Positions 1 through 64,000 of a stretch of 64,000 nt of DNA are shown one piece after another. Origin of the DNA: Thiomicrorhabdus marina. Lineage in GTDB: Bacteria > Pseudomonadota > Gammaproteobacteria > Thiomicrospirales > Thiomicrospiraceae. A program made the translations under genes and the position numbers. The stretch lies in contig NZ_JAGETV010000010.1 of NCBI RefSeq assembly GCF_017571465.1, positions 1 to 64,000 on the forward strand. Direction: 5' to 3'. The stretch's first letter is position 1. Each line of letters opens with the position of its first letter. Under the pieces are notes generated by a model. The model had not been told where the DNA came from. It searched no databases and worked only from the letters and a program-made list of their open reading frames with translations.

Positions 1-180
1 ACCCTTTTTTTCACTTTTTTCGCAAAAATAACAAAAAAATTCAAAAACAGTGCCAACCCGTCCTTTATACCCACAAACTCACACCTTATCCACAGGGTTT
101 TCCACAAAATTAGCCTAAACCTATTCTTTGTGAATGCTTACTGGGCTTATAAAACATTCTTTATCTATCGATTATTTTGT
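1..180. promoter_or_regulatory. AT-rich leader with two DnaA-box-like 9-mers
   Basis: This gene-free stretch begins with homopolymeric T and A tracts (1-50). It then holds a perfect DnaA box TTATCCACA (86-94) and a one-mismatch copy TTTTCCACA (98-106) only three bases later. It lies upstream of the HDAC-like gene. Two adjacent boxes next to an AT-rich tract resemble an origin or a DnaA-controlled promoter, but dnaA itself has a better cluster near 20.83 kb. No promoter can be called firmly. The left side is cut by the window. Confidence 0.35.
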
Positions 181-239
181 TCTAAGTGACAGTTTTTGCT
201 TATTTCACTATATTTACTACAGTTTCTAGGAGTGCCGTC

Positions 240-1388
240 ATGCAACAACAAATCAATCGTCGCCAGTTTATCTCTTATAGTCTTGCTGCAAGTATGGGGT
301 TATTACCTTTAACTAAATTGCAGGCTGCGCAATCTTCAACCTACAAAGTCGGTACTGTTCTTGATCCATTGTTCTTTAAACATACCCGCAATGGTCATAC
401 TGAAAGCGCACAACGTTTAATAGCAATTGATAAAGAACTCACCAGACGGGATTACTGGTCTTATCTGACACCGGTTAAAACCCGCATGGCGACTAAAGAG
501 GAACTGTTAAGCACACATCAATCCGGTTATGTCTTCGAGATTAAAACATTGGCCGAAGAAGGGAATGAGATTTTCTATAGCGCTTACAGCAACGACACCT
601 ATATCAATAAACACAGTTATGATGCTGCGCGAATGGCTGCCGGCAGTAATATCGAACTGAACTTAGCCGTATTTGATCGTAAAGTTGATCGCGGCTTTGC
701 TCTGCTTAGACCGCCAGGACACCATGCTCGTGCAGATCAAGCAATGGGCTTCTGTATTTTTAATAGCGATGTCATCGCTGCTAAGGCACTACAAAAATAT
801 CGTGGCGTAGAACGTGTCGCAATTATCGATTTTGATGTGCATCACGGTAACGGTACTCAAGACCTAACCATTAAAGACCCCTCAATAATGGCAATCTCAA
901 TTCACCAACACCCTTTCTGGCCGATGACTGGCTTCAGCAGCTTTACCGGCATTGGCGAGGGTGAAGGCTGGAATATGAACTGCCCATTTAAGAAAGGTGC
1001 CGGCAATAAAACCTATCTAGATGTCTACGAACAGGTGATTCAACCGAAACTGGAAGCTTTTAAACCGCAGCACATTATTGTCTTCGCTGGTTATGACGGT
1101 CATTGGCAAGATCCATTGGCAGGACATCAACTGTCGGTAGCCGGTTATAACCAATTGGTTCAAAAATGTATCAGCAGTGCCGAACAACTATGTGGTGGAC
1201 GAATTAGCTTCTCGCTGGGAGGCGGTTATAACTTGGAGCCGCTGGCACAGAGTGTCGCCGGCACATTACATACTATGCTCGGATTAAAAGAAACGTTTAC
1301 CGATGAAATCGGCGAAAGCGAAGAGTTTGAAAGTGATTTTTCCGGCGAAATTGCGGAATTGCGAAAGCTACATCTCACTAAGGTATAG
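240..1388 (+). CDS. Tat-exported histone deacetylase/acetylpolyamine amidohydrolase family protein
   Basis: This is a zinc-dependent deacetylase-fold hydrolase of about 382 aa. The ATG at 240 is chosen because AGGAG lies at 228-232; an in-frame GTG at 186 has no such site. The N-terminus has a twin-arginine signal (NRRQFIS, a hydrophobic stretch, then LQA-A), so the protein should be exported folded to the periplasm. Hallmark segments follow in order: RPPGHHA (active-site His pair), IDFDVHHGNGT (zinc-binding Asp/His), the GYDGHWQDPL segment (third zinc ligand) and SLGGGYN. All catalytic residues look intact. The natural substrate (acetylpolyamine or another N-acetyl compound) cannot be told from sequence. 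A periplasmic Tat-exported member is less common than a cytoplasmic one. Confidence 0.88.
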   Translation: MQQQINRRQFISYSLAASMGLLPLTKLQAAQSSTYKVGTVLDPLFFKHTRNGHTESAQRLIAIDKELTRRDYWSYLTPVKTRMATKEELLSTHQSGYVFEIKTLAEEGNEIFYSAYSNDTYINKHSYDAARMAAGSNIELNLAVFDRKVDRGFALLRPPGHHARADQAMGFCIFNSDVIAAKALQKYRGVERVAIIDFDVHHGNGTQDLTIKDPSIMAISIHQHPFWPMTGFSSFTGIGEGEGWNMNCPFKKGAGNKTYLDVYEQVIQPKLEAFKPQHIIVFAGYDGHWQDPLAGHQLSVAGYNQLVQKCISSAEQLCGGRISFSLGGGYNLEPLAQSVAGTLHTMLGLKETFTDEIGESEEFESDFSGEIAELRKLHLTKV

Positions 1389-1393
1389 AAGAC

Positions 1394-1993
1394 TCACTCT
1401 TCTATAGAATATTCACACCCCATAGCATTAAGCTGTGCCTGTAATTCGGCGATATTTTCTTCTGGAAGTTGCAGGAGCATAGTGACTTGTTGTGCATAAT
1501 CAACCGCATCCACAATGCCCTCACCCTGCTGGCACAGATAACGTACCTGCTGTTCCTGAGCAAAATCACATAATACGCTGATAATTTGCATCGGAATTTG
1601 CTGCTCAGTAGGCAGCACCTCCATTACCGCCTGTGCTGCTTGGCCGTAAGCACGGGTAAGGCCACCGGCTCCCAGTTTAATGCCACCGAAATAACGCACC
1701 ACCACAATCATAATGTCACCAATGCCTTTGTGCTGAAGCACATTCAATATTGGTTTACCGGCAGTGCCAGAAGGCTCACCGTCGTCGCCCATACCCGCGT
1801 TAGCAGCACATTGCGGGTTACCCAGTAGATACGCCCAACAGTGATGACGCGCATCTGGGTATTGCGCTTTTAGTTCATCTAACCACTTCATCCCCTGTTC
1901 ACGGCTATCGATGCCATGCGCATAGGCGATAAAACGGCTTTTCTTGATTTCAATTTCTGCAACGGCTTGCTCTGCCGGAACCGGGTAAGACAT
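1394..1993 (-). CDS. yigZ: IMPACT/YigZ family protein
   Basis: This 199-aa protein has the UPF0029 (IMPACT) N-terminal domain, with the signatures KSRFIA, DDGEPSGTAGKPIL and VVRYFGGIKLGAGGL, followed by a short C-terminal domain. The E. coli YigZ and yeast YIH1/human IMPACT relatives have ribosomal-protein-S5-like folds; the eukaryotic ones regulate Gcn2, while the bacterial role is unsettled. Its start lies only 3 bp after the stop of the RND transporter gene, so it is probably the last gene of the nfeD-adaptor-RND-yigZ transcript. Length is normal for the family. Confidence 0.9.
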   Translation of the reverse strand: MSYPVPAEQAVAEIEIKKSRFIAYAHGIDSREQGMKWLDELKAQYPDARHHCWAYLLGNPQCAANAGMGDDGEPSGTAGKPILNVLQHKGIGDIMIVVVRYFGGIKLGAGGLTRAYGQAAQAVMEVLPTEQQIPMQIISVLCDFAQEQQVRYLCQQGEGIVDAVDYAQQVTMLLQLPEENIAELQAQLNAMGCEYSIEE

Positions 1994-1996
1994 CTG

Positions 1997-4900
1997 CTAG
2001 GCGACCTTCTCAACGTTGACCTTAAACCAAAGCGCATAGAGTGCCGGTAAAAACAGCAAAGTCAAGAGCGTGCCGACGCCAATCCCGCCAATCAACACAT
2101 ACGCCATCGGCCCCCAGAAGGTCGAGGTAGTTAGCGGGATAAACGCTAACATTGCCGCAATCGCAGTCAATAGTACCGGGCGCGCTCGACGAATGGTGGC
2201 ATCAACCAACGCCGTGTAATCATTCATACCTTGACGTTTATTATCATCAATCTGCCCTGTCAGAATCAGTGTATTACGCATTAGAATTCCGGCTAGACCA
2301 ATTAAGCCAAGGTTGGCAACAAAACCAAACGGCTGCTGGAATAAAACCAATGCAGCCACTGCGCCAATCAAGCCAAGCGGTGCTGTAAAAAGCACCATGA
2401 ACATACTGCTGAAGCTACGCACAAAAATCATTAATAGAAAGGTAATTGCCAACAACATCAGCGGCATCATCGCTTGAATCGAACCTTCTGCAATCGCAGA
2501 CTCTTCAACCGAACCGCCAACATCAATACGATAACCATGCGGTAAATCGGCTTTAAGCGGCTCCATGAGATCTAGAATTTTTTGGGTCGCTACCGGTGGC
2601 TGCATTCCCGGCACAACTTCGCTGTTAACGGCCAAGAATAATTCTCGATTACGACGATCCAGAAGCATATCTTCATATTGCGGCTGTACCCCTGCCAAAT
2701 GGCTAAGCGGTACTGTCGCTGATGGAGTGCGAATCATAATATTGTCAAGATTACCGAGATCCATTCGCGATTCAGCATCAGCTCGGAGCATTACTTCAAC
2801 AGTACGATTTGCCTGCCGTACTTGTCCGGCAATCGCCCCCTGCAACTGTGCATCGAGTTGACTCATAACCTGTTGTTGCGTCATACCTAACTGCAATAGA
2901 CGATCCGCATCAAATTGCAGACGCATTACTAAGGAGCGCTGCCCCCACTGAAGATGCGGGTCAATAGTAAAATCTTGTTTAGCCATCAGCAAGCGAAGCT
3001 GCTCGGCAATGTTTCGCAACTGTTCTGGGTCAGGACCAACCACACGGAAAGTTACCGGCCAAGGTACCGGCGGGCCAAATAACAATGGATGGACACGCAC
3101 GCGTGCTTCCGGGAACAGTCCTTGATAAATCTGCTGTTGCAACTGAGCCTGCAGTGCATCACGCTCTTCTTTGCCATGTGTCACCACAATGATTTTAGCA
3201 AACGCCGGATTTGGCAATTCTGGGTTTAATGCCAAGAAGAAGCGGGGCGCACCTTGCCCAACATAGGTCGATAACGATTTAACCTGAGGATAATCCTTAA
3301 TCAGATTCTCAACCCGCTTGGCAACTGCATCGGTAGCTTGCATAGCAGTCCCTTCCGGCATGGCAATGTCAATCATCAGCTCAGGACGGTCGGAACTTGG
3401 GAAAAACTGCTTCTCTACCACATTTTTCATGCCCATCGCCGCTAACACAAAAATCAACACTGTCAGCAAGACCACACTTTTCTTAAAACGTACGCAACTC
3501 TTCACAAGGGAGCGTAAGCTAAGATAAAAACGGCTGTTATACATTTCCTGATGCGGATGACTGACTTTCGGTAACAACTTCACCCCTAAATAGGGCGTGA
3601 AATACACCGCCACTAGCCAAGAAGCGATCAGTGTCATACCCAGAACCCAGAAAATACCACCAGCGTAATCGCCAACCCGCGACTGTGCCAAGCCAATCGG
3701 CAAGAAACCGACCACCGTTACTAGGGTTCCGATAAGCATTGGGGCAGCGGTAACACTCCACGCATAGGCAGCAGATTTAGCTTTTTCCATACCTTCTGCC
3801 ATTTTGACCAACATCATTTCAATAGCAATAATCGCATCATCAACAAGCAGGCCAAGTGAAATAATCAAAGCGCCCAAACTAATACGGTCAAAATTCAAAT
3901 CATTTAAATACATAAATACAAATGTCATTGCCAAAGTCAGCGGCACCGCCAAAGCGACAATCAAACCGGCACGCAAACCCAGTGCCAAGAGACTTACTAA
4001 CAAGACCACGCCTAAGGCACTGACAAATTTCAGCTGAAAGGTACTGACTGCGCCGTGAATCGCGTCGGCTTGGTTGGTCACCTTGTCCAAAACCACTCCG
4101 GCCGGTAGTTGATGCACATAGTCTTTTTCAAACTCGATTAAACGTTTTTCCAATTCAAGACCGTCAACACCAGCGGCCATTACTACACCAACTAATAACG
4201 CTTGTTCGCCCTTATCACGAACAATATAGTCAGCCGGTTGCTGATAACCTTGTTGTACTTTGGCAATTTCACTAAGAGCAATCGTGTGTTCGCCAACACG
4301 AATCGGCAAGACCGCAATCTGTTGAGCGCTCATTGAACGACTGCTGTCGGGCGTGCGCAAGTAGACTCTTGGGCCGGAAGATTCAATAAAGCCACCGGAT
4401 GTTTTTTGTAGATGGGCGCTGATCTGTTGCTGCAAGTCGCTTAAATCAAGCGCCATATTAGCAAGCTTCTTGGTATCAAAATCAATGTAAATTTTGGAAG
4501 GTTGTTCGCCTATTAAACTGACCTTTTTCACACCGGCCACGCGTTTCAAAGCTACCGACATGGTTTCCGCAACCTGTACCAAATCACGGTGCGGCCAATC
4601 CGGTGCAGTCAAACTATAGAGAGTAAAATAGACATCTTCGAAATCATCGTTAAAAAACGGCCCTTGCACGCCTTGCGGCAAACGAGAAGCTAAATCTCCG
4701 AGGCGTTTACGAACTTGATAATACAAATCTTGCGACATACCGCTCGGCGTACCTTGGGCGAACAGCACCAATAAATCAGTGCGTCCTGGGCGAGATTTGG
4801 TCTCAACTCGGTCAAAAAATGCAATCTGTTCCAACTCTTTTTCCATCGGATCAGCAACTTGCTCTTGCATCTCTTGTGCCGTAGCCCCCGGCCAAGTCGC

Positions 4901-5059
4901 CGAAACCACCATAGTATTCAGCTCAAAGCTAGGATCTTCAGCGCGACCCATTTGCATAAATGCGTAGATACCAGCCAAGGCCACCACAATAATAAAGTAT
5001 AGAGTAACGCTCTGTTGTCGCACAGCAAGCGCGGAAAGGTTCCATTTCTGAGAAGACAC
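1997..5059 (-). CDS. RND-family efflux transporter permease (AcrB/HAE1-like)
   Basis: This 1020-aa inner-membrane proton-driven exporter has the duplicated RND architecture: TM1, a large periplasmic loop, TM2-6, a second loop and TM8-12. The proton-relay pair is seen as GLLVDDAIIAIEMM around residue 400. It starts with GTG, whose G is the last base of the preceding adaptor stop codon (1-base overlap), with AGGAGA just upstream, so translation is coupled to the adaptor gene. No outer-membrane TolC-type gene lies beside it, so the channel must come from elsewhere. The substrate is not predictable; the sequence looks closer to the multidrug (HAE1) branch than to the heavy-metal branch, since no metal-binding Met cluster is evident. 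Confidence 0.92.
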   Translation of the reverse strand: MSSQKWNLSALAVRQQSVTLYFIIVVALAGIYAFMQMGRAEDPSFELNTMVVSATWPGATAQEMQEQVADPMEKELEQIAFFDRVETKSRPGRTDLLVLFAQGTPSGMSQDLYYQVRKRLGDLASRLPQGVQGPFFNDDFEDVYFTLYSLTAPDWPHRDLVQVAETMSVALKRVAGVKKVSLIGEQPSKIYIDFDTKKLANMALDLSDLQQQISAHLQKTSGGFIESSGPRVYLRTPDSSRSMSAQQIAVLPIRVGEHTIALSEIAKVQQGYQQPADYIVRDKGEQALLVGVVMAAGVDGLELEKRLIEFEKDYVHQLPAGVVLDKVTNQADAIHGAVSTFQLKFVSALGVVLLVSLLALGLRAGLIVALAVPLTLAMTFVFMYLNDLNFDRISLGALIISLGLLVDDAIIAIEMMLVKMAEGMEKAKSAAYAWSVTAAPMLIGTLVTVVGFLPIGLAQSRVGDYAGGIFWVLGMTLIASWLVAVYFTPYLGVKLLPKVSHPHQEMYNSRFYLSLRSLVKSCVRFKKSVVLLTVLIFVLAAMGMKNVVEKQFFPSSDRPELMIDIAMPEGTAMQATDAVAKRVENLIKDYPQVKSLSTYVGQGAPRFFLALNPELPNPAFAKIIVVTHGKEERDALQAQLQQQIYQGLFPEARVRVHPLLFGPPVPWPVTFRVVGPDPEQLRNIAEQLRLLMAKQDFTIDPHLQWGQRSLVMRLQFDADRLLQLGMTQQQVMSQLDAQLQGAIAGQVRQANRTVEVMLRADAESRMDLGNLDNIMIRTPSATVPLSHLAGVQPQYEDMLLDRRNRELFLAVNSEVVPGMQPPVATQKILDLMEPLKADLPHGYRIDVGGSVEESAIAEGSIQAMMPLMLLAITFLLMIFVRSFSSMFMVLFTAPLGLIGAVAALVLFQQPFGFVANLGLIGLAGILMRNTLILTGQIDDNKRQGMNDYTALVDATIRRARPVLLTAIAAMLAFIPLTTSTFWGPMAYVLIGGIGVGTLLTLLFLPALYALWFKVNVEKVA

Positions 5060-6138
5060 TATGGCATCTCCTCTAAAGATTGCCCTTCATTTAATAGATG
5101 CACGCCAAGTGCAATAACCTTGGCATGTGCCGGAAAATCGCCTTTAACCCATGCGCTCTCGTCGCCAAGACGAATAATTTGCACCGCTTGACGTTTGGCT
5201 TTACCGTCAACCAATAACCACACAGACGGATAATCACCTTGTTCATAAAGCGCACTTAGCGGCACTTCAACTCCTTGATTCGGTGCCGAAAATTGCAGCG
5301 TAGCGGTTTGCCCTAATGAAATTTGATTCAAAATATCGGCATCTGCTAGCTGATAATAGGCATTCCAAGTGCGGCTAACTGCATCGGATTGCGGTTCGGT
5401 TGTGCGTAGCGTCACTGAATAAGATTGCTGCTGCACAATCGCCTGTGCTTGCTTTGGTAATTGCCCGATACGATTTTCCGGTACAGCGACACGAATTTCA
5501 CGCTGACCATCGACAATTAACTGCAAAAGAGCTTGGCCTGCACCAACAACTTGACCGTCTTGAACCATTTTCTGACTAATGACGCCGGAATTCGGCGCTT
5601 TCAGAGTCGTGTAGTCAAGCTGATTCTCGGCCTGTTTCAACTGCTGCTGGTTAGCATTTTGCTGAGCCTGTAAAGCTTTCAATTGGTTTTCTAGCTGTTG
5701 CTTAGCTTGTTCGGAAGCCAATTTTCGTTGTTGCAAAGCCTCAATACGTTTCAAGTCTGCCTTAGTTTGCGCAATCTCTGCTGCGGTTGCCTTAATTGCT
5801 GCTTGTGCCGATTTTACCGCCAATACGAAGTCGGAATCGTCGACACTTAGCAAGGCTTGATCGACTAAGACACTATCACCCAAATCAACTTGCAAGTTTT
5901 TAATTTTGCCGCCGACTTGCAATGCTAACGGCGTTTCAATTCTTGCTTGTAAAACCCCATTAAGGTGCCAGTTATAGCTAGACGGGCTATCATTAATCAA
6001 CACTGTTTTAACTTTCAACAGGGGTACCTCAGCAACTTGTTGATCCTGCTGGCAACCACTTACAAAAACCAAAACGCCAGCTAATGCCAGCGCTATAGAA
6101 AGACGATTGTTTTTTTCTTTGGCTTTAGTCGTCTGCAT
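5059..6138 (-). CDS. RND efflux periplasmic adaptor lipoprotein (HlyD/MFP family)
   Basis: This membrane-fusion protein joins the RND pump to an outer-membrane channel. The start at 6138 gives a proper lipoprotein signal (hydrophobic LALAGVLVF, then lipobox VSGC), so the mature protein is anchored by a lipidated Cys; a longer reading from 6180 would precede the signal with unlikely charged residues. A biotinyl-lipoyl half (QVGGKIKNLQVDLGDSV) flanks a long Gln/Ala/Lys-rich alpha-helical coiled coil (roughly residues 95-170) before the second half and a beta-barrel region. It overlaps the nfeD-like gene by 14 bp and the pump gene by 1 bp, so all are co-transcribed. Confidence 0.9.
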   Translation of the reverse strand: MQTTKAKEKNNRLSIALALAGVLVFVSGCQQDQQVAEVPLLKVKTVLINDSPSSYNWHLNGVLQARIETPLALQVGGKIKNLQVDLGDSVLVDQALLSVDDSDFVLAVKSAQAAIKATAAEIAQTKADLKRIEALQQRKLASEQAKQQLENQLKALQAQQNANQQQLKQAENQLDYTTLKAPNSGVISQKMVQDGQVVGAGQALLQLIVDGQREIRVAVPENRIGQLPKQAQAIVQQQSYSVTLRTTEPQSDAVSRTWNAYYQLADADILNQISLGQTATLQFSAPNQGVEVPLSALYEQGDYPSVWLLVDGKAKRQAVQIIRLGDESAWVKGDFPAHAKVIALGVHLLNEGQSLEEMP

Positions 6139-6571
6139 GTACTGATTTTCTCGAAAGTAATTCCACATTTGCCCGTCCATTTATAATATCTACCACTAAC
6201 ACATGATCACCTTCTTTAAGGCTTATTTCATCCGTTTCAATTGGCCAGCCTCTACCCTTGTAGATAACGCACAGCTCACCGTCTGCTTTGCTAATTATGC
6301 CGGTACCGCCTTCTTGGTGTTCATCCGCCACACGAATGTGCATCCGCTGTTTATGCCCCAAACGATGTAGCATACCCCAGAATAACAGGAGGCCGATCAT
6401 TTGGAACAAACCGTCCTGAATAGCAAAAACGACACCTAAAGCACCAGTCAACACCAAACTTAAACCGAGCGTTTTTAACCAGTGCTTCATGGTTAAAATT
6501 TCCAGCACCAATAATACCGCACCGAAAGCAATCAAAAACCAGTGATTTATTGATGATAATACCAAGTCCAC
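6125..6571 (-). CDS. NfeD-like membrane protein
   Basis: This 148-aa protein has about three hydrophobic segments (residues 10-75), followed by a soluble C-terminal domain (GGTGIISKADGELCVIYKGRGWPI...GDHVLVVDI) with the pattern of the NfeD OB-fold. Such proteins usually partner SPFH-domain scaffolds or proteases in the inner membrane, but no stomatin-like gene is adjacent here. It is the first gene of the efflux operon and overlaps the adaptor gene by 14 bp. Its link to the pump is positional only. Confidence 0.75.
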   Translation of the reverse strand: MDLVLSSINHWFLIAFGAVLLVLEILTMKHWLKTLGLSLVLTGALGVVFAIQDGLFQMIGLLLFWGMLHRLGHKQRMHIRVADEHQEGGTGIISKADGELCVIYKGRGWPIETDEISLKEGDHVLVVDIINGRANVELLSRKSVHADD

Positions 6572-6813
6572 AAGTCACCTCCAGATACGTAAACCCATCA
6601 ACGCCGTTCAGCCGTGTAAATAGCTTACTGTGAAATTTCTGATTAATAAGTGACGATGCGCTCACTAACAGACAATCTCACCGTTATTTGATACACATCA
6701 ACCACTTAATTCTAACGTCAATTCAAGAATCGTTTAACGTATTAGAAAAACATTAATATCGCGATTTGTCTTCATACCAATCTATATAGCGCTAATCGCT
6801 CTAGGAAGGTCTT

Positions 6814-9258
6814 ATGCAAACTCAATCCCTGAAGTTCAAAATCATTTCTGTGTCAGTCGCAATTACGGCTTTAGTGGTCACTCTACTCGGTGCGACCATG
6901 TACTTTACCGAGATAAAGCCATTGCAAGGCGAGGTTTCCAAAAACCTGCAAAACGAAATGCTGACCTTTATCGATGGTCAAATGGATTTAAAAGTGCAAG
7001 GCGCAATTATCGGCTCAGCCATGTTAACGCTGGATGACAAAGTCAAAGATGCGGTGCGCAGAGGCAATACCGACGAAATTTATCCACTTCTAAAAACCAT
7101 GAAAGCCGATTACGCTGCGAAAACCAACTTCCGCGGCGTATTTACCGAAATCATTGATGCCCAAGGACAGTCGCTATTACGAAGCTGGAAACTTGATCAA
7201 AAAGGCGGCAACCGCTTGAACGACCCACTTATCAAAAGCGTTTTCGACAGTAAAAAAGCGCAAGGCTCTCTCATTTTTGGAGAACGCGGCGTTTCGATCG
7301 TTTCTGCGACGCCAATTATGGATGGTAAAACCTTCCTTGGTGCGGCGACGGTGGTGATGGGCGTTGGCTCAATCTCGCGAGACTTCGCTGACCAATACCA
7401 AGCGGTCGACGGCAAATGGATTATGCTGGTCGACAAAGAGTATGTCGCGCAAAAACTCGGTTCAACCAAAGCGGTTGATAGCCTAAAACCCATTACTGAT
7501 CGCTATGTCATCGCCAATAATAAATGGTTTGCCGACGATGTCGTCGCCCAAACCAAAGCGCTTTTCCATGAAGTCAATGGTGATCACAGCGAAGTCTATT
7601 TAAAGCAAGGCAAAGTCGTCGTCGATTTACCCGCCTATGACGAAACCGGCATTGTCTTTGGTCGTCAGATTTTCATTCAAGACGAAAGTGTCTATAGCGC
7701 ACCTTTACAGCACGCGATGAATAATGCTTGGATGACGCTGATTATGGTGGCTTTAGGGATTTTGATTCTGGCGACCATTATTATCGGACTTATCATTCGT
7801 TTGGTTATCAACCCGCTACAAGAACTCAATAAAACCATCACCGAAGTCGATCAAAGCGGTAATTTTGCGCTGCGCTCAAAAATTACGAGCGATGACGAAG
7901 TCGGCGAAACCGCTAAAGCCATCAACCGACATCTTGATAAAGTAAACCAAGCAATTAAACAGGCAAATTCTGTGGTCGGCGCTCTAGCTAAGGGACAGCT
8001 TGAACAGCGCATCGAAGGCAATTTTACCGGCAGTTTGATGACCTTGAAACAAGGTATTAACGTCAGTATTGATAATGTGCAAACGATGATGAATGGTTTG
8101 CAAAAAACTCTACAAAACCTGAATGACGGCAACTTCTCAGAGCAGAGCAGTAATGTGAAGGCTGAGGGCGCTTTCGGAGAGATGATGCAACAAAGCCAGC
8201 AGGCAATGCAAAATCTATCGCAGATTATCTCTGAAATCAACCAAGTGATGAATAAAGTGTCACATGGCGACTTCCAAAACCGAGTGCATATTAACGCTAC
8301 CGGCGAACTCAACGATCTGAAACAGGAAATTAATCAAACGGTTGAAGTACTCGCCAAAGTCATTGACGAAATTACCGGTGTTATGCAAGCCCAAAGCAAC
8401 GGAGACCTAACGCGTAGTATCACCGTTGCCTGCGACGGTGAACTGGCGCAATTAAAAGAGGCGATTAACAATAATGCCAAGCACCTCAACCAAACCATCA
8501 ATCAAGTCATCAGCGCTTCCAATACGGTTTCACATGTCGCTAGCGAAGTCTCCAGAGGATCAATGAGCTTAAGCGATAGCGTTCAACAACAGGCCGCATC
8601 AATGGAAGAGACTTCGGCGACCATGACCGAAATGAACAGTGCAATTGAGGCCAATGCCAACAATGCTGTTAATGTCGATAAACTGGAACATGAATTGCAG
8701 AAAAACTCGGTTAATGCCGGTCAAGTCATGAAGCAAACGATCAATGCAATGGGTGAAATCCAGGAGTCCAGCAAACGCATTGAGGAAATTGTTACCCTTA
8801 TTGACAGCATCGCTTTCCAAACTAACCTGTTAGCTTTAAATGCAGCGGTGGAAGCAGCACGCGCCGGGGAACACGGCCGCGGCTTTGCCGTGGTGGCCGG
8901 TGAGGTCCGTGCCCTAGCTCAGAAGTCTGCCGATGCAGCACGCGAAATCAATCAATTAATTGGCGATAGTATCAGCGTCATTAATCGTGGTACTGAGTTA
9001 GCCAGCGAATCGGAAGCCGTTCTAACCCAAATGAATACGTCTATTGATAATGTCACACAAATGATCGGCGATATTGCCAACTCTTCTTCCGAACAATCAC
9101 GCGGTGTTAATGAAGTCAATCAGGCGCTGCATCTAATTGATGAAGTGACGCAAAACAATGCGGCACTGGTCGAAGAAACTTCCGCTGCTGCCCAGAGTAT
9201 GCAAGACCAAGCTGATGAGCTGGAAAAACAGATGCAGTTCTTTAAAACTAAATCTTAG
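6814..9258 (+). CDS. Methyl-accepting chemotaxis protein
   Basis: This is an 814-aa transmembrane chemoreceptor. It has an N-terminal TM (about residues 8-30), a periplasmic sensor of roughly 270 aa, a second TM (about 305-330), a HAMP domain, then a long stretch with further HAMP-like repeats (NGNFSEQSS..., HGDFQNRV..., NGDLTRSI) and a C-terminal signalling domain. The conserved hairpin tip [20 protein letters not shown] is complete. The start is supported by AGGAAG eight bases upstream. No CheR-binding pentapeptide is seen at the C-terminus (...MQFFKTKS). It is monocistronic and the ligand is unknown; the sensor resembles a Cache-type fold, which is an inference. Confidence 0.92.
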
Positions 9259-9289
9259 CGGTTTTTGGAAAGCCTAAACAGCAACCCTT

Positions 9290-9784
9290 CTAACTTGAGT
9301 TAGCTTGTTGCACACTACGCACATTCTGGTAAATACGGAAAACCCCGGTCGACACATAACCAATTGATTTAGGGTGTTTTAACACCCTTTTAATCATTTG
9401 ATATTCATTATCGATTACTATCGGAGCTTGAAAGGCACCGTTGAAAATCTTGCGGTTCCAGATACGTTGCAACCAGCTTTCATTAAGTTGCATAACTTGC
9501 CTAGCGACTCCTTTGGTCGCTTCGTGATTATTCGGCAATACATATAATTGGATTGGCGTACCGTCCGGCCAGTACTTTTGACGAAGACTAATCACATCAA
9601 CCATATTTAATCCTAGTGAAGGCTCTTTGCTAGTTAAAGCAACTAAATGCTTTCCATCCAAATTAGCAATCATTGTGACCTCATCTTGCAGATCAACACT
9701 AATACTTCCGTTAGCACTAAGCGGAACAGGCTGAACTAAAGCAAAATACAACAAGAGTTTTACTAAAACTATCCGGCCTCTCAT
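9290..9784 (-). CDS. Small periplasmic phosphate-binding (PstS)-like protein
   Basis: This 164-aa protein has a cleavable signal peptide (about residues 1-24). The mature part shows the pattern of the short PBP-like family related to PstS: ALTSKEPSLG, a WPDGTPIQ loop, an ESWLQRIWN-F-G helix region, and the C-terminal segment KSIGYVSTG. It is about half the size of a true PstS, as is usual for this family, and probably has a single lobe. No pst genes are adjacent. Its upstream region carries a perfect palindrome AAGTATTAATACTT (9880-9893), also found in split form before the outer-membrane protein gene at 62.84 kb. Function is unproven. Confidence 0.65.
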   Translation of the reverse strand: MRGRIVLVKLLLYFALVQPVPLSANGSISVDLQDEVTMIANLDGKHLVALTSKEPSLGLNMVDVISLRQKYWPDGTPIQLYVLPNNHEATKGVARQVMQLNESWLQRIWNRKIFNGAFQAPIVIDNEYQMIKRVLKHPKSIGYVSTGVFRIYQNVRSVQQANSS

Positions 9785-9879
9785 AACACCCTCCTCTGTT
9801 CAATAAGCAGTCAAAGACTATTAATTTTGGTTTTATGTAAATTTTTTTCACTTGTATACATAGATTACCAGAACAAAGT

Positions 9880-9893
9880 AAGTATTAATACTT
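9880..9893. promoter_or_regulatory. Perfect palindrome AAGTATTAATACTT
   Basis: This 14-bp perfect palindrome lies 96-109 bp upstream of the small phosphate-binding-like gene and downstream of the ferritin-like gene terminator. The same half-sites (AAGTATT and AATACTT) occur around the promoter of the outer-membrane protein gene at 62.84 kb, so it may be an operator for a shared regulator. The regulator is unknown. Confidence 0.4.
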
Positions 9894-9941
9894 AAATAAG
9901 TGTTTTTTAAATTTTTGATAACGGATAAGAAAACAGAAAAG

Positions 9942-9970
9942 CAAAAAACCCAGCTTTCGATAAGCTGGGC
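9942..9970 (-). terminator. Rho-independent terminator
   Basis: CCCAGCTT (9949-9956) pairs with AAGCTGGG (9962-9969) around a five-base loop. On the minus strand this is followed by six T residues. It lies 22 bp beyond the stop of the ferritin-like gene, which it should terminate. Confidence 0.85.
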
Positions 9971-9991
9971 TGAAGGGAATTAAAAATGGAA

Positions 9992-10987
9992 CTAGCTGGA
10001 AGAATCCGCACTGGTGGAAATATCACCATTCACCCCATTTGGGAAGAAGCCGCCGGAACTGACGGAATTAGGGTTGAGGTAAACAATATTCAATACCTGC
10101 CCCGGAGAACGGCTGTATGCCAAACCATTACTGTCCAAAGGCACAATGTTTGATGAAGTGTAATCCATATCATTTAGTCTCACCGTTGTATTTGAAATAC
10201 CTTGGTCAAGATCAGTGCTACCATCCAAACTATCGCGCGCATCAGAAATTGCATCTGCTTCGGCATTAAAACCAGCGGACACTAAAATACTGCGAATCAA
10301 ACCTGCATGATAGGCTTCGGCGGCCAGCAGACCAGCCGCCGCTTCTAAAAAGGTTTTATCTTGAACAAATGGCGAAGCACCTTTATAAGCCGTCACCCCA
10401 ACATCTTCAAAAATATAAGCAGCTAGTAAGAAGTTATTTTCATTCTCAAATGGATCAAAAGTTTCGCCATCGCCTATTACACCCGCTGCCTGAGCCGCAG
10501 CGGTAAAGCTATCGACAAAATCAATATCTGGACGTGCCACTGCACCCGTACCGAGCGCGGCACGTAAAAAATCGACGTGATCACGTTCATCACCGGCAAT
10601 CTCGGCAGCATAATTGGCAATTGCAGGGGTCACAAACGATACTTGCGATCCACCAGTAACCGTACCTTGTGTACCGAGACCGGTAATTTGTGTACTATCC
10701 AAACCTGAACCTGTGACGGCTCGAAGATAAAATTCCGCTTCAAGATACTCTAGATTTAGAGCAAAGTTTAAAACTTGGTCGTCAGTCGGACCGGTTGCCG
10801 CAATGGCATTACTGGTACTATTACAACCACCCAACATCGCTGTACCAAAGAAACCGGCTCCAGCGGCAGTTAATCCGCGTAAAAAATTACGGCGGTTCGC
10901 TTGATAGCGGCTGAATTTATGATGTAAATCTTGTTCGAGATCGGTGCCTTTCGGTAGCCCGTATTTATTAAGTTCTTGCTGACTCAT
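9992..10987 (-). CDS. Tat-exported ferritin-like domain protein
   Basis: This 331-aa protein has a twin-arginine motif (NRRNFLRGL, about residues 32-40), a hydrophobic stretch and an LGGC sequence that may be a lipobox, so it may be a Tat-exported lipoprotein. The mature part begins with a ferritin-like helical bundle: the helix LNFALNLEYLEAEFYLRA, then GDERDHVDFLRAAL and, later, AAYIFEDVGVTAYKGA and AAEAYHAGLIRSI, which supply Glu and His residues typical of di-iron ferritin-like (desiccation-related, Ferritin_2) proteins. The tail is Ser/Gly-rich. Function is unknown; oxidative or desiccation stress is suggested for relatives. A clear terminator follows. Confidence 0.8.
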   Translation of the reverse strand: MSQQELNKYGLPKGTDLEQDLHHKFSRYQANRRNFLRGLTAAGAGFFGTAMLGGCNSTSNAIAATGPTDDQVLNFALNLEYLEAEFYLRAVTGSGLDSTQITGLGTQGTVTGGSQVSFVTPAIANYAAEIAGDERDHVDFLRAALGTGAVARPDIDFVDSFTAAAQAAGVIGDGETFDPFENENNFLLAAYIFEDVGVTAYKGASPFVQDKTFLEAAAGLLAAEAYHAGLIRSILVSAGFNAEADAISDARDSLDGSTDLDQGISNTTVRLNDMDYTSSNIVPLDSNGLAYSRSPGQVLNIVYLNPNSVSSGGFFPNGVNGDISTSADSSS

Positions 10988-11209
10988 GTCATACTCCTAA
11001 TTACCGCGATGTTCGCGATGAGAGAATAAGTTAGGCAACAGGAAGCCGATGCATTCAATTCGGTAAGTCGAATGCATGATTATTCCCGTTGAAGTTAGCA
11101 AGCTTGCATGTATAGAAACGCGCCCTATACAAAATTAGATGCAAAGTTTTGCAATCTATTCGATAAAGGCATGACAGCGCTAGGATAAAAAGCAGAAAGA
11201 ATTTTGAAT

Positions 11210-11839
11210 TTACGCCAAACTAGGGAACAATCCCTTCAATCCATTGGCAATAAACTCAATAGCGATGGCCGCTAGCAACAACCCCATAATTCGGGTAATG
11301 ATATTGATACCGAGTTGGTCGATGTGTTTTGAAATCCACGGCGTTAAACGCAGAATAGCCCAAATTATCACGGCCAAAGCCAAAATAGAAACCGCAAGAT
11401 AACCATAATGCACAGCGCTTTCGTGACGATGCGCTTCGATAATCACAGCGGAAATGGCACCCGGTCCTGCCAAAAGCGGCATTGCTAGCGGAACAACGGC
11501 AATCGAATCATTTTGCTCGGGATCATATTCTTCATCTTTGGTTTTGGTTGGCTTCTCACCTTTGGCATGCATCATCGAAATCGCCATCAGCAAAATCAGA
11601 ATTCCACCACCGACACGGAACGAATTAATAGAGATACCGAAAAAATTAAGAATCGCCTCACCAAAAAGTAGGCTGATCAACAGAATTGCTGCCACTGAAA
11701 TGACCGTGATGTGAGCAATTTTATAACGCTCTTGCGGTTTCATCTCCGCGGTCATTGCTAAAAAAATAGGAATCGCGCCTATTGGGTTGACCACAGCAAT
11801 CAGCCCAATCAAAAATTTAGTATATTCGGTAAATTCCAT
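11210..11839 (-). CDS. MarC/NAAT family integral membrane protein
   Basis: This 209-aa inner-membrane protein has about six hydrophobic segments and the family signature near the N-terminus (LIAVVNPIGAIPIFLAMT). A second related motif, LAMPLLAGPGAISAVI, begins the other half. Despite the name, MarC proteins are not multiple-antibiotic-resistance determinants; members of the NAAT group are described as amino-acid transporters or as having no known substrate. The cytoplasmic loop EYDPEQN separates the halves. It stands alone, preceded by the palindromic repeat at 11884-11929. Confidence 0.85.
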   Translation of the reverse strand: MEFTEYTKFLIGLIAVVNPIGAIPIFLAMTAEMKPQERYKIAHITVISVAAILLISLLFGEAILNFFGISINSFRVGGGILILLMAISMMHAKGEKPTKTKDEEYDPEQNDSIAVVPLAMPLLAGPGAISAVIIEAHRHESAVHYGYLAVSILALAVIIWAILRLTPWISKHIDQLGINIITRIMGLLLAAIAIEFIANGLKGLFPSLA

Positions 11840-11883
11840 TTTAAGACCCTAACGCCACTGGAGGTTTTATCTTAAGCAATTAG

Positions 11884-11929
11884 GGAAGCGCAGAACAAGT
11901 CAATGGGGACTTATTCTGCGCTTCCTTAG
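11884..11929. repeat. Palindromic repeat element, copy 1
   Basis: This is a large hairpin. GGAAGCGCAGAACAAGTC (11884-11901) pairs with the arm at 11908-11925 over 17 of 18 positions with a six-base loop. There is no T run on either side, so a simple terminator is unlikely. A second copy sharing the 19-base core AATAAGTCCCCATTGACTT lies at 19616-19686 on the opposite strand. It abuts the mnmE-like attachment remnant. This looks like a dispersed REP/MITE-type element. Confidence 0.7.
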
Positions 11930-11930
11930 A

Positions 11931-11964
11931 CTACTTTCCGATACAGAAAGAACTGAAAATTCTG
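11931..11964 (-). repeat. Second mnmE 3'-end sequence (attachment-site remnant)
   Basis: Read on the minus strand, this stretch encodes [10 protein letters not shown] plus stop, the exact C-terminus of MnmE. Compared with the true mnmE end (14766-14799), five differences fall at third codon positions of the last seven codons including stop, the pattern of a diverged homologue and not of chance. The last 18 bases, TTCTGTATCGGAAAGTAG, correspond to the known SGI1-type attachment site at the 3' end of mnmE (trmE/thdF). It forms the outer boundary of the putative relic island. Confidence 0.75.
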
Positions 11965-11987
11965 ATTAGCTTTTCGTCAATCAATAT

Positions 11988-13142
11988 CTAAAAATGAACA
12001 GATAAACTTAAATTAGAGTAAAGTGCCGGAGCATTTTCATGTGCACTCTGAACAGGATTTGCATAAACAGTGAAATCAGCCTGCCAGCTATCCCAGTGCC
12101 AACCTACACCAAATGTTGGCACAAACGGAAAGGGGAGCTCTAGATCTTTTGTCTGCTGTGATGTCAATTTGAGTGGCACTACGGCACCAAGCCTAAAAGT
12201 CGTCATTTCAGAATATTGATACTCTCCACCAAATCTCGCGATCTGAAAATCTAAAGAATCTTTTCCATACTCTCCATTTATCGCCTCATAATCCCCAGTA
12301 AGCAATAATTTATCAGACAAATTGAATGCAACACCAAAGAGAGCTTTTATAGGAAATGACAACTTATAATGTTCCGTTGTGGTCCCTAAATCATCTGTCG
12401 TTGTAATTTCTGTTTTTAGGGAGCTATTAAGGTCTGTCAAAGATATGCCTATTCGTAAATCTTGCCTTGGCTTTAATAAAAGACTCACGCCAAGGCTGGT
12501 TGCTTTCGCATCCCCAGATGAGATTGAATAGCCGTTTGATGTCGCCGTTGTTCCACAAAAGTTTGTTTTGCAATCAATATAATCAAAGCTAAAACCAACA
12601 GACCAGAATTGACTATCCTTGGGCTGAGCACTAAATGCGAGTCTATAAACTTTTGTTTTACTTTCTAAATTTCCTGCAAACGTACCATCTAAACCTGGCA
12701 ACAAGTAACGCAAAAAAATACTCTCAAAATCACTTTCGGCAAAAGAACCTGATGCACTCGCATGTATTCTCGGAAAAAAAGCAAAGCCAACAGTGGTTCT
12801 AAAACCTAAGAATTGGTCTACTGGTAATGCCGCTGTAACTCCGAAATAACTTATATTCCTTAGCTTTGCATTCAATTGCCTATCAACAGCTAGATCTTTT
12901 CCAACACCCATAGCAGCAGGATTGTAATACACTGTGTAGGCGTCCTTGGTCGATGCGACTCCAGAGCCTCCCATGCCAATTTGTCTTGCACCAACTCCAG
13001 CACCAGTATCTGCACCTTCGGCAAGGAAACTCCTAGCTTGTACACCGGACGAAGACCATAAACTAGCCAACAAAATGGACACAACTATGGAATTGTGTAC
13101 CACATGACTAGAACAACGGCCTCCCTCTACACAGGCAACCAT
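11988..13142 (-). CDS. Outer-membrane beta-barrel protein, FadL/OmpP1-related
   Basis: This protein of about 384 aa has a signal peptide (hydrophobic IVVSILLASLW, cleavage after VQA), then an N-terminal GARQIGMGGSGVAST...YTVYYNPAAMG motif, typical of OmpP1/FadL/TodX and PorV-like barrels. Alternating beta strands follow and the last residue pattern (LSLSVHF) ends in Phe, the outer-membrane sorting signal. The ATG at 13142 is chosen because AAGGAT precedes it by a good distance; a TTG at 13148 is the alternative. It starts 2 bp after the triplicated-barrel gene and is co-transcribed with it. FadL relatives take up hydrophobic substrates; here the substrate is unknown. It lies inside the putative mnmE island. 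Confidence 0.72.
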   Translation of the reverse strand: MVACVEGGRCSSHVVHNSIVVSILLASLWSSSGVQARSFLAEGADTGAGVGARQIGMGGSGVASTKDAYTVYYNPAAMGVGKDLAVDRQLNAKLRNISYFGVTAALPVDQFLGFRTTVGFAFFPRIHASASGSFAESDFESIFLRYLLPGLDGTFAGNLESKTKVYRLAFSAQPKDSQFWSVGFSFDYIDCKTNFCGTTATSNGYSISSGDAKATSLGVSLLLKPRQDLRIGISLTDLNSSLKTEITTTDDLGTTTEHYKLSFPIKALFGVAFNLSDKLLLTGDYEAINGEYGKDSLDFQIARFGGEYQYSEMTTFRLGAVVPLKLTSQQTKDLELPFPFVPTFGVGWHWDSWQADFTVYANPVQSAHENAPALYSNLSLSVHF

Positions 13143-13144
13143 GT

Positions 13145-14680
13145 TCAATCCTTCATAAATAAATCAAACTTGTAGGAGAGCCCCAGAGCCATAACATTTG
13201 CCTTAAAGTTACCGTTAGGAGCCTCCATTCGACCAGCGCCGACGGTCAAGCTAAGATGATCGTTCAATTCATAACCAAGATTGGCATTAGTTTGCCAAAC
13301 AAAACCACCGCCAACATCGACACCGCCACCGCCGGCCGCGCCAACTAACACTTCAGCTTCCGCATATAGAGAGCCTATAAGCTCGGCGTGTAAACCTGCA
13401 CCAACTAAACCAGCCATGTAAGCACCGGCTTCTCCATCGTAGGCGGCAATGCCTTGGCCGCTAAGATATAGATTATCGTAAGGAAAATAATCAATTTGTA
13501 CGCCGAGATTATCGATATTCAAATCGGCGTGATGGGCGCGCCAAGCTGGATCAGCCTTCATATATTGCTGATGAGCTAAGCGAAAACGGAAATGATTATT
13601 GTGATAACCAGTTAGTGAACCCATAGGGACTTTCGAACCGGAAACCCTAGGCGTCCCAAACTGATAGCCTAACTTAGCCACCAAACTCGTGGCTTCAAAA
13701 CTCGCTTGTGGGGCCTGCACATAACCTGCCCCCACCTCAGCGAATAGTTGGCCGCCTAAACGTTGTTGTAACGAAATTTGCGAATCAAGTAACAAACCGC
13801 CACCAGTATCCATAGCACCGCCCCCTGCCACACCTGCTGAGGCAGACAATTTCAGAGCGGTACCAGGAGTTAAGCTATACCGGTAACCACCACCCAGAAA
13901 AATCTGCATATAACCCTGACTACGGCCTCCCATCGCCCCTTCCGATTCAACTTTCACAAAATAATTATCGTTAAGGTAGTTACTCCATTCCGCACCAATT
14001 AAATCAACCGTTGGGTGTTGTGGCAGCCCTGAATCAGTGGTCACACCAGACGGGATTTTGTAACGACGCATAACGACAGAAAATTCTTGAATTGAGGCCT
14101 TAGCAGACTTACCGGTATAACCGGAGAAGCTATCACCTCTCCAGCCAGAACTGTGTAGGGTAGTAAACGGATAGCTATAAGTTAAATAAGGCTGAGTACT
14201 ATCAATGTGACCGTTTGGAAAGTTGACATTACTAATGCCTACGCCCAACTTTCCCCAACCATCCAAATGGTAATTTGCACCAGCGTGCGCTCGCAACATA
14301 AGTCCACCGCCAGAGAGGGTATAACCGCCACGGCCACCACCCGCGCCCACAAAATAACCCATATTGAAACTCAATTTATCGGTTAAAGACAATTCCGAAT
14401 CTACAGCTGCCCCCAAGGTAATAAAGCCACCTCTTTCACCAGTCAAAGCACCATAGGCTGCCGGACCAACGGAGAGCCAAGGCGTTAATTCATACAAAAA
14501 TTGCCCCCCAAGAAACCCCATTTTTTCATTATCCGGTAGAGTTACGGTTTCAAAAGATAGCTTAAAAGCGGCATCGGTGGTTGGTAAGCTAAGTGGCTGT
14601 TCTATATTTCCTGCGAAAACCGCTGAACTCGCGGTAATAAGAGAGGACAGCCCAATGGTAAGTCTCAGTTTTTGTAACAT
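13145..14680 (-). CDS. Glycine-rich outer-membrane protein with three repeated beta modules
   Basis: I do not recognise this 511-aa protein. It has a signal peptide (cleavage near VFA-G, residue 23) and a C-terminus rich in alternating hydrophobic residues, consistent with an outer-membrane barrel. Three modules of about 105 aa align with each other (about residues 61-170, 236-341 and 400-506). Each has a glycine knot (GAGGGRGGYTLSGGGL, GVAGGGAMDTGGGL, GAAGGGGVDVGGGF), a YxL-turn strand pair, a P-N/Q-G/A turn and a final strand ending in an aromatic residue. This indicates internal triplication. A Fur-box-like sequence lies about 42-59 bp upstream. The gene is coupled to the FadL-like gene downstream. 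Role unknown; surface or transport function is only an inference. Confidence 0.7.
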   Translation of the reverse strand: MLQKLRLTIGLSSLITASSAVFAGNIEQPLSLPTTDAAFKLSFETVTLPDNEKMGFLGGQFLYELTPWLSVGPAAYGALTGERGGFITLGAAVDSELSLTDKLSFNMGYFVGAGGGRGGYTLSGGGLMLRAHAGANYHLDGWGKLGVGISNVNFPNGHIDSTQPYLTYSYPFTTLHSSGWRGDSFSGYTGKSAKASIQEFSVVMRRYKIPSGVTTDSGLPQHPTVDLIGAEWSNYLNDNYFVKVESEGAMGGRSQGYMQIFLGGGYRYSLTPGTALKLSASAGVAGGGAMDTGGGLLLDSQISLQQRLGGQLFAEVGAGYVQAPQASFEATSLVAKLGYQFGTPRVSGSKVPMGSLTGYHNNHFRFRLAHQQYMKADPAWRAHHADLNIDNLGVQIDYFPYDNLYLSGQGIAAYDGEAGAYMAGLVGAGLHAELIGSLYAEAEVLVGAAGGGGVDVGGGFVWQTNANLGYELNDHLSLTVGAGRMEAPNGNFKANVMALGLSYKFDLFMKD

Positions 14681-14721
14681 TTTGGTGAATCCGGTAATGA
14701 ACTAATATAACGAGTAAAACC

Positions 14722-14739
14722 GATTATCATTGATAAGTC
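14722..14739 (-). promoter_or_regulatory. Fur-box-like site
   Basis: On the minus strand the core AATGATAATC is flanked by ATCA and is a good half of the 19-bp Fur consensus. It lies just upstream of the triplicated outer-membrane protein gene (start 14680), within the usual promoter distance. This is suggestive of iron control of the two-gene outer-membrane operon. It is a motif match by eye only. Confidence 0.4.
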
Positions 14740-14765
14740 TAGGAACCCTATCAAGTAACCGTAAA

Positions 14766-14799
14766 TTATTTACCTATACAGAATGAACTGAAAATTCTG
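14766..14799 (-). repeat. mnmE 3' end / inner attachment-site repeat
   Basis: This is the C-terminal coding end of mnmE, including the 18-base sequence TTCTGTATAGGTAAATAA. It matches the remnant at 11931-11964 in 29 of the first 33 positions compared, mostly differing at synonymous sites. It forms the inner boundary of the putative relic island. Confidence 0.7.
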
Positions 14800-16127
14800 C
14801 CGAGTAGATCGTCCGAGGTAAAGCGCCCGGTAATTTCCGACAGCGCGTCTTGCGCCATGCGTAAATCTTCGGCCAAGAGCTCACCGGCGGCAAACAGTTC
14901 TAACTGTTGTTGACCATTGAGAGTGTAATCGAGTGCCAATTGCAATGCATCCAAATGTCGTTTGCGCGCCATAAACACGCCTTCTTCGGTCTGTGCATAG
15001 CCCATTTCGGTTTTTAGATGTTCGCGCAGCAATTCCAAACCGACTTTATGTTTTGCCGATAACCAAATCACCGAGCGCCCAGTGGCTTGTTCCACTTCAA
15101 TCATCGGCTGGTGATTAATTAAGTCGATTTTATTACGTACCAGCGTTACCGGAATTGAATCCGGTAATTTATCGAGAATCACTTGGTCTTCTGGGTGAAT
15201 CGCTTCACCGGCTTGCAGCATTACCAGTACTCGGTCAGCATTATCAATCGCTGCCCAAGCACGCTCGATACCGATTTGCTCGACTTGGTCGGTCGCTTCG
15301 CGTACACCGGCGGTATCAAGAATATGCAGCGGCATGCCGTCGATATTGATTTCTTCTTTGACAATGTCACGCGTAGTACCGGCAATATCAGTGACAATAG
15401 CAATCTCTTTACCCGATAGTGCGTTTAATAGCGAAGATTTTCCGGCATTCGGGCGACCGAGAATCACCACAGACATCCCTTCGCGCAGTAAAACACCCTG
15501 CTGCGCCGAAGCAAAGACCTGATGCAAGCGGTCGAGAATATGTTGCAACTGCCCTGCGACTTTTCCGTCCGATAAGAAATCGATTTCTTCTTCCGGAAAA
15601 TCAATCGCCGCTTCGACATACAAACGCAGTTGAATTAACTCTTCGACCAGCGTATTTACCTCGCGCGAGAAATCCCCTTGCAAAGAGCGCAGTGCGGATT
15701 TTGCCGCCTGCGCGGAGGAGGCTTCAATTAAGTCGGCAATCGCTTCCGCCTGCGCCAAATCGAGTTTGTCGTTCATAAAGGCTTGTTTGGAAAATTCGCC
15801 CGGTTCAGCCAAACGCGCGCCCAATTGCACAACACGCTCCAACAACCATTGCAACACGACAGGTCCGCCATGACCTTGTAACTCTAAAACGTCTTCGCCG
15901 GTAAAGGAATTCGGATTTGGAAAATACAGCGCAATACCGCGATCCAGCACTTCACCCTCGGCACCATAAAAGGGCCCGTAATGTGCGTAACGTGGTTTTG
16001 GTAATTTTCCTAAAATCGCTTCAGCAATCTCTCCAGCTTTATCGCCCGAAACACGCACGATGCCAACCCCGCCACGCCCGGGTGCGGTCGCCACAGCAGC
16101 AATGGTTTCTATATTTTCAAATTCCAT
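14766..16127 (-). CDS. mnmE: tRNA uridine-5-carboxymethylaminomethyl modification GTPase MnmE
   Basis: This 453-aa GTPase works with MnmG to modify the wobble uridine of several tRNAs. It has an N-terminal formyl-THF-binding domain (1-118), a helical domain with an inserted G domain (Walker A GRPNAGKS at 224-231, G3 DTAG at 271-274, NKID later) and the invariant C-terminal CIGK with catalytic Cys450. The length is normal. The last 18 bases (TTCTGTATAGGTAAATAA on the minus strand) are the attachment sequence used by SGI1-type islands, and a diverged second copy lies at 11931. It is separated from the yidC cluster by the unknown 110-aa gene and a terminator. Confidence 0.97.
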
Positions 16128-16185
16128 AAGCGACTCTCAAAAAGTAATGTCTGCAATTGTAGTCAAAAAACAGTGTCGATAAAAA

Positions 16186-16228
16186 GCAAAACGCCCACCG
16201 AGTCGAAACTGGGCGGGCGTTTTTTTCG
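16186..16228. terminator. Bidirectional terminator
   Basis: ACGCCC (16191-16196) pairs with GGGCGT (16215-16220), with further pairing inside. T runs lie on both strands: seven Ts on the plus side, and TTTT and TTTTT on the minus side. It ends the rpmH-rnpA-yidC-110-aa gene transcript on the minus strand before mnmE. Confidence 0.8.
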
Positions 16229-16242
16229 AAAAAGCGCGCTGC

Positions 16243-16575
16243 TTAGCTTGCCAATACTTTATAAGTTTTGGTTTCTAAGTCAGTAATGAAGTCTTTCTCT
16301 TGATACAGCGCGATGGTTTTATCCAGCTTCTTTTTCGAAGTAAAGCTTTGCTCTTCAGCTTCGCCATTCACTTTAAAAGACAGCACGTAAAGGTCGCGTG
16401 TATTCACATCAGCGGCCTCCGCTGGAGCGGTTGCAACCGGTGCTGCACCTTGTTCTAGCGGGATATAACCGTCAGCGGTTTTGTAGCACAGAGGTGAAGT
16501 ACCATCTGCAACCAAAAACTCAACTTTGCCATACATAGGGTGGTCAGTACCCAGTTTTTGATAAGTAATTTGCAT
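16243..16575 (-). CDS. Hypothetical 110-aa protein between yidC and mnmE
   Basis: I do not recognise this gene. The product is soluble and acidic to neutral, without signal peptide or membrane segment. It has an N-terminal part with GKVEFLVADGTSPLCYKTADGYIPLE, then an Ala/Pro/Val-rich linker (about residues 45-58) and a C-terminal module (LYVLSFKVNGEAEEQSFTSKKKLDKTIALYQEKDF). It follows yidC by 12 bp and ends at a strong terminator, so it is the last gene of the rpmH operon. Most gammaproteobacteria lack a gene here. A role linked to membrane insertion or translation is only positional inference. Confidence 0.75.
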   Translation of the reverse strand: MQITYQKLGTDHPMYGKVEFLVADGTSPLCYKTADGYIPLEQGAAPVATAPAEAADVNTRDLYVLSFKVNGEAEEQSFTSKKKLDKTIALYQEKDFITDLETKTYKVLAS

Positions 16576-16587
16576 TGTTAAAATCCT

Positions 16588-18273
16588 TTATTTCTTATCT
16601 TCGCCAGCTTCGATCTTCTTAGTAATGTAGTACTGCTGACCGACCGATAGAATGTTGTTCACTAGCCAGTATAGTACGAGACCTGCTGGGAACCATAGGA
16701 AGAAGAAAGTGAAAATAAACGGTAGTAGTTTGAACACTTTCTGCTGCATCTCATCCATCATCGCCGACGGGTTAAGCTGCTGCTGAATATACATGGTCAC
16801 ACCCATTAGCACCGGCAGGATGAAATAAGGGTCCATCGCCGACAAGTCTTGAATCCATAGCATAAACGGCGCTTGACGCATCTCGACCGAGTACAACAAT
16901 ACCCAGTACAGCGCGATAAAGACCGGCATCTGAATCAGAATTGGTAAACAACCGCCCAACGGGTTAATCTTCTCTTCTTTATACAGCTTCATCATCTTCT
17001 GCTGGAAGATAACCTTATCGTCACCATAGTTCTCTTTAAGCTGTTGTAGCTTAGGTTGGAACTTACGTAGACGTGCCATAGAACGGTAAGAGGTTTCCGA
17101 TAGCTTGTAGAACACCAGTTTGATTAAGATGGTCAGCAAGATAATCGCCACACCCCAGTTACCCACTAGGTTATGAATCTGTTTTAGCAACCAGAAAATC
17201 GGCTCAGCCAAGAAAGTCAATACACCATAGTCGATAGTCAACTCTAGACCTGGAGCAATATCCGCAAGAACGTCCTGTAGCTCAGGCCCGATATAAAGTT
17301 GCGAGCTTAGCTGACCAGAAGCACCGGCCGGAACCGTTACTAGCGGTTCAACCACGCCCACCGCGAAGTTACCGCCTTCCAGAGGCTTAGCGTAATAGTT
17401 GTTTTGTACATTTTGCGCCGGCACGATAGCGGTCAGGAAGTACTGCTGAATCATCGCAGCCCAACCACCGGTTACCGCTTTACCGCTCACCGCTTGCGTA
17501 GTCAGGTCATCAAATGAGTGCTTAACATACTGTTCTTCCGCATTACCGTCATACAGAACTGGACCAGTATAGGTGTACATCATCCAGTTATCTTCCGGGT
17601 TGTAACGGTTTCGCACTAACTGCGAGTACATACTACCCGACCAGTTTTCCGCCGCGTTATTGTCTACCTTGTAGACAACATCAATCAGGTGACTGCCTTT
17701 AGTGAACTTATAAGTCTTAGTTACCTTGATACCGTCTTTTTCCCAAGTCATTGGTACTTCAAGGGTATCACCGCTCATCACATAGTTCGTTTGCGTGGTT
17801 TGCCAGACGTCTTTGTGCGTCGGTGCAGGCAGAGCAGCACTTTTTTGTACCGCAAGACCGTTTTGCGCCATATAAATTAATGGGCCTTTGTCGCTCATTA
17901 ACTGGAATGGTTGGCTATGATCTTCTGTCGCCCCGTAACCAAGCAACTTAGCGTCACGGATATCACCACCCTGGGTATCGATAACCAAGTCAAGCAGGTC
18001 AGTGGTTACAGTAATGCGCTGTGCAGAACCAATAGTTTCGGCAATGACCGGTACCGCTTCATTACCGACTGTGCCAATATTAGCGCCAGGCACCGCTGAA
18101 GCACTGCTACCGACACTTGGTACTGCTGTATTATTGCTTGCGACCGGCACTTCTTGTGCAGCGCTGCTTTGCAAAGTTTGCTGCTCTTTCTGCGCAGTAA
18201 ACTGCATCCATTCGAGCCAAATCCAGGTTAGCGTAAAGGCTAAAGCTAACCACCAAAAAGATCTCATATTCAT
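16588..18273 (-). CDS. yidC: Membrane protein insertase YidC
   Basis: This 561-aa Oxa1/YidC/Alb3 insertase assists Sec-dependent and independent insertion of inner-membrane proteins. It has an N-terminal TM anchor, the large periplasmic beta domain typical of gram-negative YidC (about 60-340) and five C-terminal TM segments containing NWGVAIILLTILIKL, PILIQMPVFIALYWVL and GLVLYWLVNN. The hydrophilic-groove region follows NWGVAI. It lies 13 bp after rnpA; the usual yidD gene is missing between them. Confidence 0.97.
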   Translation of the reverse strand: MNMRSFWWLALAFTLTWIWLEWMQFTAQKEQQTLQSSAAQEVPVASNNTAVPSVGSSASAVPGANIGTVGNEAVPVIAETIGSAQRITVTTDLLDLVIDTQGGDIRDAKLLGYGATEDHSQPFQLMSDKGPLIYMAQNGLAVQKSAALPAPTHKDVWQTTQTNYVMSGDTLEVPMTWEKDGIKVTKTYKFTKGSHLIDVVYKVDNNAAENWSGSMYSQLVRNRYNPEDNWMMYTYTGPVLYDGNAEEQYVKHSFDDLTTQAVSGKAVTGGWAAMIQQYFLTAIVPAQNVQNNYYAKPLEGGNFAVGVVEPLVTVPAGASGQLSSQLYIGPELQDVLADIAPGLELTIDYGVLTFLAEPIFWLLKQIHNLVGNWGVAIILLTILIKLVFYKLSETSYRSMARLRKFQPKLQQLKENYGDDKVIFQQKMMKLYKEEKINPLGGCLPILIQMPVFIALYWVLLYSVEMRQAPFMLWIQDLSAMDPYFILPVLMGVTMYIQQQLNPSAMMDEMQQKVFKLLPFIFTFFFLWFPAGLVLYWLVNNILSVGQQYYITKKIEAGEDKK

Positions 18274-18286
18274 GTATAACCCTTTA

Positions 18287-18745
18287 TCACACTGATTTTG
18301 CGGGGCGGTTTTTTAAATTACTTTTCTTGATCTTACGAACTAAGTGCATAAAGCTGTCATGCAGAACTTGGTTCTCGATCTGCTCCATGCCCTTTCGTCC
18401 CAAGACGACAATATCATAACCAGATAAGTCTTTTTTATGTGAACGAAATGCCTCACGCGCAATTCTTTTTACCCGATTACGCCAAACCGCGCGTGCCAAC
18501 TGCTTTTTAGCAATCGCCAAACCTAAGCGTGGATAGGATTTATCATTAGGGCGGACAATCATGGTCCAATTACGGTTACCAAAGCGTTCCGCTTTAGCAA
18601 AGACATACGAATAATCTTTCGGTGTCAGTAACCGAAGCGATTTATCAAAAGAGTTATCTGAAATAGATGGGGAGACGGGAGAAGTTTGGTGAGCTGAGCG
18701 CTGTTCTTGGGTCAGCTCACCTGAGGTCGATTCTGCGTGTACCAT
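18287..18745 (-). CDS. rnpA: Ribonuclease P protein component
   Basis: This is the protein subunit of RNase P, which trims tRNA 5' leaders. The conserved body starts at LRLLTPKDYSYVFAKAERF and includes the RNR-type motif AVWRNRVKRIAREAFR. The start is uncertain: ATG at 18745 gives 152 aa and GTG at 18757 gives 156 aa. Both carry about 35 extra Ser/Glu/Thr-rich residues before the family's normal beginning, with no obvious ribosome-binding site. It lies right after rpmH in the standard arrangement. Confidence 0.93.
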   Translation of the reverse strand: MVHAESTSGELTQEQRSAHQTSPVSPSISDNSFDKSLRLLTPKDYSYVFAKAERFGNRNWTMIVRPNDKSYPRLGLAIAKKQLARAVWRNRVKRIAREAFRSHKKDLSGYDIVVLGRKGMEQIENQVLHDSFMHLVRKIKKSNLKNRPAKSV

Positions 18746-18763
18746 TCGACAGCACACCCAGAA

Positions 18764-18898
18764 TTAAGGCGTTAAGCGCTTACGTCCTTTCGCACGACGA
18801 GCAGCTAGAACTTTACGACCGTTTTTTGTCGCCATACGGGCACGGAAACCGTGAGTACGAGCGCGCTTGATTACGCTTGGTTGAAATGTACGTTTCAT
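18764..18898 (-). CDS. rpmH: 50S ribosomal protein L34
   Basis: This is a 44-residue protein starting [19 protein letters not shown] and continuing with [22 protein letters not shown], the full highly conserved L34 sequence with a C-terminal Thr-Pro in place of the more usual Ser-Ala type ending. It is the first gene of the minus-strand cluster and AGAG lies upstream of the ATG. Its promoter must lie in the AT-rich stretch above 18899. Confidence 0.97.
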
Positions 18899-19060
18899 CT
18901 CTTAAGTCCTTAATATTGACTTTCCAGAATCGGAAAAAACCGGAATTATAAAGAGTTACACTTCAGAAAACAATTCTTTTTTCAATAATTTAGCGCTTTA
19001 TTAATAGACAACGCTAATTCAACCTATGATTACTGAAGCCATTGAATTTGCAAAGAAAAT

Positions 19061-19098
19061 TTATATTGTGGTCAAGCTACCCGTAAACCACAATATAA
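19061..19098. repeat. Perfect 12-bp inverted repeat with 14-base loop
   Basis: TTATATTGTGGT and ACCACAATATAA are perfectly complementary. The element is bracketed by direct copies of GATTACTGAA, 63 bp apart. No T run follows, so it is not a terminator. It could be a protein-binding dyad or a small mobile-element footprint. Confidence 0.6.
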
Positions 19099-19615
19099 GC
19101 GATTACTGAATTTAAAATTTAACGTTCTCCAAAAGCGGTTTAAGTATAAAAACACCAACCCGTTTCATTTTCTACGTGGCCGCTCTTTATTTAAATAACT
19201 AAGTAAAAAATCGTATTATTCAGAATTTAATTATTTCATTTTATAAAAAATTCTTGACGGATATTAAGCAATATTAGACTGTATTTTATGCAACAACCAC
19301 TACATCTATACGTTACTTAAAAATTTAATAAATCTATGAATTACAATAATTTATAACCTATTTAGGGTAAATTCTAATTACCCAATATAAACCACTCCCT
19401 TTCAGAAGAATTCAGCTACGCCCCAAAAAATTTAAATACCCAAATTCATCGCTAAATGTTGACCAAACAGCATCAGTCGCTAACAATAACGCCTGCTAGC
19501 GACAAGATGGCGGTTGCCAAGCAACAATAAAAACAATTTAGATAAACGGAATCGAGTAATCGATGACGTTGCTAAAGATCTTTACAAAAAGCATGTTAAA
19601 AGTACTGAGCGCTAA

Positions 19616-19686
19616 CTAAGGAAACACAGGAATAAGTCCCCATTGACTTCAGCGAGGAGTTTGGACTTGTTTTGCGTTTCCCTAAG
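19616..19686. repeat. Palindromic repeat element, copy 2
   Basis: This copy is bounded by CTAAG at both ends. It shares the core AATAAGTCCCCATTGACTT with copy 1 at 11884-11929 (which is in the opposite orientation) and closes with TTTTGCGTTTCC, complementary to the start GGAAACACAGG. A block of about 18 bases (CAGCGAGGAGTTTGGACT region) is extra relative to copy 1 and widens the loop. Confidence 0.7.
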
Positions 19687-19689
19687 CTT

Positions 19690-19832
19690 AGTTGTGCAGG
19701 ACTTAGGTGTTGCACATTAAATATAAAACCGAAGGCCAGTTTTTAATGGCCTTACCCTAAAACTTCGTTTCCTGAAGCATTAGGATTTTAGTTGAGTTGT
19801 TATGTTAAGCGGGTTTTAACCCGCTTTTTTTC
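19690..19832 (+). ncRNA. Candidate small RNA ending in an intrinsic terminator
   Basis: Three successive hairpins (TGTGCA/TGCACA at 19693-19716; AAGGCCA/TGGCCTT at 19732-19753; CTTC/GAAG at 19763-19777) are followed by a strong plus-strand terminator at 19807-19832. No protein gene on the plus strand precedes this terminator, so a non-coding transcript is the simplest explanation. No known RNA family was recognised and no clear promoter was found. Confidence 0.35.
19807..19832 (+). terminator. Rho-independent terminator without an upstream gene
   Basis: AAGCGGGTT and AACCCGCTT form a nine-pair stem followed by a run of seven Ts on the plus strand. The minus strand has no T run after the stem. 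It lies 130 bp before the TauE/SafE gene and nothing coding lies upstream on this strand. Confidence 0.8.
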
Positions 19833-19962
19833 TTTTAGCCGCTCGGTCACCTTCGCGAAAGTTATTCCTCATTACCGTAAACAAGCCTTCATGTTTTCCA
19901 CCGTTAGCTCCTCTATAATAAATGCTTGATTACCCCCTTCCACTTCAAACTGAGTAAACGCT

Positions 19963-20763
19963 ATGCCGGAACAGTTCCTCCTAGAAATTTCCATCTATTT
20001 AGTTACCGGGGCATTTGTCGGTTTTGCTGCAGGTTTGTTAGGTATTGGCGGTGGATTGATTATCGTTCCAGTATTAACGACCGTCTTTGTTTACTTTCTT
20101 GATTCGAGCGATATCGTGCATATAGCCATCGGTACCTCACTGGCGACCATCTTAATTACTTCGCTTTCCTCTGTAAGAGCCCATCATCAACACGATGCGG
20201 TGCGCTGGGATGCCTTCAAATTACTGACCCTTGGCGTACTTGCCGGCGCTTTTATCGGCGGTTGGATTTCACAATATTTCGCCTCCGCAACCTTATCGAA
20301 AATTTTTGGGGTCTTGGAATTATTGATTGCCATTAATATGTTACTGTCCATCAAACCAAACCCCTCGCGTCAGCTACCGGGCCTTGCCGGCAACACTGTA
20401 GCTGGCTTGATTATCGGTAAACTGTCTTCTTTAGTTGGCATTGGTGGCGGAACTCTGACCACCCCTTACCTAGTCTGGAACAATATTTCCATGCACCAGG
20501 CGATTGCTACCTCGACCGCGGTCAGCTTACCGGTTGCCTTGGCCGGAACGATTGGTTATATCCTTGCAGGTATGCAGGCACATGATTTACCGGCATACAC
20601 CACAGGCTATATTTATTGGCCGGCTTTCTTCGGCATTATTCTGGCTAGTATTTTCACCGCACCGATTGGCGCACGCTTGGCGCATAAGCTGCCAGTTAAG
20701 CTTTTAAAGCGTGGTTTTGGCATTTTTTTACTGTTGCTCGCAGCAAAAATGCTGTTTTTTTAG
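19963..20763 (+). CDS. TauE/SafE family (sulfite exporter-type) permease
   Basis: This 266-aa inner-membrane protein has about eight hydrophobic segments and the duplicated family motif: GFAAGLLGIGGGLIIVPVL in the first half and GKLSSLVGIGGGTLTTPYLV in the second. TauE/SafE members export or import sulfur-containing anions such as sulfite and sulfoacetate, which would suit a sulfur oxidiser, but substrate is not readable from sequence. It is unusually placed between rpmH and dnaA and ends 227 bp before the dnaA gene region, within what may be the origin. Confidence 0.88.
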   Translation: MPEQFLLEISIYLVTGAFVGFAAGLLGIGGGLIIVPVLTTVFVYFLDSSDIVHIAIGTSLATILITSLSSVRAHHQHDAVRWDAFKLLTLGVLAGAFIGGWISQYFASATLSKIFGVLELLIAINMLLSIKPNPSRQLPGLAGNTVAGLIIGKLSSLVGIGGGTLTTPYLVWNNISMHQAIATSTAVSLPVALAGTIGYILAGMQAHDLPAYTTGYIYWPAFFGIILASIFTAPIGARLAHKLPVKLLKRGFGIFLLLLAAKMLFF

Positions 20764-20990
20764 CAGAGAGTTATCAACCGATAAAACTCTTTAAAAAACA
20801 ACTCATTAAAAATTTAAATAACAAAGTTATCCACACCCCTTGTACACAACTTATCCACAAAAATACCGCTTGAGTTAACTTTACTCACAGGTATACTGTT
20901 TCCAAAAAAACAGAATGGTTGAACCCATCTGAATTCTGTCAAAAATTTCTATTTTTAATTTCTTGTCTGTTCTGCTGAACAAAATTCGGC
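20764..20990 (+). other. Probable oriC/dnaA control region
   Basis: Three DnaA boxes lie in 33 bp: TTATCCACA (20827-20835), TTGTACACA (20840-20848) and TTATCCACA (20851-20859). They sit immediately upstream of a good sigma-70 promoter and of an AT-rich stretch (20921-20965). This combination is typical of oriC at dnaA, or of an autoregulated dnaA promoter. Both uses are compatible; only origin mapping would separate them. Confidence 0.65.
20870..20897 (+). promoter_or_regulatory. dnaA promoter
   Basis: A -35 TTGAGT (20870-20875) and a -10 TATACT (20892-20897) are separated by 16 bp. The DnaA boxes lie just upstream, consistent with DnaA feedback on its own transcription. Confidence 0.6.
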
Positions 20991-21020
20991 ATGGATAGCT
21001 TTTTGGTAAGGAAACTCACT

Positions 21021-22388
21021 TTGTCTTCACTTTGGGCACAGAGTCTTAAAATTCTCGAAGATGATCTAAACGATCAGCAGTTCCATACATGGATTTTGCC
21101 GTTACGCGCGATTGAAGATCAAGACACAATCCGTCTTATCGCGCCTTCTACTTTTATCTTGGACTGGGTAAACAAACGCCTGATGGAAAATGTCCGTCAA
21201 GCGGTAGCACGTGTGGCACCGATTAATACGCCGGAAGTATTGATTGAAATGGGCGATTACGCCATGAATGACGTCGAGGAAGATTCCCAACCGACCATTC
21301 CACAACCTTTGAAAGAGAAAAGTAAGCCTACGCCGCAAAAACCTAAGACTGGCGCATCGGGCATTCAGCACAACCTAAATACCAATTTCACTTTCGATAC
21401 CTTTGTACAAGGTAAAGCTAACCAACTAGCCGCTGCAGCTGCACGTCAAGTCGCAGAAAACCCAGGCGGTAGCTACAACCCGTTCTTTATTTACGGCGGT
21501 GTTGGCTTGGGTAAAACACACTTAATGCACGCCATTGGTAATCAGCTTTTGGCTGACAATCCACAAGCACGCGTCGTTTACCTGCACTCGGAACGTTTTG
21601 TACAAGATATGGTAAACGCGCTACGTCACAACAAGATTGATGAATTTAAGCGCTTTTACCGTTCTTTAGATGCGCTTTTAATCGATGATATTCAATTTTT
21701 TGCTAATAAAGAGCAGTCGCAAGAAGAGTTTTTCCATACCTTTAATACACTACTGGAAGGCAATAAGCAGGTTATCTTGACTTCCGACCGCTTCCCGAAA
21801 GAAGTGGAAGGTCTAGAAGACCGTCTGAAATCGCGTTTTGGTTGGGGTTTAACGATTGCCGTTGAACCACCTGAGTTTGAAATGCGTGTCGCCATCTTGC
21901 TGAAAAAGGCGTCTGAATACAACATTACTCTGAGCGAAGAAGTGGCATTTTTTATCGCCAAACGTCTACGTGGGAATGTTCGTGATTTGGAAGGCGCGCT
22001 AAAACGTGTTGATGCATATGCGCAGTTCAGCAATAGCCGCGGCATTACTGTCGAAACAGTAAAAGAAGCGCTAAAAGATTTGCTGGCTCTGCAACAGAAG
22101 ATGGTTACACTAGATAACATCCAGAAAACGGTGGCTGACTACTACAAGATTCGCGTTGCCGACCTGCATTCCAAACGTCGTTCGCGTAATGTTGCCCGCC
22201 CACGCCAAATGGCAATGGCGATTGCAAAAGAATTGACCAATCACAGCTTGCCGGAAATCGGCGATGCATTTGGTGGTCGCGACCATACAACGGTATTGCA
22301 TGCGGTTCGCAAGGTTAAAGAACTGCGTGAAACCGAGCACCAACTTGACGACGACTACAACAGTTTAATTCGAATTATTACCAATTAA
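21021..22388 (+). CDS. dnaA: Chromosomal replication initiator protein DnaA
   Basis: DnaA binds oriC boxes and melts the origin. From the TTG at 21021 the protein is 455 aa and begins [15 protein letters not shown], the family's usual N-terminus; AAGGAA at 21008-21013 lies seven bases before this TTG. An in-frame ATG at 20991 lacks such a site and would add ten unlikely residues. Domain I is followed by a Pro/Lys-rich linker, the AAA+ domain (GGVGLGKTH Walker [10 protein letters not shown] Walker B) and the C-terminal DNA-binding helix-turn-helix with the DnaA signature ([13 protein letters not shown]). It is the first gene of the plus-strand replication cluster. Confidence 0.97.
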
Positions 22389-22418
22389 TTTTTGCGATAA
22401 GCATTCAAAGGCATTGGC

Positions 22419-23528
22419 ATGAAAATCACCATTACCCGTGAAAATCTTTTAAAAGTTCTACAAACGGTTGGCAGCGTTGTTGAAAAACGACACACCATGC
22501 CGATTTTGAGTAACCTGCTGTTTGTGGTCAACAACAATATGCTGACAGTGACTGCATCGGATTCGGAAATCGAAACCCGTGCACAAACCGAGTTAGAATC
22601 TTGCGATTTAGAGCATTTCAGCATTACATTACCAGCGTTGAAATTAATCAATATCGTACGTTCTCTTCCAGACGGATTAACCGTGGTAATGGATTTTGAA
22701 GAAACTCGCTGCGCACTTTCAGCTGGTCGTTCGCGCTTCAAGCTGTCAACGCTTCCGGCGGAAAACTTCCCTATTATCGACTTGACGCAAAGCGATCTAA
22801 GCTTCTCGCTATCGCAGAACCAGCTAAAACAACTTATCAGCCACTCAAGCTTCGCGATGGCGAGCCAAGACGTACGTTTCTACCTAAATGGTATGTTGTT
22901 CGACATCAGCAACCAAACTTTGCGAGTGGTTGCCACCGATGGACATCGCCTCTCAACTTGCTCAACCGAGTTAGCAATTCAAGGATTACCGGCAACGCAA
23001 GCGATTCTACCGCGTAAAGGGGTAATGGAATTGTCTAAGCTGATTACTGATGAAGACAATTTGGTACAGATTTCATTGGCGAAAAATTACCTAACTGTTG
23101 AACTGGATTCAACCGTCTTCACTTGTAAATTGGTAGATGGACGTTTCCCGGACTACCGCCGAGTTATTCCACAAAACAACGACCAAGTAGTACAGACTGA
23201 CCGTGAAATGCTACGTAGCCTGCTACAACGTGCATCGATTCTATCAAATGATAAATTCAAAGGTATTCGCTTAAACTTGAGCCAAAACCTATTGGCGGTT
23301 AGCGCATCCAACAGCGAACAAGATGAATCACACGAAGACATGGCTATCGACTATAGCGGTGCAGAGATGGAAATCGGCTTTAACGTTAACTATATTCTTG
23401 ACGTCTTAAGCTCGATCCAAGACGACTGCGTAACGCTCCTATTTAAAGACGCCAACAGCAGCTGTTTGGTATCTGCAAATAACAATAACTGCTCTTGCCA
23501 GCACGTTATTATGCCAATGCGTCTATAG
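22419..23528 (+). CDS. dnaN: DNA polymerase III beta sliding clamp
   Basis: This 369-aa clamp encircles DNA and tethers polymerase III. The three tandem clamp domains are recognisable from the N-terminal MKITITRENLLKVLQTVGSVVEKRHTMPILSN segment (given here only to mark the start of domain 1) to the C-terminal IMPMRL, which supplies the hydrophobic-pocket Met-Pro-Met-Arg. It starts 30 bp after dnaA and ends at a strong bidirectional terminator, so the dnaA-dnaN pair is transcriptionally separated from recF, which is unusual. Confidence 0.97.
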   Translation: MKITITRENLLKVLQTVGSVVEKRHTMPILSNLLFVVNNNMLTVTASDSEIETRAQTELESCDLEHFSITLPALKLINIVRSLPDGLTVVMDFEETRCALSAGRSRFKLSTLPAENFPIIDLTQSDLSFSLSQNQLKQLISHSSFAMASQDVRFYLNGMLFDISNQTLRVVATDGHRLSTCSTELAIQGLPATQAILPRKGVMELSKLITDEDNLVQISLAKNYLTVELDSTVFTCKLVDGRFPDYRRVIPQNNDQVVQTDREMLRSLLQRASILSNDKFKGIRLNLSQNLLAVSASNSEQDESHEDMAIDYSGAEMEIGFNVNYILDVLSSIQDDCVTLLFKDANSSCLVSANNNNCSCQHVIMPMRL

Positions 23529-23550
23529 AGGCCACCACCACTAACGACCT

Positions 23551-23595
23551 AAAAAGGAGTGCTTGCTTTAATTTAAAAGGCAAGCACTCCTTTTT
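23551..23595. terminator. Strong bidirectional terminator after dnaN
   Basis: A perfect 16-bp stem (23551-23566 with 23580-23595) begins with five As and ends with five Ts, so it works on both strands. It closes the dnaA-dnaN transcript and isolates the cation-efflux gene downstream. Confidence 0.9.
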
Positions 23596-23603
23596 GTTTT
23601 AAT

Positions 23604-23650
23604 AAATGAGAATGATTTGCACTCAAGTCTATTTTCTATATAGAATAGAT
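23604..23650 (+). promoter_or_regulatory. Fur-box-like site and dyad before the cation-efflux gene
   Basis: AAATGAGAATGATTTGCACT (23604-23623) resembles a Fur box (AATGAGAATGATT core). Just downstream TCTATT-TT-CTATATAG-AATAGA (about 23628-23649) forms a dyad and includes plausible -10 sequence. The pairing of a Fur-like site with a metal-efflux gene fits iron homeostasis, but this is a motif judgement only. Confidence 0.4.
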
Positions 23651-23685
23651 TCTTCGCTCATACTACAACTTATGGTGGTCAATAT

Positions 23686-24588
23686 ATGACTAATCCACAA
23701 CTCGTTAGAATTGCGACAATCGCATCAGTAAGCGTTGCCATAACGCTTCTGGTTATTAAATTCTATGCTTGGCTACAAACTGACTCGGTCAGTATTCTTG
23801 CCTCTACGCTAGACTCAGCATTCGATATTATTGCCAGCTTAATGATTATGATGGCCGTCTATATCGCGCAAATCCCTGCAGACAAAGAACACCGCTTCGG
23901 ACACGGCAAAGCCGAACCGCTAGCCGCTCTGGCACAAAGCGTTTTTATTGCCGGTTCGGCAGTGTACTTAATGGTCTATTCCCTAGAACGTATTTGGACA
24001 CAAGCTGAAGTTGAGAAGGTCAATATCGGCTTAGCGGTAATGATACTGTCGCTAGTATTGACCACCGGATTAGTGATCTTCCAAAAATACGTGGTACGTA
24101 AAACCGAATCAACGGCCATTGCCGCCGACGCCTTGCACTATCTCTCCGATGTTTTAGCGACGCTACTGATTATTGTCAGCCTATTTTTTGTCTCTTTAAA
24201 CTGGATAGATCCTCTGCTGGCAATCTTGATTGCTGTCTGGATTCTACACAGCGCATACCAAATCGCTAAAGATTCACTTAATCAACTATTGGATCGTGAA
24301 CTCAGTGATGAAATGCGTGCTGAAATCAGTGAAATCATCCTGTCCACACCGCAAGTACTCGGCTTTAACGATCTTCGTAGCTATCAATCCGGTCCAAACC
24401 GTTTTGTACAGCTCGACTTGGAGCTTGACGATAAACTTACCCTGCTAGCGGCACACGATATTGCCGAACAGGTCACTAGCCGACTAAAAACACGTTTTGA
24501 AAACTTGGATGTCATTGTTCATCAAGAACCGGCCAGCCTAAGACATGACCACAGTCATCACACCTGGGGCAAAGAATACAACGAATGA
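23686..24588 (+). CDS. fieF: Cation diffusion facilitator, FieF-like
   Basis: This 300-aa inner-membrane divalent-cation/proton antiporter has about six TM segments and a C-terminal cytoplasmic domain. Metal-site motifs are LDSAFDI in TM2 (DxxxD-type) and ALHYLSD in TM5 (HxxxD), the tetrahedral site of YiiP/FieF, which exports Fe2+ and Zn2+. The His-rich tail RHDHSHHTWGKE is typical of metal binding. It is inserted between dnaN and recF, normally adjacent, and overlaps recF by 4 bp (ATGA), so recF translation depends on this transcript. Confidence 0.88.
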   Translation: MTNPQLVRIATIASVSVAITLLVIKFYAWLQTDSVSILASTLDSAFDIIASLMIMMAVYIAQIPADKEHRFGHGKAEPLAALAQSVFIAGSAVYLMVYSLERIWTQAEVEKVNIGLAVMILSLVLTTGLVIFQKYVVRKTESTAIAADALHYLSDVLATLLIIVSLFFVSLNWIDPLLAILIAVWILHSAYQIAKDSLNQLLDRELSDEMRAEISEIILSTPQVLGFNDLRSYQSGPNRFVQLDLELDDKLTLLAAHDIAEQVTSRLKTRFENLDVIVHQEPASLRHDHSHHTWGKEYNE

Positions 24589-25685
24589 CGCAACTGAACC
24601 GATTACAGCTGCAAGCTTTCCGAAATGCCGAGAACCTTAGTTGCCGACTCAGCTCTGGGATGAATCTATTTATCGGCGATAATGCCGCCGGAAAAACTTC
24701 CTTGATTGAGGCCATCTGGCTGTTAGCAACCGGCCGCTCTTTTCGCAGTCGACAAATCACTCATTTAATTCAGCATCAACATACCGAAACAGTGATTTTT
24801 GCTGAATTGCAGAGCCATCTAGAACCTCAGCAAACCTATCGTATCGGCATGCAGCGTTCTGTTCAGAAAATGACTTTACGATTGAATGGCGAAAACGTTC
24901 GTGCGCAAAGTGAAATTGCTCAGCAATTACCGGTGCAACTACTTACACCGGAAAGCCACCGACTATTGGAAGAAGGCCCAAAAGCGCGCCGCCAGTTTAT
25001 CGATTGGGGCTGTTTTTATCAGTTTCCGGAATTCATCAGCCTATGGCGTCAACATAAACGCCTATTAAAGCAGCGTAATCATGCCTTAAAAAAGCGTTTA
25101 CCGGCAATGCAAATTCAACTCTGGGATGCACAATTGGTCGAGACGAGTCTGCAAATCGACCAGCTTCGCCGTCAGTATCTGGAATTTTTAATGCCATTTA
25201 TCGAGCAATACTGTCAAGCGTTGATGCCGGAACTAGAACAAGCGATTAATAGCTCCTATCGAGCCGGTTGGCCTAAATCGGCGGAAAGTTTACAGCAGCT
25301 AATGCACGACAATCTCCATAACGACATACAGAAAGGCCATACTCAATACGGCGCACATCGCGCTGATGTACGCTTTAAATTCGGTACTTTTGAAGCTTTA
25401 CAAGCGTTATCTCGCGGCCAACAAAAACTGTTTGTCTGTGCCTTGATGTTGGCGCAAGCGCAGTTGCATCAACAGGTCACCAACGAGCCGTCAATCATGC
25501 TGATTGATGACCTACCGGCAGAACTGGATCACTTTCATCGAGACAAGCTGATGCAGCTACTTAGTGATCTGAAAATTCAGCATATTGTCACCAGCACTGC
25601 GCAGGACTTAATTCCGATTACCAACCCGAAAAATGCGCAAGCGTGGCAGATTGAAAACGGCGTATTAAAGCCGTTACAAATCTAG
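24585..25685 (+). CDS. recF: DNA replication and repair protein RecF
   Basis: This is a 366-aa SMC-like ATPase that loads RecA at single-strand gaps with RecO and RecR. Walker A is GDNAAGKT (31-38); the C-terminal signature LSRGQQKLFVCAL and Walker B MLIDDLPAELD are intact. Its ATG overlaps the stop of the cation-efflux gene (ATGA), so the two are translationally coupled. The order dnaN-fieF-recF is unusual. Confidence 0.95.
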   Translation: MTQLNRLQLQAFRNAENLSCRLSSGMNLFIGDNAAGKTSLIEAIWLLATGRSFRSRQITHLIQHQHTETVIFAELQSHLEPQQTYRIGMQRSVQKMTLRLNGENVRAQSEIAQQLPVQLLTPESHRLLEEGPKARRQFIDWGCFYQFPEFISLWRQHKRLLKQRNHALKKRLPAMQIQLWDAQLVETSLQIDQLRRQYLEFLMPFIEQYCQALMPELEQAINSSYRAGWPKSAESLQQLMHDNLHNDIQKGHTQYGAHRADVRFKFGTFEALQALSRGQQKLFVCALMLAQAQLHQQVTNEPSIMLIDDLPAELDHFHRDKLMQLLSDLKIQHIVTSTAQDLIPITNPKNAQAWQIENGVLKPLQI

Positions 25686-25754
25686 CAATAACTGGCAGAA
25701 ATATAGACTTCTGGTTACACTGAGTTAACGTAAATTTTGTAACAAGGAAAAGGT

Positions 25755-26129
25755 ATGGAACAAAACGTCCCGCTAACCAAACCAGAAGCGCCACAAACAC
25801 CAATTTCAACAACCGTCCCGACCATTATTTATATTCTTTTTCTGGCTAATATCGTCATGCAGTTCACCGGTTTAATCGGCCTGATTATGGCTTATGTCAA
25901 TAAGGGCGACGACAACTACCTAGAAAGCCATTATCAGTTCCAGATACGCACCTTCTGGATTGGCCTGTTATTCGGCCTGCTAGGCTTCTTTACCTTAGCC
26001 ATCGCCATCGGCTGGCTAATCCTATTTGTGGTCTTGGTTTGGTGGGTGATTCGCTGCGCTGTCGGTTTGAAATACCTCGGCAAACGCCAACCGGTTCCAA
26101 ACCCGACTAGCTGGGGAACCGGTAGTTAA
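25755..26129 (+). CDS. DUF4870-like small membrane protein
   Basis: This 124-aa protein has three strongly hydrophobic segments (about residues 22-46, 70-90 and 92-112) and a Pro/Thr-rich cytoplasmic N-terminus. The segment ESHYQFQIRTFWIGLLFG and the final GLKYLGKRQPVPNP fit the pattern of short DUF4870-type membrane proteins. Function is unknown. It has its own start with AAGGAAAAGG upstream and is followed by a terminator, so it ends the fieF-recF transcript. Confidence 0.65.
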   Translation: MEQNVPLTKPEAPQTPISTTVPTIIYILFLANIVMQFTGLIGLIMAYVNKGDDNYLESHYQFQIRTFWIGLLFGLLGFFTLAIAIGWLILFVVLVWWVIRCAVGLKYLGKRQPVPNPTSWGTGS

Positions 26130-26140
26130 TCGCTATTCAG

Positions 26141-26174
26141 AAAACGGCCATGAATTTCTTTTTTGGCCGTTTTT
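26141..26174 (+). terminator. Rho-independent terminator
   Basis: AAAACGGCCA (26141-26150) pairs with TGGCCGTTTT (26164-26173), followed by Ts. It lies 12 bp after the DUF4870-like gene. Confidence 0.85.
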
Positions 26175-26275
26175 CACACGCCCTGCCAAACTCAAATATT
26201 TTGTAATTATTTCAACCGCATTTTCACAACAATTAATCATCCTCCCCCACTCTATTTTGTAAAAAAACAGCGCTT

Positions 26276-26304
26276 TTTGACACTCATCAAAGAACCCTAT
26301 TAAA
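26276..26304 (+). promoter_or_regulatory. Possible gyrB promoter
   Basis: A consensus TTGACA (26276-26281) is followed after 17 bp by TTAAAC. It is about 125 bp upstream of gyrB. The -10 is poor, and a second extended -10-like sequence (TATGGTAAAAT, near 26373) could serve instead. Confidence 0.35.
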
Positions 26305-26406
26305 CACTTGATTTTTATCTGCTTTGAGCCCTTATCCAGTGGGCGATTTTATTAGTAATAACAGTGCTCAAAATATGGTAAAATCGGCAAACATTTTTGT
26401 TGGTGA

Positions 26407-28863
<2,457 letters not shown>

Positions 28864-28876
28864 CCGAAACGTAATC

Positions 28877-28896
28877 TGCCGCGTAAAATCGCGGCA
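28877..28896 (+). terminator. Terminator-like stem after gyrB
   Basis: TGCCGCG and CGCGGCA form a seven-pair GC-rich stem with a six-base loop, followed by an AT-rich but T-poor tract. It lies 13 bp after the gyrB stop and may end or attenuate gyrB transcription. Confidence 0.5.
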
Positions 28897-28921
28897 TAGA
28901 ATTATTTTCTTTGAAAATAAC

Positions 28922-28981
28922 ATGCATTTAGTTTCTAATATCGGCCATTGGTCTAAAGCTAACAAGAATTTCAAAAAGTAA
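28922..28981 (+). other. Possible 19-codon leader ORF before prkB
   Basis: A short ORF beginning MHLVSNIGHWSKANKNFKK lies between the gyrB stem and a second hairpin (28988-29014) that precedes prkB. No good ribosome-binding site is visible, so translation is doubtful. It is listed because its position fits a leader peptide. Confidence 0.2.
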
Positions 28982-28987
28982 AAACCG

Positions 28988-29020
28988 TCATTAACCAATT
29001 GATTTAGTTAATGATTTTTT
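28988..29020 (+). promoter_or_regulatory. Intrinsic-terminator-like hairpin in the prkB leader
   Basis: TCATTAAC (28988-28995) pairs perfectly with GTTAATGA (29007-29014), followed by six Ts (29015-29020). It ends seven bases before the ribosome-binding site of prkB (AGGAGA at 29027-29032). An intrinsic terminator this close to a start would act as an attenuator, unless it is a CbbR-type binding dyad. Confidence 0.45.
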
Positions 29021-29037
29021 AAATTTAGGAGACATTT

Positions 29038-29982
29038 ATGTCAGTAGAACATCCAATTGTTACGGTTACCGGTTCATCTGGTGCAGGTACTTCTTTCGTT
29101 AAACGCGCTGTTGAAAAAATCTTCGACCGTGAAAGTCTAAATGTTGCAGTTATCGAAGGTGATAGCTACCACAAGTACGGCCGTGCTGAAATGAAAGAGA
29201 AAGTTGCTGAATCAAAAGCAAACGGTGGTCCAATTCTGACTCACTTCTCTGAGCACGCTAACGAATTTGGTGAACTAGAAGCGCTTTTCAAAGAGTATAA
29301 AGAAACCGCTACAGGTAAACGTCGTTACTACATTCACTCTGACGAAGAAGCAGATGAGCATAATGCACGTCTAGGTGGTACTAACTTCAAGTCTGGTGAG
29401 TTCACTCCTTGGGAAGATATTCCAGAGGGAACTGACGTACTATTCTACGAAGGTCTACACGGGATGGTTAAGCGTAAAGACCACGGTCCGGCTGAAGGTA
29501 TGCACGATGTTGCACAGTACGTTGACCTAGGTATCGGTGTTGCCCCATCGATCAATATCGAGTGGATGCAAAAAATCTATCGTGATACCGCTGAACGCCC
29601 ATACTCAGTACAACAAGTACGTGACGTAATCCTAGAACGTATGCCGGACTACATCGAAACAATCGTTCCTCAGTTCCACCGTACGCACATCAACTTCCAC
29701 CGTGTACCACTGATCGATACATCTGATCCATTCTCAACAATGTCTCCAGATGCTCCTATGGGTCCGGCGCCAGAAGATTCACTAATCATCTGTCACGTTC
29801 GTCACCAAGACATCGACCTAGAAGCGATCAAAGATCAAATCCCTGATGCTTTCCTACAAAACGACGAAACGCTAGTTTGTAACGGTAAGTACATGATCGA
29901 CGCAATGGATCTAATGATGACACCAATCATCCAGAACCTAATTGCGAAGAAACGCGCTGCGATGGCTGCTGCCGGCGAGTAA
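29038..29982 (+). CDS. prkB: Phosphoribulokinase
   Basis: This enzyme phosphorylates ribulose 5-phosphate to ribulose 1,5-bisphosphate, the RuBisCO substrate, marking the Calvin cycle. The 314-aa protein is the bacterial (class I, octameric type) form: P-loop GSSGAGTS (12-19), EGDSYHKYGR at the substrate site and FYEGLHGMVKR later. Codon use is dominated by favoured codons (GGT, CGT, AAC), suggesting high expression compared with its neighbours. It stands alone, with a strong terminator downstream and a hairpin leader upstream; no RuBisCO genes are in the window. Confidence 0.96.
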   Translation: MSVEHPIVTVTGSSGAGTSFVKRAVEKIFDRESLNVAVIEGDSYHKYGRAEMKEKVAESKANGGPILTHFSEHANEFGELEALFKEYKETATGKRRYYIHSDEEADEHNARLGGTNFKSGEFTPWEDIPEGTDVLFYEGLHGMVKRKDHGPAEGMHDVAQYVDLGIGVAPSINIEWMQKIYRDTAERPYSVQQVRDVILERMPDYIETIVPQFHRTHINFHRVPLIDTSDPFSTMSPDAPMGPAPEDSLIICHVRHQDIDLEAIKDQIPDAFLQNDETLVCNGKYMIDAMDLMMTPIIQNLIAKKRAAMAAAGE

Positions 29983-30007
29983 TTGATTAATCACTAATCA
30001 AATACCC

Positions 30008-30045
30008 AAAAAAGCCCGAGTTGAATTTTCAACTCGGGCTTTTTG
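30008..30045. terminator. Bidirectional terminator between prkB and the DUF389 gene
   Basis: AAAAGCCCGAGTTGAA and TTCAACTCGGGCTTTT form a long perfect stem with A and T tracts on the outside, serving convergent genes on both sides. Confidence 0.88.
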
Positions 30046-30064
30046 CTTTCTTAGCGCTAAAAAA

Positions 30065-31996
30065 TTAACGTTTAATCGCTAAGGTCGCTTCCAGCTGAAT
30101 CGGCTCGCCAATCTCTTTTACTATTCGCGCTTTAATCACATCTAAATCTTCATTTGTTAGCGGCCGATTTGCCAATAAAGTTGCCGAGATTTTCAAGGGA
30201 TTTCCGCTTTGGATGCGCACCTCTTTAATGTCCACCGGCGTATCTAACTGTTCGCAATGTAAAACCTCTAATGCATTGACTAAACGCTGTTCTTGCACCA
30301 TCGAATTAAACGCCAATACTAATGGTACGCTGACCGCCACCACAAATACCGTAGAAACCAATAAGCCTTTTTGCGCCAGACGGAAAGGGCTAAAACCCAT
30401 TAACAAGAAAGTCGCTGCGGCCGCCAAGATTATGCCCACCAAATTGGTGACAAACAGCAAGAAAGCGCCGTAGAACACATGCCAATCCATCCAACCGATA
30501 CCGATTCCGGAAACGGCCAGCGGCGGCACCAAAGCGACCGCAATCGCCACCCCAGCCAGACTTTTAGCAACTTCTGACTTGGCATTCGCATAAGCACCGG
30601 CGATACCGGAAATAATCGCCACTCCCAAATCAAGAATCGTAGGGCTAAGACGCGCCGAAATTTCGCTATTTAAGCTCTGTAGCGGCATTAACATGGTAAA
30701 TAAGGTGGCAAACAGTAAACTGACAGATATGCCGACCACGAGGGTTTTAGAAGCATTAAAAATCAATTCTGGGGTCTGTCGTAACAATCCCATCGACAAA
30801 GAAATAATCGGCGCCATCAATGGCGCAAGAATCATCGCCCCGATAATTACCGGTGTAGAGTTGGCAAAGAGTCCAACGGTCGCTAAAAGCGTCGAAAGCA
30901 CCATTAAAACCAGGTAAGGTTGGTTACTTTTAGCATTTTCTTTAAGCGTGACAAAAGTCTCTTTGATTTCCTCCGGATCGGCATGGTCAATCCAAGGCAG
31001 TGGTCGCATCGCCAAATCTTTAATTGCTTCACCCTTCGGTAAACCAGTGACTCGTACCGATTCCTTTAGATCTTGATGATAGGCATTTTCGGGATAATCG
31101 CGATTCAGCAAGTGTATTGCTTGTGGCCGAATGTTAAAGGTTAACTCTTCAGCTTGCTTCAATTCGCCGTCAATACTGTAATTTAGGGTACGACCACCAT
31201 GATGAATAACTAGAGATTCACTTTTGATCTTACCAAGATAGTCTTTATTTCCAGAGTTTTCAAAACGCCTCGAAAAGAAACGGTTATAGACAAAATTCAA
31301 GGCGTCCATAATACTGCGCGGAGCCAAAATTACTGCATTTAATGTGCTTTCGTCTTCATCCGTCGGCTCCAAAACTCGGCGAGTAAAATCATTGTCCTCA
31401 CCTCGATAAACCATCGTCAGCCCCATTGCCGCGGTATGCACTTGAGTCTCTTTCGCGGTTTTGATTTTGTACGGCATCAAACTGGATTGCATCAACTGCA
31501 CGCTCATGCTCACAAACTGCTTCAATTTGCCCCGTAAACTGAGCGGCACTTGCGAAGCCGGGCGCATAATATCCGGGTCGCCAATCATTACCGAGGCCAG
31601 TACCAATTCCTGATTGCAAAACATAAAATCCGCTGACTTGCTCTCAGCATCGATAATTTGTTCGCAAGCGGCCGGAATTTTCGGCGCAACCTTAAAACGT
31701 CGCTGGGTACGAATGCCTTCCGGATGCGGAAGAAACGCGAATTGCCAAGTCAGCGTCTGTTCTGCTTGCAGGATCTGACGCTGGTTCAAATCACTCAACC
31801 AGCACACCAATGGTTTTTGCGGGTCGATATCCTGTAAATCCAACTGCTCAAGATGCAAACTCTGCCAAGCCGGAATCCTTCCCTGCTCAACCAAAGCATC
31901 TAAATGCGGAGCCACTTTTTGGCTAAATTCGCTACTATCCTGATCACTAAACAGCACTTGCCAAGCATTCTGTACACTTTGTTCCGCTGACATCAA
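30065..31996 (-). CDS. DUF389 (TIGR00341-type) membrane protein
   Basis: This 643-aa protein has a long soluble N-terminal half with no recognised domain beyond the family region, then a membrane half (about residues 350-545). That half carries the DUF389 features NSTPVIIGAMILAPLMAPI, GLLRQTP, and GIAGAYANAKSEVAKSLAGVAIAVALVPPLAVSGIG. The C-terminus is soluble again. The start has a duplicated Met; either gives nearly the same protein. Function is unknown, though membrane transport is suspected for the family. It is monocistronic. Confidence 0.85.
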   Translation of the reverse strand: MMSAEQSVQNAWQVLFSDQDSSEFSQKVAPHLDALVEQGRIPAWQSLHLEQLDLQDIDPQKPLVCWLSDLNQRQILQAEQTLTWQFAFLPHPEGIRTQRRFKVAPKIPAACEQIIDAESKSADFMFCNQELVLASVMIGDPDIMRPASQVPLSLRGKLKQFVSMSVQLMQSSLMPYKIKTAKETQVHTAAMGLTMVYRGEDNDFTRRVLEPTDEDESTLNAVILAPRSIMDALNFVYNRFFSRRFENSGNKDYLGKIKSESLVIHHGGRTLNYSIDGELKQAEELTFNIRPQAIHLLNRDYPENAYHQDLKESVRVTGLPKGEAIKDLAMRPLPWIDHADPEEIKETFVTLKENAKSNQPYLVLMVLSTLLATVGLFANSTPVIIGAMILAPLMAPIISLSMGLLRQTPELIFNASKTLVVGISVSLLFATLFTMLMPLQSLNSEISARLSPTILDLGVAIISGIAGAYANAKSEVAKSLAGVAIAVALVPPLAVSGIGIGWMDWHVFYGAFLLFVTNLVGIILAAAATFLLMGFSPFRLAQKGLLVSTVFVVAVSVPLVLAFNSMVQEQRLVNALEVLHCEQLDTPVDIKEVRIQSGNPLKISATLLANRPLTNEDLDVIKARIVKEIGEPIQLEATLAIKR

Positions 31997-32042
31997 CGCA
32001 TCCTCTAACTGTTACAGAGGATAAATTACCAAGTTTTGGACA

Positions 32043-32074
32043 TAAAAAAACCCCTGAAATCAAATTCAGGGGTT
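32043..32074 (-). terminator. Rho-independent terminator
   Basis: AACCCCTGAA (32049-32058) pairs with TTCAGGGGTT (32065-32074), and on the minus strand a run of seven Ts follows. It ends the beta-barrel protein gene. Confidence 0.85.
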
Positions 32075-32099
32075 TCTTAGGAGAATTAACGCTTTTCAA

Positions 32100-32723
32100 T
32101 TAAAAGCGGTAAGTTGCTGCCATTCGAATGATCGGCAACAAGTCATACTCATCCGCCTCTGCTTGTAAGTTGGCTTCTTCATCACTAATGATATTATTAT
32201 CATCTTGAGCAAGGTCATACGTAACTAGACCAGTGCTGTCTTCGACCGTACCAAAGCCATTCAAACTTACCGTTGGCGCACTATCCCAATCTAAATTGCC
32301 ATTCAAACCGGCAGTATTCGAAGTAACGGTATATTCATTACCGTCAACGGTAAAACTATCTCCATTGGCATATTCAGCAGACGGTTTAACTTTAAAATTA
32401 CTCAAACCATAGCCTGCTGAAAGGAAAAAGGCGCCTTGAAACGGACGTATATCAAGAGCCAAGCGATTGATTGCGCCATCCGTTTCTACATTGTAAGTAA
32501 TATCAGTATCGCTAATTTCTTCATCCATCGACCAACCTGTCGACAGGCTACCACGGACACTGACATAATCGCTAATTGGATAACTTAGTTCCAATGTTGG
32601 GCCGGAGATCAAATCAACACCGACGGCTACACCAACTTTATCCACCGGACTTGTTTGAGCATAGCTATTATTTGCACTTGCCGCTATTGCCGCAAAACTG
32701 ATCGCCACGATAACTTTTTTCAT
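32100..32723 (-). CDS. Outer-membrane beta-barrel protein
   Basis: This 207-aa protein has a clean signal peptide (MKKVIVAISFAAIAASANNSYA). The start at 32723 is chosen because AAGGAA precedes it and the signal begins there; the reading from 32765 adds 14 unlikely residues. The mature part has alternating hydrophobic strands (SVRGSLSTGW, RLALDIRPFQGAFFLSAGYGL) and ends in aromatic MAATYRF, the outer-membrane sorting pattern. It resembles small OmpW/OmpA-type barrels. Substrate unknown. A terminator follows. Confidence 0.75.
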   Translation of the reverse strand: MKKVIVAISFAAIAASANNSYAQTSPVDKVGVAVGVDLISGPTLELSYPISDYVSVRGSLSTGWSMDEEISDTDITYNVETDGAINRLALDIRPFQGAFFLSAGYGLSNFKVKPSAEYANGDSFTVDGNEYTVTSNTAGLNGNLDWDSAPTVSLNGFGTVEDSTGLVTYDLAQDDNNIISDEEANLQAEADEYDLLPIIRMAATYRF

Positions 32724-32869
32724 ATTGATTCCTTCTTTAAATATAAGCAAAAGACACATTATCAAAACATATTAATGCATACATTATGTTAATAGAACGT
32801 AAAATCTAATTGACTAAACCAAAGCTTTTGATAGCCTTAATCCATATTGATTAGCAAGGCTTTCAGTCT

Positions 32870-35665
32870 GTGAATTTATTCGAGTTTCAACTCCCGCTAG
32901 TGGTATTACTGCCATTTTTCGGTGCTCTGCTGGCTTTTTATAGTGCTCGCTATAATCGGCTCGCCGCTGCTTGGGTCAGCTCTTTTATTACCCTGTTAAG
33001 TCTCGCCAGTATCGCACCGGCAATCGGCACCGTTTTCAGCGGTAGCAATCTAATCCAAAGTTGGCCATGGCTGGAATCCATTGGCTTGTATTTTTCCTTC
33101 CGCTTAGACGGCTTATCATTACTGTTCAGCCTGCTGATTTTGATTATCGGCCTATTGGTGATTATCTACGCGCGCTGGTATCTGGCCGCCAAAGACAATA
33201 TGGGGCGTTTCTTCGCCTATCTGTTAATGTTTATGGGCTCGATGCTCGGCATTGTGCTTTCGGAAAACCTGATTCAGCTCGTTATTTTCTGGGAACTGAC
33301 CTCAATCAGTTCGTTTTTGCTGATTAGTTATTGGCAACATCGTAAAGATGCTCGGCAAGGCGCTCGAATGGCTTTAACCGTTACCGCAGCAGGTGGCTTG
33401 GCGCTACTCGGTTCGGTACTGATTATCGGTGAAATAATCGGTTCTTATCAGCTCAGTGATGTGCTGGCAAATGGCGAACTCATTCGCCAGCATAGGCTCT
33501 ATCCAATCGCTTTAATTCTGCTCTTGCTGGCGGTCTTTACCAAATCGGCTCAGTTCCCGTTTCACTTCTGGCTTCCGCACGCTATGGCTGCACCGACGCC
33601 GGTTTCCGCCTATTTACACTCAGCCACCATGGTCAAAGCCGGCATATTCCTATTAGCCCGCTTCTTTCCTGTATTTTCCGGCACGGAAATGTGGACATGG
33701 TTAGTCGGTGGGGCAGGCTTAATTACGCTTTTGATTGGTGCCTATACGGCACTCTTTAAACATGACCTAAAAGCACTACTGGCCTATTCAACCATCAGCC
33801 ACCTTGGTTTAATCACTCTGCTTTTCGGCTTCGGCACACAAACCGCGGCGGTGGCGGCGATTTTCCACATTATCAACCACGCCACCTTTAAAGCCTCGCT
33901 GTTTATGGTCGCCGGCATTATCGACCATGAAACCGGCACTCGCGATATGCGCAAACTCAACGGCCTGATTAAATACATGCCGCACACCGCCGCCTTGGCG
34001 ATTATCGCGTCACTAGCGATGGCCGGAGTACCGCTTCTCAATGGCTTCTTGAGTAAAGAGATGTTTTTTGCCGAAGCCGTGCTGATGTCAGACAGTAACC
34101 GATTCGCTTGGCTAGTCCCTTTATTAGTCACCATCGGCGGAATTTTATCAGTCGCCTACTCACTGCGTTTTGTACACGATGTATTCTTTAATGGCGAGCC
34201 AATAGGTTTAAGTCATACCCCGCACGAACCGCCACGACGCATGAAAGTTCCAATCGATTTACTGGTCATCACCTGCCTAGCAGTCGGTATTTTCCCAGCC
34301 TTTACCATCGAACCAATACTCAATATTGCGGTCAGTGCCACACTCCAACATACAGTGCCGGAATATAGCCTTGCCCTCTGGCACGGTTTGACCTTGCCGT
34401 TACTAATGAGTGCCGCAGCGCTTTCATTAGGCGTTTTGGTGTACTTCAACCGCAACGGTTTGATTGCCAACTACGAACGTCATCAGCACATCAATGCCAA
34501 ACACTATTACTTAAAAACAATTAAACGATTACTCAAGCTTGCTAATGCAATTAGCCAACTTTTCGATAAAGGTTCACTACAGAACGCGACCGCTTGGGTT
34601 ATTTTTAGTGCATTGTTACTTGGCAGTTTTGGCTTTATTAACTACTCTGGGAGCTTGTTCGGAACCCGAAACTATCTGCCGGTCGATGCCGTCAGCTTAA
34701 TGATTGCCGGTCTACTGATGATTGCTGCGATATTGACCGTTGCATGGTGTAAAAAACGTCTGCAAAGCCTGATCTCGCTCGGTGTGGTCGGTCTGGTTTC
34801 GGCGTTGGTGTTTGTAAAATTCTCGGCACCGGACTTGGCACTGACGCAACTGTCGGTCGAAGTCGTTACCATCATTTTACTGTTGTTGGCTCTGTACTTC
34901 CTACCGGCCAGTGCTCCACGTGAAACCAGCCGAATACGTTTGTGGCGCGATGCCATCTTAGCGATTGCCTCAGGGTTAGCGGTGACCTTGCTAACTTTGA
35001 TGGTGTTGAGCCGTGACTTTGACAGCATATCCGACTTCTTTATCGCCAATAGCGTCTCCGCAGGCGGCGGCAGTAATGTTGTGAATGTCATTCTAGTCGA
35101 CTTCCGCGGCTTCGATACCCTCGGCGAAATTGTGGTGCTGGCACTGGCCGGTTTAGGCATCTACGCGTTACTGCATAATGCCAAACTGACACCAATACAA
35201 AAATTCAATACCGATGAAATCGCCCATCCAGTTATTCTGCAAACCTTTAGCCGTTTAATGCTGCCTTTGATGTTATTGGTAGCGGCCTATATTTTCCTAC
35301 GCGGTCACAACCTACCCGGTGGCGGTTTTATTGCCGGACTGATCGCCTCGGTGGCACTGATATTAATGTATCTGGCAAACGGCATCGCTTGGACTAGCCA
35401 ACGCTTGCAATTGAATATGCAGATTGTGATTGCTTTGGGGCTACTCAGCGCCAGCGCTACCGGCTTAGCGGCGATGTTAGTCGGTTACCCGTTTTTAACC
35501 TCGGCCTTTAGCCATATTCACTGGCCGTTAGTCGGCGAGTTTGAAATCGCCAGTGCCATCGCTTTCGACTTAGGCGTATTCTTGGTCGTAGTCGGAGCCA
35601 GTGTCTTAAGCTTGGTACAACTCGGCCAACTCAACCAACATCCAGCGGTTAAGGAGCAACAATAA
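32870..35665 (+). CDS. mrpA: Na+/H+ antiporter subunit A-B fusion (MrpA/PhaAB)
   Basis: This large 931-aa subunit is homologous to NuoL of complex I, with conserved Lys and Glu residues and motifs such as HAMAAPTPVSAYLHSATMVKAG. Roughly the first 770 residues form the A part. The C-terminal segment (about 790-931, GHNLPGGGFIAGL...) is the MnhB domain, so A and B are fused as in the Pha-type, six-gene group. It exchanges Na+ or K+ for H+ in the inner membrane. The GTG start overlaps no gene; mrpC follows with a 1-base TAATG overlap. Confidence 0.93.
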   Translation: MNLFEFQLPLVVLLPFFGALLAFYSARYNRLAAAWVSSFITLLSLASIAPAIGTVFSGSNLIQSWPWLESIGLYFSFRLDGLSLLFSLLILIIGLLVIIYARWYLAAKDNMGRFFAYLLMFMGSMLGIVLSENLIQLVIFWELTSISSFLLISYWQHRKDARQGARMALTVTAAGGLALLGSVLIIGEIIGSYQLSDVLANGELIRQHRLYPIALILLLLAVFTKSAQFPFHFWLPHAMAAPTPVSAYLHSATMVKAGIFLLARFFPVFSGTEMWTWLVGGAGLITLLIGAYTALFKHDLKALLAYSTISHLGLITLLFGFGTQTAAVAAIFHIINHATFKASLFMVAGIIDHETGTRDMRKLNGLIKYMPHTAALAIIASLAMAGVPLLNGFLSKEMFFAEAVLMSDSNRFAWLVPLLVTIGGILSVAYSLRFVHDVFFNGEPIGLSHTPHEPPRRMKVPIDLLVITCLAVGIFPAFTIEPILNIAVSATLQHTVPEYSLALWHGLTLPLLMSAAALSLGVLVYFNRNGLIANYERHQHINAKHYYLKTIKRLLKLANAISQLFDKGSLQNATAWVIFSALLLGSFGFINYSGSLFGTRNYLPVDAVSLMIAGLLMIAAILTVAWCKKRLQSLISLGVVGLVSALVFVKFSAPDLALTQLSVEVVTIILLLLALYFLPASAPRETSRIRLWRDAILAIASGLAVTLLTLMVLSRDFDSISDFFIANSVSAGGGSNVVNVILVDFRGFDTLGEIVVLALAGLGIYALLHNAKLTPIQKFNTDEIAHPVILQTFSRLMLPLMLLVAAYIFLRGHNLPGGGFIAGLIASVALILMYLANGIAWTSQRLQLNMQIVIALGLLSASATGLAAMLVGYPFLTSAFSHIHWPLVGEFEIASAIAFDLGVFLVVVGASVLSLVQLGQLNQHPAVKEQQ

Positions 35666-36027
35666 TGGAAGTTTTGTTAGCTTTGAGTATCGGCGTCATG
35701 ACCGCCAGCGGCGTATTTTTGATTCTGCGCCCGCGCACCTTTGCAGTCGTGCTCGGCTTGACGCTATTGGCGTATGCAGTCAACCTATTCCTGTTTGCCA
35801 TGGGGCGTTTACAGATTGGCTTACCTGCGGTGATTGACGCACAACAAAGCGGCTATACTGACCCGCTACCGCAAGCATTGGTACTGACTGCCATTGTTAT
35901 CGCCTTCGGCATGACCGCGTTTTTGATTGTGCTGGCAATCAAAGCACGAAGCGAACTCGGTAATGACCATGTTGATGGTCTTCATCTGGCAGCGGATGAA
36001 GAAGAGCAAAGACATCATCCAAGATGA
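35665..36027 (+). CDS. mrpC: Na+/H+ antiporter subunit C (NuoK-like)
   Basis: This 120-aa protein has three TM segments, related to NuoK, with RPRTFAVVLGLTLLAYAVNLFLF. It starts on the A of the upstream stop (TAATG), with AAGGAG before it. It is subunit C of the same membrane complex. The C-terminal tail (GNDHVDGLHLAADEEEQRHHPR) is charged and cytoplasmic. Confidence 0.93.
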   Translation: MEVLLALSIGVMTASGVFLILRPRTFAVVLGLTLLAYAVNLFLFAMGRLQIGLPAVIDAQQSGYTDPLPQALVLTAIVIAFGMTAFLIVLAIKARSELGNDHVDGLHLAADEEEQRHHPR

Positions 36028-36037
36028 GTAATCAAGA

Positions 36038-37615
36038 ATGAACTTAAACCCTGTTATCTGGCCACTGCTACTGCCGCTGCTCAGCGCAATTGTGCTATTG
36101 CTGGTCGGTAAACTGCCAAAAGTGCAACGCGGTATTAATCTGCTCAGTGGCACCCTGCTAGTCGTGTTTAGCCTAAATGCGATGCAGTTTGCGCTAAGCA
36201 ACGACCCGCAAGCCTATGCACTTGGAAACTGGCCAGCGCCATTCGGGATTATTTTGGTTCTCGACCAACTATCGGCATTAATGCTGGTGATTACTTCACT
36301 GCTGGCAATCGCGGCATTGTGGTTTGCCATTCGCCAAAACAGCGACCGCCTCGGCGCCAATTTCCATGTCCTATGGCAACTACAACTGTTCGGCTTAAAC
36401 GGCGCTTTCCTGACTGGCGATCTTTTTAACCTATTCGTCTTCTTCGAAGTATTGCTACTGGCTTCTTACGGCTTACTACTGCATGGCGGCGGACGTCGCA
36501 AAACCAAAGCAGGATTGCATTATGTTGCCCTTAACCTGCTTGGTTCGACATTATTCCTATTTGCAGTCGGTGCCTTGTACGGTACGCTCGGCACTCTAAA
36601 TATGGCAGATTTAGCACAAAAAATCGCCGTCATTCCTGAACAAAACCAAGCCTTAGTCGCCAGCGCAGGGCTTTTACTACTGGTGGTATTTGCCATTAAA
36701 GCGGCGATGTTCCCGCTCTATCTATGGTTACCGCAAGCCTATGCCAATACCACCGCACCGGTCGCCGCCCTATTCGCGATTATGACCAAGGTCGGTATCT
36801 ATGCAATTATCCGCGTGCACGGCATGCTGTTCGGCGAAGGTGCCGGAGAACTCGCCGGACTGCATTTTTCGTGGCTTCTGTGGCTTGGACTGGCTACCTT
36901 GCTGTTCGCCGCTTTTGGAGCCTTAGCTGCGGCTTCCTTACGACAGTTGGTTGCCTATTTAGTCGTGGCCTCGGTAGCAACTTTATTAGTCGCTATCGGC
37001 ATCAATCAACCGGAATCGATGCCGGCAACCCTGTTCTATCTGATTCACTCGACCTTTATCGCCGGCGGACTGTTTTTACTGGCCGACTATATCCGCCAAG
37101 GGCGCCCGCAACACGCCGACAAACTGCTCCCTGACTTCGCCATGCCTCGCATCGCTTTAATCGGCTCGGTATTCCTGTTTGGCTCGATTGCCATTAGCGG
37201 CATGCCGCCGCTTTCCGGCTTTTTCGGAAAACTGTTAATTCTGCGCTCAGCTCTGCAACATCCCGACTTTTGGTGGATTTTAACGACCATACTCAGCACC
37301 AGCCTATTAATTATCATTGCTTTGGTGCGTGCCGGCTCGGTAATTTTCTACCAAACTTTGCCACAAGAAAAATGCCACACTCGTGACGGGACTGCCATCT
37401 GCGCCAATCCATCTATCAATATGCTTGGTTGCGGTTCGATTGTCGGTTTACTTTCAATTGGCGTGATACTGACGCTATTTGCGCAACCTATTTTTAGCCT
37501 GACCGAATCGATTAGCCAGCAACTGGCCGATAACAAGCGCTATCAACAACAGGTTTTACAGCTACAACCGAAAGATAACCCGCATAAAACCTTACACTGG
37601 GAGGGCATACAATGA
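36038..37615 (+). CDS. mrpD: Na+/H+ antiporter subunit D (NuoN/M-like)
   Basis: This 525-aa protein with about 14 TM segments is homologous to NuoN/NuoM, showing KAAMFPLYLWLPQAYANTTAPVAALF, the Lys-containing channel helix of the family. It starts ten bases after mrpC and overlaps mrpE by 4 bp. Confidence 0.93.
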   Translation: MNLNPVIWPLLLPLLSAIVLLLVGKLPKVQRGINLLSGTLLVVFSLNAMQFALSNDPQAYALGNWPAPFGIILVLDQLSALMLVITSLLAIAALWFAIRQNSDRLGANFHVLWQLQLFGLNGAFLTGDLFNLFVFFEVLLLASYGLLLHGGGRRKTKAGLHYVALNLLGSTLFLFAVGALYGTLGTLNMADLAQKIAVIPEQNQALVASAGLLLLVVFAIKAAMFPLYLWLPQAYANTTAPVAALFAIMTKVGIYAIIRVHGMLFGEGAGELAGLHFSWLLWLGLATLLFAAFGALAAASLRQLVAYLVVASVATLLVAIGINQPESMPATLFYLIHSTFIAGGLFLLADYIRQGRPQHADKLLPDFAMPRIALIGSVFLFGSIAISGMPPLSGFFGKLLILRSALQHPDFWWILTTILSTSLLIIIALVRAGSVIFYQTLPQEKCHTRDGTAICANPSINMLGCGSIVGLLSIGVILTLFAQPIFSLTESISQQLADNKRYQQQVLQLQPKDNPHKTLHWEGIQ

Positions 37616-38115
37616 CGTGGAAAACATGGCTGCCGCACCCGATTTTAAGCGTGACTTTATTGCTGGTTTGGCTTCTTTTAAATAATAGCTTTAGTGTTGG
37701 TCAACTCTTATTGGGGGCGATTTTGGCGTGGTTAATTCCACTACTGACTCACCCTTTCTGGCCGGAATCGGTATGCTTGCGCAAACCAATGACACTAGTT
37801 AGATTTGTGCTGACCGTACTTTGGGATATTGTGGTGGCGAATTTTGTGGTGGCAAAACAGATATTGAGTAGCAACCGTAAGCTACAATCAACCTTTTTGG
37901 AAGTACCACTAGAACTGAAAAGCCCATTGGCAATTGGCTTGCTCGCCAATACCATCTCTCTGACACCGGGCACGGTTTCTTGTCAGTTGAGTGGCGACCA
38001 AAAGACATTACTGGTACATGCGCTTCATAGCCCGCAACCGCAAGCCGATATCGACCTAATCAAACAACGTTATGAACGCCCGCTACAGAAGGTATTTGAA
38101 TCATGCTGCAAATAA
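37612..38115 (+). CDS. mrpE: Na+/H+ antiporter subunit E
   Basis: This 167-aa protein is of the MNHE family (PF01899). It has N-terminal TM segments followed by a cytoplasmic domain with IGLLANTISLTPGTVSCQLSGD. It overlaps mrpD (4 bp) and mrpF (13 bp). Confidence 0.92.
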   Translation: MTWKTWLPHPILSVTLLLVWLLLNNSFSVGQLLLGAILAWLIPLLTHPFWPESVCLRKPMTLVRFVLTVLWDIVVANFVVAKQILSSNRKLQSTFLEVPLELKSPLAIGLLANTISLTPGTVSCQLSGDQKTLLVHALHSPQPQADIDLIKQRYERPLQKVFESCCK

Positions 38116-38372
38116 GCCTTTATAGCGCCCTATTCCTGCTTTCATTGGCACTGTTATTCAGTTTTTATCGGTTGGTCAAAGGCCCTTCGATGCCGGATCG
38201 AATTTTGGCATTGGACACTTTATATCTGAATAGTATCGTGGTGTTGATTTTGGCGGGATTACTGCTGGATAGTGCGCTGTTTTTTGAAACGGCTCTGTTA
38301 ATCGCGGTAATGGGATTTGTCAGCACGGTCGCGCTCAGCAAATATTTGCTGCGTGGCGATATTATGGAGTAA
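38103..38372 (+). CDS. mrpF: Na+/H+ antiporter subunit F
   Basis: This 89-aa protein has three TM segments and the family signature RLVKGPSMPDRILALDTL. It overlaps mrpE by 13 bp and lies 11 bp before mrpG. Confidence 0.92.
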   Translation: MLQISLYSALFLLSLALLFSFYRLVKGPSMPDRILALDTLYLNSIVVLILAGLLLDSALFFETALLIAVMGFVSTVALSKYLLRGDIME

Positions 38373-38383
38373 ATAGGAAAATT

Positions 38384-38692
38384 ATGCCGTTTTGGTTTGA
38401 ATTGCTGCTATCTGTTTTAATCTTGCTTGGAACAATTTTGGTGTTAATCGGTTCTTGGGGCATGGTGAAACTACCGGACTTCTACACTCGACTGCATGGC
38501 CCAACCAAAGCCAGCACTCTTGGCGCAGGCTTGGTATTGATTGCTTCAGCGCTGTATTTCAGCCAGAAAACCGGCCAAATCAGTCTGCACGAAATATTGA
38601 TTACTTTGTTCTTGTTTATTACCGCACCGATCTCGGCACATCTTATGGCCAAAGCCGCGCTTCATTTAAAGCTAAAGACGGTCAAAAAGTAA
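38384..38692 (+). CDS. mrpG: Na+/H+ antiporter subunit G
   Basis: This 102-aa protein with three TM segments shows the family motif GMVKLPDFYTRLHGPTKASTLG. It is the last gene of the antiporter operon and converges on the truncated hslR, from which it is only 3 bp away. Confidence 0.92.
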   Translation: MPFWFELLLSVLILLGTILVLIGSWGMVKLPDFYTRLHGPTKASTLGAGLVLIASALYFSQKTGQISLHEILITLFLFITAPISAHLMAKAALHLKLKTVKK

Positions 38693-38695
38693 ACG

Positions 38696-39032
38696 TTAAT
38701 AACCCAGCTTTGTAATCATGCGACGATCACGTTTGGTCGGTCTTCCGGCCCCTTTATCACGATAGCCGTGCAACGCCATATCATCGGTCGGTTTACGCTG
38801 ACTAAGCACTTCGCTATCCAATTGATACATAGTCTGTGCTTGCTCGGCATTGCCACGCTTATCACTAACTATCAGCACCGTCACTTCAACTTGGCGGTGC
38901 ACTTGAGTAATTTGCAATTTATCACCGACCTGCAAGGTTTTACTCGGTTTCGGCTTGTGACCGTTCAGCTCGACTTTACCGCCCTTAATCGCTTCCAGAG
39001 CCACACCTCGAGTCTTAAAGAAGCGCGCTGCC
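38696..39032 (-). pseudogene. hslR: Native hslR, 3' part (interrupted by the island)
   Basis: This is the native heat-shock protein 15 gene, lacking its 5' end. Its first readable codons after the break are Ala-Ala-Arg-Phe-Phe-Lys-Thr-Arg, the S4 RNA-binding core, and it then runs unbroken to its stop at 38696. Its missing 5' end, MDKLRVDKWL, lies at 51617-51648 beyond the island. The joined gene gives MDKLRVDKWLWAARFF, matching the HslR pattern. An in-frame start 39004 could at most make a truncated product. HslR recycles free 50S subunits carrying nascent chains. Confidence 0.9.
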
Positions 39033-39491
39033 TAAAATTTATAAACAGCTAAAATTGTATCCTATTTAGAGAGTGAGTGAGTGTAGTCCCAGAAAAAATA
39101 GTGGCTACAATCATAACCTCTAAGAATAAATACATACGCTTTTCAAAATACAAATATTTTCTTAGAGAATCTGTTCCCTTAATTCATAATACACATACAA
39201 ATTTACGAAACGCCTGCATTTATTCTAAACAAATCTCGATGCTATTTCTTGTCAGGTTTATGGTCAGACCTATGGCTATGAATTTACCAGCCTTACACAT
39301 TTTTGCCCATTATATTTAACTTTTACCAATTAAATAGCGTTTCGAGCCATCGAGCGCGTGAATCACCACCTATTCAGCTAGACATTTCTCAGCGACTTAT
39401 TTTTTGTCGTTTGAAGCTAGGCCATTAATAGCAAACTAAGCAATCAAGCCTTTATAATTCTTTCTACAAACCAAATAAGGATTTATTTAAA
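39033..39491. other. Gene-free left end of the island
   Basis: This is an AT-rich 459-bp stretch between the hslR break and the replacement hslR. Its short ORFs look like chance. It presumably holds the left terminal recombination site, beginning TAAAATTTATAAACAGC, and the promoter of the replacement hslR. I see no clear inverted match to the right end. Confidence 0.5.
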
Positions 39492-39869
39492 TTGATCGCA
39501 GAAACAAGGCTCAGATTAGACAAATGGTTGTTAAGTGCAAGGTTTTTTAAAACCCGTGGTGTGGCCTTGGATGCCATTAAGGGTGGAAAAGTCGAACTAA
39601 ATGGCCATAAACCCAAACCGAGTAAAACCGTGCAAGTAGGGGATAAGCTCAAAATCACTCAAGTACACCGTACAGTTGAAGTGACAGTATTAATTTTGAG
39701 CGATAAACGTGGTAATGCAGAACAGGCGCAGACACTTTATCAACTTGATAGTGAAGTCCTCAACCAGCGTAAGCCGACTGCAGATATGGCTCTCATGGGG
39801 TATCGTGATAAAGGTGCGGGTCGTCCAACGAAACGTGACCGCCGTAAAATCGATAAATTGGATTGGTAG
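39492..39869 (+). CDS. hslR: Heat-shock protein 15 (island-borne replacement copy)
   Basis: This 125-aa S4-domain RNA-binding protein is complete: TRLRLDKWLLSARFFKTRG, then GGKVELNGHKPKPSK and a basic C-terminus (GRPTKRDRRKIDKLDW). HslR binds free 50S subunits carrying a tRNA-linked nascent chain and promotes recycling. The start is TTG at 39492, with AAGGAT about ten bases upstream. It resembles the interrupted native gene (opposite strand) but differs at many synonymous positions, so it came from another lineage with the island and probably compensates for the disruption. Confidence 0.9.
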   Translation: MIAETRLRLDKWLLSARFFKTRGVALDAIKGGKVELNGHKPKPSKTVQVGDKLKITQVHRTVEVTVLILSDKRGNAEQAQTLYQLDSEVLNQRKPTADMALMGYRDKGAGRPTKRDRRKIDKLDW

Positions 39870-39893
39870 CATCAAATCCTAAACACTACCAAT

Positions 39894-40436
39894 TTAAAGC
39901 CTTCTGTATAAAGTCGCCACACCAATACCCAGTTGTTTAGCTACAGCTTCTTTTGTCATTCCAGAATCTACCAAAACTCTTGCTGATTGGATAATCGAGT
40001 CGTCGATAGGTTTACGACCTTTGAATTTGCCTTCGGCTTTTGCTCGATTAATTCCAATGCGTTGTCGTTCAAGCATCATTTCTCGTTCAAGTTCCGCAAG
40101 TCCAGACAACATTGTAAAAAGTAGTTTGCCAACCCCTGATGCAATATCGATTCCGTTTAGCTGGTCAACAAAGACAGCAACACCTCTTTCTTGAAGAGTC
40201 TCAACGGTTTCCAGCACTTCGCTCGTTTTACGCCCAAGACGGGATACGTGATAAACGATCAAGGTATCCCCTTTCTCAAGTTTATTGAGTAGCTCTTGAA
40301 ATTTTGGTCTGTCAGTCGTGGTTCCTGTAAATTTTTCAGTGACAATCGCATCGTACTCATATTTTCCTGCAAGATATTGGGCTTGCTGCTCTGCATTTTG
40401 TTCTTCTGTTGATACTCGACTGTAAATGTATTTCAT
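39894..40436 (-). CDS. Serine recombinase (Tn3-type resolvase/invertase family)
   Basis: This 180-aa site-specific recombinase has the catalytic Ser in YSRVSTEEQ, the conserved DRPKFQELLNKLEKGDTLIV and YHVSRLGRK segments, the long E-helix LAELEREMMLERQRIGI and a C-terminal Hin-type helix-turn-helix (TKEAVAKQLGIGVATLYRR). It lies tail-to-tail with the replacement hslR. Repeats upstream (40437-40470) fit a res-like site. It could resolve co-integrates or invert DNA, or be a passenger. Confidence 0.93.
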   Translation of the reverse strand: MKYIYSRVSTEEQNAEQQAQYLAGKYEYDAIVTEKFTGTTTDRPKFQELLNKLEKGDTLIVYHVSRLGRKTSEVLETVETLQERGVAVFVDQLNGIDIASGVGKLLFTMLSGLAELEREMMLERQRIGINRAKAEGKFKGRKPIDDSIIQSARVLVDSGMTKEAVAKQLGIGVATLYRRL

Positions 40437-40470
40437 ATCACTATCCTTTTAGAGTTAGTGATAGTCTATC
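40437..40470 (-). promoter_or_regulatory. Res-like inverted repeats before the serine recombinase
   Basis: ATCACTA (40437-40443) and TAGTGAT (40456-40462) form an inverted repeat. GATAGTCTATC (40460-40470) is an overlapping near-palindrome. These directly precede the recombinase start and are plausible binding subsites for it, serving as recombination site and operator. Confidence 0.45.
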
Positions 40471-40671
40471 ATAAGAGTGTGCTGCTTCAGGTTTAATGAT
40501 AGGTTTTTGATGATGTTTGATTTCTATCTTTGGAGGTAGCTCTAGTGAGGATTTTTGAGAGAGAAATTCTCGGTTCCTTGCGAGAGCGGCTTGCTTGCCG
40601 CATCTTGCAACATGGTTTCTCGGGGGGATTAACCACCCATATTTCTATGGGCGCATAAATTTTAGAAATAA

Positions 40672-40706
40672 AAAACCGGCCGGTAGAATCTCCACCGCCT
40701 GGTTTA
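40672..40706 (-). terminator. Terminator-like hairpin
   Basis: AACCGGCCGGT (40674-40684) pairs with ACCGCCTGGTT (40694-40704) over 9 of 11 positions. On the minus strand it is followed by six Ts. It would shield the resolvase from upstream minus-strand transcription. Confidence 0.55.
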
Positions 40707-40802
40707 CTTTAAATCAAAAAGGGGTTCATTAATTAACTTTACGAAGTTAAAATCGTGTGATAAATATATTTTTTATTAAAATTGTAAGAAAGGTGCTTTT
40801 TC

Positions 40803-41534
40803 ATGGCGATAAAAACAACTGTAATAACCATTAAGAGAATTGAAATAAATCGTCATTCGACATCAGGAGCTTATGAAAAAACGGTTCACTATAAAGATGT
40901 CGATGCTTGGGGGGAATACCCTAATGGAGAGACCGTTTACCTAAATGATTTATTTATAGACTTTAACCAATTGTCTAGCGCCCTCTCATTATCAGAAGGA
41001 CATAAACTGAAAGCCAAGTCAATAGTTGATTCCTCAGATGGTAATACAATTTATGAGTATGTTGAGAACTCAACAAATGGAAAAACTTATTTCAGGAAAG
41101 CCAAGGAGAGTACTGGGCTATTTGAGTTTTTGATTCTATCTCTATTTATGATTCCATTAGCATACGTGCCTTTCGCTAATTGGCTCACAATATATTTTGG
41201 ATTATCTCCAATACATTTTTCCCATAAGCAGCACAAATTGCTTTCAGACTTAAAAACTAATGTTGATATCAATATTCAGAAATCTAAACTTCCAACCATA
41301 GTTAAGTTAATTTTAATAACGCCCGCGTTTATTATTGGTTTGTTGTATTTTAATGTATTTTTCGATGGTTTTGTCTTCTGGAGCACGCCAACCAGTGAAG
41401 AACAAGATATCTATGTTGTAACATCTGCCTTTCTGGCCGCATACGGAATATTTGGGGGAATAATTAGTTTAATCATCCTCCAAACTAAATATGATAGTGA
41501 AGTGAAGCGAATACTTATTAACCACAGCATTTAA
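40803..41534 (+). CDS. Unrecognised membrane protein, probable island cargo
   Basis: I do not recognise this 243-aa protein. A soluble N-terminal region of about 105 residues (rich in beta-type residues and Tyr/Lys) is followed by hydrophobic segments at about 107-133, 165-188 and 205-227, with a short charged C-terminus. No signal peptide or enzymatic motif is seen. Base composition is AT-rich, unlike the host genes and unlike the recombinase operon, suggesting separate origin. Cargo genes near the ends of such islands often serve phage defence or competition, but nothing here shows that. Confidence 0.7.
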   Translation: MAIKTTVITIKRIEINRHSTSGAYEKTVHYKDVDAWGEYPNGETVYLNDLFIDFNQLSSALSLSEGHKLKAKSIVDSSDGNTIYEYVENSTNGKTYFRKAKESTGLFEFLILSLFMIPLAYVPFANWLTIYFGLSPIHFSHKQHKLLSDLKTNVDINIQKSKLPTIVKLILITPAFIIGLLYFNVFFDGFVFWSTPTSEEQDIYVVTSAFLAAYGIFGGIISLIILQTKYDSEVKRILINHSI

Positions 41535-41681
41535 ATTTCACGATGGCAATAAACATCTCACTCGGACGATAAAATAGCAAATTGCGGTCTTAATATTGAC
41601 GCTCGCTAATTGGGTATCGGTTCTGGCAGTTGAACCGGCATTGGATAGGTCAATTAACTTACTCTGTTTGTACTTAATTAA

Positions 41682-41874
41682 GTGACTTTTTCTCATATCC
41701 TGATAATACAAAATTTTGTGTTATCAGTAGAAAAAGGACACCCACGTTTCTCTGAAATACAAAGGCCAAAAGCAGCTGTCTGTATGGTTGCAAACCAGTT
41801 ACTGTAAAAAGCGTGGTATTACACTAGGAACAGTTGCTCCAATCATTAAGCAGACAATTGCAAGTGGGCAGTAA
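41682..41874 (+). pseudogene. Frameshifted small gene remnant
   Basis: A reading frame from GTG at 41682 runs to TAA at 41805 and would continue in the next frame to TAA at 41872-41874 if the T at 41805 were removed. The repaired C-terminal half reads IQRPKAAVCMVANQLL, then KKRGITLGTVAPIIKQTI. The smooth join argues for one coding sequence broken by one extra base. The family was not recognised. Confidence 0.4.
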
Positions 41875-41956
41875 CGTCACGCATAATAAGCGCAAGCAGA
41901 CATAGGCAAATTTTCCGCTGGCACTGCAAGTTTTCCCTTGTTGCGGGCGTTAAATG
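41871..41956 (+). repeat. attC-like segment
   Basis: It starts at the remnant's stop (GTAACG) and ends in a full GTTRRRY-type core (GTTAAAT at 41949-41955). Imperfectly complementary inner arms (GCGCAAGCAG and CTTGTTGCG) lie between, the architecture of integron attC sites. The left core matches only partly, so the call is tentative. Confidence 0.3.
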
Positions 41957-42027
41957 GAGTAGAACCCTTCCAATTTAATTACCTAACAGACTCCGCTGAC
42001 GCTCCGCAGCCCTTAACGCCCGACAAG
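41937..42027. repeat. Inverted repeat of about 15 bp
   Basis: CTTGTTGCGGGCGTTAA (41937-41953) is complementary to TTAACGCCCGACAAG (42013-42027) apart from a two-base bulge, with 59 bp between. It may mark two attC-like ends in opposite orientation. Confidence 0.5.
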
Positions 42028-42169
42028 CGGGCTTGGGCTTTGGCTGTCTAAATAGGCGCAAGGGGACTTTTGCATTTGGCCGTAATTACGTCTATTGCGT
42101 CACAACCCAGCATTTTGACAGAGCATCTTTTGTTCTACGGCAAGCAAGCTTGCCTATGCTTCACTTCGT

Positions 42170-44275
42170 TCAGCTTGATTGAGCTATCAATTCAGCTAGG
42201 TATGTTTGACGTATATTTGATGCTGACTGGCGCTGAACGGCATGATTGAATGTAAGTTCACTACCAACAATGTCCAGCTTGGATTCCACTCGTGTTACTG
42301 CTGTATAAAGCCACGAGCGGTCAACAATTCTTGAACCCTTTAGTGCCACAATGACATGCTCAAATTGAGAGCCTTGCGCTTTATGCAGGGTAATAGCATA
42401 AGCAAGACTTAACGAATCAAATAAGTCGTTATCCAATTCCAGAACGGAACCATCTTCAAGCTCTACAGCACCCCAATTTTCGATACTGACAAGTTTACCC
42501 AAAGACCCATTTTGAACACCAGCCTGATAGTTATTCTTGGTAAAAATCACAGGGTCTCCAAGCCTGAATTCAGTCCGATATTTCTGCTCAAACAAACTTA
42601 GCTCCATTGGAATGCCATTTGGATTTTTTAAATCTTGTGCAAGGAGGTTAATTTCACTCACCATTTGTTTAGTCGGAGCCAGAATCATGGCATCCAAGGA
42701 GGACTGAATCATTAATTCAACGCACTGTTTTGCAATGAAATCATCAGGCGAGTGATGAAATGAAATACACCCTGAATTCAATTGGTTTGGCAACTCTCCA
42801 TTTTTGATGGCATTGGCATAATCGGGTACACCTGATTCAGAAGACTGACGTTGAACGATGGTGAGTTCTGAGACTGCAACCGCATTAGATTTGATGGTGT
42901 CGTTTAAAACGACTCCTGAACCAATTGGAGGGAGCTGGTATGAATCTCCAACCATAAGGATTCTGCAATCAGGATGAATGTGTTTAACGAGGCGGTACAT
43001 GGTTGCAATATCAACCATTCCAGCTTCATCGATGACCAAGAGTTTTTTGCCTTGCTCGACTGGCTTTTCTCGAAGCAATCGTGCGATAGTCGTTGTGATA
43101 AAGCCAATGGATTCATGCATCCGTTTTGCCGCTCGCCCAGCAAGAGCAACAGGAATAATCGTGAATCCCGTTTCATTCATGGCTCTGAGCGCGGTTCGGA
43201 TAACCGTCGTTTTTCCTGTGCCTGCACCGCCCGTAATGCAACTAATATGATTTTTCATTGAAGTCGAAATCGCTTCAATCTGTTCAGAGGTTAACGCATA
43301 AGGGAGTTCACTCAACATCAGTTGAAGTGCGTTTTGATGTTCATTACTCCAGTCATCTACTTGGGAAGCTAAAAGCTTGAACCGTTTTGCGACCACCTGC
43401 TCCATGATGTAGGTTGAGGTGAGATGATAACGCTCATCTTGTTTGATGAATGACAGCTTGTTAGCACCCACTGTGAATGCCTTTTCTACCAATCCACCGT
43501 ATGCCCCTAATAGGGTCTCTAATCTGGGTTTTAAGTCAGATGCTTTTGCAATGGTATGGCCTTTTTCAGAATGTTTTCTCAAAGAATCTTCTATCGCGGC
43601 AGACAAGCGGTTTTCGCTGTCTTTTTGGTATCCAAAATGTTTTTGGGCAATTGCATCAGCTTGTTTGAAGTTCAAACCCATCGTGACAAGGTGATAGGGG
43701 TTTTGTTTAATTTGCTCGACAGAATCTGTCTTATGAAGCTTGATTAAGCGCTTTTGAATGGCAAGAGGAATCTCTTTTTCGGTCATCCATTGTGTGTACT
43801 TAAGATTAGAATACTTCTCATAGCCCCTCAGAAGCGATTCTAGCGATTTTTTCGTTAAATGATTGGTAAGTACTGCAATATCCTGTTTTTCGCAAATCTC
43901 GAAGATTTGAGAGCCAAACGTATTCCATAACTCACGAGCCTTTGATTCCCCAATTCCCTTGAAGTCTTTGTCATCCGTTAGAAACCGAACAAACGCTTCG
44001 TTTGAACTTGGCAAAACAGCTGTGAGTTTTGGTTCAGTGTAGGTTTTTGCTTTCATCACATAGCTGCCATGAGACTGCTCTGACTCAATGCATGCACCTT
44101 CAACTTGCCATACTTGCCCTAAAGCGGGTTCTAGACTGATATGGGAGGGCGTGGTGCGAACATACACAACGGTTCTAGCGTCAATGCAATTGCCTTGGTC
44201 ATCGACCAGAATGGCTGAAAAATTGACGTGTTTAGCGTTGCTTTGATAAATCGCGGTGATGCGAACAAGATTCAT
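42170..44275 (-). CDS. RecD2-like superfamily 1 DNA helicase
   Basis: This 701-aa ATP-dependent 5'-3' helicase is of the RecD2/TraA branch. An N-terminal OB-like region is followed by helix-hairpin-helix segments (FKGIGESKARELW about 105-118, a second near NFKQADAIAQKHFG), then motor motifs: Walker A GGAGTGKT (349-356), Walker B LLVIDEAGMVD, motif III GDSYQLPPIG, then ITLHKAQGSQFEHVIV and LYTAVTR. Its start overlaps the preceding 135-aa gene by 4 bp, so it is translationally coupled to the recombinase operon. It may help element replication or mobilisation, or be cargo. Confidence 0.88.
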   Translation of the reverse strand: MNLVRITAIYQSNAKHVNFSAILVDDQGNCIDARTVVYVRTTPSHISLEPALGQVWQVEGACIESEQSHGSYVMKAKTYTEPKLTAVLPSSNEAFVRFLTDDKDFKGIGESKARELWNTFGSQIFEICEKQDIAVLTNHLTKKSLESLLRGYEKYSNLKYTQWMTEKEIPLAIQKRLIKLHKTDSVEQIKQNPYHLVTMGLNFKQADAIAQKHFGYQKDSENRLSAAIEDSLRKHSEKGHTIAKASDLKPRLETLLGAYGGLVEKAFTVGANKLSFIKQDERYHLTSTYIMEQVVAKRFKLLASQVDDWSNEHQNALQLMLSELPYALTSEQIEAISTSMKNHISCITGGAGTGKTTVIRTALRAMNETGFTIIPVALAGRAAKRMHESIGFITTTIARLLREKPVEQGKKLLVIDEAGMVDIATMYRLVKHIHPDCRILMVGDSYQLPPIGSGVVLNDTIKSNAVAVSELTIVQRQSSESGVPDYANAIKNGELPNQLNSGCISFHHSPDDFIAKQCVELMIQSSLDAMILAPTKQMVSEINLLAQDLKNPNGIPMELSLFEQKYRTEFRLGDPVIFTKNNYQAGVQNGSLGKLVSIENWGAVELEDGSVLELDNDLFDSLSLAYAITLHKAQGSQFEHVIVALKGSRIVDRSWLYTAVTRVESKLDIVGSELTFNHAVQRQSASNIRQTYLAELIAQSS

Positions 44276-44679
44276 ACATGAATGCCCATTTCTTCAATCA
44301 CTTGAGCCAGTTCTTCGAGTCGGGCAAGCTTGGCTTTGAGTTCTAGATTTTCCTTTTCAAGGCTAGCGAGACGTTTTGAATCCATCACCTTGTCGGACTT
44401 GGCTTCATACAATGGAGCGTCTGCTTTCTCGCATTCACCTTTTTCGGATAGTCGAGGTAACACTCCCTGCACTCTTAAATCTTCTTCTAGAGTTTCAAGT
44501 CGTTCTCTAATGCGAGGATTTTGGGTTAATGCAGACTTGGCAAAACCGCAAGCTTTGGTAATATCTCCTCGCTTAAGCTTTCCCCTGTGGGTGATGTTTG
44601 CATAGCTCTCAGGTGTTTGAACCTCAATCCATTGCTCGAAGGCTTGAAAGTTGGCTTCTGCTTTTTGCTGACCGTTCAT
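44272..44679 (-). CDS. Small coiled-coil protein, VPA1267-like
   Basis: This 135-aa protein starts NGQQKAEANFQAFEQWIE, has a helix-turn-helix-like centre (LKRGDITKACGFAKSALTQNPRIRERL, about residues 36-62) and ends in a Leu/Glu/Lys coiled coil (about 102-128). The layout recalls TnpC of Tn554, a small accessory protein of the recombination complex, and the VPA1267 family that I remember as accompanying GMT elements. That is memory, not a search. It overlaps the helicase gene by 4 bp and follows the preceding gene by 3 bp. Confidence 0.7.
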   Translation of the reverse strand: MNGQQKAEANFQAFEQWIEVQTPESYANITHRGKLKRGDITKACGFAKSALTQNPRIRERLETLEEDLRVQGVLPRLSEKGECEKADAPLYEAKSDKVMDSKRLASLEKENLELKAKLARLEELAQVIEEMGIHV

Positions 44680-44682
44680 GAC

Positions 44683-45192
44683 TTACACCAACTTTAATCT
44701 GCGTTTTACATCAAGGGGTAGGCGTTCTAGCGTGCGCTCTAATACCTGATCTGTGGTGGTGGCTGAGATTTGCTCATCTCTTGCTTTTAGCTCCCTTACC
44801 GCCTTTATCAATTCATCCTTTGTCTTTGCCTTATTGCCGCTGTATCGCTTCGCCAGTTTTGCTTCTTTAGCTTTATGCAGTTTTTCGTTAGTCTCGTCTA
44901 ACTCTTTTTTCAAGAACTCGGCGTAGTTCACAGAATGGAAGATCGCTTGCATCTTCACACCAACGACTTTTGCGACTTCACTTTTGGAAATTTCAAAGTT
45001 TCCTTTTTTGATGAAATCCACTTTCTTGCTGTGATTACGGATATATCTCAATTTTTCGCTATAGAGACTCTGTATCGCTTCATAAGCGGCTTCGGAGCTA
45101 TTTTTATTCGTTACCCAAGCTGGACGCGACGCTTGCTCTAAAGATGGTTCGAGCTCTTCCTTATCAAGAAATTCATCTAAGTAGTCACTCAT
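44683..45192 (-). CDS. Small helix-turn-helix/coiled-coil protein (candidate GmtX)
   Basis: This 169-aa protein has an acidic N-terminus, a helix-turn-helix-like region (FEISKSEVAKVVGVKMQAIFHSVNYAEFLKKEL, about 69-101) and a strongly charged coiled coil (ELDETNEKLHKAKEAKLAKRY and KTKDELIKAVRELKARDEQI), with a basic C-terminal end. It overlaps the 930-aa gene by 4 bp. By position it is the candidate for GmtX, the small member of the GMT trio, but I am not sure of the sequence match. A TnpC-like DNA-binding accessory role is inferred. Confidence 0.6.
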   Translation of the reverse strand: MSDYLDEFLDKEELEPSLEQASRPAWVTNKNSSEAAYEAIQSLYSEKLRYIRNHSKKVDFIKKGNFEISKSEVAKVVGVKMQAIFHSVNYAEFLKKELDETNEKLHKAKEAKLAKRYSGNKAKTKDELIKAVRELKARDEQISATTTDQVLERTLERLPLDVKRRLKLV

Positions 45193-47981
45193 TCTGCATA
45201 GCCTCGCTGCGCCTCAGCCATTAATACTGTGTCTTGTAAATGGGCAATAAATTTATCATAGGAGGCTTTACCACTGTTTCGTTTAAGCTCTTCAATGCGT
45301 TTTAATGCCAGACGCACAGTGTGATAACACGGCTCTTTGATGAACCAAGGAAGCTCAGGGTTTCTGCATGCATCGATATCATCTTTAATGTAAATCACAA
45401 TGCCATTGAAATTTCCCTCTGTAATATCTGCATTGATGCAGCCTAAACAGAGCTTTGGTGAAGCATTTTGACGTTGTGGCTCGCCATTAATGCTGCACTT
45501 GGCTGTTTGCTGTGTCCCGTCACGTAAAAAACACGTTGCCCAAGGGTTCGACTTCATCGCAAGGACTCTTTTTGAGGTAGCGTTTGCCAGTTCTTCTTTC
45601 ATTTCGTTAATGCCTATCACATGGGTGATGTTCACCGCTTTACTTAAAAAACGGTCAAAACCTCCTGCATAATCCCTGTGTTTATCTTCAATCGCATCAA
45701 TATGTATCCTCACAACAGCGTTAATCACATTGCGTGTCGCTACTTGCTGGATGACTCTAAACTCTTTATCCCGCAAATAAGCCATGAAAAAGCGTGAATC
45801 CAGATGCTTAAAATGCGCCCTGATAAACTTACCGACATCCCCGCGATAGCGACGCAAAACCGCCTCGGCAAAGATATGCCGAAACGCGTGAGGAGTTGGA
45901 TAAGAAGCCTTACCTAAAAATTCACTCCTAACAGATCGTACACCTGCTTTATCAAGCGAAATCTCGCCAGCCATGAGTGTGGCTTTGGTTTGCTTACTTA
46001 AATGACTGTCAAACAAATCGGTGATTTCTTCAGGTGCGGTTCCTTCCACATACTGGCGCAGTCTTTTACCAAAATACTTTCCACCACCCAACTCGATAGC
46101 CAATAACACTCGTGGTAACTCTGCTTTTAGCGACTGTCTCAGTTCACGAAGTCTACGAATATGTGATGAATTCATGTCATACGTGGAAATTAAACTGTCA
46201 TATTGCCCCCGTTCCTGCTCGTTGAGGTGATTTTTTTCGCTTAATACTTGTATCGTATCGATATCTTGAAACATCGAATAATGATGGACAAAATCTTCCC
46301 AACAGGTGTTTACAGCCGTGCTAATTTTCAGTTGAGAATCAGCTTTTTGTTTATCCGTCTTTGAAAAATAAAGGGCGGGTAATGACAGAGATTTATCCTC
46401 GGCAAGATTTAAGTGTGCTGACTGTGCAGCAAGAATGTAAGCGCCAAGCGTAATTTCACGAGGCAGAGGGGTGTCACCAGAGGTTTTTGGTACTTTCCAA
46501 CGCACATGGAAACGCCATGGGGTGTACTGATTATCGAGTACATCGGAGTTGACGTCTATTTCAATATCATTTAGTGAAAAGGCATACTCACTAGCACGCC
46601 AGCCCGTCAGCCCAACAAAACAGGTCACTCCAGCATCTTCAACCATGTTGCACATTTTGTTGAAGTATTCCATACCAGATAAATAATGCTCAGACGGTGG
46701 AATAGGCAAGGTTTCAGTAAGGTACTTTAATCGCTGCCTCATCTCTTGTGTGGTATCTGCAAATGACGTGCGTCGTTCATCTAGAATATTTTTTGTAATC
46801 TCATCAAACTCCGCCAATGTAATGGATAATGGCGAATCATTAGAATCAGATTTCACGCTCGAAATCGCAGCTTTGTACTCTTCCCAAATGGCAGATTTGG
46901 TTTTACCGTTATCACCAAAAAACTCAACAAATAAAAGCGCTCTGACAAACTCCTGTGCATCATAACGCTCAGGTAAGTGGCAAGCTGACACTATCTGATT
47001 AATGGTATCGAGCTTGAAGGCATTGTTACAACGTTCTACTCTCTCAAACTTTTGTTTAAAGGTCTTATGAACAAAGGCCTCTATCGCCAATAACTTTTCC
47101 AGTGAAACACTCTTAAAAAACCTTTCCTTAATATCAGAGGATTCTAGCTGCGCACCGATAAATACTTGTCCAAGCAATTTGGTCGTGGTTTGTTTTTGGA
47201 GTTTCAAATCTGAGTTTTGAGATTGCATATCATACAACGCCATCGTTGCACGCTTAATCGCCGTGACATAAGCGCAGTGACCCTCAAATAAATGCTGGCA
47301 GTGGTCAATATAATGTTTTCCCACTTCAAGACCTAAATAGTTAAAGCTTCCCCCTTTTCTGTATTCTAGACGCGTCATATCTAGCATGGCTATGCAGGCA
47401 TCGTTAAGCGCTTTATCACACTGCTTAGACGTAACATGACCGATGACACCAGATATCTTGTATTTAGCCAGAATACGCCTAAACGCATTAAGATTAAGCG
47501 GCTCAAAGCGGTTTGAATAAGCTGGTGAAGATAGCCTGGGCGTCAATCCTTTTCTTGTGGGGTTTTGCATTAGACAGGTACTATAAAACCCCTCTAAATG
47601 GGAAGTATCTAACTGGTCTATGCCTTCACTGTAAAGGTAGGCCATTACCAGCGCAAGCATATCAAAGGCCTGAGAATAAGCTTTACGGAGTGCTGCCTTA
47701 CCCATTGTTATCTCAAGCCACACGAGCTTCGCAAATTCCACCAGAGTAATCTGGGTCGTCTGTTCATCAAAACTGATAGTAATAGACTCAGTAAATTGCA
47801 AATAAGGGCTGGTAAAAATTGTAAAGTCGATGGTTACAACCTGTTTGGCCGTCTGAAAGCGCCAGATATCATCATTAAAGAAGGTATTATCCAATGGATT
47901 CAGAGCCGATAACTTACTCTCCAGACTCTCTGCTAGTGAGGTGTTGTTCAGTAAATGCGGTACATGGGTTGCGTATGGCAT
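45189..47981 (-). CDS. Large tyrosine-recombinase-like protein (VPA1269-like)
   Basis: This 930-aa protein has a tyrosine-recombinase core in its middle: LTGWRASEY (Arg462), a Lys loop (VPKTSGDTPL), PTPHAFRH (His698-x-x-Arg701), then HFKHLDSRFFMAYLRD with His725 and candidate nucleophile Tyr735. The first 440 residues form an extra N-terminal region; the C-terminal region (about 845-885) has four Cys (CFLRDG..., KCSI, KLCLGC), a likely zinc site. This is two to three times the length of usual integrases. It resembles the VPA1269 family that I recall beside GMT genes. It is 12 bp after the 764-aa gene and overlaps the next by 4 bp. Confidence 0.7.
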   Translation of the reverse strand: MPYATHVPHLLNNTSLAESLESKLSALNPLDNTFFNDDIWRFQTAKQVVTIDFTIFTSPYLQFTESITISFDEQTTQITLVEFAKLVWLEITMGKAALRKAYSQAFDMLALVMAYLYSEGIDQLDTSHLEGFYSTCLMQNPTRKGLTPRLSSPAYSNRFEPLNLNAFRRILAKYKISGVIGHVTSKQCDKALNDACIAMLDMTRLEYRKGGSFNYLGLEVGKHYIDHCQHLFEGHCAYVTAIKRATMALYDMQSQNSDLKLQKQTTTKLLGQVFIGAQLESSDIKERFFKSVSLEKLLAIEAFVHKTFKQKFERVERCNNAFKLDTINQIVSACHLPERYDAQEFVRALLFVEFFGDNGKTKSAIWEEYKAAISSVKSDSNDSPLSITLAEFDEITKNILDERRTSFADTTQEMRQRLKYLTETLPIPPSEHYLSGMEYFNKMCNMVEDAGVTCFVGLTGWRASEYAFSLNDIEIDVNSDVLDNQYTPWRFHVRWKVPKTSGDTPLPREITLGAYILAAQSAHLNLAEDKSLSLPALYFSKTDKQKADSQLKISTAVNTCWEDFVHHYSMFQDIDTIQVLSEKNHLNEQERGQYDSLISTYDMNSSHIRRLRELRQSLKAELPRVLLAIELGGGKYFGKRLRQYVEGTAPEEITDLFDSHLSKQTKATLMAGEISLDKAGVRSVRSEFLGKASYPTPHAFRHIFAEAVLRRYRGDVGKFIRAHFKHLDSRFFMAYLRDKEFRVIQQVATRNVINAVVRIHIDAIEDKHRDYAGGFDRFLSKAVNITHVIGINEMKEELANATSKRVLAMKSNPWATCFLRDGTQQTAKCSINGEPQRQNASPKLCLGCINADITEGNFNGIVIYIKDDIDACRNPELPWFIKEPCYHTVRLALKRIEELKRNSGKASYDKFIAHLQDTVLMAEAQRGYAE

Positions 47982-47993
47982 GTTGATAGTTCC

Positions 47994-50288
47994 TTATGAC
48001 AATTGCGCAGAAAAGTGGGGAGGCAATTCTTTTTTCCAACGTTGATAAAGTGACAGCCCTTCTGACAGGCTTTCTTCACTAAACCCTTCTAAGTCTTTGG
48101 CTTTGTTTTTTGCAAGCAGACACTCAATCCACTCAGCCTGTGGCAATGCCGTGAAAAATAAATATTCGGGAGCACGCTGGAGCAACAAATCATGCTTGGC
48201 TTCTAGCTCATCTAAGAAGTGCCTTAATTTCATTACGGTATGCGCACTGTCATGCAGATATAAAGTGTCAGGCAAATCATTTTCAATCGGTGAGCCCTTT
48301 GTAATAAAGCCAAATTCATCTACGCGACCACTTTGCTGCTCGGTCACTATTTTGAGCACCGCGAGCACCTCATCAGAGCGGTTTTTAACATACTCAACGG
48401 CATGAGTGTAATCGCTGTGAAAAACTTGCTTATCTTCTTCGCTTGGACAAAACACGTTTACCGTTAAGTCACGCATCACTGCACGTGTCACACGGCCAGT
48501 CAGGTTCTCCCATTCCTCGTTGTGCTCCGTTAAATAATTTTCGCGTTCTGTCTGGTTGCTATGGCTTCTGTAATTAGAGAGCCGAGTCGGGTCAAAGGTA
48601 TCGGAATGTGCGTATACGCTGCTGGTTTTGATGTGGGCGCCAGCAAAAAAACACTCCGTTGTTCTGGTCTGGCAATCCGAACTCTTTCCTGCCTTTGTTC
48701 TACAAGAAAGGCCATTTTTAAGTAGTGCAGCGATAGCCTCAACAAAAACAGATGCAACTTTCGCAGACGCATGCTTTTGCGCCAGCACTGTCGATAATGG
48801 CGCTTCCTGACAGAGTAGAAACAACAAACCAACGGTATTGGATGGACTAAAAGTTAAAGCTTCGATTCTTGCGCCTTGCACGAGTGGAATATCTTTACTT
48901 TTAAGCCTTGTCATATCTTCCAGATATCTAAGCACCGCTCGCCCGATATCTTCTTTGGTTTGGAGTGTCTTTACTTGGTGTATGGTGTTCGCTCGTCCTT
49001 TGAAGTAATCACTTTCGATGTGGGTTATATTCCCATTTCTGCGCCGAACGAATTTAAAATCACGCAAAGTCAATTTTGAAATGTCACTTGGTTGCACCGT
49101 TTGAAACGCCATCAAATAACTAAATAAGAACGATTCTGCCTCGCACACAGGGACAGGTTTCTTTCGTTTATTATTCGCGGTATCAGCGGTATAAATAGCA
49201 AGCCTCTGCAAAAACGCCATATCAAAAATTAGGACATCTTTTTTTGAGGATAAAAAACCACTTATTACCTTTGTATGTATAACAGGAATCACCTCATTCT
49301 TCTGAAATTTATCTGCGATGAACGCTCTGTGCTGTGGTTTGGTATGCACAAACACTAATAGAGTAATTGCGTCATTTAGATGCGGAATTTCACCGAGAAA
49401 AGGGTTCAGTTTTTCTCTAAGAGTATTGAGTATCGAGGTTTTTTCACGAATGACACGGTAGTTTGCAGCGGCTCCTAGTTCTTCTTTTTGTTTTGGAGCA
49501 ATCTCAGGAATATCGTGTTCACTGATACCCGCCTGTTCAAAAGCACTTATCAACGCATCTTTGCAGGCTTGCAGATGGATAAGCAGGGTTTCTATCGTGA
49601 TACGAAATGACGTTACAAGTGCTCTAGGTGAGCCAAGTCGAGAATATAACTCATGACCAATGCCGACATCCTCCCTTCGAAGCCAAGTATGCTGTGAAAA
49701 CCAGTAATTTAAATTGATTGCATCGACTTCATCTATTGGAGCAGGCTGTGTAAGGCTTTGTTGGTGAAGATATTCACGTTCATAATCGGTCAATGTGCTA
49801 GAGAACTCACTAAAACTTAGTGCATGCTGAGTAAAAACCTTTAAAAATTTTAGTCCTGTGGATTGCGTTTTTACGTTATGCTTTTTCACCCGCCATGCTT
49901 CAAAGTTTTTAAACAATTTTGCACAGTTTTCTTTTGTGATTGTTACCGAATCTATGTAATCAAAAAGCCAACGAAAAAAAATTAATTTTTCTTTACTTGA
50001 ATCGGCATAATCATCCGTCATGAAATACAAGTAATGGGCGGCATTTAACACGCCAAAGAGCAGTTTTCGGTAAGAGTCATCACTCTTATTTAGCGTTACA
50101 ATAAAAGTTGGAGAACTCCGAAATTTTGGCACATTTACACTTGTTGCTGAAGGGTTAAATCTGAGAGGCGTCACGACTTGTTTGGTGCGAAATTCTTTAA
50201 CAATATTAGACTGTTCAACTAATAATGATTGATTGTCGAGTTTCGACTCTTCGTTATTGCGGCCAGACTCGTTCATAAAATCCGTCAT
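47994..50288 (-). CDS. gmtZ: Large degenerate integrase-like protein (candidate GmtZ)
   Basis: This 764-aa protein has a C-terminal region that looks like a degenerate recombinase core: TVQPSDISKLTLRDF where active enzymes have an Arg, YFKGRAN as the Lys loop and SHSNQTERENYL resembling the His...Tyr segment of Tn554 TnpB-like proteins. Since the first Arg appears replaced, catalysis in itself is doubtful, and it may act as a partner of the 413-aa recombinase, whose gene it overlaps by 4 bp. The placement and size fit the GMT integrase GmtZ as I remember it. Confidence 0.6.
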   Translation of the reverse strand: MTDFMNESGRNNEESKLDNQSLLVEQSNIVKEFRTKQVVTPLRFNPSATSVNVPKFRSSPTFIVTLNKSDDSYRKLLFGVLNAAHYLYFMTDDYADSSKEKLIFFRWLFDYIDSVTITKENCAKLFKNFEAWRVKKHNVKTQSTGLKFLKVFTQHALSFSEFSSTLTDYEREYLHQQSLTQPAPIDEVDAINLNYWFSQHTWLRREDVGIGHELYSRLGSPRALVTSFRITIETLLIHLQACKDALISAFEQAGISEHDIPEIAPKQKEELGAAANYRVIREKTSILNTLREKLNPFLGEIPHLNDAITLLVFVHTKPQHRAFIADKFQKNEVIPVIHTKVISGFLSSKKDVLIFDMAFLQRLAIYTADTANNKRKKPVPVCEAESFLFSYLMAFQTVQPSDISKLTLRDFKFVRRRNGNITHIESDYFKGRANTIHQVKTLQTKEDIGRAVLRYLEDMTRLKSKDIPLVQGARIEALTFSPSNTVGLLFLLCQEAPLSTVLAQKHASAKVASVFVEAIAALLKNGLSCRTKAGKSSDCQTRTTECFFAGAHIKTSSVYAHSDTFDPTRLSNYRSHSNQTERENYLTEHNEEWENLTGRVTRAVMRDLTVNVFCPSEEDKQVFHSDYTHAVEYVKNRSDEVLAVLKIVTEQQSGRVDEFGFITKGSPIENDLPDTLYLHDSAHTVMKLRHFLDELEAKHDLLLQRAPEYLFFTALPQAEWIECLLAKNKAKDLEGFSEESLSEGLSLYQRWKKELPPHFSAQLS

Positions 50289-51526
50289 TCGGTCGCCTCT
50301 TTCATAAATGCTTCTTTAATGTGAGCGCTGCGGATATAGGTTTTAGTGGTTGCGGGTGCTTTATCGCCAGCGGCATTATGTCCCATCAGCGCTGCAACAA
50401 GCAGATATACGGCTGAAGTCGTCGTTACATCATCAATCTGAACACGCTGTTCTTTGCAAGCGTCGTAAAACTTATCCGTACCAAAGCTATGACGAAGCAC
50501 ATGATGAGTATGGTCTTCTTCTAAGGCCTGTCCTAATGGGGGCAAATCATTATTCAACTGTTTTTTAAGTACCTTCTTTTTAACCGTTGTAAAAGCACGA
50601 GAGGCCGAATTTTTTGAAACAGGCTCTCCTATGTTACTAGGGGCGTTACTCACCAAAAGTGTGTCGCTCGCACTGTCTGGCCTTTCCCTGTCGTAGTATT
50701 CTTTAAAGCGCTCAAGCAAAGTTCTGTGAAGATAAAGCATTCGCCCATTTCCACCGCCAGCAGAACCGCGAGGGGCTTTGGTAAATTTGCCTTGTAAGTA
50801 ATAGGTAAACTCTGTTTTGTCCGGGTTTGACTCTAATTCAGAAAAAAGGGATAGAAACCCGCTATACCGCTTTGTGCCAATTTGAAAATCAGCGAGTAGC
50901 AACCCTTGATTTTCTTTTGAACGCAGCCCAAGCTCACCGCCCGTACGCAGGAGCAGTTCATCTTTAATGCTGTTTGTATTTTGATAAAGAATGGAGCGAA
51001 GTTCTGGTGTGAGATATTTAACAGCTGTTCGCTGCTTAGTGTTTCGTTTAACCGTGGCTTTCAGTCTTGGTTTGACGCGAATATCCTTCGCGTCGGTAAA
51101 GCCTGTCATTGAAAGGTAATTGTAGTAGTCTCGCAGGGCCATCAAATGATGATCTATTGAATGCTCACCACTTTTAAGCTCTTCAATCAGGACATCGTTA
51201 ATGTAGTGATTTAACAAATCCTCTGGCAAGTTGTGATGATTGTCTAAGCTGACATATTCACTTAATTGGCTGTACTCAATGACCCAATTTAGAAAGCGCT
51301 CTAATCTATTCGTAATATTAGCTATCGTGGTTTCTGTGACTTCCTCTTCTTTATAAAAGGTTTTAGAAAAACCATGCTCACCATCGACTTTTACACGCTT
51401 CCAAACCACACCATAGCGATTAACTGCCATGCTAAAGAACGTGGGGAGCAACAATACCGAAAGGTCTTGAGCCATAAAGATATGGCATTGATGAAAATCT
51501 GATTTTCGAGTGGTGACAAAATGCAT
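50285..51526 (-). CDS. gmtY: Tyrosine recombinase (candidate GmtY)
   Basis: This 413-aa recombinase has every catalytic position: Arg202 (GELGLRSKE), the Lys loop GKFTKAPRG, HVLRHSFGT (His342 and Arg345), GHN (His383) and Tyr397 in TTKTYIRS. The SAM-like N-terminal DNA-binding domain covers about 60-145. It is the first gene of the operon and starts 90 bp from the island's right end, as expected for the enzyme that cuts the ends. A good promoter (TTGACA, 18 bp, TACTAT) overlaps a dyad upstream. It fits the GMT recombinase GmtY. Confidence 0.78.
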   Translation of the reverse strand: MHFVTTRKSDFHQCHIFMAQDLSVLLLPTFFSMAVNRYGVVWKRVKVDGEHGFSKTFYKEEEVTETTIANITNRLERFLNWVIEYSQLSEYVSLDNHHNLPEDLLNHYINDVLIEELKSGEHSIDHHLMALRDYYNYLSMTGFTDAKDIRVKPRLKATVKRNTKQRTAVKYLTPELRSILYQNTNSIKDELLLRTGGELGLRSKENQGLLLADFQIGTKRYSGFLSLFSELESNPDKTEFTYYLQGKFTKAPRGSAGGGNGRMLYLHRTLLERFKEYYDRERPDSASDTLLVSNAPSNIGEPVSKNSASRAFTTVKKKVLKKQLNNDLPPLGQALEEDHTHHVLRHSFGTDKFYDACKEQRVQIDDVTTTSAVYLLVAALMGHNAAGDKAPATTKTYIRSAHIKEAFMKEATE

Positions 51527-51551
51527 ACAAATTTCTCATTAAATTTATATG

Positions 51552-51582
51552 CATAGTAATTCAGTGATATAAACTATGTCAA
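51552..51582 (-). promoter_or_regulatory. gmtY operon promoter with overlapping dyad
   Basis: On the minus strand, TTGACA (51582-51577) and TACTAT (51558-51553) are 18 bp apart. The dyad CATAGT (51552-51557) ... ACTATG (51573-51578) covers both boxes, 15 bp apart, which would let a repressor or the recombinase silence the operon. The same bases belong to the terminal region of the island. Confidence 0.55.
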
Positions 51583-51616
51583 TACATTTTTAACATACAA
51601 ATACAACTACATATTT

Positions 51617-51648
51617 CATAACCATTTATCTACTCTTAACTTATCCAT
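51617..51648 (-). pseudogene. hslR: Native hslR, 5' fragment
   Basis: Codons for Met-Asp-Lys-Leu-Arg-Val-Asp-Lys-Trp-Leu run from ATG at 51648 and are followed by TG plus island sequence, which makes an immediate stop (TGA). RLDKWL-type sequence is the invariant start of HslR. The rest of the gene is at 38696-39032. It lies 19 bp after fbpB and was probably transcribed with it. Confidence 0.85.
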
Positions 51649-51667
51649 AGTCTGCTCAAATTCTAGC

Positions 51668-53257
51668 TCACTTGAATAAGTTTAAACGGCGCAGAATCAA
51701 TAATCCAACCACGCCCATAAATAAGAGTAGCAGTGACGGTACTGCGGCACGCTCATACAGAGCTTCTGCACTTAATTCAAAAATGCGAATCGCCAAAGTG
51801 TCCCAGCCAAACGGACGCAAAATATAGGTTGCCGGTAGCTCTTTTGAAACATCAAGAAAGACCAAAACAGCCGCCGTCATTAAGCCCGCTTTTAATAGCG
51901 GTAGATAGATCTCCCATACTAAGCGCTTTGGACCTGCCCCAAGACCGCGAGCAGCCTCAATAATCGATGGTTTAATTGTCTGGAAACGACTCTGAATAGG
52001 CCCGTAAGCGACGGCTAAAAAACGTACCGAATAGGCCAATAGCAACCCAAATAAGCCGCCAATAAACCATTGGGTAGATAGCCATTGATTCAACCAAGCC
52101 ATGGCACCGAGAATCCCCATCGCCAACACAACCCCCGGCAACGCATAGCCCATACGCGCGACACCCATTAAGCTCATCAACGGTTTAGGCAAACGGCGTG
52201 AGAATTCCAAACTGTTTAATAACAAGGCGACAACAATCGTAATCAACACAGCAATAACACTGAGCAACAAAGTATTACCGAACCACTGCCAGTAACGCTC
52301 GTCCCACTCTTCGGTAATAACGCTATAGGCCCATACTGAAAGTTGCATAGTCGGCAGTAATAACACTGCCAGCAAGACCAATAAAACAAATCCAAACGCC
52401 AAGATTTTATATCTTTTCGAAGGGTTAAAAGGAGGAGTATCAAGGCGCGAAGTCTGTACATAACCTCGACGACCCCGACTAAGCTTCTCGACACTGAAGG
52501 TCAATAGCGCAATCAGCATTAAAATCGTTGCTAACTGAGCCGCCGTTGCCAAAGAGCGGAAATCTTCCCAAGCACTATAAATCGCTAGCGTTAGAGTATT
52601 GTAATTAAACAAAGCGACTGTGCCGAAATCGGCCAGGGTTTCCATTAGTGCCAGACTGATACCGGCCACAATCGCCGGACGAGCTAAAGGTAAGCTAACT
52701 TTCCAGAAAACACCCCAGGAAGAATAGCCCAAACTACGAGCACTTTCGATCATGGTAATCGATTGATTCGCAAATGCAGTTCGAGCGAGTAGATAGACGT
52801 AAGGATAAAATACTAAGGTTAAAATCAGCGCTGGACCTAGAACACCTTCCCTAATATCCATATACGGCAAACCCAAGACCTGTGTAAACTGCTGAAAAGC
52901 CCCGCCATAATCAAATGCCCCCAGGACCACAAATGCCAACACATAGGCTGGCATTGCAAACGGTAACAGTAGCAACCAACTGAACAATTTACGACCAGGA
53001 AACTCAATCATTACCACTAACCAAGCCAAACTTACACCCAATAAAAAAGTGCCGATGCCGACACCCAATAGCAAGAGTGTAGTATTGATGACCAGTTCAG
53101 AAAGAATCGTTTTTACAAAATGCTGCCAGATATCGGTATCAACACTGTTCCAACTGAATAGCAAATTCAGTGTCGGCAACAAAAGCAAAAACACCAGTGT
53201 CACTAAAAACAGCGACACCGGTGCAAGTTTTAATAGATGAATAAATTGTCTGTTCAA
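51668..53257 (-). CDS. fbpB: Ferric iron ABC transporter permease
   Basis: This 529-aa permease has two homologous membrane halves with about twelve TM segments in all. Each half has an EAA loop (IESARSLGYSSWGVFWKVSLPLARPA and IEAARGLGAGPKRLVWEIYLPLLKAG), where the ATPase docks. The two-half fused form is that of FbpB/HitB/SfuB Fe(3+) importers. It lies 64 bp after the binding-protein gene and 19 bp before the 5' fragment of hslR. Its stop lies very close to the right island boundary. Confidence 0.9.
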   Translation of the reverse strand: MNRQFIHLLKLAPVSLFLVTLVFLLLLPTLNLLFSWNSVDTDIWQHFVKTILSELVINTTLLLLGVGIGTFLLGVSLAWLVVMIEFPGRKLFSWLLLLPFAMPAYVLAFVVLGAFDYGGAFQQFTQVLGLPYMDIREGVLGPALILTLVFYPYVYLLARTAFANQSITMIESARSLGYSSWGVFWKVSLPLARPAIVAGISLALMETLADFGTVALFNYNTLTLAIYSAWEDFRSLATAAQLATILMLIALLTFSVEKLSRGRRGYVQTSRLDTPPFNPSKRYKILAFGFVLLVLLAVLLLPTMQLSVWAYSVITEEWDERYWQWFGNTLLLSVIAVLITIVVALLLNSLEFSRRLPKPLMSLMGVARMGYALPGVVLAMGILGAMAWLNQWLSTQWFIGGLFGLLLAYSVRFLAVAYGPIQSRFQTIKPSIIEAARGLGAGPKRLVWEIYLPLLKAGLMTAAVLVFLDVSKELPATYILRPFGWDTLAIRIFELSAEALYERAAVPSLLLLFMGVVGLLILRRLNLFK

Positions 53258-53321
53258 AATAGTTTAAGAAAATTTTTGAGAAACGACATACTGAAGCCAA
53301 TAACGTCGTTTTATTTCATTC

Positions 53322-54377
53322 CTAGCGGTAGCCAACTCTCTGCATTAGCTTAACTGCCTGCTGCTGATATTTTACAACTTCATTCAAACTTAAGGAATCG
53401 GCTTTAAATTCTCCCCAAGAAGCAACCAGCTCGGAAGGCTTAATGGTTGGATTGGCAGGATATTCGTTATTCCACTCAGCATAAATTTCTTGTGCTTGGC
53501 CGTCACTTAGCCATTCAATAAACTGCTTCGCTTTTTGCACTTGATCGGCATGTTTAATTACCCCTGCACCAGAAACATTAATATGGGTACCGGTTGTATC
53601 CTGATCAGGCCAGAATAGTTTTAGCGGTACGTCCGGCTGTTGTTTTACCAAACCGCCAAAATAGTAACTGTTTACAATTCCCACATCACAACCACCGCCA
53701 ATAATTGCCTGCATTACTTGCGAATCCTTAGCCTGAGGCTTCATTGCCAGATTATTCACCCAACCTTTTACAATTTGTTCGGCTTTTTCTTCACCATGAT
53801 GTGCAATTAAAGAGGCGACTAAAGACTTGTTATAAACTTTCTTTGAGGTGCGTAAACATAGCTCATTCTTCCATTTTGGGTCAGCCAAGTCCGCATAACC
53901 TTTTAGGTCTGAAGGAATCAGTTTATTCGTGTTATAAATCAAGGTTCGAGCACGAATCGATAATGCCGTCCAAAGCCCCGCGCCATCGCGTAAGTTCGCC
54001 GGAATATTTTTTTCAATCAACGTTGAATTTAAAGGTTGGAATAGACCTTCTTGTGCCGCATAGCCTAAATTCCCGGCATCCGCCAACATCAAAACATCTG
54101 CTTGAGTCTCAGCGCCTTCCGCCTTTAGACGTTCAATCAGCGCCCCTTCCTTACCGGTATATAACGTAATTTTAACGCCGGTTAGTTTGGTATAAGCATC
54201 CGTTAACGGCTTAAGTAAATGCTCTTTGCGGGAACTGTAAACCACTAAATCACTTTCAGCCGCTTGCACACCTTGCACTGCTGAGATCGCTACCAATGGC
54301 ATCGCTAGGGAAAAACTAATGATTAATGAAAAAAATCTTAATTGTTTCAGTGCAGCAAACGCTTTGAGGAGGTTCAT
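53322..54377 (-). CDS. fbpA: Ferric iron-binding periplasmic protein
   Basis: This 351-aa binding protein has a signal peptide (hydrophobic core FSLIISFSLAMPLVAI, cleavage near VQA-A). The mature start LVVYSSRKEHLLKPL and the IVNSYYFGG segment with its Tyr pair are the Fe3+-binding pattern of FbpA/FutA proteins. It captures ferric iron in the periplasm and passes it to the FbpB permease. Gene order is fbpC, fbpA, fbpB on the minus strand, with the Fur-like boxes before fbpC. Confidence 0.92.
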   Translation of the reverse strand: MNLLKAFAALKQLRFFSLIISFSLAMPLVAISAVQGVQAAESDLVVYSSRKEHLLKPLTDAYTKLTGVKITLYTGKEGALIERLKAEGAETQADVLMLADAGNLGYAAQEGLFQPLNSTLIEKNIPANLRDGAGLWTALSIRARTLIYNTNKLIPSDLKGYADLADPKWKNELCLRTSKKVYNKSLVASLIAHHGEEKAEQIVKGWVNNLAMKPQAKDSQVMQAIIGGGCDVGIVNSYYFGGLVKQQPDVPLKLFWPDQDTTGTHINVSGAGVIKHADQVQKAKQFIEWLSDGQAQEIYAEWNNEYPANPTIKPSELVASWGEFKADSLSLNEVVKYQQQAVKLMQRVGYR

Positions 54378-54429
54378 AAGCTTCCTTCGCTAAATAATAT
54401 AAATCAGATACAAGGATTAAGAGATAAGG

Positions 54430-55089
54430 TTACGCAGCGCTTGAATAGTCTAAAAGTTGACCATTTTTCAACATTGCCATACGGTCACACAAAACACCAG
54501 CTTCATCCGGTGAGTGAGTCACAACAAGAGCGGAAAGGTTTTCGGCTTTAAGCCATTCGCGTAATGTCTTCGCCAGTCGTAAAGCTAAAGGGCGATCCAG
54601 ATTCGAGAAAGGTTCATCAAACAAAATTAAATCCGGCTTTGGCGCCATTGCACGGGCAATCGCCACTCGTTGCTGTTGACCGCCAGATAGCTCATGCGGA
54701 TAACGGTCTAGTAGATCATGGATGCCCATCATCTGCGTCAATTGGTTACAGCGAATGCGTTTTTCTGCTTTAGAAAGATGTTTAATACCAAAAAGAATAT
54801 TTTGCTCAACACTTAAGTGAGGAAACAAAGCATAATCCTGAAAAACCATCGTAATACCTCGCTGCTCTGGAGCCGTACATGAATGGCTACAGCTTAAACA
54901 ACGTCCGGCAACAATCACTTCCCCTTGGTTTAGGCGCTGAAAACCGGCAATGGCACGCAACAAAGTGGTTTTACCACTACCGCTTTCGCCCATCAAACCA
55001 ACAATTTCACCCGCTTCCAATTGGAGATCACAGGTATTTAATACCGGCATCTTGTCATGGATTACTGTGACTTTCTCAAGTGCTAACAT
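54430..55089 (-). CDS. fbpC: Ferric iron ABC transporter ATP-binding protein
   Basis: This ATPase has Walker A GESGSGKT, Q-loop, signature LSGGQQQR, Walker B LILFDEPF and H-loop VVTHS, all intact. At 219 aa it is shorter than typical FbpC (about 350 aa), lacking the C-terminal TOBE regulatory domain, so it is a short form. It is the first gene of the transporter operon. Confidence 0.88.
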   Translation of the reverse strand: MLALEKVTVIHDKMPVLNTCDLQLEAGEIVGLMGESGSGKTTLLRAIAGFQRLNQGEVIVAGRCLSCSHSCTAPEQRGITMVFQDYALFPHLSVEQNILFGIKHLSKAEKRIRCNQLTQMMGIHDLLDRYPHELSGGQQQRVAIARAMAPKPDLILFDEPFSNLDRPLALRLAKTLREWLKAENLSALVVTHSPDEAGVLCDRMAMLKNGQLLDYSSAA

Positions 55090-55405
55090 TTGCTTTATCC
55101 AAATTCATATCTTAATGATAATAATTCACAATTCGAATATTAGATTAAATAAGAATTGTTTTCAATATCAATTAAGGATAATCATCATTTATTTTTTTGC
55201 ATTAAAACTAAATGATAATAGTTTTTATTAATCATCTATTGATAGTGCCTCTTAATTGAAATAAAAACCTAGCAAAAAAGTCAGTTTTTAGCCTAAAAGG
55301 CTGATTTTTAGAGACTATGGATAAAGTTTGGAGAAAAGCAATTTTGAGAAGTGAGCGCTAGAAGTGCCTTACTGCGAGACACTTCACGATAGGCTTTGTA
55401 AGCGA
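55090..55405 (-). promoter_or_regulatory. fbp promoter region with Fur-like boxes; gene-free
   Basis: This AT-rich 316-bp stretch contains three Fur-like sequences: AATGATAATAATT (55114-55126), GGATAATCATCATTTAT (55176-55192) and AAATGATAATAG...TTATT (55210-55229). They precede the ferric-iron transporter operon, supporting repression by Fe-Fur. The distal half is probably the 3' flank of hemF, with an AGCC/GGCT hairpin near 55290-55302. Confidence 0.6.
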
Positions 55406-56380
<975 letters not shown>

Positions 56381-56507
56381 TTATTCTAACAACCGCCCTT
56401 GCTAAGGATTCAATATTTTACTCAGCAATTATTTATGTTTAGGTATTGCCGATAGTTGTGCTGAGGATTATGCTTTTCAAAACCTATTAAATTTACGGAA
56501 CAATTCT

Positions 56508-57269
56508 ATGAAAAAAACTTTGCTCATGACCTTAAGTTTATGCGCCCTGCTACTGAGTAGCCAATCCGCGTATGCTAATTGGTGGGAAAAAGGTGTGGAG
56601 ATGTATAAAGAGATGCAGACCACACAAACAAACAATACAAATACTGACAGCTCAGCAAGCAGCCAATTTTCTGTCGAAGAACTACAAAAGGCATTTCGAC
56701 AAGCGCTGAATATCGGAGCTGAAAATGTTATCTCGCAACTCGGCGTCGAAAACGGTTTTAATCTCGACCCAAAAGCGCATATCAAGCTTCCTACAAGCCT
56801 ACAAAAAGTGCACAGTCTATTGGATCGTTTTAGTTACGGTCAGTTGACCGATGATTTAGAACTAAAACTCAATCAAGCCGCTGAAGAAGCGACTCCGCAA
56901 GCCAAGCAACTATTTGTAGACGCAATTAAAGAGATGAGTTTTGATGATGTTCGTAAGATTTATCAAGGTGCCGACGATTCGGCAACACAGTATTTAAAAA
57001 GTAAAACTGCCGATAAAATCCGTACTCAAATGGGGCCAATCGTCACCGCCAAACTGCAAGAAGTCGGTGCACTACAACTGTATGAAAACGTACGTGAGCA
57101 GTATATGAGCTATCCTTTAGTACCCAATTTAAATGCTGATTTACAGTCACATGTTTTGGATAGTGGCATTGATAGTATTTTCTATTACCTTGCTGAACAG
57201 GAAAAAGCGATTCGCGAAAACCCGGAAAAACAAACTACAGAACTCCTTAAAAAAGTGTTTCAACAATGA
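56508..57269 (+). CDS. DUF4197 exported protein
   Basis: This 253-aa protein has a signal peptide (LLMTLSLCALLLSSQSAYA) and the conserved DUF4197 body: ALNIGAENVISQLG near the start, TPQAKQLFVDAIKEMSFDDVRKIYQG in the middle, and a C-terminal DLQSHVLDSGIDSIFYYLAEQEKAIRENP. A Thr/Ser-rich linker follows the signal. Function is unknown. It overlaps the following M48 protease gene by 4 bp (ATGA), so both are co-translated. Confidence 0.88.
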   Translation: MKKTLLMTLSLCALLLSSQSAYANWWEKGVEMYKEMQTTQTNNTNTDSSASSQFSVEELQKAFRQALNIGAENVISQLGVENGFNLDPKAHIKLPTSLQKVHSLLDRFSYGQLTDDLELKLNQAAEEATPQAKQLFVDAIKEMSFDDVRKIYQGADDSATQYLKSKTADKIRTQMGPIVTAKLQEVGALQLYENVREQYMSYPLVPNLNADLQSHVLDSGIDSIFYYLAEQEKAIRENPEKQTTELLKKVFQQ

Positions 57270-58102
57270 TAAAAACCACAAAAAAATCTTTCATTCTTAG
57301 CTCGGCTATCCTTCTTGGAACCGCCACTTTAAGCGGCTGCGGAACGACTACGACCAAACAAGGTACGGTAGGAGTCGAGCGCACGCAAATTATGCTAGTT
57401 TCCGAAGAACAGATTATGCAAGGCGGTAAAGCCGCCTACGCGGAAGTGCTCGGCAAAGCCAAAGAAGAAAAAACCTTAAATACCAATGCTAAATTGACTA
57501 AACGGGTTCGAGCCATTGCCGACCGACTTATCCCACAAACTGCTGTGTTCCGTACCGATGCCCCGAAATGGGATTGGGAAGTGAACGTATTAGAATCTGA
57601 TCAATTGAACGCATGGTGTATGCCGGGTGGCAAAATCGCGTTCTATACCGGTATTATCGAAAAATTAAACCTAACCGACGCGGAAATCGCCGCCATTATG
57701 GGTCACGAAATGGCACATGCATTACGTGAACATAGTCGTGAACGCGCTTCGCAACAAGTCGCGCAGCAAACCGGTTTAGCGGTTTTAGGCGCTGTGACAG
57801 GCATGGGACAAGTCGGGATGGATTTAACCTCTTTGGCAATGCAAGTTACCTTAACGCTTCCAAATAGTCGTACCCATGAAATTGAATCAGACCGCATGGG
57901 CGTTGAACTAGCAGCACGGGGCGGATACGACCCTTATGCCGCGATTTCACTCTGGCAGAAAATGGATAAAGCCACGCAAGGCGGTAAAACACCGGAATTA
58001 TTAAGCACCCACCCTTCGCATGACTCACGTATTCAAGATCTACAGAAATACGCCAAACGCGTCGAACCGCTTTATTTACAGGCTAAAAAGAAATACCGTT
58101 AA
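57266..58102 (+). CDS. M48 family zinc metallopeptidase lipoprotein
   Basis: This 278-aa protease has a lipoprotein signal with lipobox LSGC, so it is anchored in a membrane facing the periplasm. The zinc site is HEMAH within MGHEMAHALREHSRE, and the third ligand lies in HEIESDRMGVELAARGGYDP. It resembles E. coli LoiP/YggG-type proteases of outer-membrane quality control. It is coupled to the DUF4197 gene and followed by a terminator. Confidence 0.92.
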   Translation: MIKTTKKSFILSSAILLGTATLSGCGTTTTKQGTVGVERTQIMLVSEEQIMQGGKAAYAEVLGKAKEEKTLNTNAKLTKRVRAIADRLIPQTAVFRTDAPKWDWEVNVLESDQLNAWCMPGGKIAFYTGIIEKLNLTDAEIAAIMGHEMAHALREHSRERASQQVAQQTGLAVLGAVTGMGQVGMDLTSLAMQVTLTLPNSRTHEIESDRMGVELAARGGYDPYAAISLWQKMDKATQGGKTPELLSTHPSHDSRIQDLQKYAKRVEPLYLQAKKKYR

Positions 58103-58121
58103 AGGTAGTAAACTAGAAAAG

Positions 58122-58148
58122 AAAAACGCCTCATTTGAGGCGTTTTTT
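58122..58148. terminator. Bidirectional terminator
   Basis: AAAAACGCCTC pairs with GAGGCGTTTTTT around an ATTT loop. It separates the convergent protease and tsaC genes. Confidence 0.88.
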
Positions 58149-58158
58149 GTTTAAGCGA

Positions 58159-58707
58159 CTATCGTAATTGCTTGCCACTTTGGGCATCGAAAATTCGCGT
58201 CGGCTGACTAAGCTGACCGAGTTCTCCTTGCATACAGTCGACCTGCTCGGCAAAGATTTGTTGAATTTCCTGACAAGAGCGCGCCGGTTCGGAACCGGTT
58301 AGATTGGCGCTGGTAGAAATCAGCGGTCCACCAAAAGCAATGCACAGTTCTTGCACCCCTTGATGCGCAGTGACACGCACTGCTACCGTATCACGGCCAC
58401 CGGTAATCCAATCCGGCAAATTTTCTTTAACCGGTAAAACCCAAGTAACCGGCCCCGGCCACGTCTCTTCAACCGCGGCTTGCCAGCTTTCGCCCTGCAA
58501 TTTCACTAATGGCACAATCTGCTCGATATTAGCAGCAATCAGGATCACGCCTTTTTCCAAAGGACGCTGCTTCACGTGGAGCAAAGTCCGCATAGCCGAT
58601 TGATTAAACGGATCACAACCTAAACCGTACACGGCTTCAGTCGGATAAGCGATCACCTGCCCTGCTTTAAGCTGTTGAACTGCTTGTTCTAGGGTGATTT
58701 GCGGCAT
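58159..58707 (-). CDS. tsaC: Threonylcarbamoyl-AMP synthase (TsaC/YrdC family)
   Basis: This enzyme makes threonylcarbamoyl-AMP for the t6A modification of ANN-decoding tRNAs. The 182-aa form starts at ATG 58707, giving MPQITLEQAVQQLKAG, the usual short-form N-terminus; a longer reading from 58755 would overlap thrB and add no homology. Typical motifs are YPTEAVYGLGCDPFN, KGVILIAAN, TWVLPV and GPLISTSANLTGSEP. It lies 7 bp after the thrB stop, so the two are one transcript. Confidence 0.92.
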   Translation of the reverse strand: MPQITLEQAVQQLKAGQVIAYPTEAVYGLGCDPFNQSAMRTLLHVKQRPLEKGVILIAANIEQIVPLVKLQGESWQAAVEETWPGPVTWVLPVKENLPDWITGGRDTVAVRVTAHQGVQELCIAFGGPLISTSANLTGSEPARSCQEIQQIFAEQVDCMQGELGQLSQPTRIFDAQSGKQLR

Positions 58708-58714
58708 CTTTGGA

Positions 58715-59665
58715 TTATGCCTGACGGTGAATACTAAGCACTTTCTTAAAGACATTTGGGTCTTTAATCTGGGTCATTTCACCTTCGCGCGGCATATGCT
58801 TGTCTTTTAAACGAGACAGGAAAAAACGCAACGCCGCCAGACGCAATGCCGCCGGCCAAGCTTTTTCTTCATCCACGGTTAACGCTCTTTGCTGACGATA
58901 AGCTTGTAACATTTGCTCGACTTTAGCGTCATCAAAATGGATATTATCAACACCACTCTCATTGATGCGACACCAATCATTCACCATTACTGCTAAGTCA
59001 TATAAGAAAGGCGCGTTACAAGCGTAATATAGGTCGATAATACCGGACAGGTCATTGCCTGAGAACAAGGCATTGTCACAGAAAAGGTCAGCATGGATGA
59101 CACCACACGGCAAATGCGCCCAATCGACTTCAGACTGGAAAGCCAGTTCATCTTCAATCATCGCCTGCTCGTCTTGCGGCAAGTATTGTTTGATGATGCT
59201 GTAAGTCGACTTCATCCAGTCCAGACCACGGTCATTCGGACGGAAGTCGGAAAAATCAGTTCCGGCTTCATGGAATTTTGCCAGATATTTCCCCATCACC
59301 GAACATTGTGTATCGTTTGGATGGTCAACACCGCCGCCTTTCAAACGCTCAACCAATGCCGCCGGTTTGCCTTTTAATTCTTTAAGATAGCCGTTAGAAA
59401 GTGTTTTAATCGGATGTGCGGTCGGAATATGGTGTTCCGCCATAAACGCCATAATATTCAAGAAGTACGGCAGTTCTTCAAAACTGTGATGTTCGAAAAT
59501 CGTCAAAACAAACTGCTGAGTCTGCCCATTTAGAGTGGTATTGACAAAATAGTTGGTGTTTTCGATGCCGGCGCTAATGCCCTCAAACGAGTCTAATTCA
59601 CCAACTGAATAATCTTGTAAAAATTCGACCAAATCGCTTTGTTCAACGACGGTATAGACAGACAT
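58715..59665 (-). CDS. thrB: Homoserine kinase (type II, aminoglycoside phosphotransferase-fold)
   Basis: This 316-aa kinase phosphorylates homoserine in threonine synthesis. The APH fold is seen in SAGIENTNYFV near the start, the catalytic loop GVIHADLFCDN and the metal-binding IIDLYYACNAPFLYDL. It is not the GHMP-type ThrB of E. coli; type II ThrB is common in Pseudomonas and Thiomicrospira-like bacteria. It is upstream of tsaC and divergent from polA. Confidence 0.93.
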   Translation of the reverse strand: MSVYTVVEQSDLVEFLQDYSVGELDSFEGISAGIENTNYFVNTTLNGQTQQFVLTIFEHHSFEELPYFLNIMAFMAEHHIPTAHPIKTLSNGYLKELKGKPAALVERLKGGGVDHPNDTQCSVMGKYLAKFHEAGTDFSDFRPNDRGLDWMKSTYSIIKQYLPQDEQAMIEDELAFQSEVDWAHLPCGVIHADLFCDNALFSGNDLSGIIDLYYACNAPFLYDLAVMVNDWCRINESGVDNIHFDDAKVEQMLQAYRQQRALTVDEEKAWPAALRLAALRFFLSRLKDKHMPREGEMTQIKDPNVFKKVLSIHRQA

Positions 59666-59725
59666 AGAGTAAACTCTCGTAATTCGCTAAAATGATTCGG
59701 CAAATTTTACCATAAGAGTGATTCA

Positions 59726-62542
59726 ATGACTGCTTCCAAAACCGACTTTCCAATCAACCCAAACAGCCCGTTTATCTTAGTTGACGGCTCTTCCTATCTA
59801 TTCCGTGCTTTCCACGCTATGCCGCCGCTTTCCAATTCGAAAGGACAGGCTACCGGAGCGATTTTTGGGGTTATTAATATGCTTGGAAAATTGTTGGAAC
59901 AGTACCAGCCGGAAAAAATGGCCGTGATCTTCGATGCCAAGGGGCCGACTTTCCGTCACGAAATGTATGACCAATACAAAGCGCACCGCCCGCCAATGCC
60001 GGACGAACTGCGCACACAGATTGAACCGATTCACGAAATCGTTAAGGCGCTTGGCCTACCGTTATTGGTGATTGAAGGCGTGGAAGCCGATGATGTCATG
60101 GGAACCTTAGCGCATGAAGCGACTTTGGCACAACACGACACGCTGATTTCTACCGGCGATAAGGATATGGCCCAACTGGTCAATGAACATGTCACTCTAA
60201 TCAATACCATGACCGATGCACTGATGACGCCCGAAGGCGTTGTTGAAAAATTCGGGGTTCGCGCCGACCAAATTATCGATTACCTAGCACTAATGGGCGA
60301 TAGCGCTGATAACATTCCTGGGATTCCAAAATGTGGCCCGAAAACCGCCGTAAAATGGCTAACCGCGTTCGGCAATGTCGACAACCTAGTAGCAAACTCT
60401 TCAATGATTGGTGGCAAGATTGGCGAAAATCTCCGCAATAATCTCGAACAACTGGAACTTTCACGACAATTAACCACAATTAAGCTTGATTGCGAACTGC
60501 CAATCGGTCTAGCGGACATTACCCGCCATGCACCGGATATGGAACGCTTAAAAGAGTTATTTGCCGAATATGAGTTACGCACTTGGCTTGGACAAGTCAC
60601 TAAAGGCGAAATGCCGTTCACTAAAAACAATGGTGCCAAAGCGCACAGCCAAACCGTGCAGAAGAAAACGGCAACAACCGCAGAACCAACTATCTCGGCT
60701 CCGACCGCATTAGAACAGAGCGCCGCCGATTACCAAACTGTCTTTAGCCAACAAGAATTCGAACAGTGGCTGGAATGGATTAAAACCGCCGACCTATTTG
60801 CCATAGATACCGAAACTACTTCCCTAAACCAGATGCAGGCGCAAGTTGTCGGTGTCTGCTTGGCGGTAACTCGCGAAGATAAAATGTACACATGCTATAT
60901 CCCGCTGGCACACGATTACGAAGAGGCTCCGCAACAGTTAGATCGTGAAATGGTTCTAAATGCACTAAAACCAATTCTTGAAGACGCGAATATTCATAAA
61001 GTAGGGCAAAACCTCAAATACGACTGGCACGTACTTAAAAACCACGGTATTACCATGCAAGGCATGCAGTTCGATACCATGCTTGAGTCTTACACGCTAA
61101 ATAGTGTCGCTACGCGTCATAATATGGACGATTTGGCGTTGAAATATCTAGGCCGCCGAACAGTGCATTTTGAAGAAATCGCCGGTAAAGGTAAAAAACA
61201 GCTGACCTTTAACCAAATCGATATCGACACTGCTGCCAATTATGCGGCAGAAGATGCGGAAATCACCCTACAATTGCACCAAACCCTATGGCCGCAACTG
61301 CAACAAGAACCGGAACTGGCTAAGGTACTGACCGATATCGAAATGCCGTTAATGCCGGTTTTGGCGAAAATCGAATACAACGGTGTATTAGTCGATACCG
61401 ATATGCTTGCCAAACAGAGCGAAGAGTTAAGCGTTAAGTTGGATGAATTGGAGCAAAAAGCGCATCTGATTGCCGGCGAGAAGTTCAACCTGAACTCATC
61501 TAAACAGTTACAGACAATTCTATTCGAGAATCTGGAGCTGCCGATTGTTAAGAAAACCCCAAAAGGCGCACCGTCAACTGCCGAGCCGGTTCTGGTACAA
61601 CTGGCCGAAGACGGTCATGAAATGCCGACCTTAATTCTTGAATACCGTAGCTTGGCAAAGCTGAAATCGACCTATACCGATTCTTTGCCGAAACAGATAA
61701 ACCCTAGCACCGGTCGTATCCACACCTCTTATCAGCAAGCAGTCGCTTCAACCGGTCGTTTATCATCTACCGAACCGAACTTACAGAATATTCCGGTACG
61801 TACTGCGGAAGGTCGTCGTATCCGTAATGCGTTTATTCCACGTCCAGGTTACAAAATCTTAGCAGCTGACTACTCGCAGATTGAATTGCGCATTATGGCG
61901 CATTTGTCAGCAGATGAAGGCTTGTTGAATGCATTTTCCGCCGGTAAAGATATTCACCAAGCGACCGCTGCAGAGATTTTCGGTGTGCCCGTCGAATCGG
62001 TCACAACTGAGCAACGCCGTAGTGCCAAAGCAGTTAACTTCGGATTAATCTATGGTATGTCGGCATTCGGTCTGGCAAAACAGCTCAATGTGCCACGTAA
62101 TGTCGCGCAAGATTACATTAACCTGTATTTTGCACGTTATCCGGGCGTTTTAACTTATATGGAACAGACCAAAGAGAATGCCAAACAAAATGGCTATGTT
62201 GCAACCCTTGGAGGTCGTCGTCTATATCTGCCGGATATCAACTCTCGTAATGGCCAGTTACGCCAATATGCGGAACGTACTGCGATCAATGCGCCAATGC
62301 AGGGAACCGCTGCCGACATTATCAAAACTGCGATGATCGCAATTGATAAATGGCTGGATGAAACCGATTTAGACTTGCAGATGATTATGCAGGTTCACGA
62401 TGAATTGGTATTTGAAGTGGCCGAGCAAGATTTGCAACAAGCCGAAGCGAAAATCAAAGAACTAATGGAATCTGCGATGCAATTGGATGTGCCGTTATTG
62501 GTTGAAGCCGGAATTGGCGACAACTGGGAACAAGCTCATTAG
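59726..62542 (+). CDS. polA: DNA polymerase I
   Basis: This 938-aa repair and Okazaki-maturation polymerase has three parts: a 5'-3' exonuclease (LVDGSSYLFRAFHAMPPL at the start, GDKDMAQLV), a 3'-5' exonuclease (AIDTETTSLNQMQ, NLKYDWHVL, AEDAEITLQL, catalytic Asp and Glu present) and a family A polymerase (DYSQIELRIMAHLS, RRSAKAVNFGLIYG and QVHDELVFEV). All catalytic motifs are present. Confidence 0.97.
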   Translation: MTASKTDFPINPNSPFILVDGSSYLFRAFHAMPPLSNSKGQATGAIFGVINMLGKLLEQYQPEKMAVIFDAKGPTFRHEMYDQYKAHRPPMPDELRTQIEPIHEIVKALGLPLLVIEGVEADDVMGTLAHEATLAQHDTLISTGDKDMAQLVNEHVTLINTMTDALMTPEGVVEKFGVRADQIIDYLALMGDSADNIPGIPKCGPKTAVKWLTAFGNVDNLVANSSMIGGKIGENLRNNLEQLELSRQLTTIKLDCELPIGLADITRHAPDMERLKELFAEYELRTWLGQVTKGEMPFTKNNGAKAHSQTVQKKTATTAEPTISAPTALEQSAADYQTVFSQQEFEQWLEWIKTADLFAIDTETTSLNQMQAQVVGVCLAVTREDKMYTCYIPLAHDYEEAPQQLDREMVLNALKPILEDANIHKVGQNLKYDWHVLKNHGITMQGMQFDTMLESYTLNSVATRHNMDDLALKYLGRRTVHFEEIAGKGKKQLTFNQIDIDTAANYAAEDAEITLQLHQTLWPQLQQEPELAKVLTDIEMPLMPVLAKIEYNGVLVDTDMLAKQSEELSVKLDELEQKAHLIAGEKFNLNSSKQLQTILFENLELPIVKKTPKGAPSTAEPVLVQLAEDGHEMPTLILEYRSLAKLKSTYTDSLPKQINPSTGRIHTSYQQAVASTGRLSSTEPNLQNIPVRTAEGRRIRNAFIPRPGYKILAADYSQIELRIMAHLSADEGLLNAFSAGKDIHQATAAEIFGVPVESVTTEQRRSAKAVNFGLIYGMSAFGLAKQLNVPRNVAQDYINLYFARYPGVLTYMEQTKENAKQNGYVATLGGRRLYLPDINSRNGQLRQYAERTAINAPMQGTAADIIKTAMIAIDKWLDETDLDLQMIMQVHDELVFEVAEQDLQQAEAKIKELMESAMQLDVPLLVEAGIGDNWEQAH

Positions 62543-62839
62543 CAATCATTAATTCAGTGCCGAGATTAATAGTAAAAACAATACTTTTATCAATAAAATC
62601 GTTATTTCCAAGACTTAAATTATTTTCATAATGATTAATTAAAAATCACAAAATTGCGATTCTATAAATAGAATTAAAGTCTTTTAAGAATACAAAAGTA
62701 TTCATATAAGTATTTACTATTTTAATACTTATAAAATAAAAGTATAATGAAAACAATGGAATAAGTGTTATCGTAGTTACAGTAAATATTACGTACTATT
62801 CCGGCTGTTTATGTAATTTAAATTTGAGGTTTATTTGAG
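62543..62839 (+). promoter_or_regulatory. AT-rich leader with two dyads before the outer-membrane protein gene
   Basis: GAATAC-AAAA-GTATTC (62688-62703) and AAGTATT-N9-AATACTT (62708-62730) lie upstream of a consensus -10 TATAAT (62743-62748). The second dyad overlaps the likely -35 (TTTAAT at 62721-62726). The half-sites match the palindrome at 9880-9893. This suggests an operator for a shared, unidentified regulator. Confidence 0.5.
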
Positions 62840-63556
62840 ATGCTTACGCGCAAGATTATTTTTCCGGCACTAATGCTTAGTTTAGGCAGTGGTCAAGTAG
62901 TCGCCGGTGATAATGATATTAATGGCGTCAACTTAAACCAAAGCGATTTTGCTGACTTTGCAGACAGCGTAACTAATATTTTCGCATACAAAACTCTGCT
63001 TCCGGGAGAACCTCTTGGCGCACTTGGTTTTGATATCGGTATTAGTGCGACCTCTTCAGAATCTCAATTCAAACTAAACAACCAACAACGTGATACTAAT
63101 CATCGTGTAAACCTAGTAACAATTAATGCCCAAAAAGGGCTTCCCGGCGGTTTCGATATTGGTATTCAATACAGCAAGCTAATGGATAGTGACGCTTCTA
63201 GTTTAAGCGGTGAATTACGTTACGCAATTCTTGAAGGCGGCGTTTTACACCCAAGCCTTTCAGTAGGTGGCCAATATACTCAGACTTCGGGTATTGATGC
63301 ACTAGATTACCAATCTTTCGGTGTCGACTTCGGCGTTTCCAAAGGCTTTGCAAATGTAACGCCTTACGCCAACATTGGTATGGTGGCATCCTCAGTTGAC
63401 CCTATTTTGAATACGACCCTTAAAGAAGAAAATCCGACACTTTTGAAAGTTTCAGCAGGTTTGAATATCAATCTATTCGCATTTGATATCTTAGTTGGTT
63501 ATAACCAAATCGGTGATAACAATAACTACTCAATTAAAGCTGGTTACCGTTTCTAA
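62840..63556 (+). CDS. Outer-membrane beta-barrel protein
   Basis: This 238-aa protein has a signal peptide (cleavage near VVA-G, residue 22) and a body of alternating beta strands (LGFDIGISATSS, GGFDIGIQYSKLMD, LHPSLSVGGQYTQ, FDILVGYNQIGDNNNYSIKAGYRF). The C-terminal Tyr-Arg-Phe is the BAM sorting signal. I do not recognise the family. The upstream dyads and TATAAT box make it regulated. Nothing about its substrate can be told. A terminator follows. Confidence 0.75.
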   Translation: MLTRKIIFPALMLSLGSGQVVAGDNDINGVNLNQSDFADFADSVTNIFAYKTLLPGEPLGALGFDIGISATSSESQFKLNNQQRDTNHRVNLVTINAQKGLPGGFDIGIQYSKLMDSDASSLSGELRYAILEGGVLHPSLSVGGQYTQTSGIDALDYQSFGVDFGVSKGFANVTPYANIGMVASSVDPILNTTLKEENPTLLKVSAGLNINLFAFDILVGYNQIGDNNNYSIKAGYRF

Positions 63557-63574
63557 AAATGCCAAATCACCTAT

Positions 63575-63603
63575 AAAAAAACCGACATTAAGTCGGTTTT
63601 TTT
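63575..63603. terminator. Bidirectional terminator
   Basis: AAAAAACCGAC pairs with GTCGGTTTTTT around a five-base loop. It separates the convergent outer-membrane protein and engB genes. Confidence 0.88.
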
Positions 63604-63624
63604 ATATCAATTAAGAACAAAAAG

Positions 63625-64000
63625 CTAGTCAGCCATCTTCTCTTTGACCGGTCTTTCATATTCAAACCAATGATCAAGTTTAAGCCATACTTCATTTAAG
63701 CCATCACGCTTTAAAGACGAAAACAGTTGAGCTGTAGCATGTGGATATTCTTCTTTAAGCATTTTACGTAATTTCAAAAGGCTCGCTTTTGCCGGACCTT
63801 TCTTTAACTTATCAGATTTAGTTAGCAAAACATGAACTGGCAATTCTAGGCTCTTCGTCCACTCTAGCATCGTCATGTCAATTTCTGTCGGTGGCATACG
63901 AGAATCCATTAATAACACCACTCCTTTCAACTGTGGGCGCTTCTCAATATATTCACTCAATCCCGCTTCCCAAGCACGTTTGATTTTGACATTCACTTTG
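63625..64000 (-). CDS. engB: Ribosome-biogenesis GTPase EngB (YihA/YsxC), partial
   Basis: Only the C-terminal part is present; the gene runs off the window. The readable 123 residues include VVLLMDSRMPPTEIDMTMLEW after the G3 region, LLTKSDKL (the G4 TKxD motif) and LFSSLKRDGLNEVW (G5). The N-terminal P-loop should be found beyond 64000. EngB assists late 50S assembly. Confidence 0.88.
   Translation of the reverse strand, partial: KVNVKIKRAWEAGLSEYIEKRPQLKGVVLLMDSRMPPTEIDMTMLEWTKSLELPVHVLLTKSDKLKKGPAKASLLKLRKMLKEEYPHATAQLFSSLKRDGLNEVWLKLDHWFEYERPVKEKMAD

Follow-up and report, generated by a model that had tools for sequence, protein, structure and literature searches.

In E. coli, the genes dnaA, dnaN, recF and gyrB belong to an operon whose promoters are described as spread through it (PMC10287930). 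The stretch of DNA analysed here, 64,000 nucleotides from the sulfur-oxidising bacterium Thiomicrorhabdus marina and called the window in what follows, carries these replication and repair genes as well, arranged and oriented alike, but differs from the E. coli operon by the presence of a transporter gene and of a strong terminator between dnaN and recF, and by a 124-aa ORF between recF and gyrB. Since the transporter gene and the terminator separate the two genes, recF would go with fieF and not with dnaN. The transporter itself is to be compared with E. coli FieF (YiiP), a zinc/iron exporter: both belong to the cation diffusion facilitator (CDF) family and the residues of sites A and B are aligned, whereas the window protein has a changed site C, NCBIfam scores below the cut-offs and a conserved HHxWG tail. 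The third term of comparison is a group of Thiomicrorhabdus feoA promoters (L201, L202 and L210), with which a Fur-like box ahead of fieF has its 15-base core TGAGAATNATTTGCA in common. In a non-exhaustive search of the literature, covering titles and abstract openings, no account of the dnaN-fieF-recF order or of a control of recF by Fur was found. The features of the locus are as follows.

20991 to 22388, + strand: dnaA (TIGR00362, 593 bits, cut-off 343.9)
22419 to 23528, + strand: dnaN, beta clamp (TIGR00663, 334 bits, cut-off 137.65)
23550 to 23596, + strand: intrinsic terminator 3' of dnaA-dnaN (20-pair stem, 7-nt loop, T-run; dG -28.3 kcal/mol)
23604 to 23624, + strand: Fur-like box AAATGAGAATGATTTGCACTC (feoA-trained matrix, 13.5 bits; 1/2000 shuffles)
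23617 to 23622, + strand: -35-like TTGCAC within the Fur-like box, 18 nt from the -10 (reading of the sequence)
23641 to 23646, + strand: -10-like TAGAAT, 45 nt 5' of fieF (position recurrent in genus spacers)
23686 to 24588, + strand: fieF, FieF-like cation diffusion facilitator of 300 aa (Pfam Cation_efflux and ZT_dimer; TIGR01297)
24585 to 25685, + strand: recF (TIGR00611, 348.7 bits, cut-off 172)
25755 to 26129, + strand: membrane-like ORF of 124 aa between recF and gyrB, family-less
26431 to 28863, + strand: gyrB (named by reading; tblastn matches of 83-92% in those loci of genus relatives that reach gyrB)

The identities of dnaA, dnaN, fieF and recF come from Pfam and NCBIfam profile searches and, together with the coordinates, they agree with an earlier note on this DNA, which had placed a fieF insertion between dnaN and recF. 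The 4-bp overlap of fieF and recF that it had reported is also present, the stop of the former and the start of the latter sharing an ATGA at 24585-24588. Thus, recF does not directly adjoin dnaN as in the classical dnaA-dnaN-recF operon, fieF and the terminator intervening. The tblastn match of gyrB is fragmented in the locus L050. Searches of Pfam and NCBIfam at E 0.001 assign the 124-aa ORF to no family; by tblastn, 25 of the 30 loci of genus relatives have a match to it between recF and gyrB, and one of the five misses is a locus ending inside recF.

The product of fieF is a CDF protein by its scores against PF01545 (147.3, cut-off 26.6), PF16916 (73.5, cut-off 26.7) and TIGR01297 (209.4, cut-off 82.35), and it matches the structure of E. 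coli FieF (2qfi) with an E value of 4.5e-71. We call it FieF-like because its scores against the FieF equivalog models NF050169 (331.2) and NF007064 (309.1) stay under the respective cut-offs of 420 and 447. In the alignment to 2qfi, D43, D47, H151 and D155 of site A (D-D-H-D) and D66, H69 and H73 of site B (D-H-H) correspond to the residues of E. coli FieF, and none of them varies among the ten aligned genus members. The binuclear cytoplasmic site C is incomplete: H257 and H279 are retained, and N228, D244 and E281 stand in place of H, H and D in all ten. The combination of a partly replaced site C and an intact site A suggests an altered metal sensing.

The examination of gene order in relatives that the earlier note had proposed was run on 62 genomes of the family, of which all except G048 gave a recF match. 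It covered 31 readable recF loci of Thiomicrorhabdus, the window included, and 30 loci from six other family genera (the Hydrogenovibrio and Thiomicrospira groups are labelled g3 and g6 below). The order dnaN-fieF-recF is found in 23 of the 31 genus loci, recF following dnaN directly in the other eight, and no CDF match occurs in the stretches fetched for the 30 loci of the other genera. The distance from fieF to recF lies between -4 and +20 nt in all 23 (exactly -4 in three), and that from dnaN to fieF ranges from 18 to 424 nt. Among the matches listed for the 80 relatives (named genomes) kept in the FieF alignment, in a scan where some contigs are short, a single one has dnaN and recF alongside fieF: L220, from Thiomicrorhabdus sp. 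ZW0627. Elsewhere in the eight genus genomes that lack the insertion (seven of them 79-94% complete, and G028 99%), no FieF ortholog was found, the best matches being to a distant paralog (E 5e-9 to 4e-12), with none at all in G039. In a tree of DnaA, DnaN, RecF and GyrB, these eight genomes are nested within the genus as G028, G035 and a six-member clade, the node that splits G035 from this clade having a support of 0.28 and the deep nodes within Thiomicrorhabdus 0.26-0.29. The simplest history has one gain and two or three losses, and the gene order would be an ancestral trait of the genus with later losses rather than the oddity of a single strain. Since the FieF tree departs from the species tree in some details and places two g2 copies within the inserted group, a transfer of fieF is possible. 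The idea that fieF is the cargo of a mobile element was rejected: no mobile gene was seen at the junction in the window, the insertion is genus-wide, and FieF orthologs occupy other sites in other genera. In the g3 and g6 loci of which the neighbours were read (L144, L146, L181, L183 and L187), fieF lies behind a cca-like gene, named by reading, and in the one g2 locus read (L124) it does not.

Other changes affect the same region in the family. Two g3 genomes have a different large ORF at the dnaN-recF junction (L065, 2549-4165, 538 aa; L066, 4595-6217, 540 aa), so that this junction took inserts more than once. In the four g6 loci L072, L073, L074 and L076, dnaA is opposite to recF in orientation and dnaN has no match in the fetched stretch, which points to a rearrangement of the replication cluster there. 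In five of the six members of the fieF-less clade (L042, L047, L058, L061 and L062), a run of 8-10 C, possibly variable in length, follows a hairpin just 5' of recF. With its dnaN-fieF-recF order, Thiomicrorhabdus adds a variant to the plasticity already known for the dnaA-dnaN-recF-gyrB region.

The strong terminator that had been claimed to close dnaA-dnaN is found in the window at 23550-23596, where a stable, G+C-bearing hairpin is followed by TTTTAATAAA, and it argues against the cotranscription of dnaN and recF. If a hairpin of -12 kcal/mol or lower with 4 or more T among the 8 bases of its tail is counted as terminator-like, one separates dnaN from fieF in eight of the 23 genomes. In five others the spacer, of no more than 18-52 nt, has no terminator and offers scant space for a promoter of its own, and the signal is weaker or unclear in the remaining ten. 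In the case of the five short spacers, fieF-recF would probably still be carried by the dnaN transcript, recF remaining coupled to dnaN. A riboswitch or another known RNA in the window spacer was rejected, the matches listed between 20500 and 26500 (E up to 1) being all far below the gathering scores; nine of these ten sub-threshold matches overlap the terminator region (families of the microRNA and sRNA types) and one lies in dnaA. No known RNA family reached the gathering level in the loci of 13 relatives. Directly 3' of dnaN, a reading of L043, L048, L049 and L051-L054 reveals a low-copy dispersed repeat bearing a palindrome; a DNA search with L051:5440-5577 matched the spacer itself in five of these seven genomes and gave 1-7 matches per genome in 17 of the 32 genus genomes, with none in the window genome.

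The promoter that the earlier note had attributed to fieF is borne out by the recurrence of its -10. A -10-like hexamer (5 or 6 matches to TATAAT) occurs at -43 to -47 from fieF in nine of the 18 spacers of at least 80 nt and is absent from the other nine, whereas shuffled spacers give a mean of 0.39 and a maximum of 4, none of 2000 reaching nine. As the interval was picked after inspection of the promoter scan, and as L034 and L035 are close relatives, the shuffle figure overstates the independence of these cases, though the effect is large. On the strength of this recurrence, we consider a separate fieF-recF promoter well supported. The window hexamers themselves are weak, with 3/6 matches for TTGCAC and 5/6 for TAGAAT; the promoter script favours TTTGCA, one base earlier than TTGCAC, with 4/6.

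The Fur-like box was evaluated with a matrix derived from 30 sites located upstream of feoA in relatives (22 upstream regions), with the window genome excluded and L150, on the wrong strand, dropped. The first FeoA searches returned mostly loci of FeoA-domain proteins of about 220-300 aa; the short feoA genes fetched were 20 plus L170 and L177, a part of the short feoA genes listed. By this independent matrix, the fieF box matches the Fur boxes of the genus with 13.5 bits, a score reached by one in 2000 dinucleotide shuffles of the spacer, and with its core identical in three feoA upstreams the box claimed by the earlier note stands as a sequence. A -10-like hexamer 17-18 nt after TTGCA[TC] is, by reading, another trait common to fieF and these feoA promoters, which differ by the possession of a second, stronger box downstream (26.7 versus 20.7 bits with an earlier version of the matrix), fieF having a single box. 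In the window's own genome, a site sharing AATGAGAATGAT precedes ExbB/ExbD-like ORFs (named by reading), and a Fur protein is encoded (167.8, curated cut-off 146). A control of the box by Zur was rejected: the box bears no apparent resemblance to the Zur consensus, and the Zur-like protein of the genome scores 115.2, below the cut-off of 167. We also discarded a first genome-wide Fur pattern (33 + 33 matches; reversed control, 16 + 14), because it had been built from the fieF site itself and its top rank was circular.

Within the window, the fieF box is the fifth best match of the matrix. The three best (19.3, 20.5 and 24.8 bits) lie at 55113-55230, before an ABC importer cluster (51668-55089, - strand) with a solute-binding protein, and would be a sensible positive control for the matrix, the substrate of the importer being putative; the fourth, at 53659, falls inside the reading frame of the importer's binding protein. 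This cluster with its three strong boxes adjoins hemF (55406-56347). The 249,817 bases of the dnaA-recF loci of 30 genus relatives contain no site of 13.5 bits or more, and none of the other 22 fieF-bearing genus spacers has a box of that score ahead of the orthologous gene. The best of these spacers reach 9.8 bits in L044 (shuffle frequency 0.0025), 6.2 in L036 (0.018) and 4.6 in L035 (0.0205), and that of the nearest relative, L033, whose fieF is 84% identical, scores -7.6 bits. The fieF box also ranks below the genuine feoA sites listed for the relatives, of which the lowest had 14.6 bits with an earlier version of the matrix. Among the species examined, the box is seen in the window species alone. 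At another locus, an 18.4-bit Fur-like box precedes fieF in two closely related g3 genomes, G010 and G015 (L188 and L187), that is in two of 21 fieF loci, a further one of the 22 scanned being too short for use; that of G015 (L187) lies at about 1538-1558, between the cca-like gene and fieF. Taken with the window box, these two cases indicate that Fur-like boxes before fieF are sporadic in the family. In L187, a CCAGGCCTGG hairpin with its T-run stands 3' of the box, just before fieF, where a leader attenuation or a terminator of cca is possible.

The earlier note had deduced from these elements that the synthesis of RecF depends on a metal-responsive transcript. This claim holds in part: the box, the promoter, the terminator and the overlap speak for it, while the box is not conserved, even in the nearest relative, and five of the 23 spacers are short. 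A box without conservation would make a metal-responsive RecF at most a species-level trait, and the control of recF by iron is plausible as a species-level hypothesis. The gene order is real and conserved; the regulatory twist would be that of one species.

The explanation that best survives beside this reading is a plain drift of gene order, in which fieF-recF would be transcribed from a constitutive promoter or by readthrough from dnaN, the Fur-like box having no notable effect on RecF. It would account for a box confined to the window species, for L033-L036, where the -10 position is kept and a comparable box is absent, and for the five genomes that seem to retain fieF in the dnaN transcript. 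It sits less easily with a score far above chance and without equal in the loci of the relatives, and with a box that overlaps the -35 and shares its core with three feoA upstreams, so that we hold this drift for possible but somewhat unlikely.

A second explanation would have recF transcribed mainly from a promoter inside fieF, in the manner of the promoters distributed through dnaA-dnaN-recF-gyrB in E. coli (PMC10287930). A dominant promoter of this kind, against which the earlier note had cautioned, was looked for in the sequence, and no conserved candidate emerged. fieF does contain two promoter-like sites with 9 of 12 matches, at 23735 and 24173, but the region has 12 such sites for a shuffle mean of 10.0 (sd 3.0), and neither of the two keeps both hexamers in any of L033-L036, although L033 has preserved the -10 of the site at 23735 and L034 the -35 of that at 24173. 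Codon conservation in fieF is strongest not in the 3' part but in an island at 23863-23910, within the HRFGHGK coding motif, at a level reached by 84 of 2000 shuffles. No strong site conserved in position was found 5' of recF in the relatives: the candidates just ahead of the gene are weak, and the positions that recur, near -252 and -128, belong to the coding sequence of fieF. An internal promoter as the main source of recF transcripts thus appears quite improbable. Since a terminator precedes fieF, the two genes overlap and no internal promoter is visible, we infer that recF probably shares the fieF promoter and that most RecF would come from the fieF-recF transcript.

The position of the box over the -35, as for the upper box of the three feoA upstreams, makes repression by iron-loaded Fur the default expectation, and iron is predicted to repress fieF-recF. 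Such a sign does not suit an iron exporter and is the reverse of a response to iron excess. The pump may serve to export a different metal, one that comes in once iron uptake is active, its site A being D-D-H-D as in E. coli FieF; the useful trigger may be the oxidative loss of Fur; the box may be the site of an activator; or it may do little. An activation of fieF-recF by Fur at high iron, as in an iron-excess and DNA-protection operon comparable to the B. subtilis ATPase PfeT, would suit an exporter, PfeT being iron-induced with Fur as the sensor (PMC9993123) and the regulators of iron-exporting CDF pumps being called unidentified (PMC7762939), but the box lies on the -35 and not upstream of it, in the same layout as in the feoA upstreams, and we find this very unlikely indeed.

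The model we propose combines the ancestral insertion, the bicistronic unit, the separate promoter and the species-level Fur box. An ancestor of Thiomicrorhabdus would have gained a gene for a FieF-type exporter at the dnaN-recF junction, and fieF and recF would since then have been a bicistronic unit, with recF either translationally coupled to fieF or placed close behind it. An intrinsic terminator would isolate this unit from dnaA-dnaN in the window species and in part of the genus, where it would be transcribed from a sigma-70-type promoter of its own, about 45 nt 5' of fieF. In the window species alone among those examined, a Fur box would have arisen over the -35 of this promoter, at the place that the upper box occupies in some feoA promoters of the genus. 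Iron-loaded Fur would repress fieF-recF, and iron limitation or the oxidative inactivation of Fur would raise the level of both proteins. We regard this model, taken as a whole, as standing about evenly between right and wrong. It is a more tentative proposal that iron sets the dosage of RecF through Fur, the loss of Fur function by iron limitation, peroxide or nitric oxide inducing together the exporter and the RecF gap-repair loader, apart from the clamp DnaN, an interaction partner of RecF.

In conclusion, the regulators of iron-exporting CDF genes still awaited identification according to a 2020 review (PMC7762939), and the credible Fur box ahead of a FieF-like gene is therefore a concrete lead. 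The induction of the SOS response by iron limitation in Caulobacter and the link between FurA and SSB in Anabaena, the first reported and the second cited in PMC6120978, offer a possible rationale for a RecF linked to iron. A species-level regulatory twist at a conserved gene order merits a simple experiment. More generally, the separation of dnaN and recF in this genus, with a terminator in some cases and a probable Fur site in one, amounts to a natural experiment on the importance of the cotranscription of these two genes.
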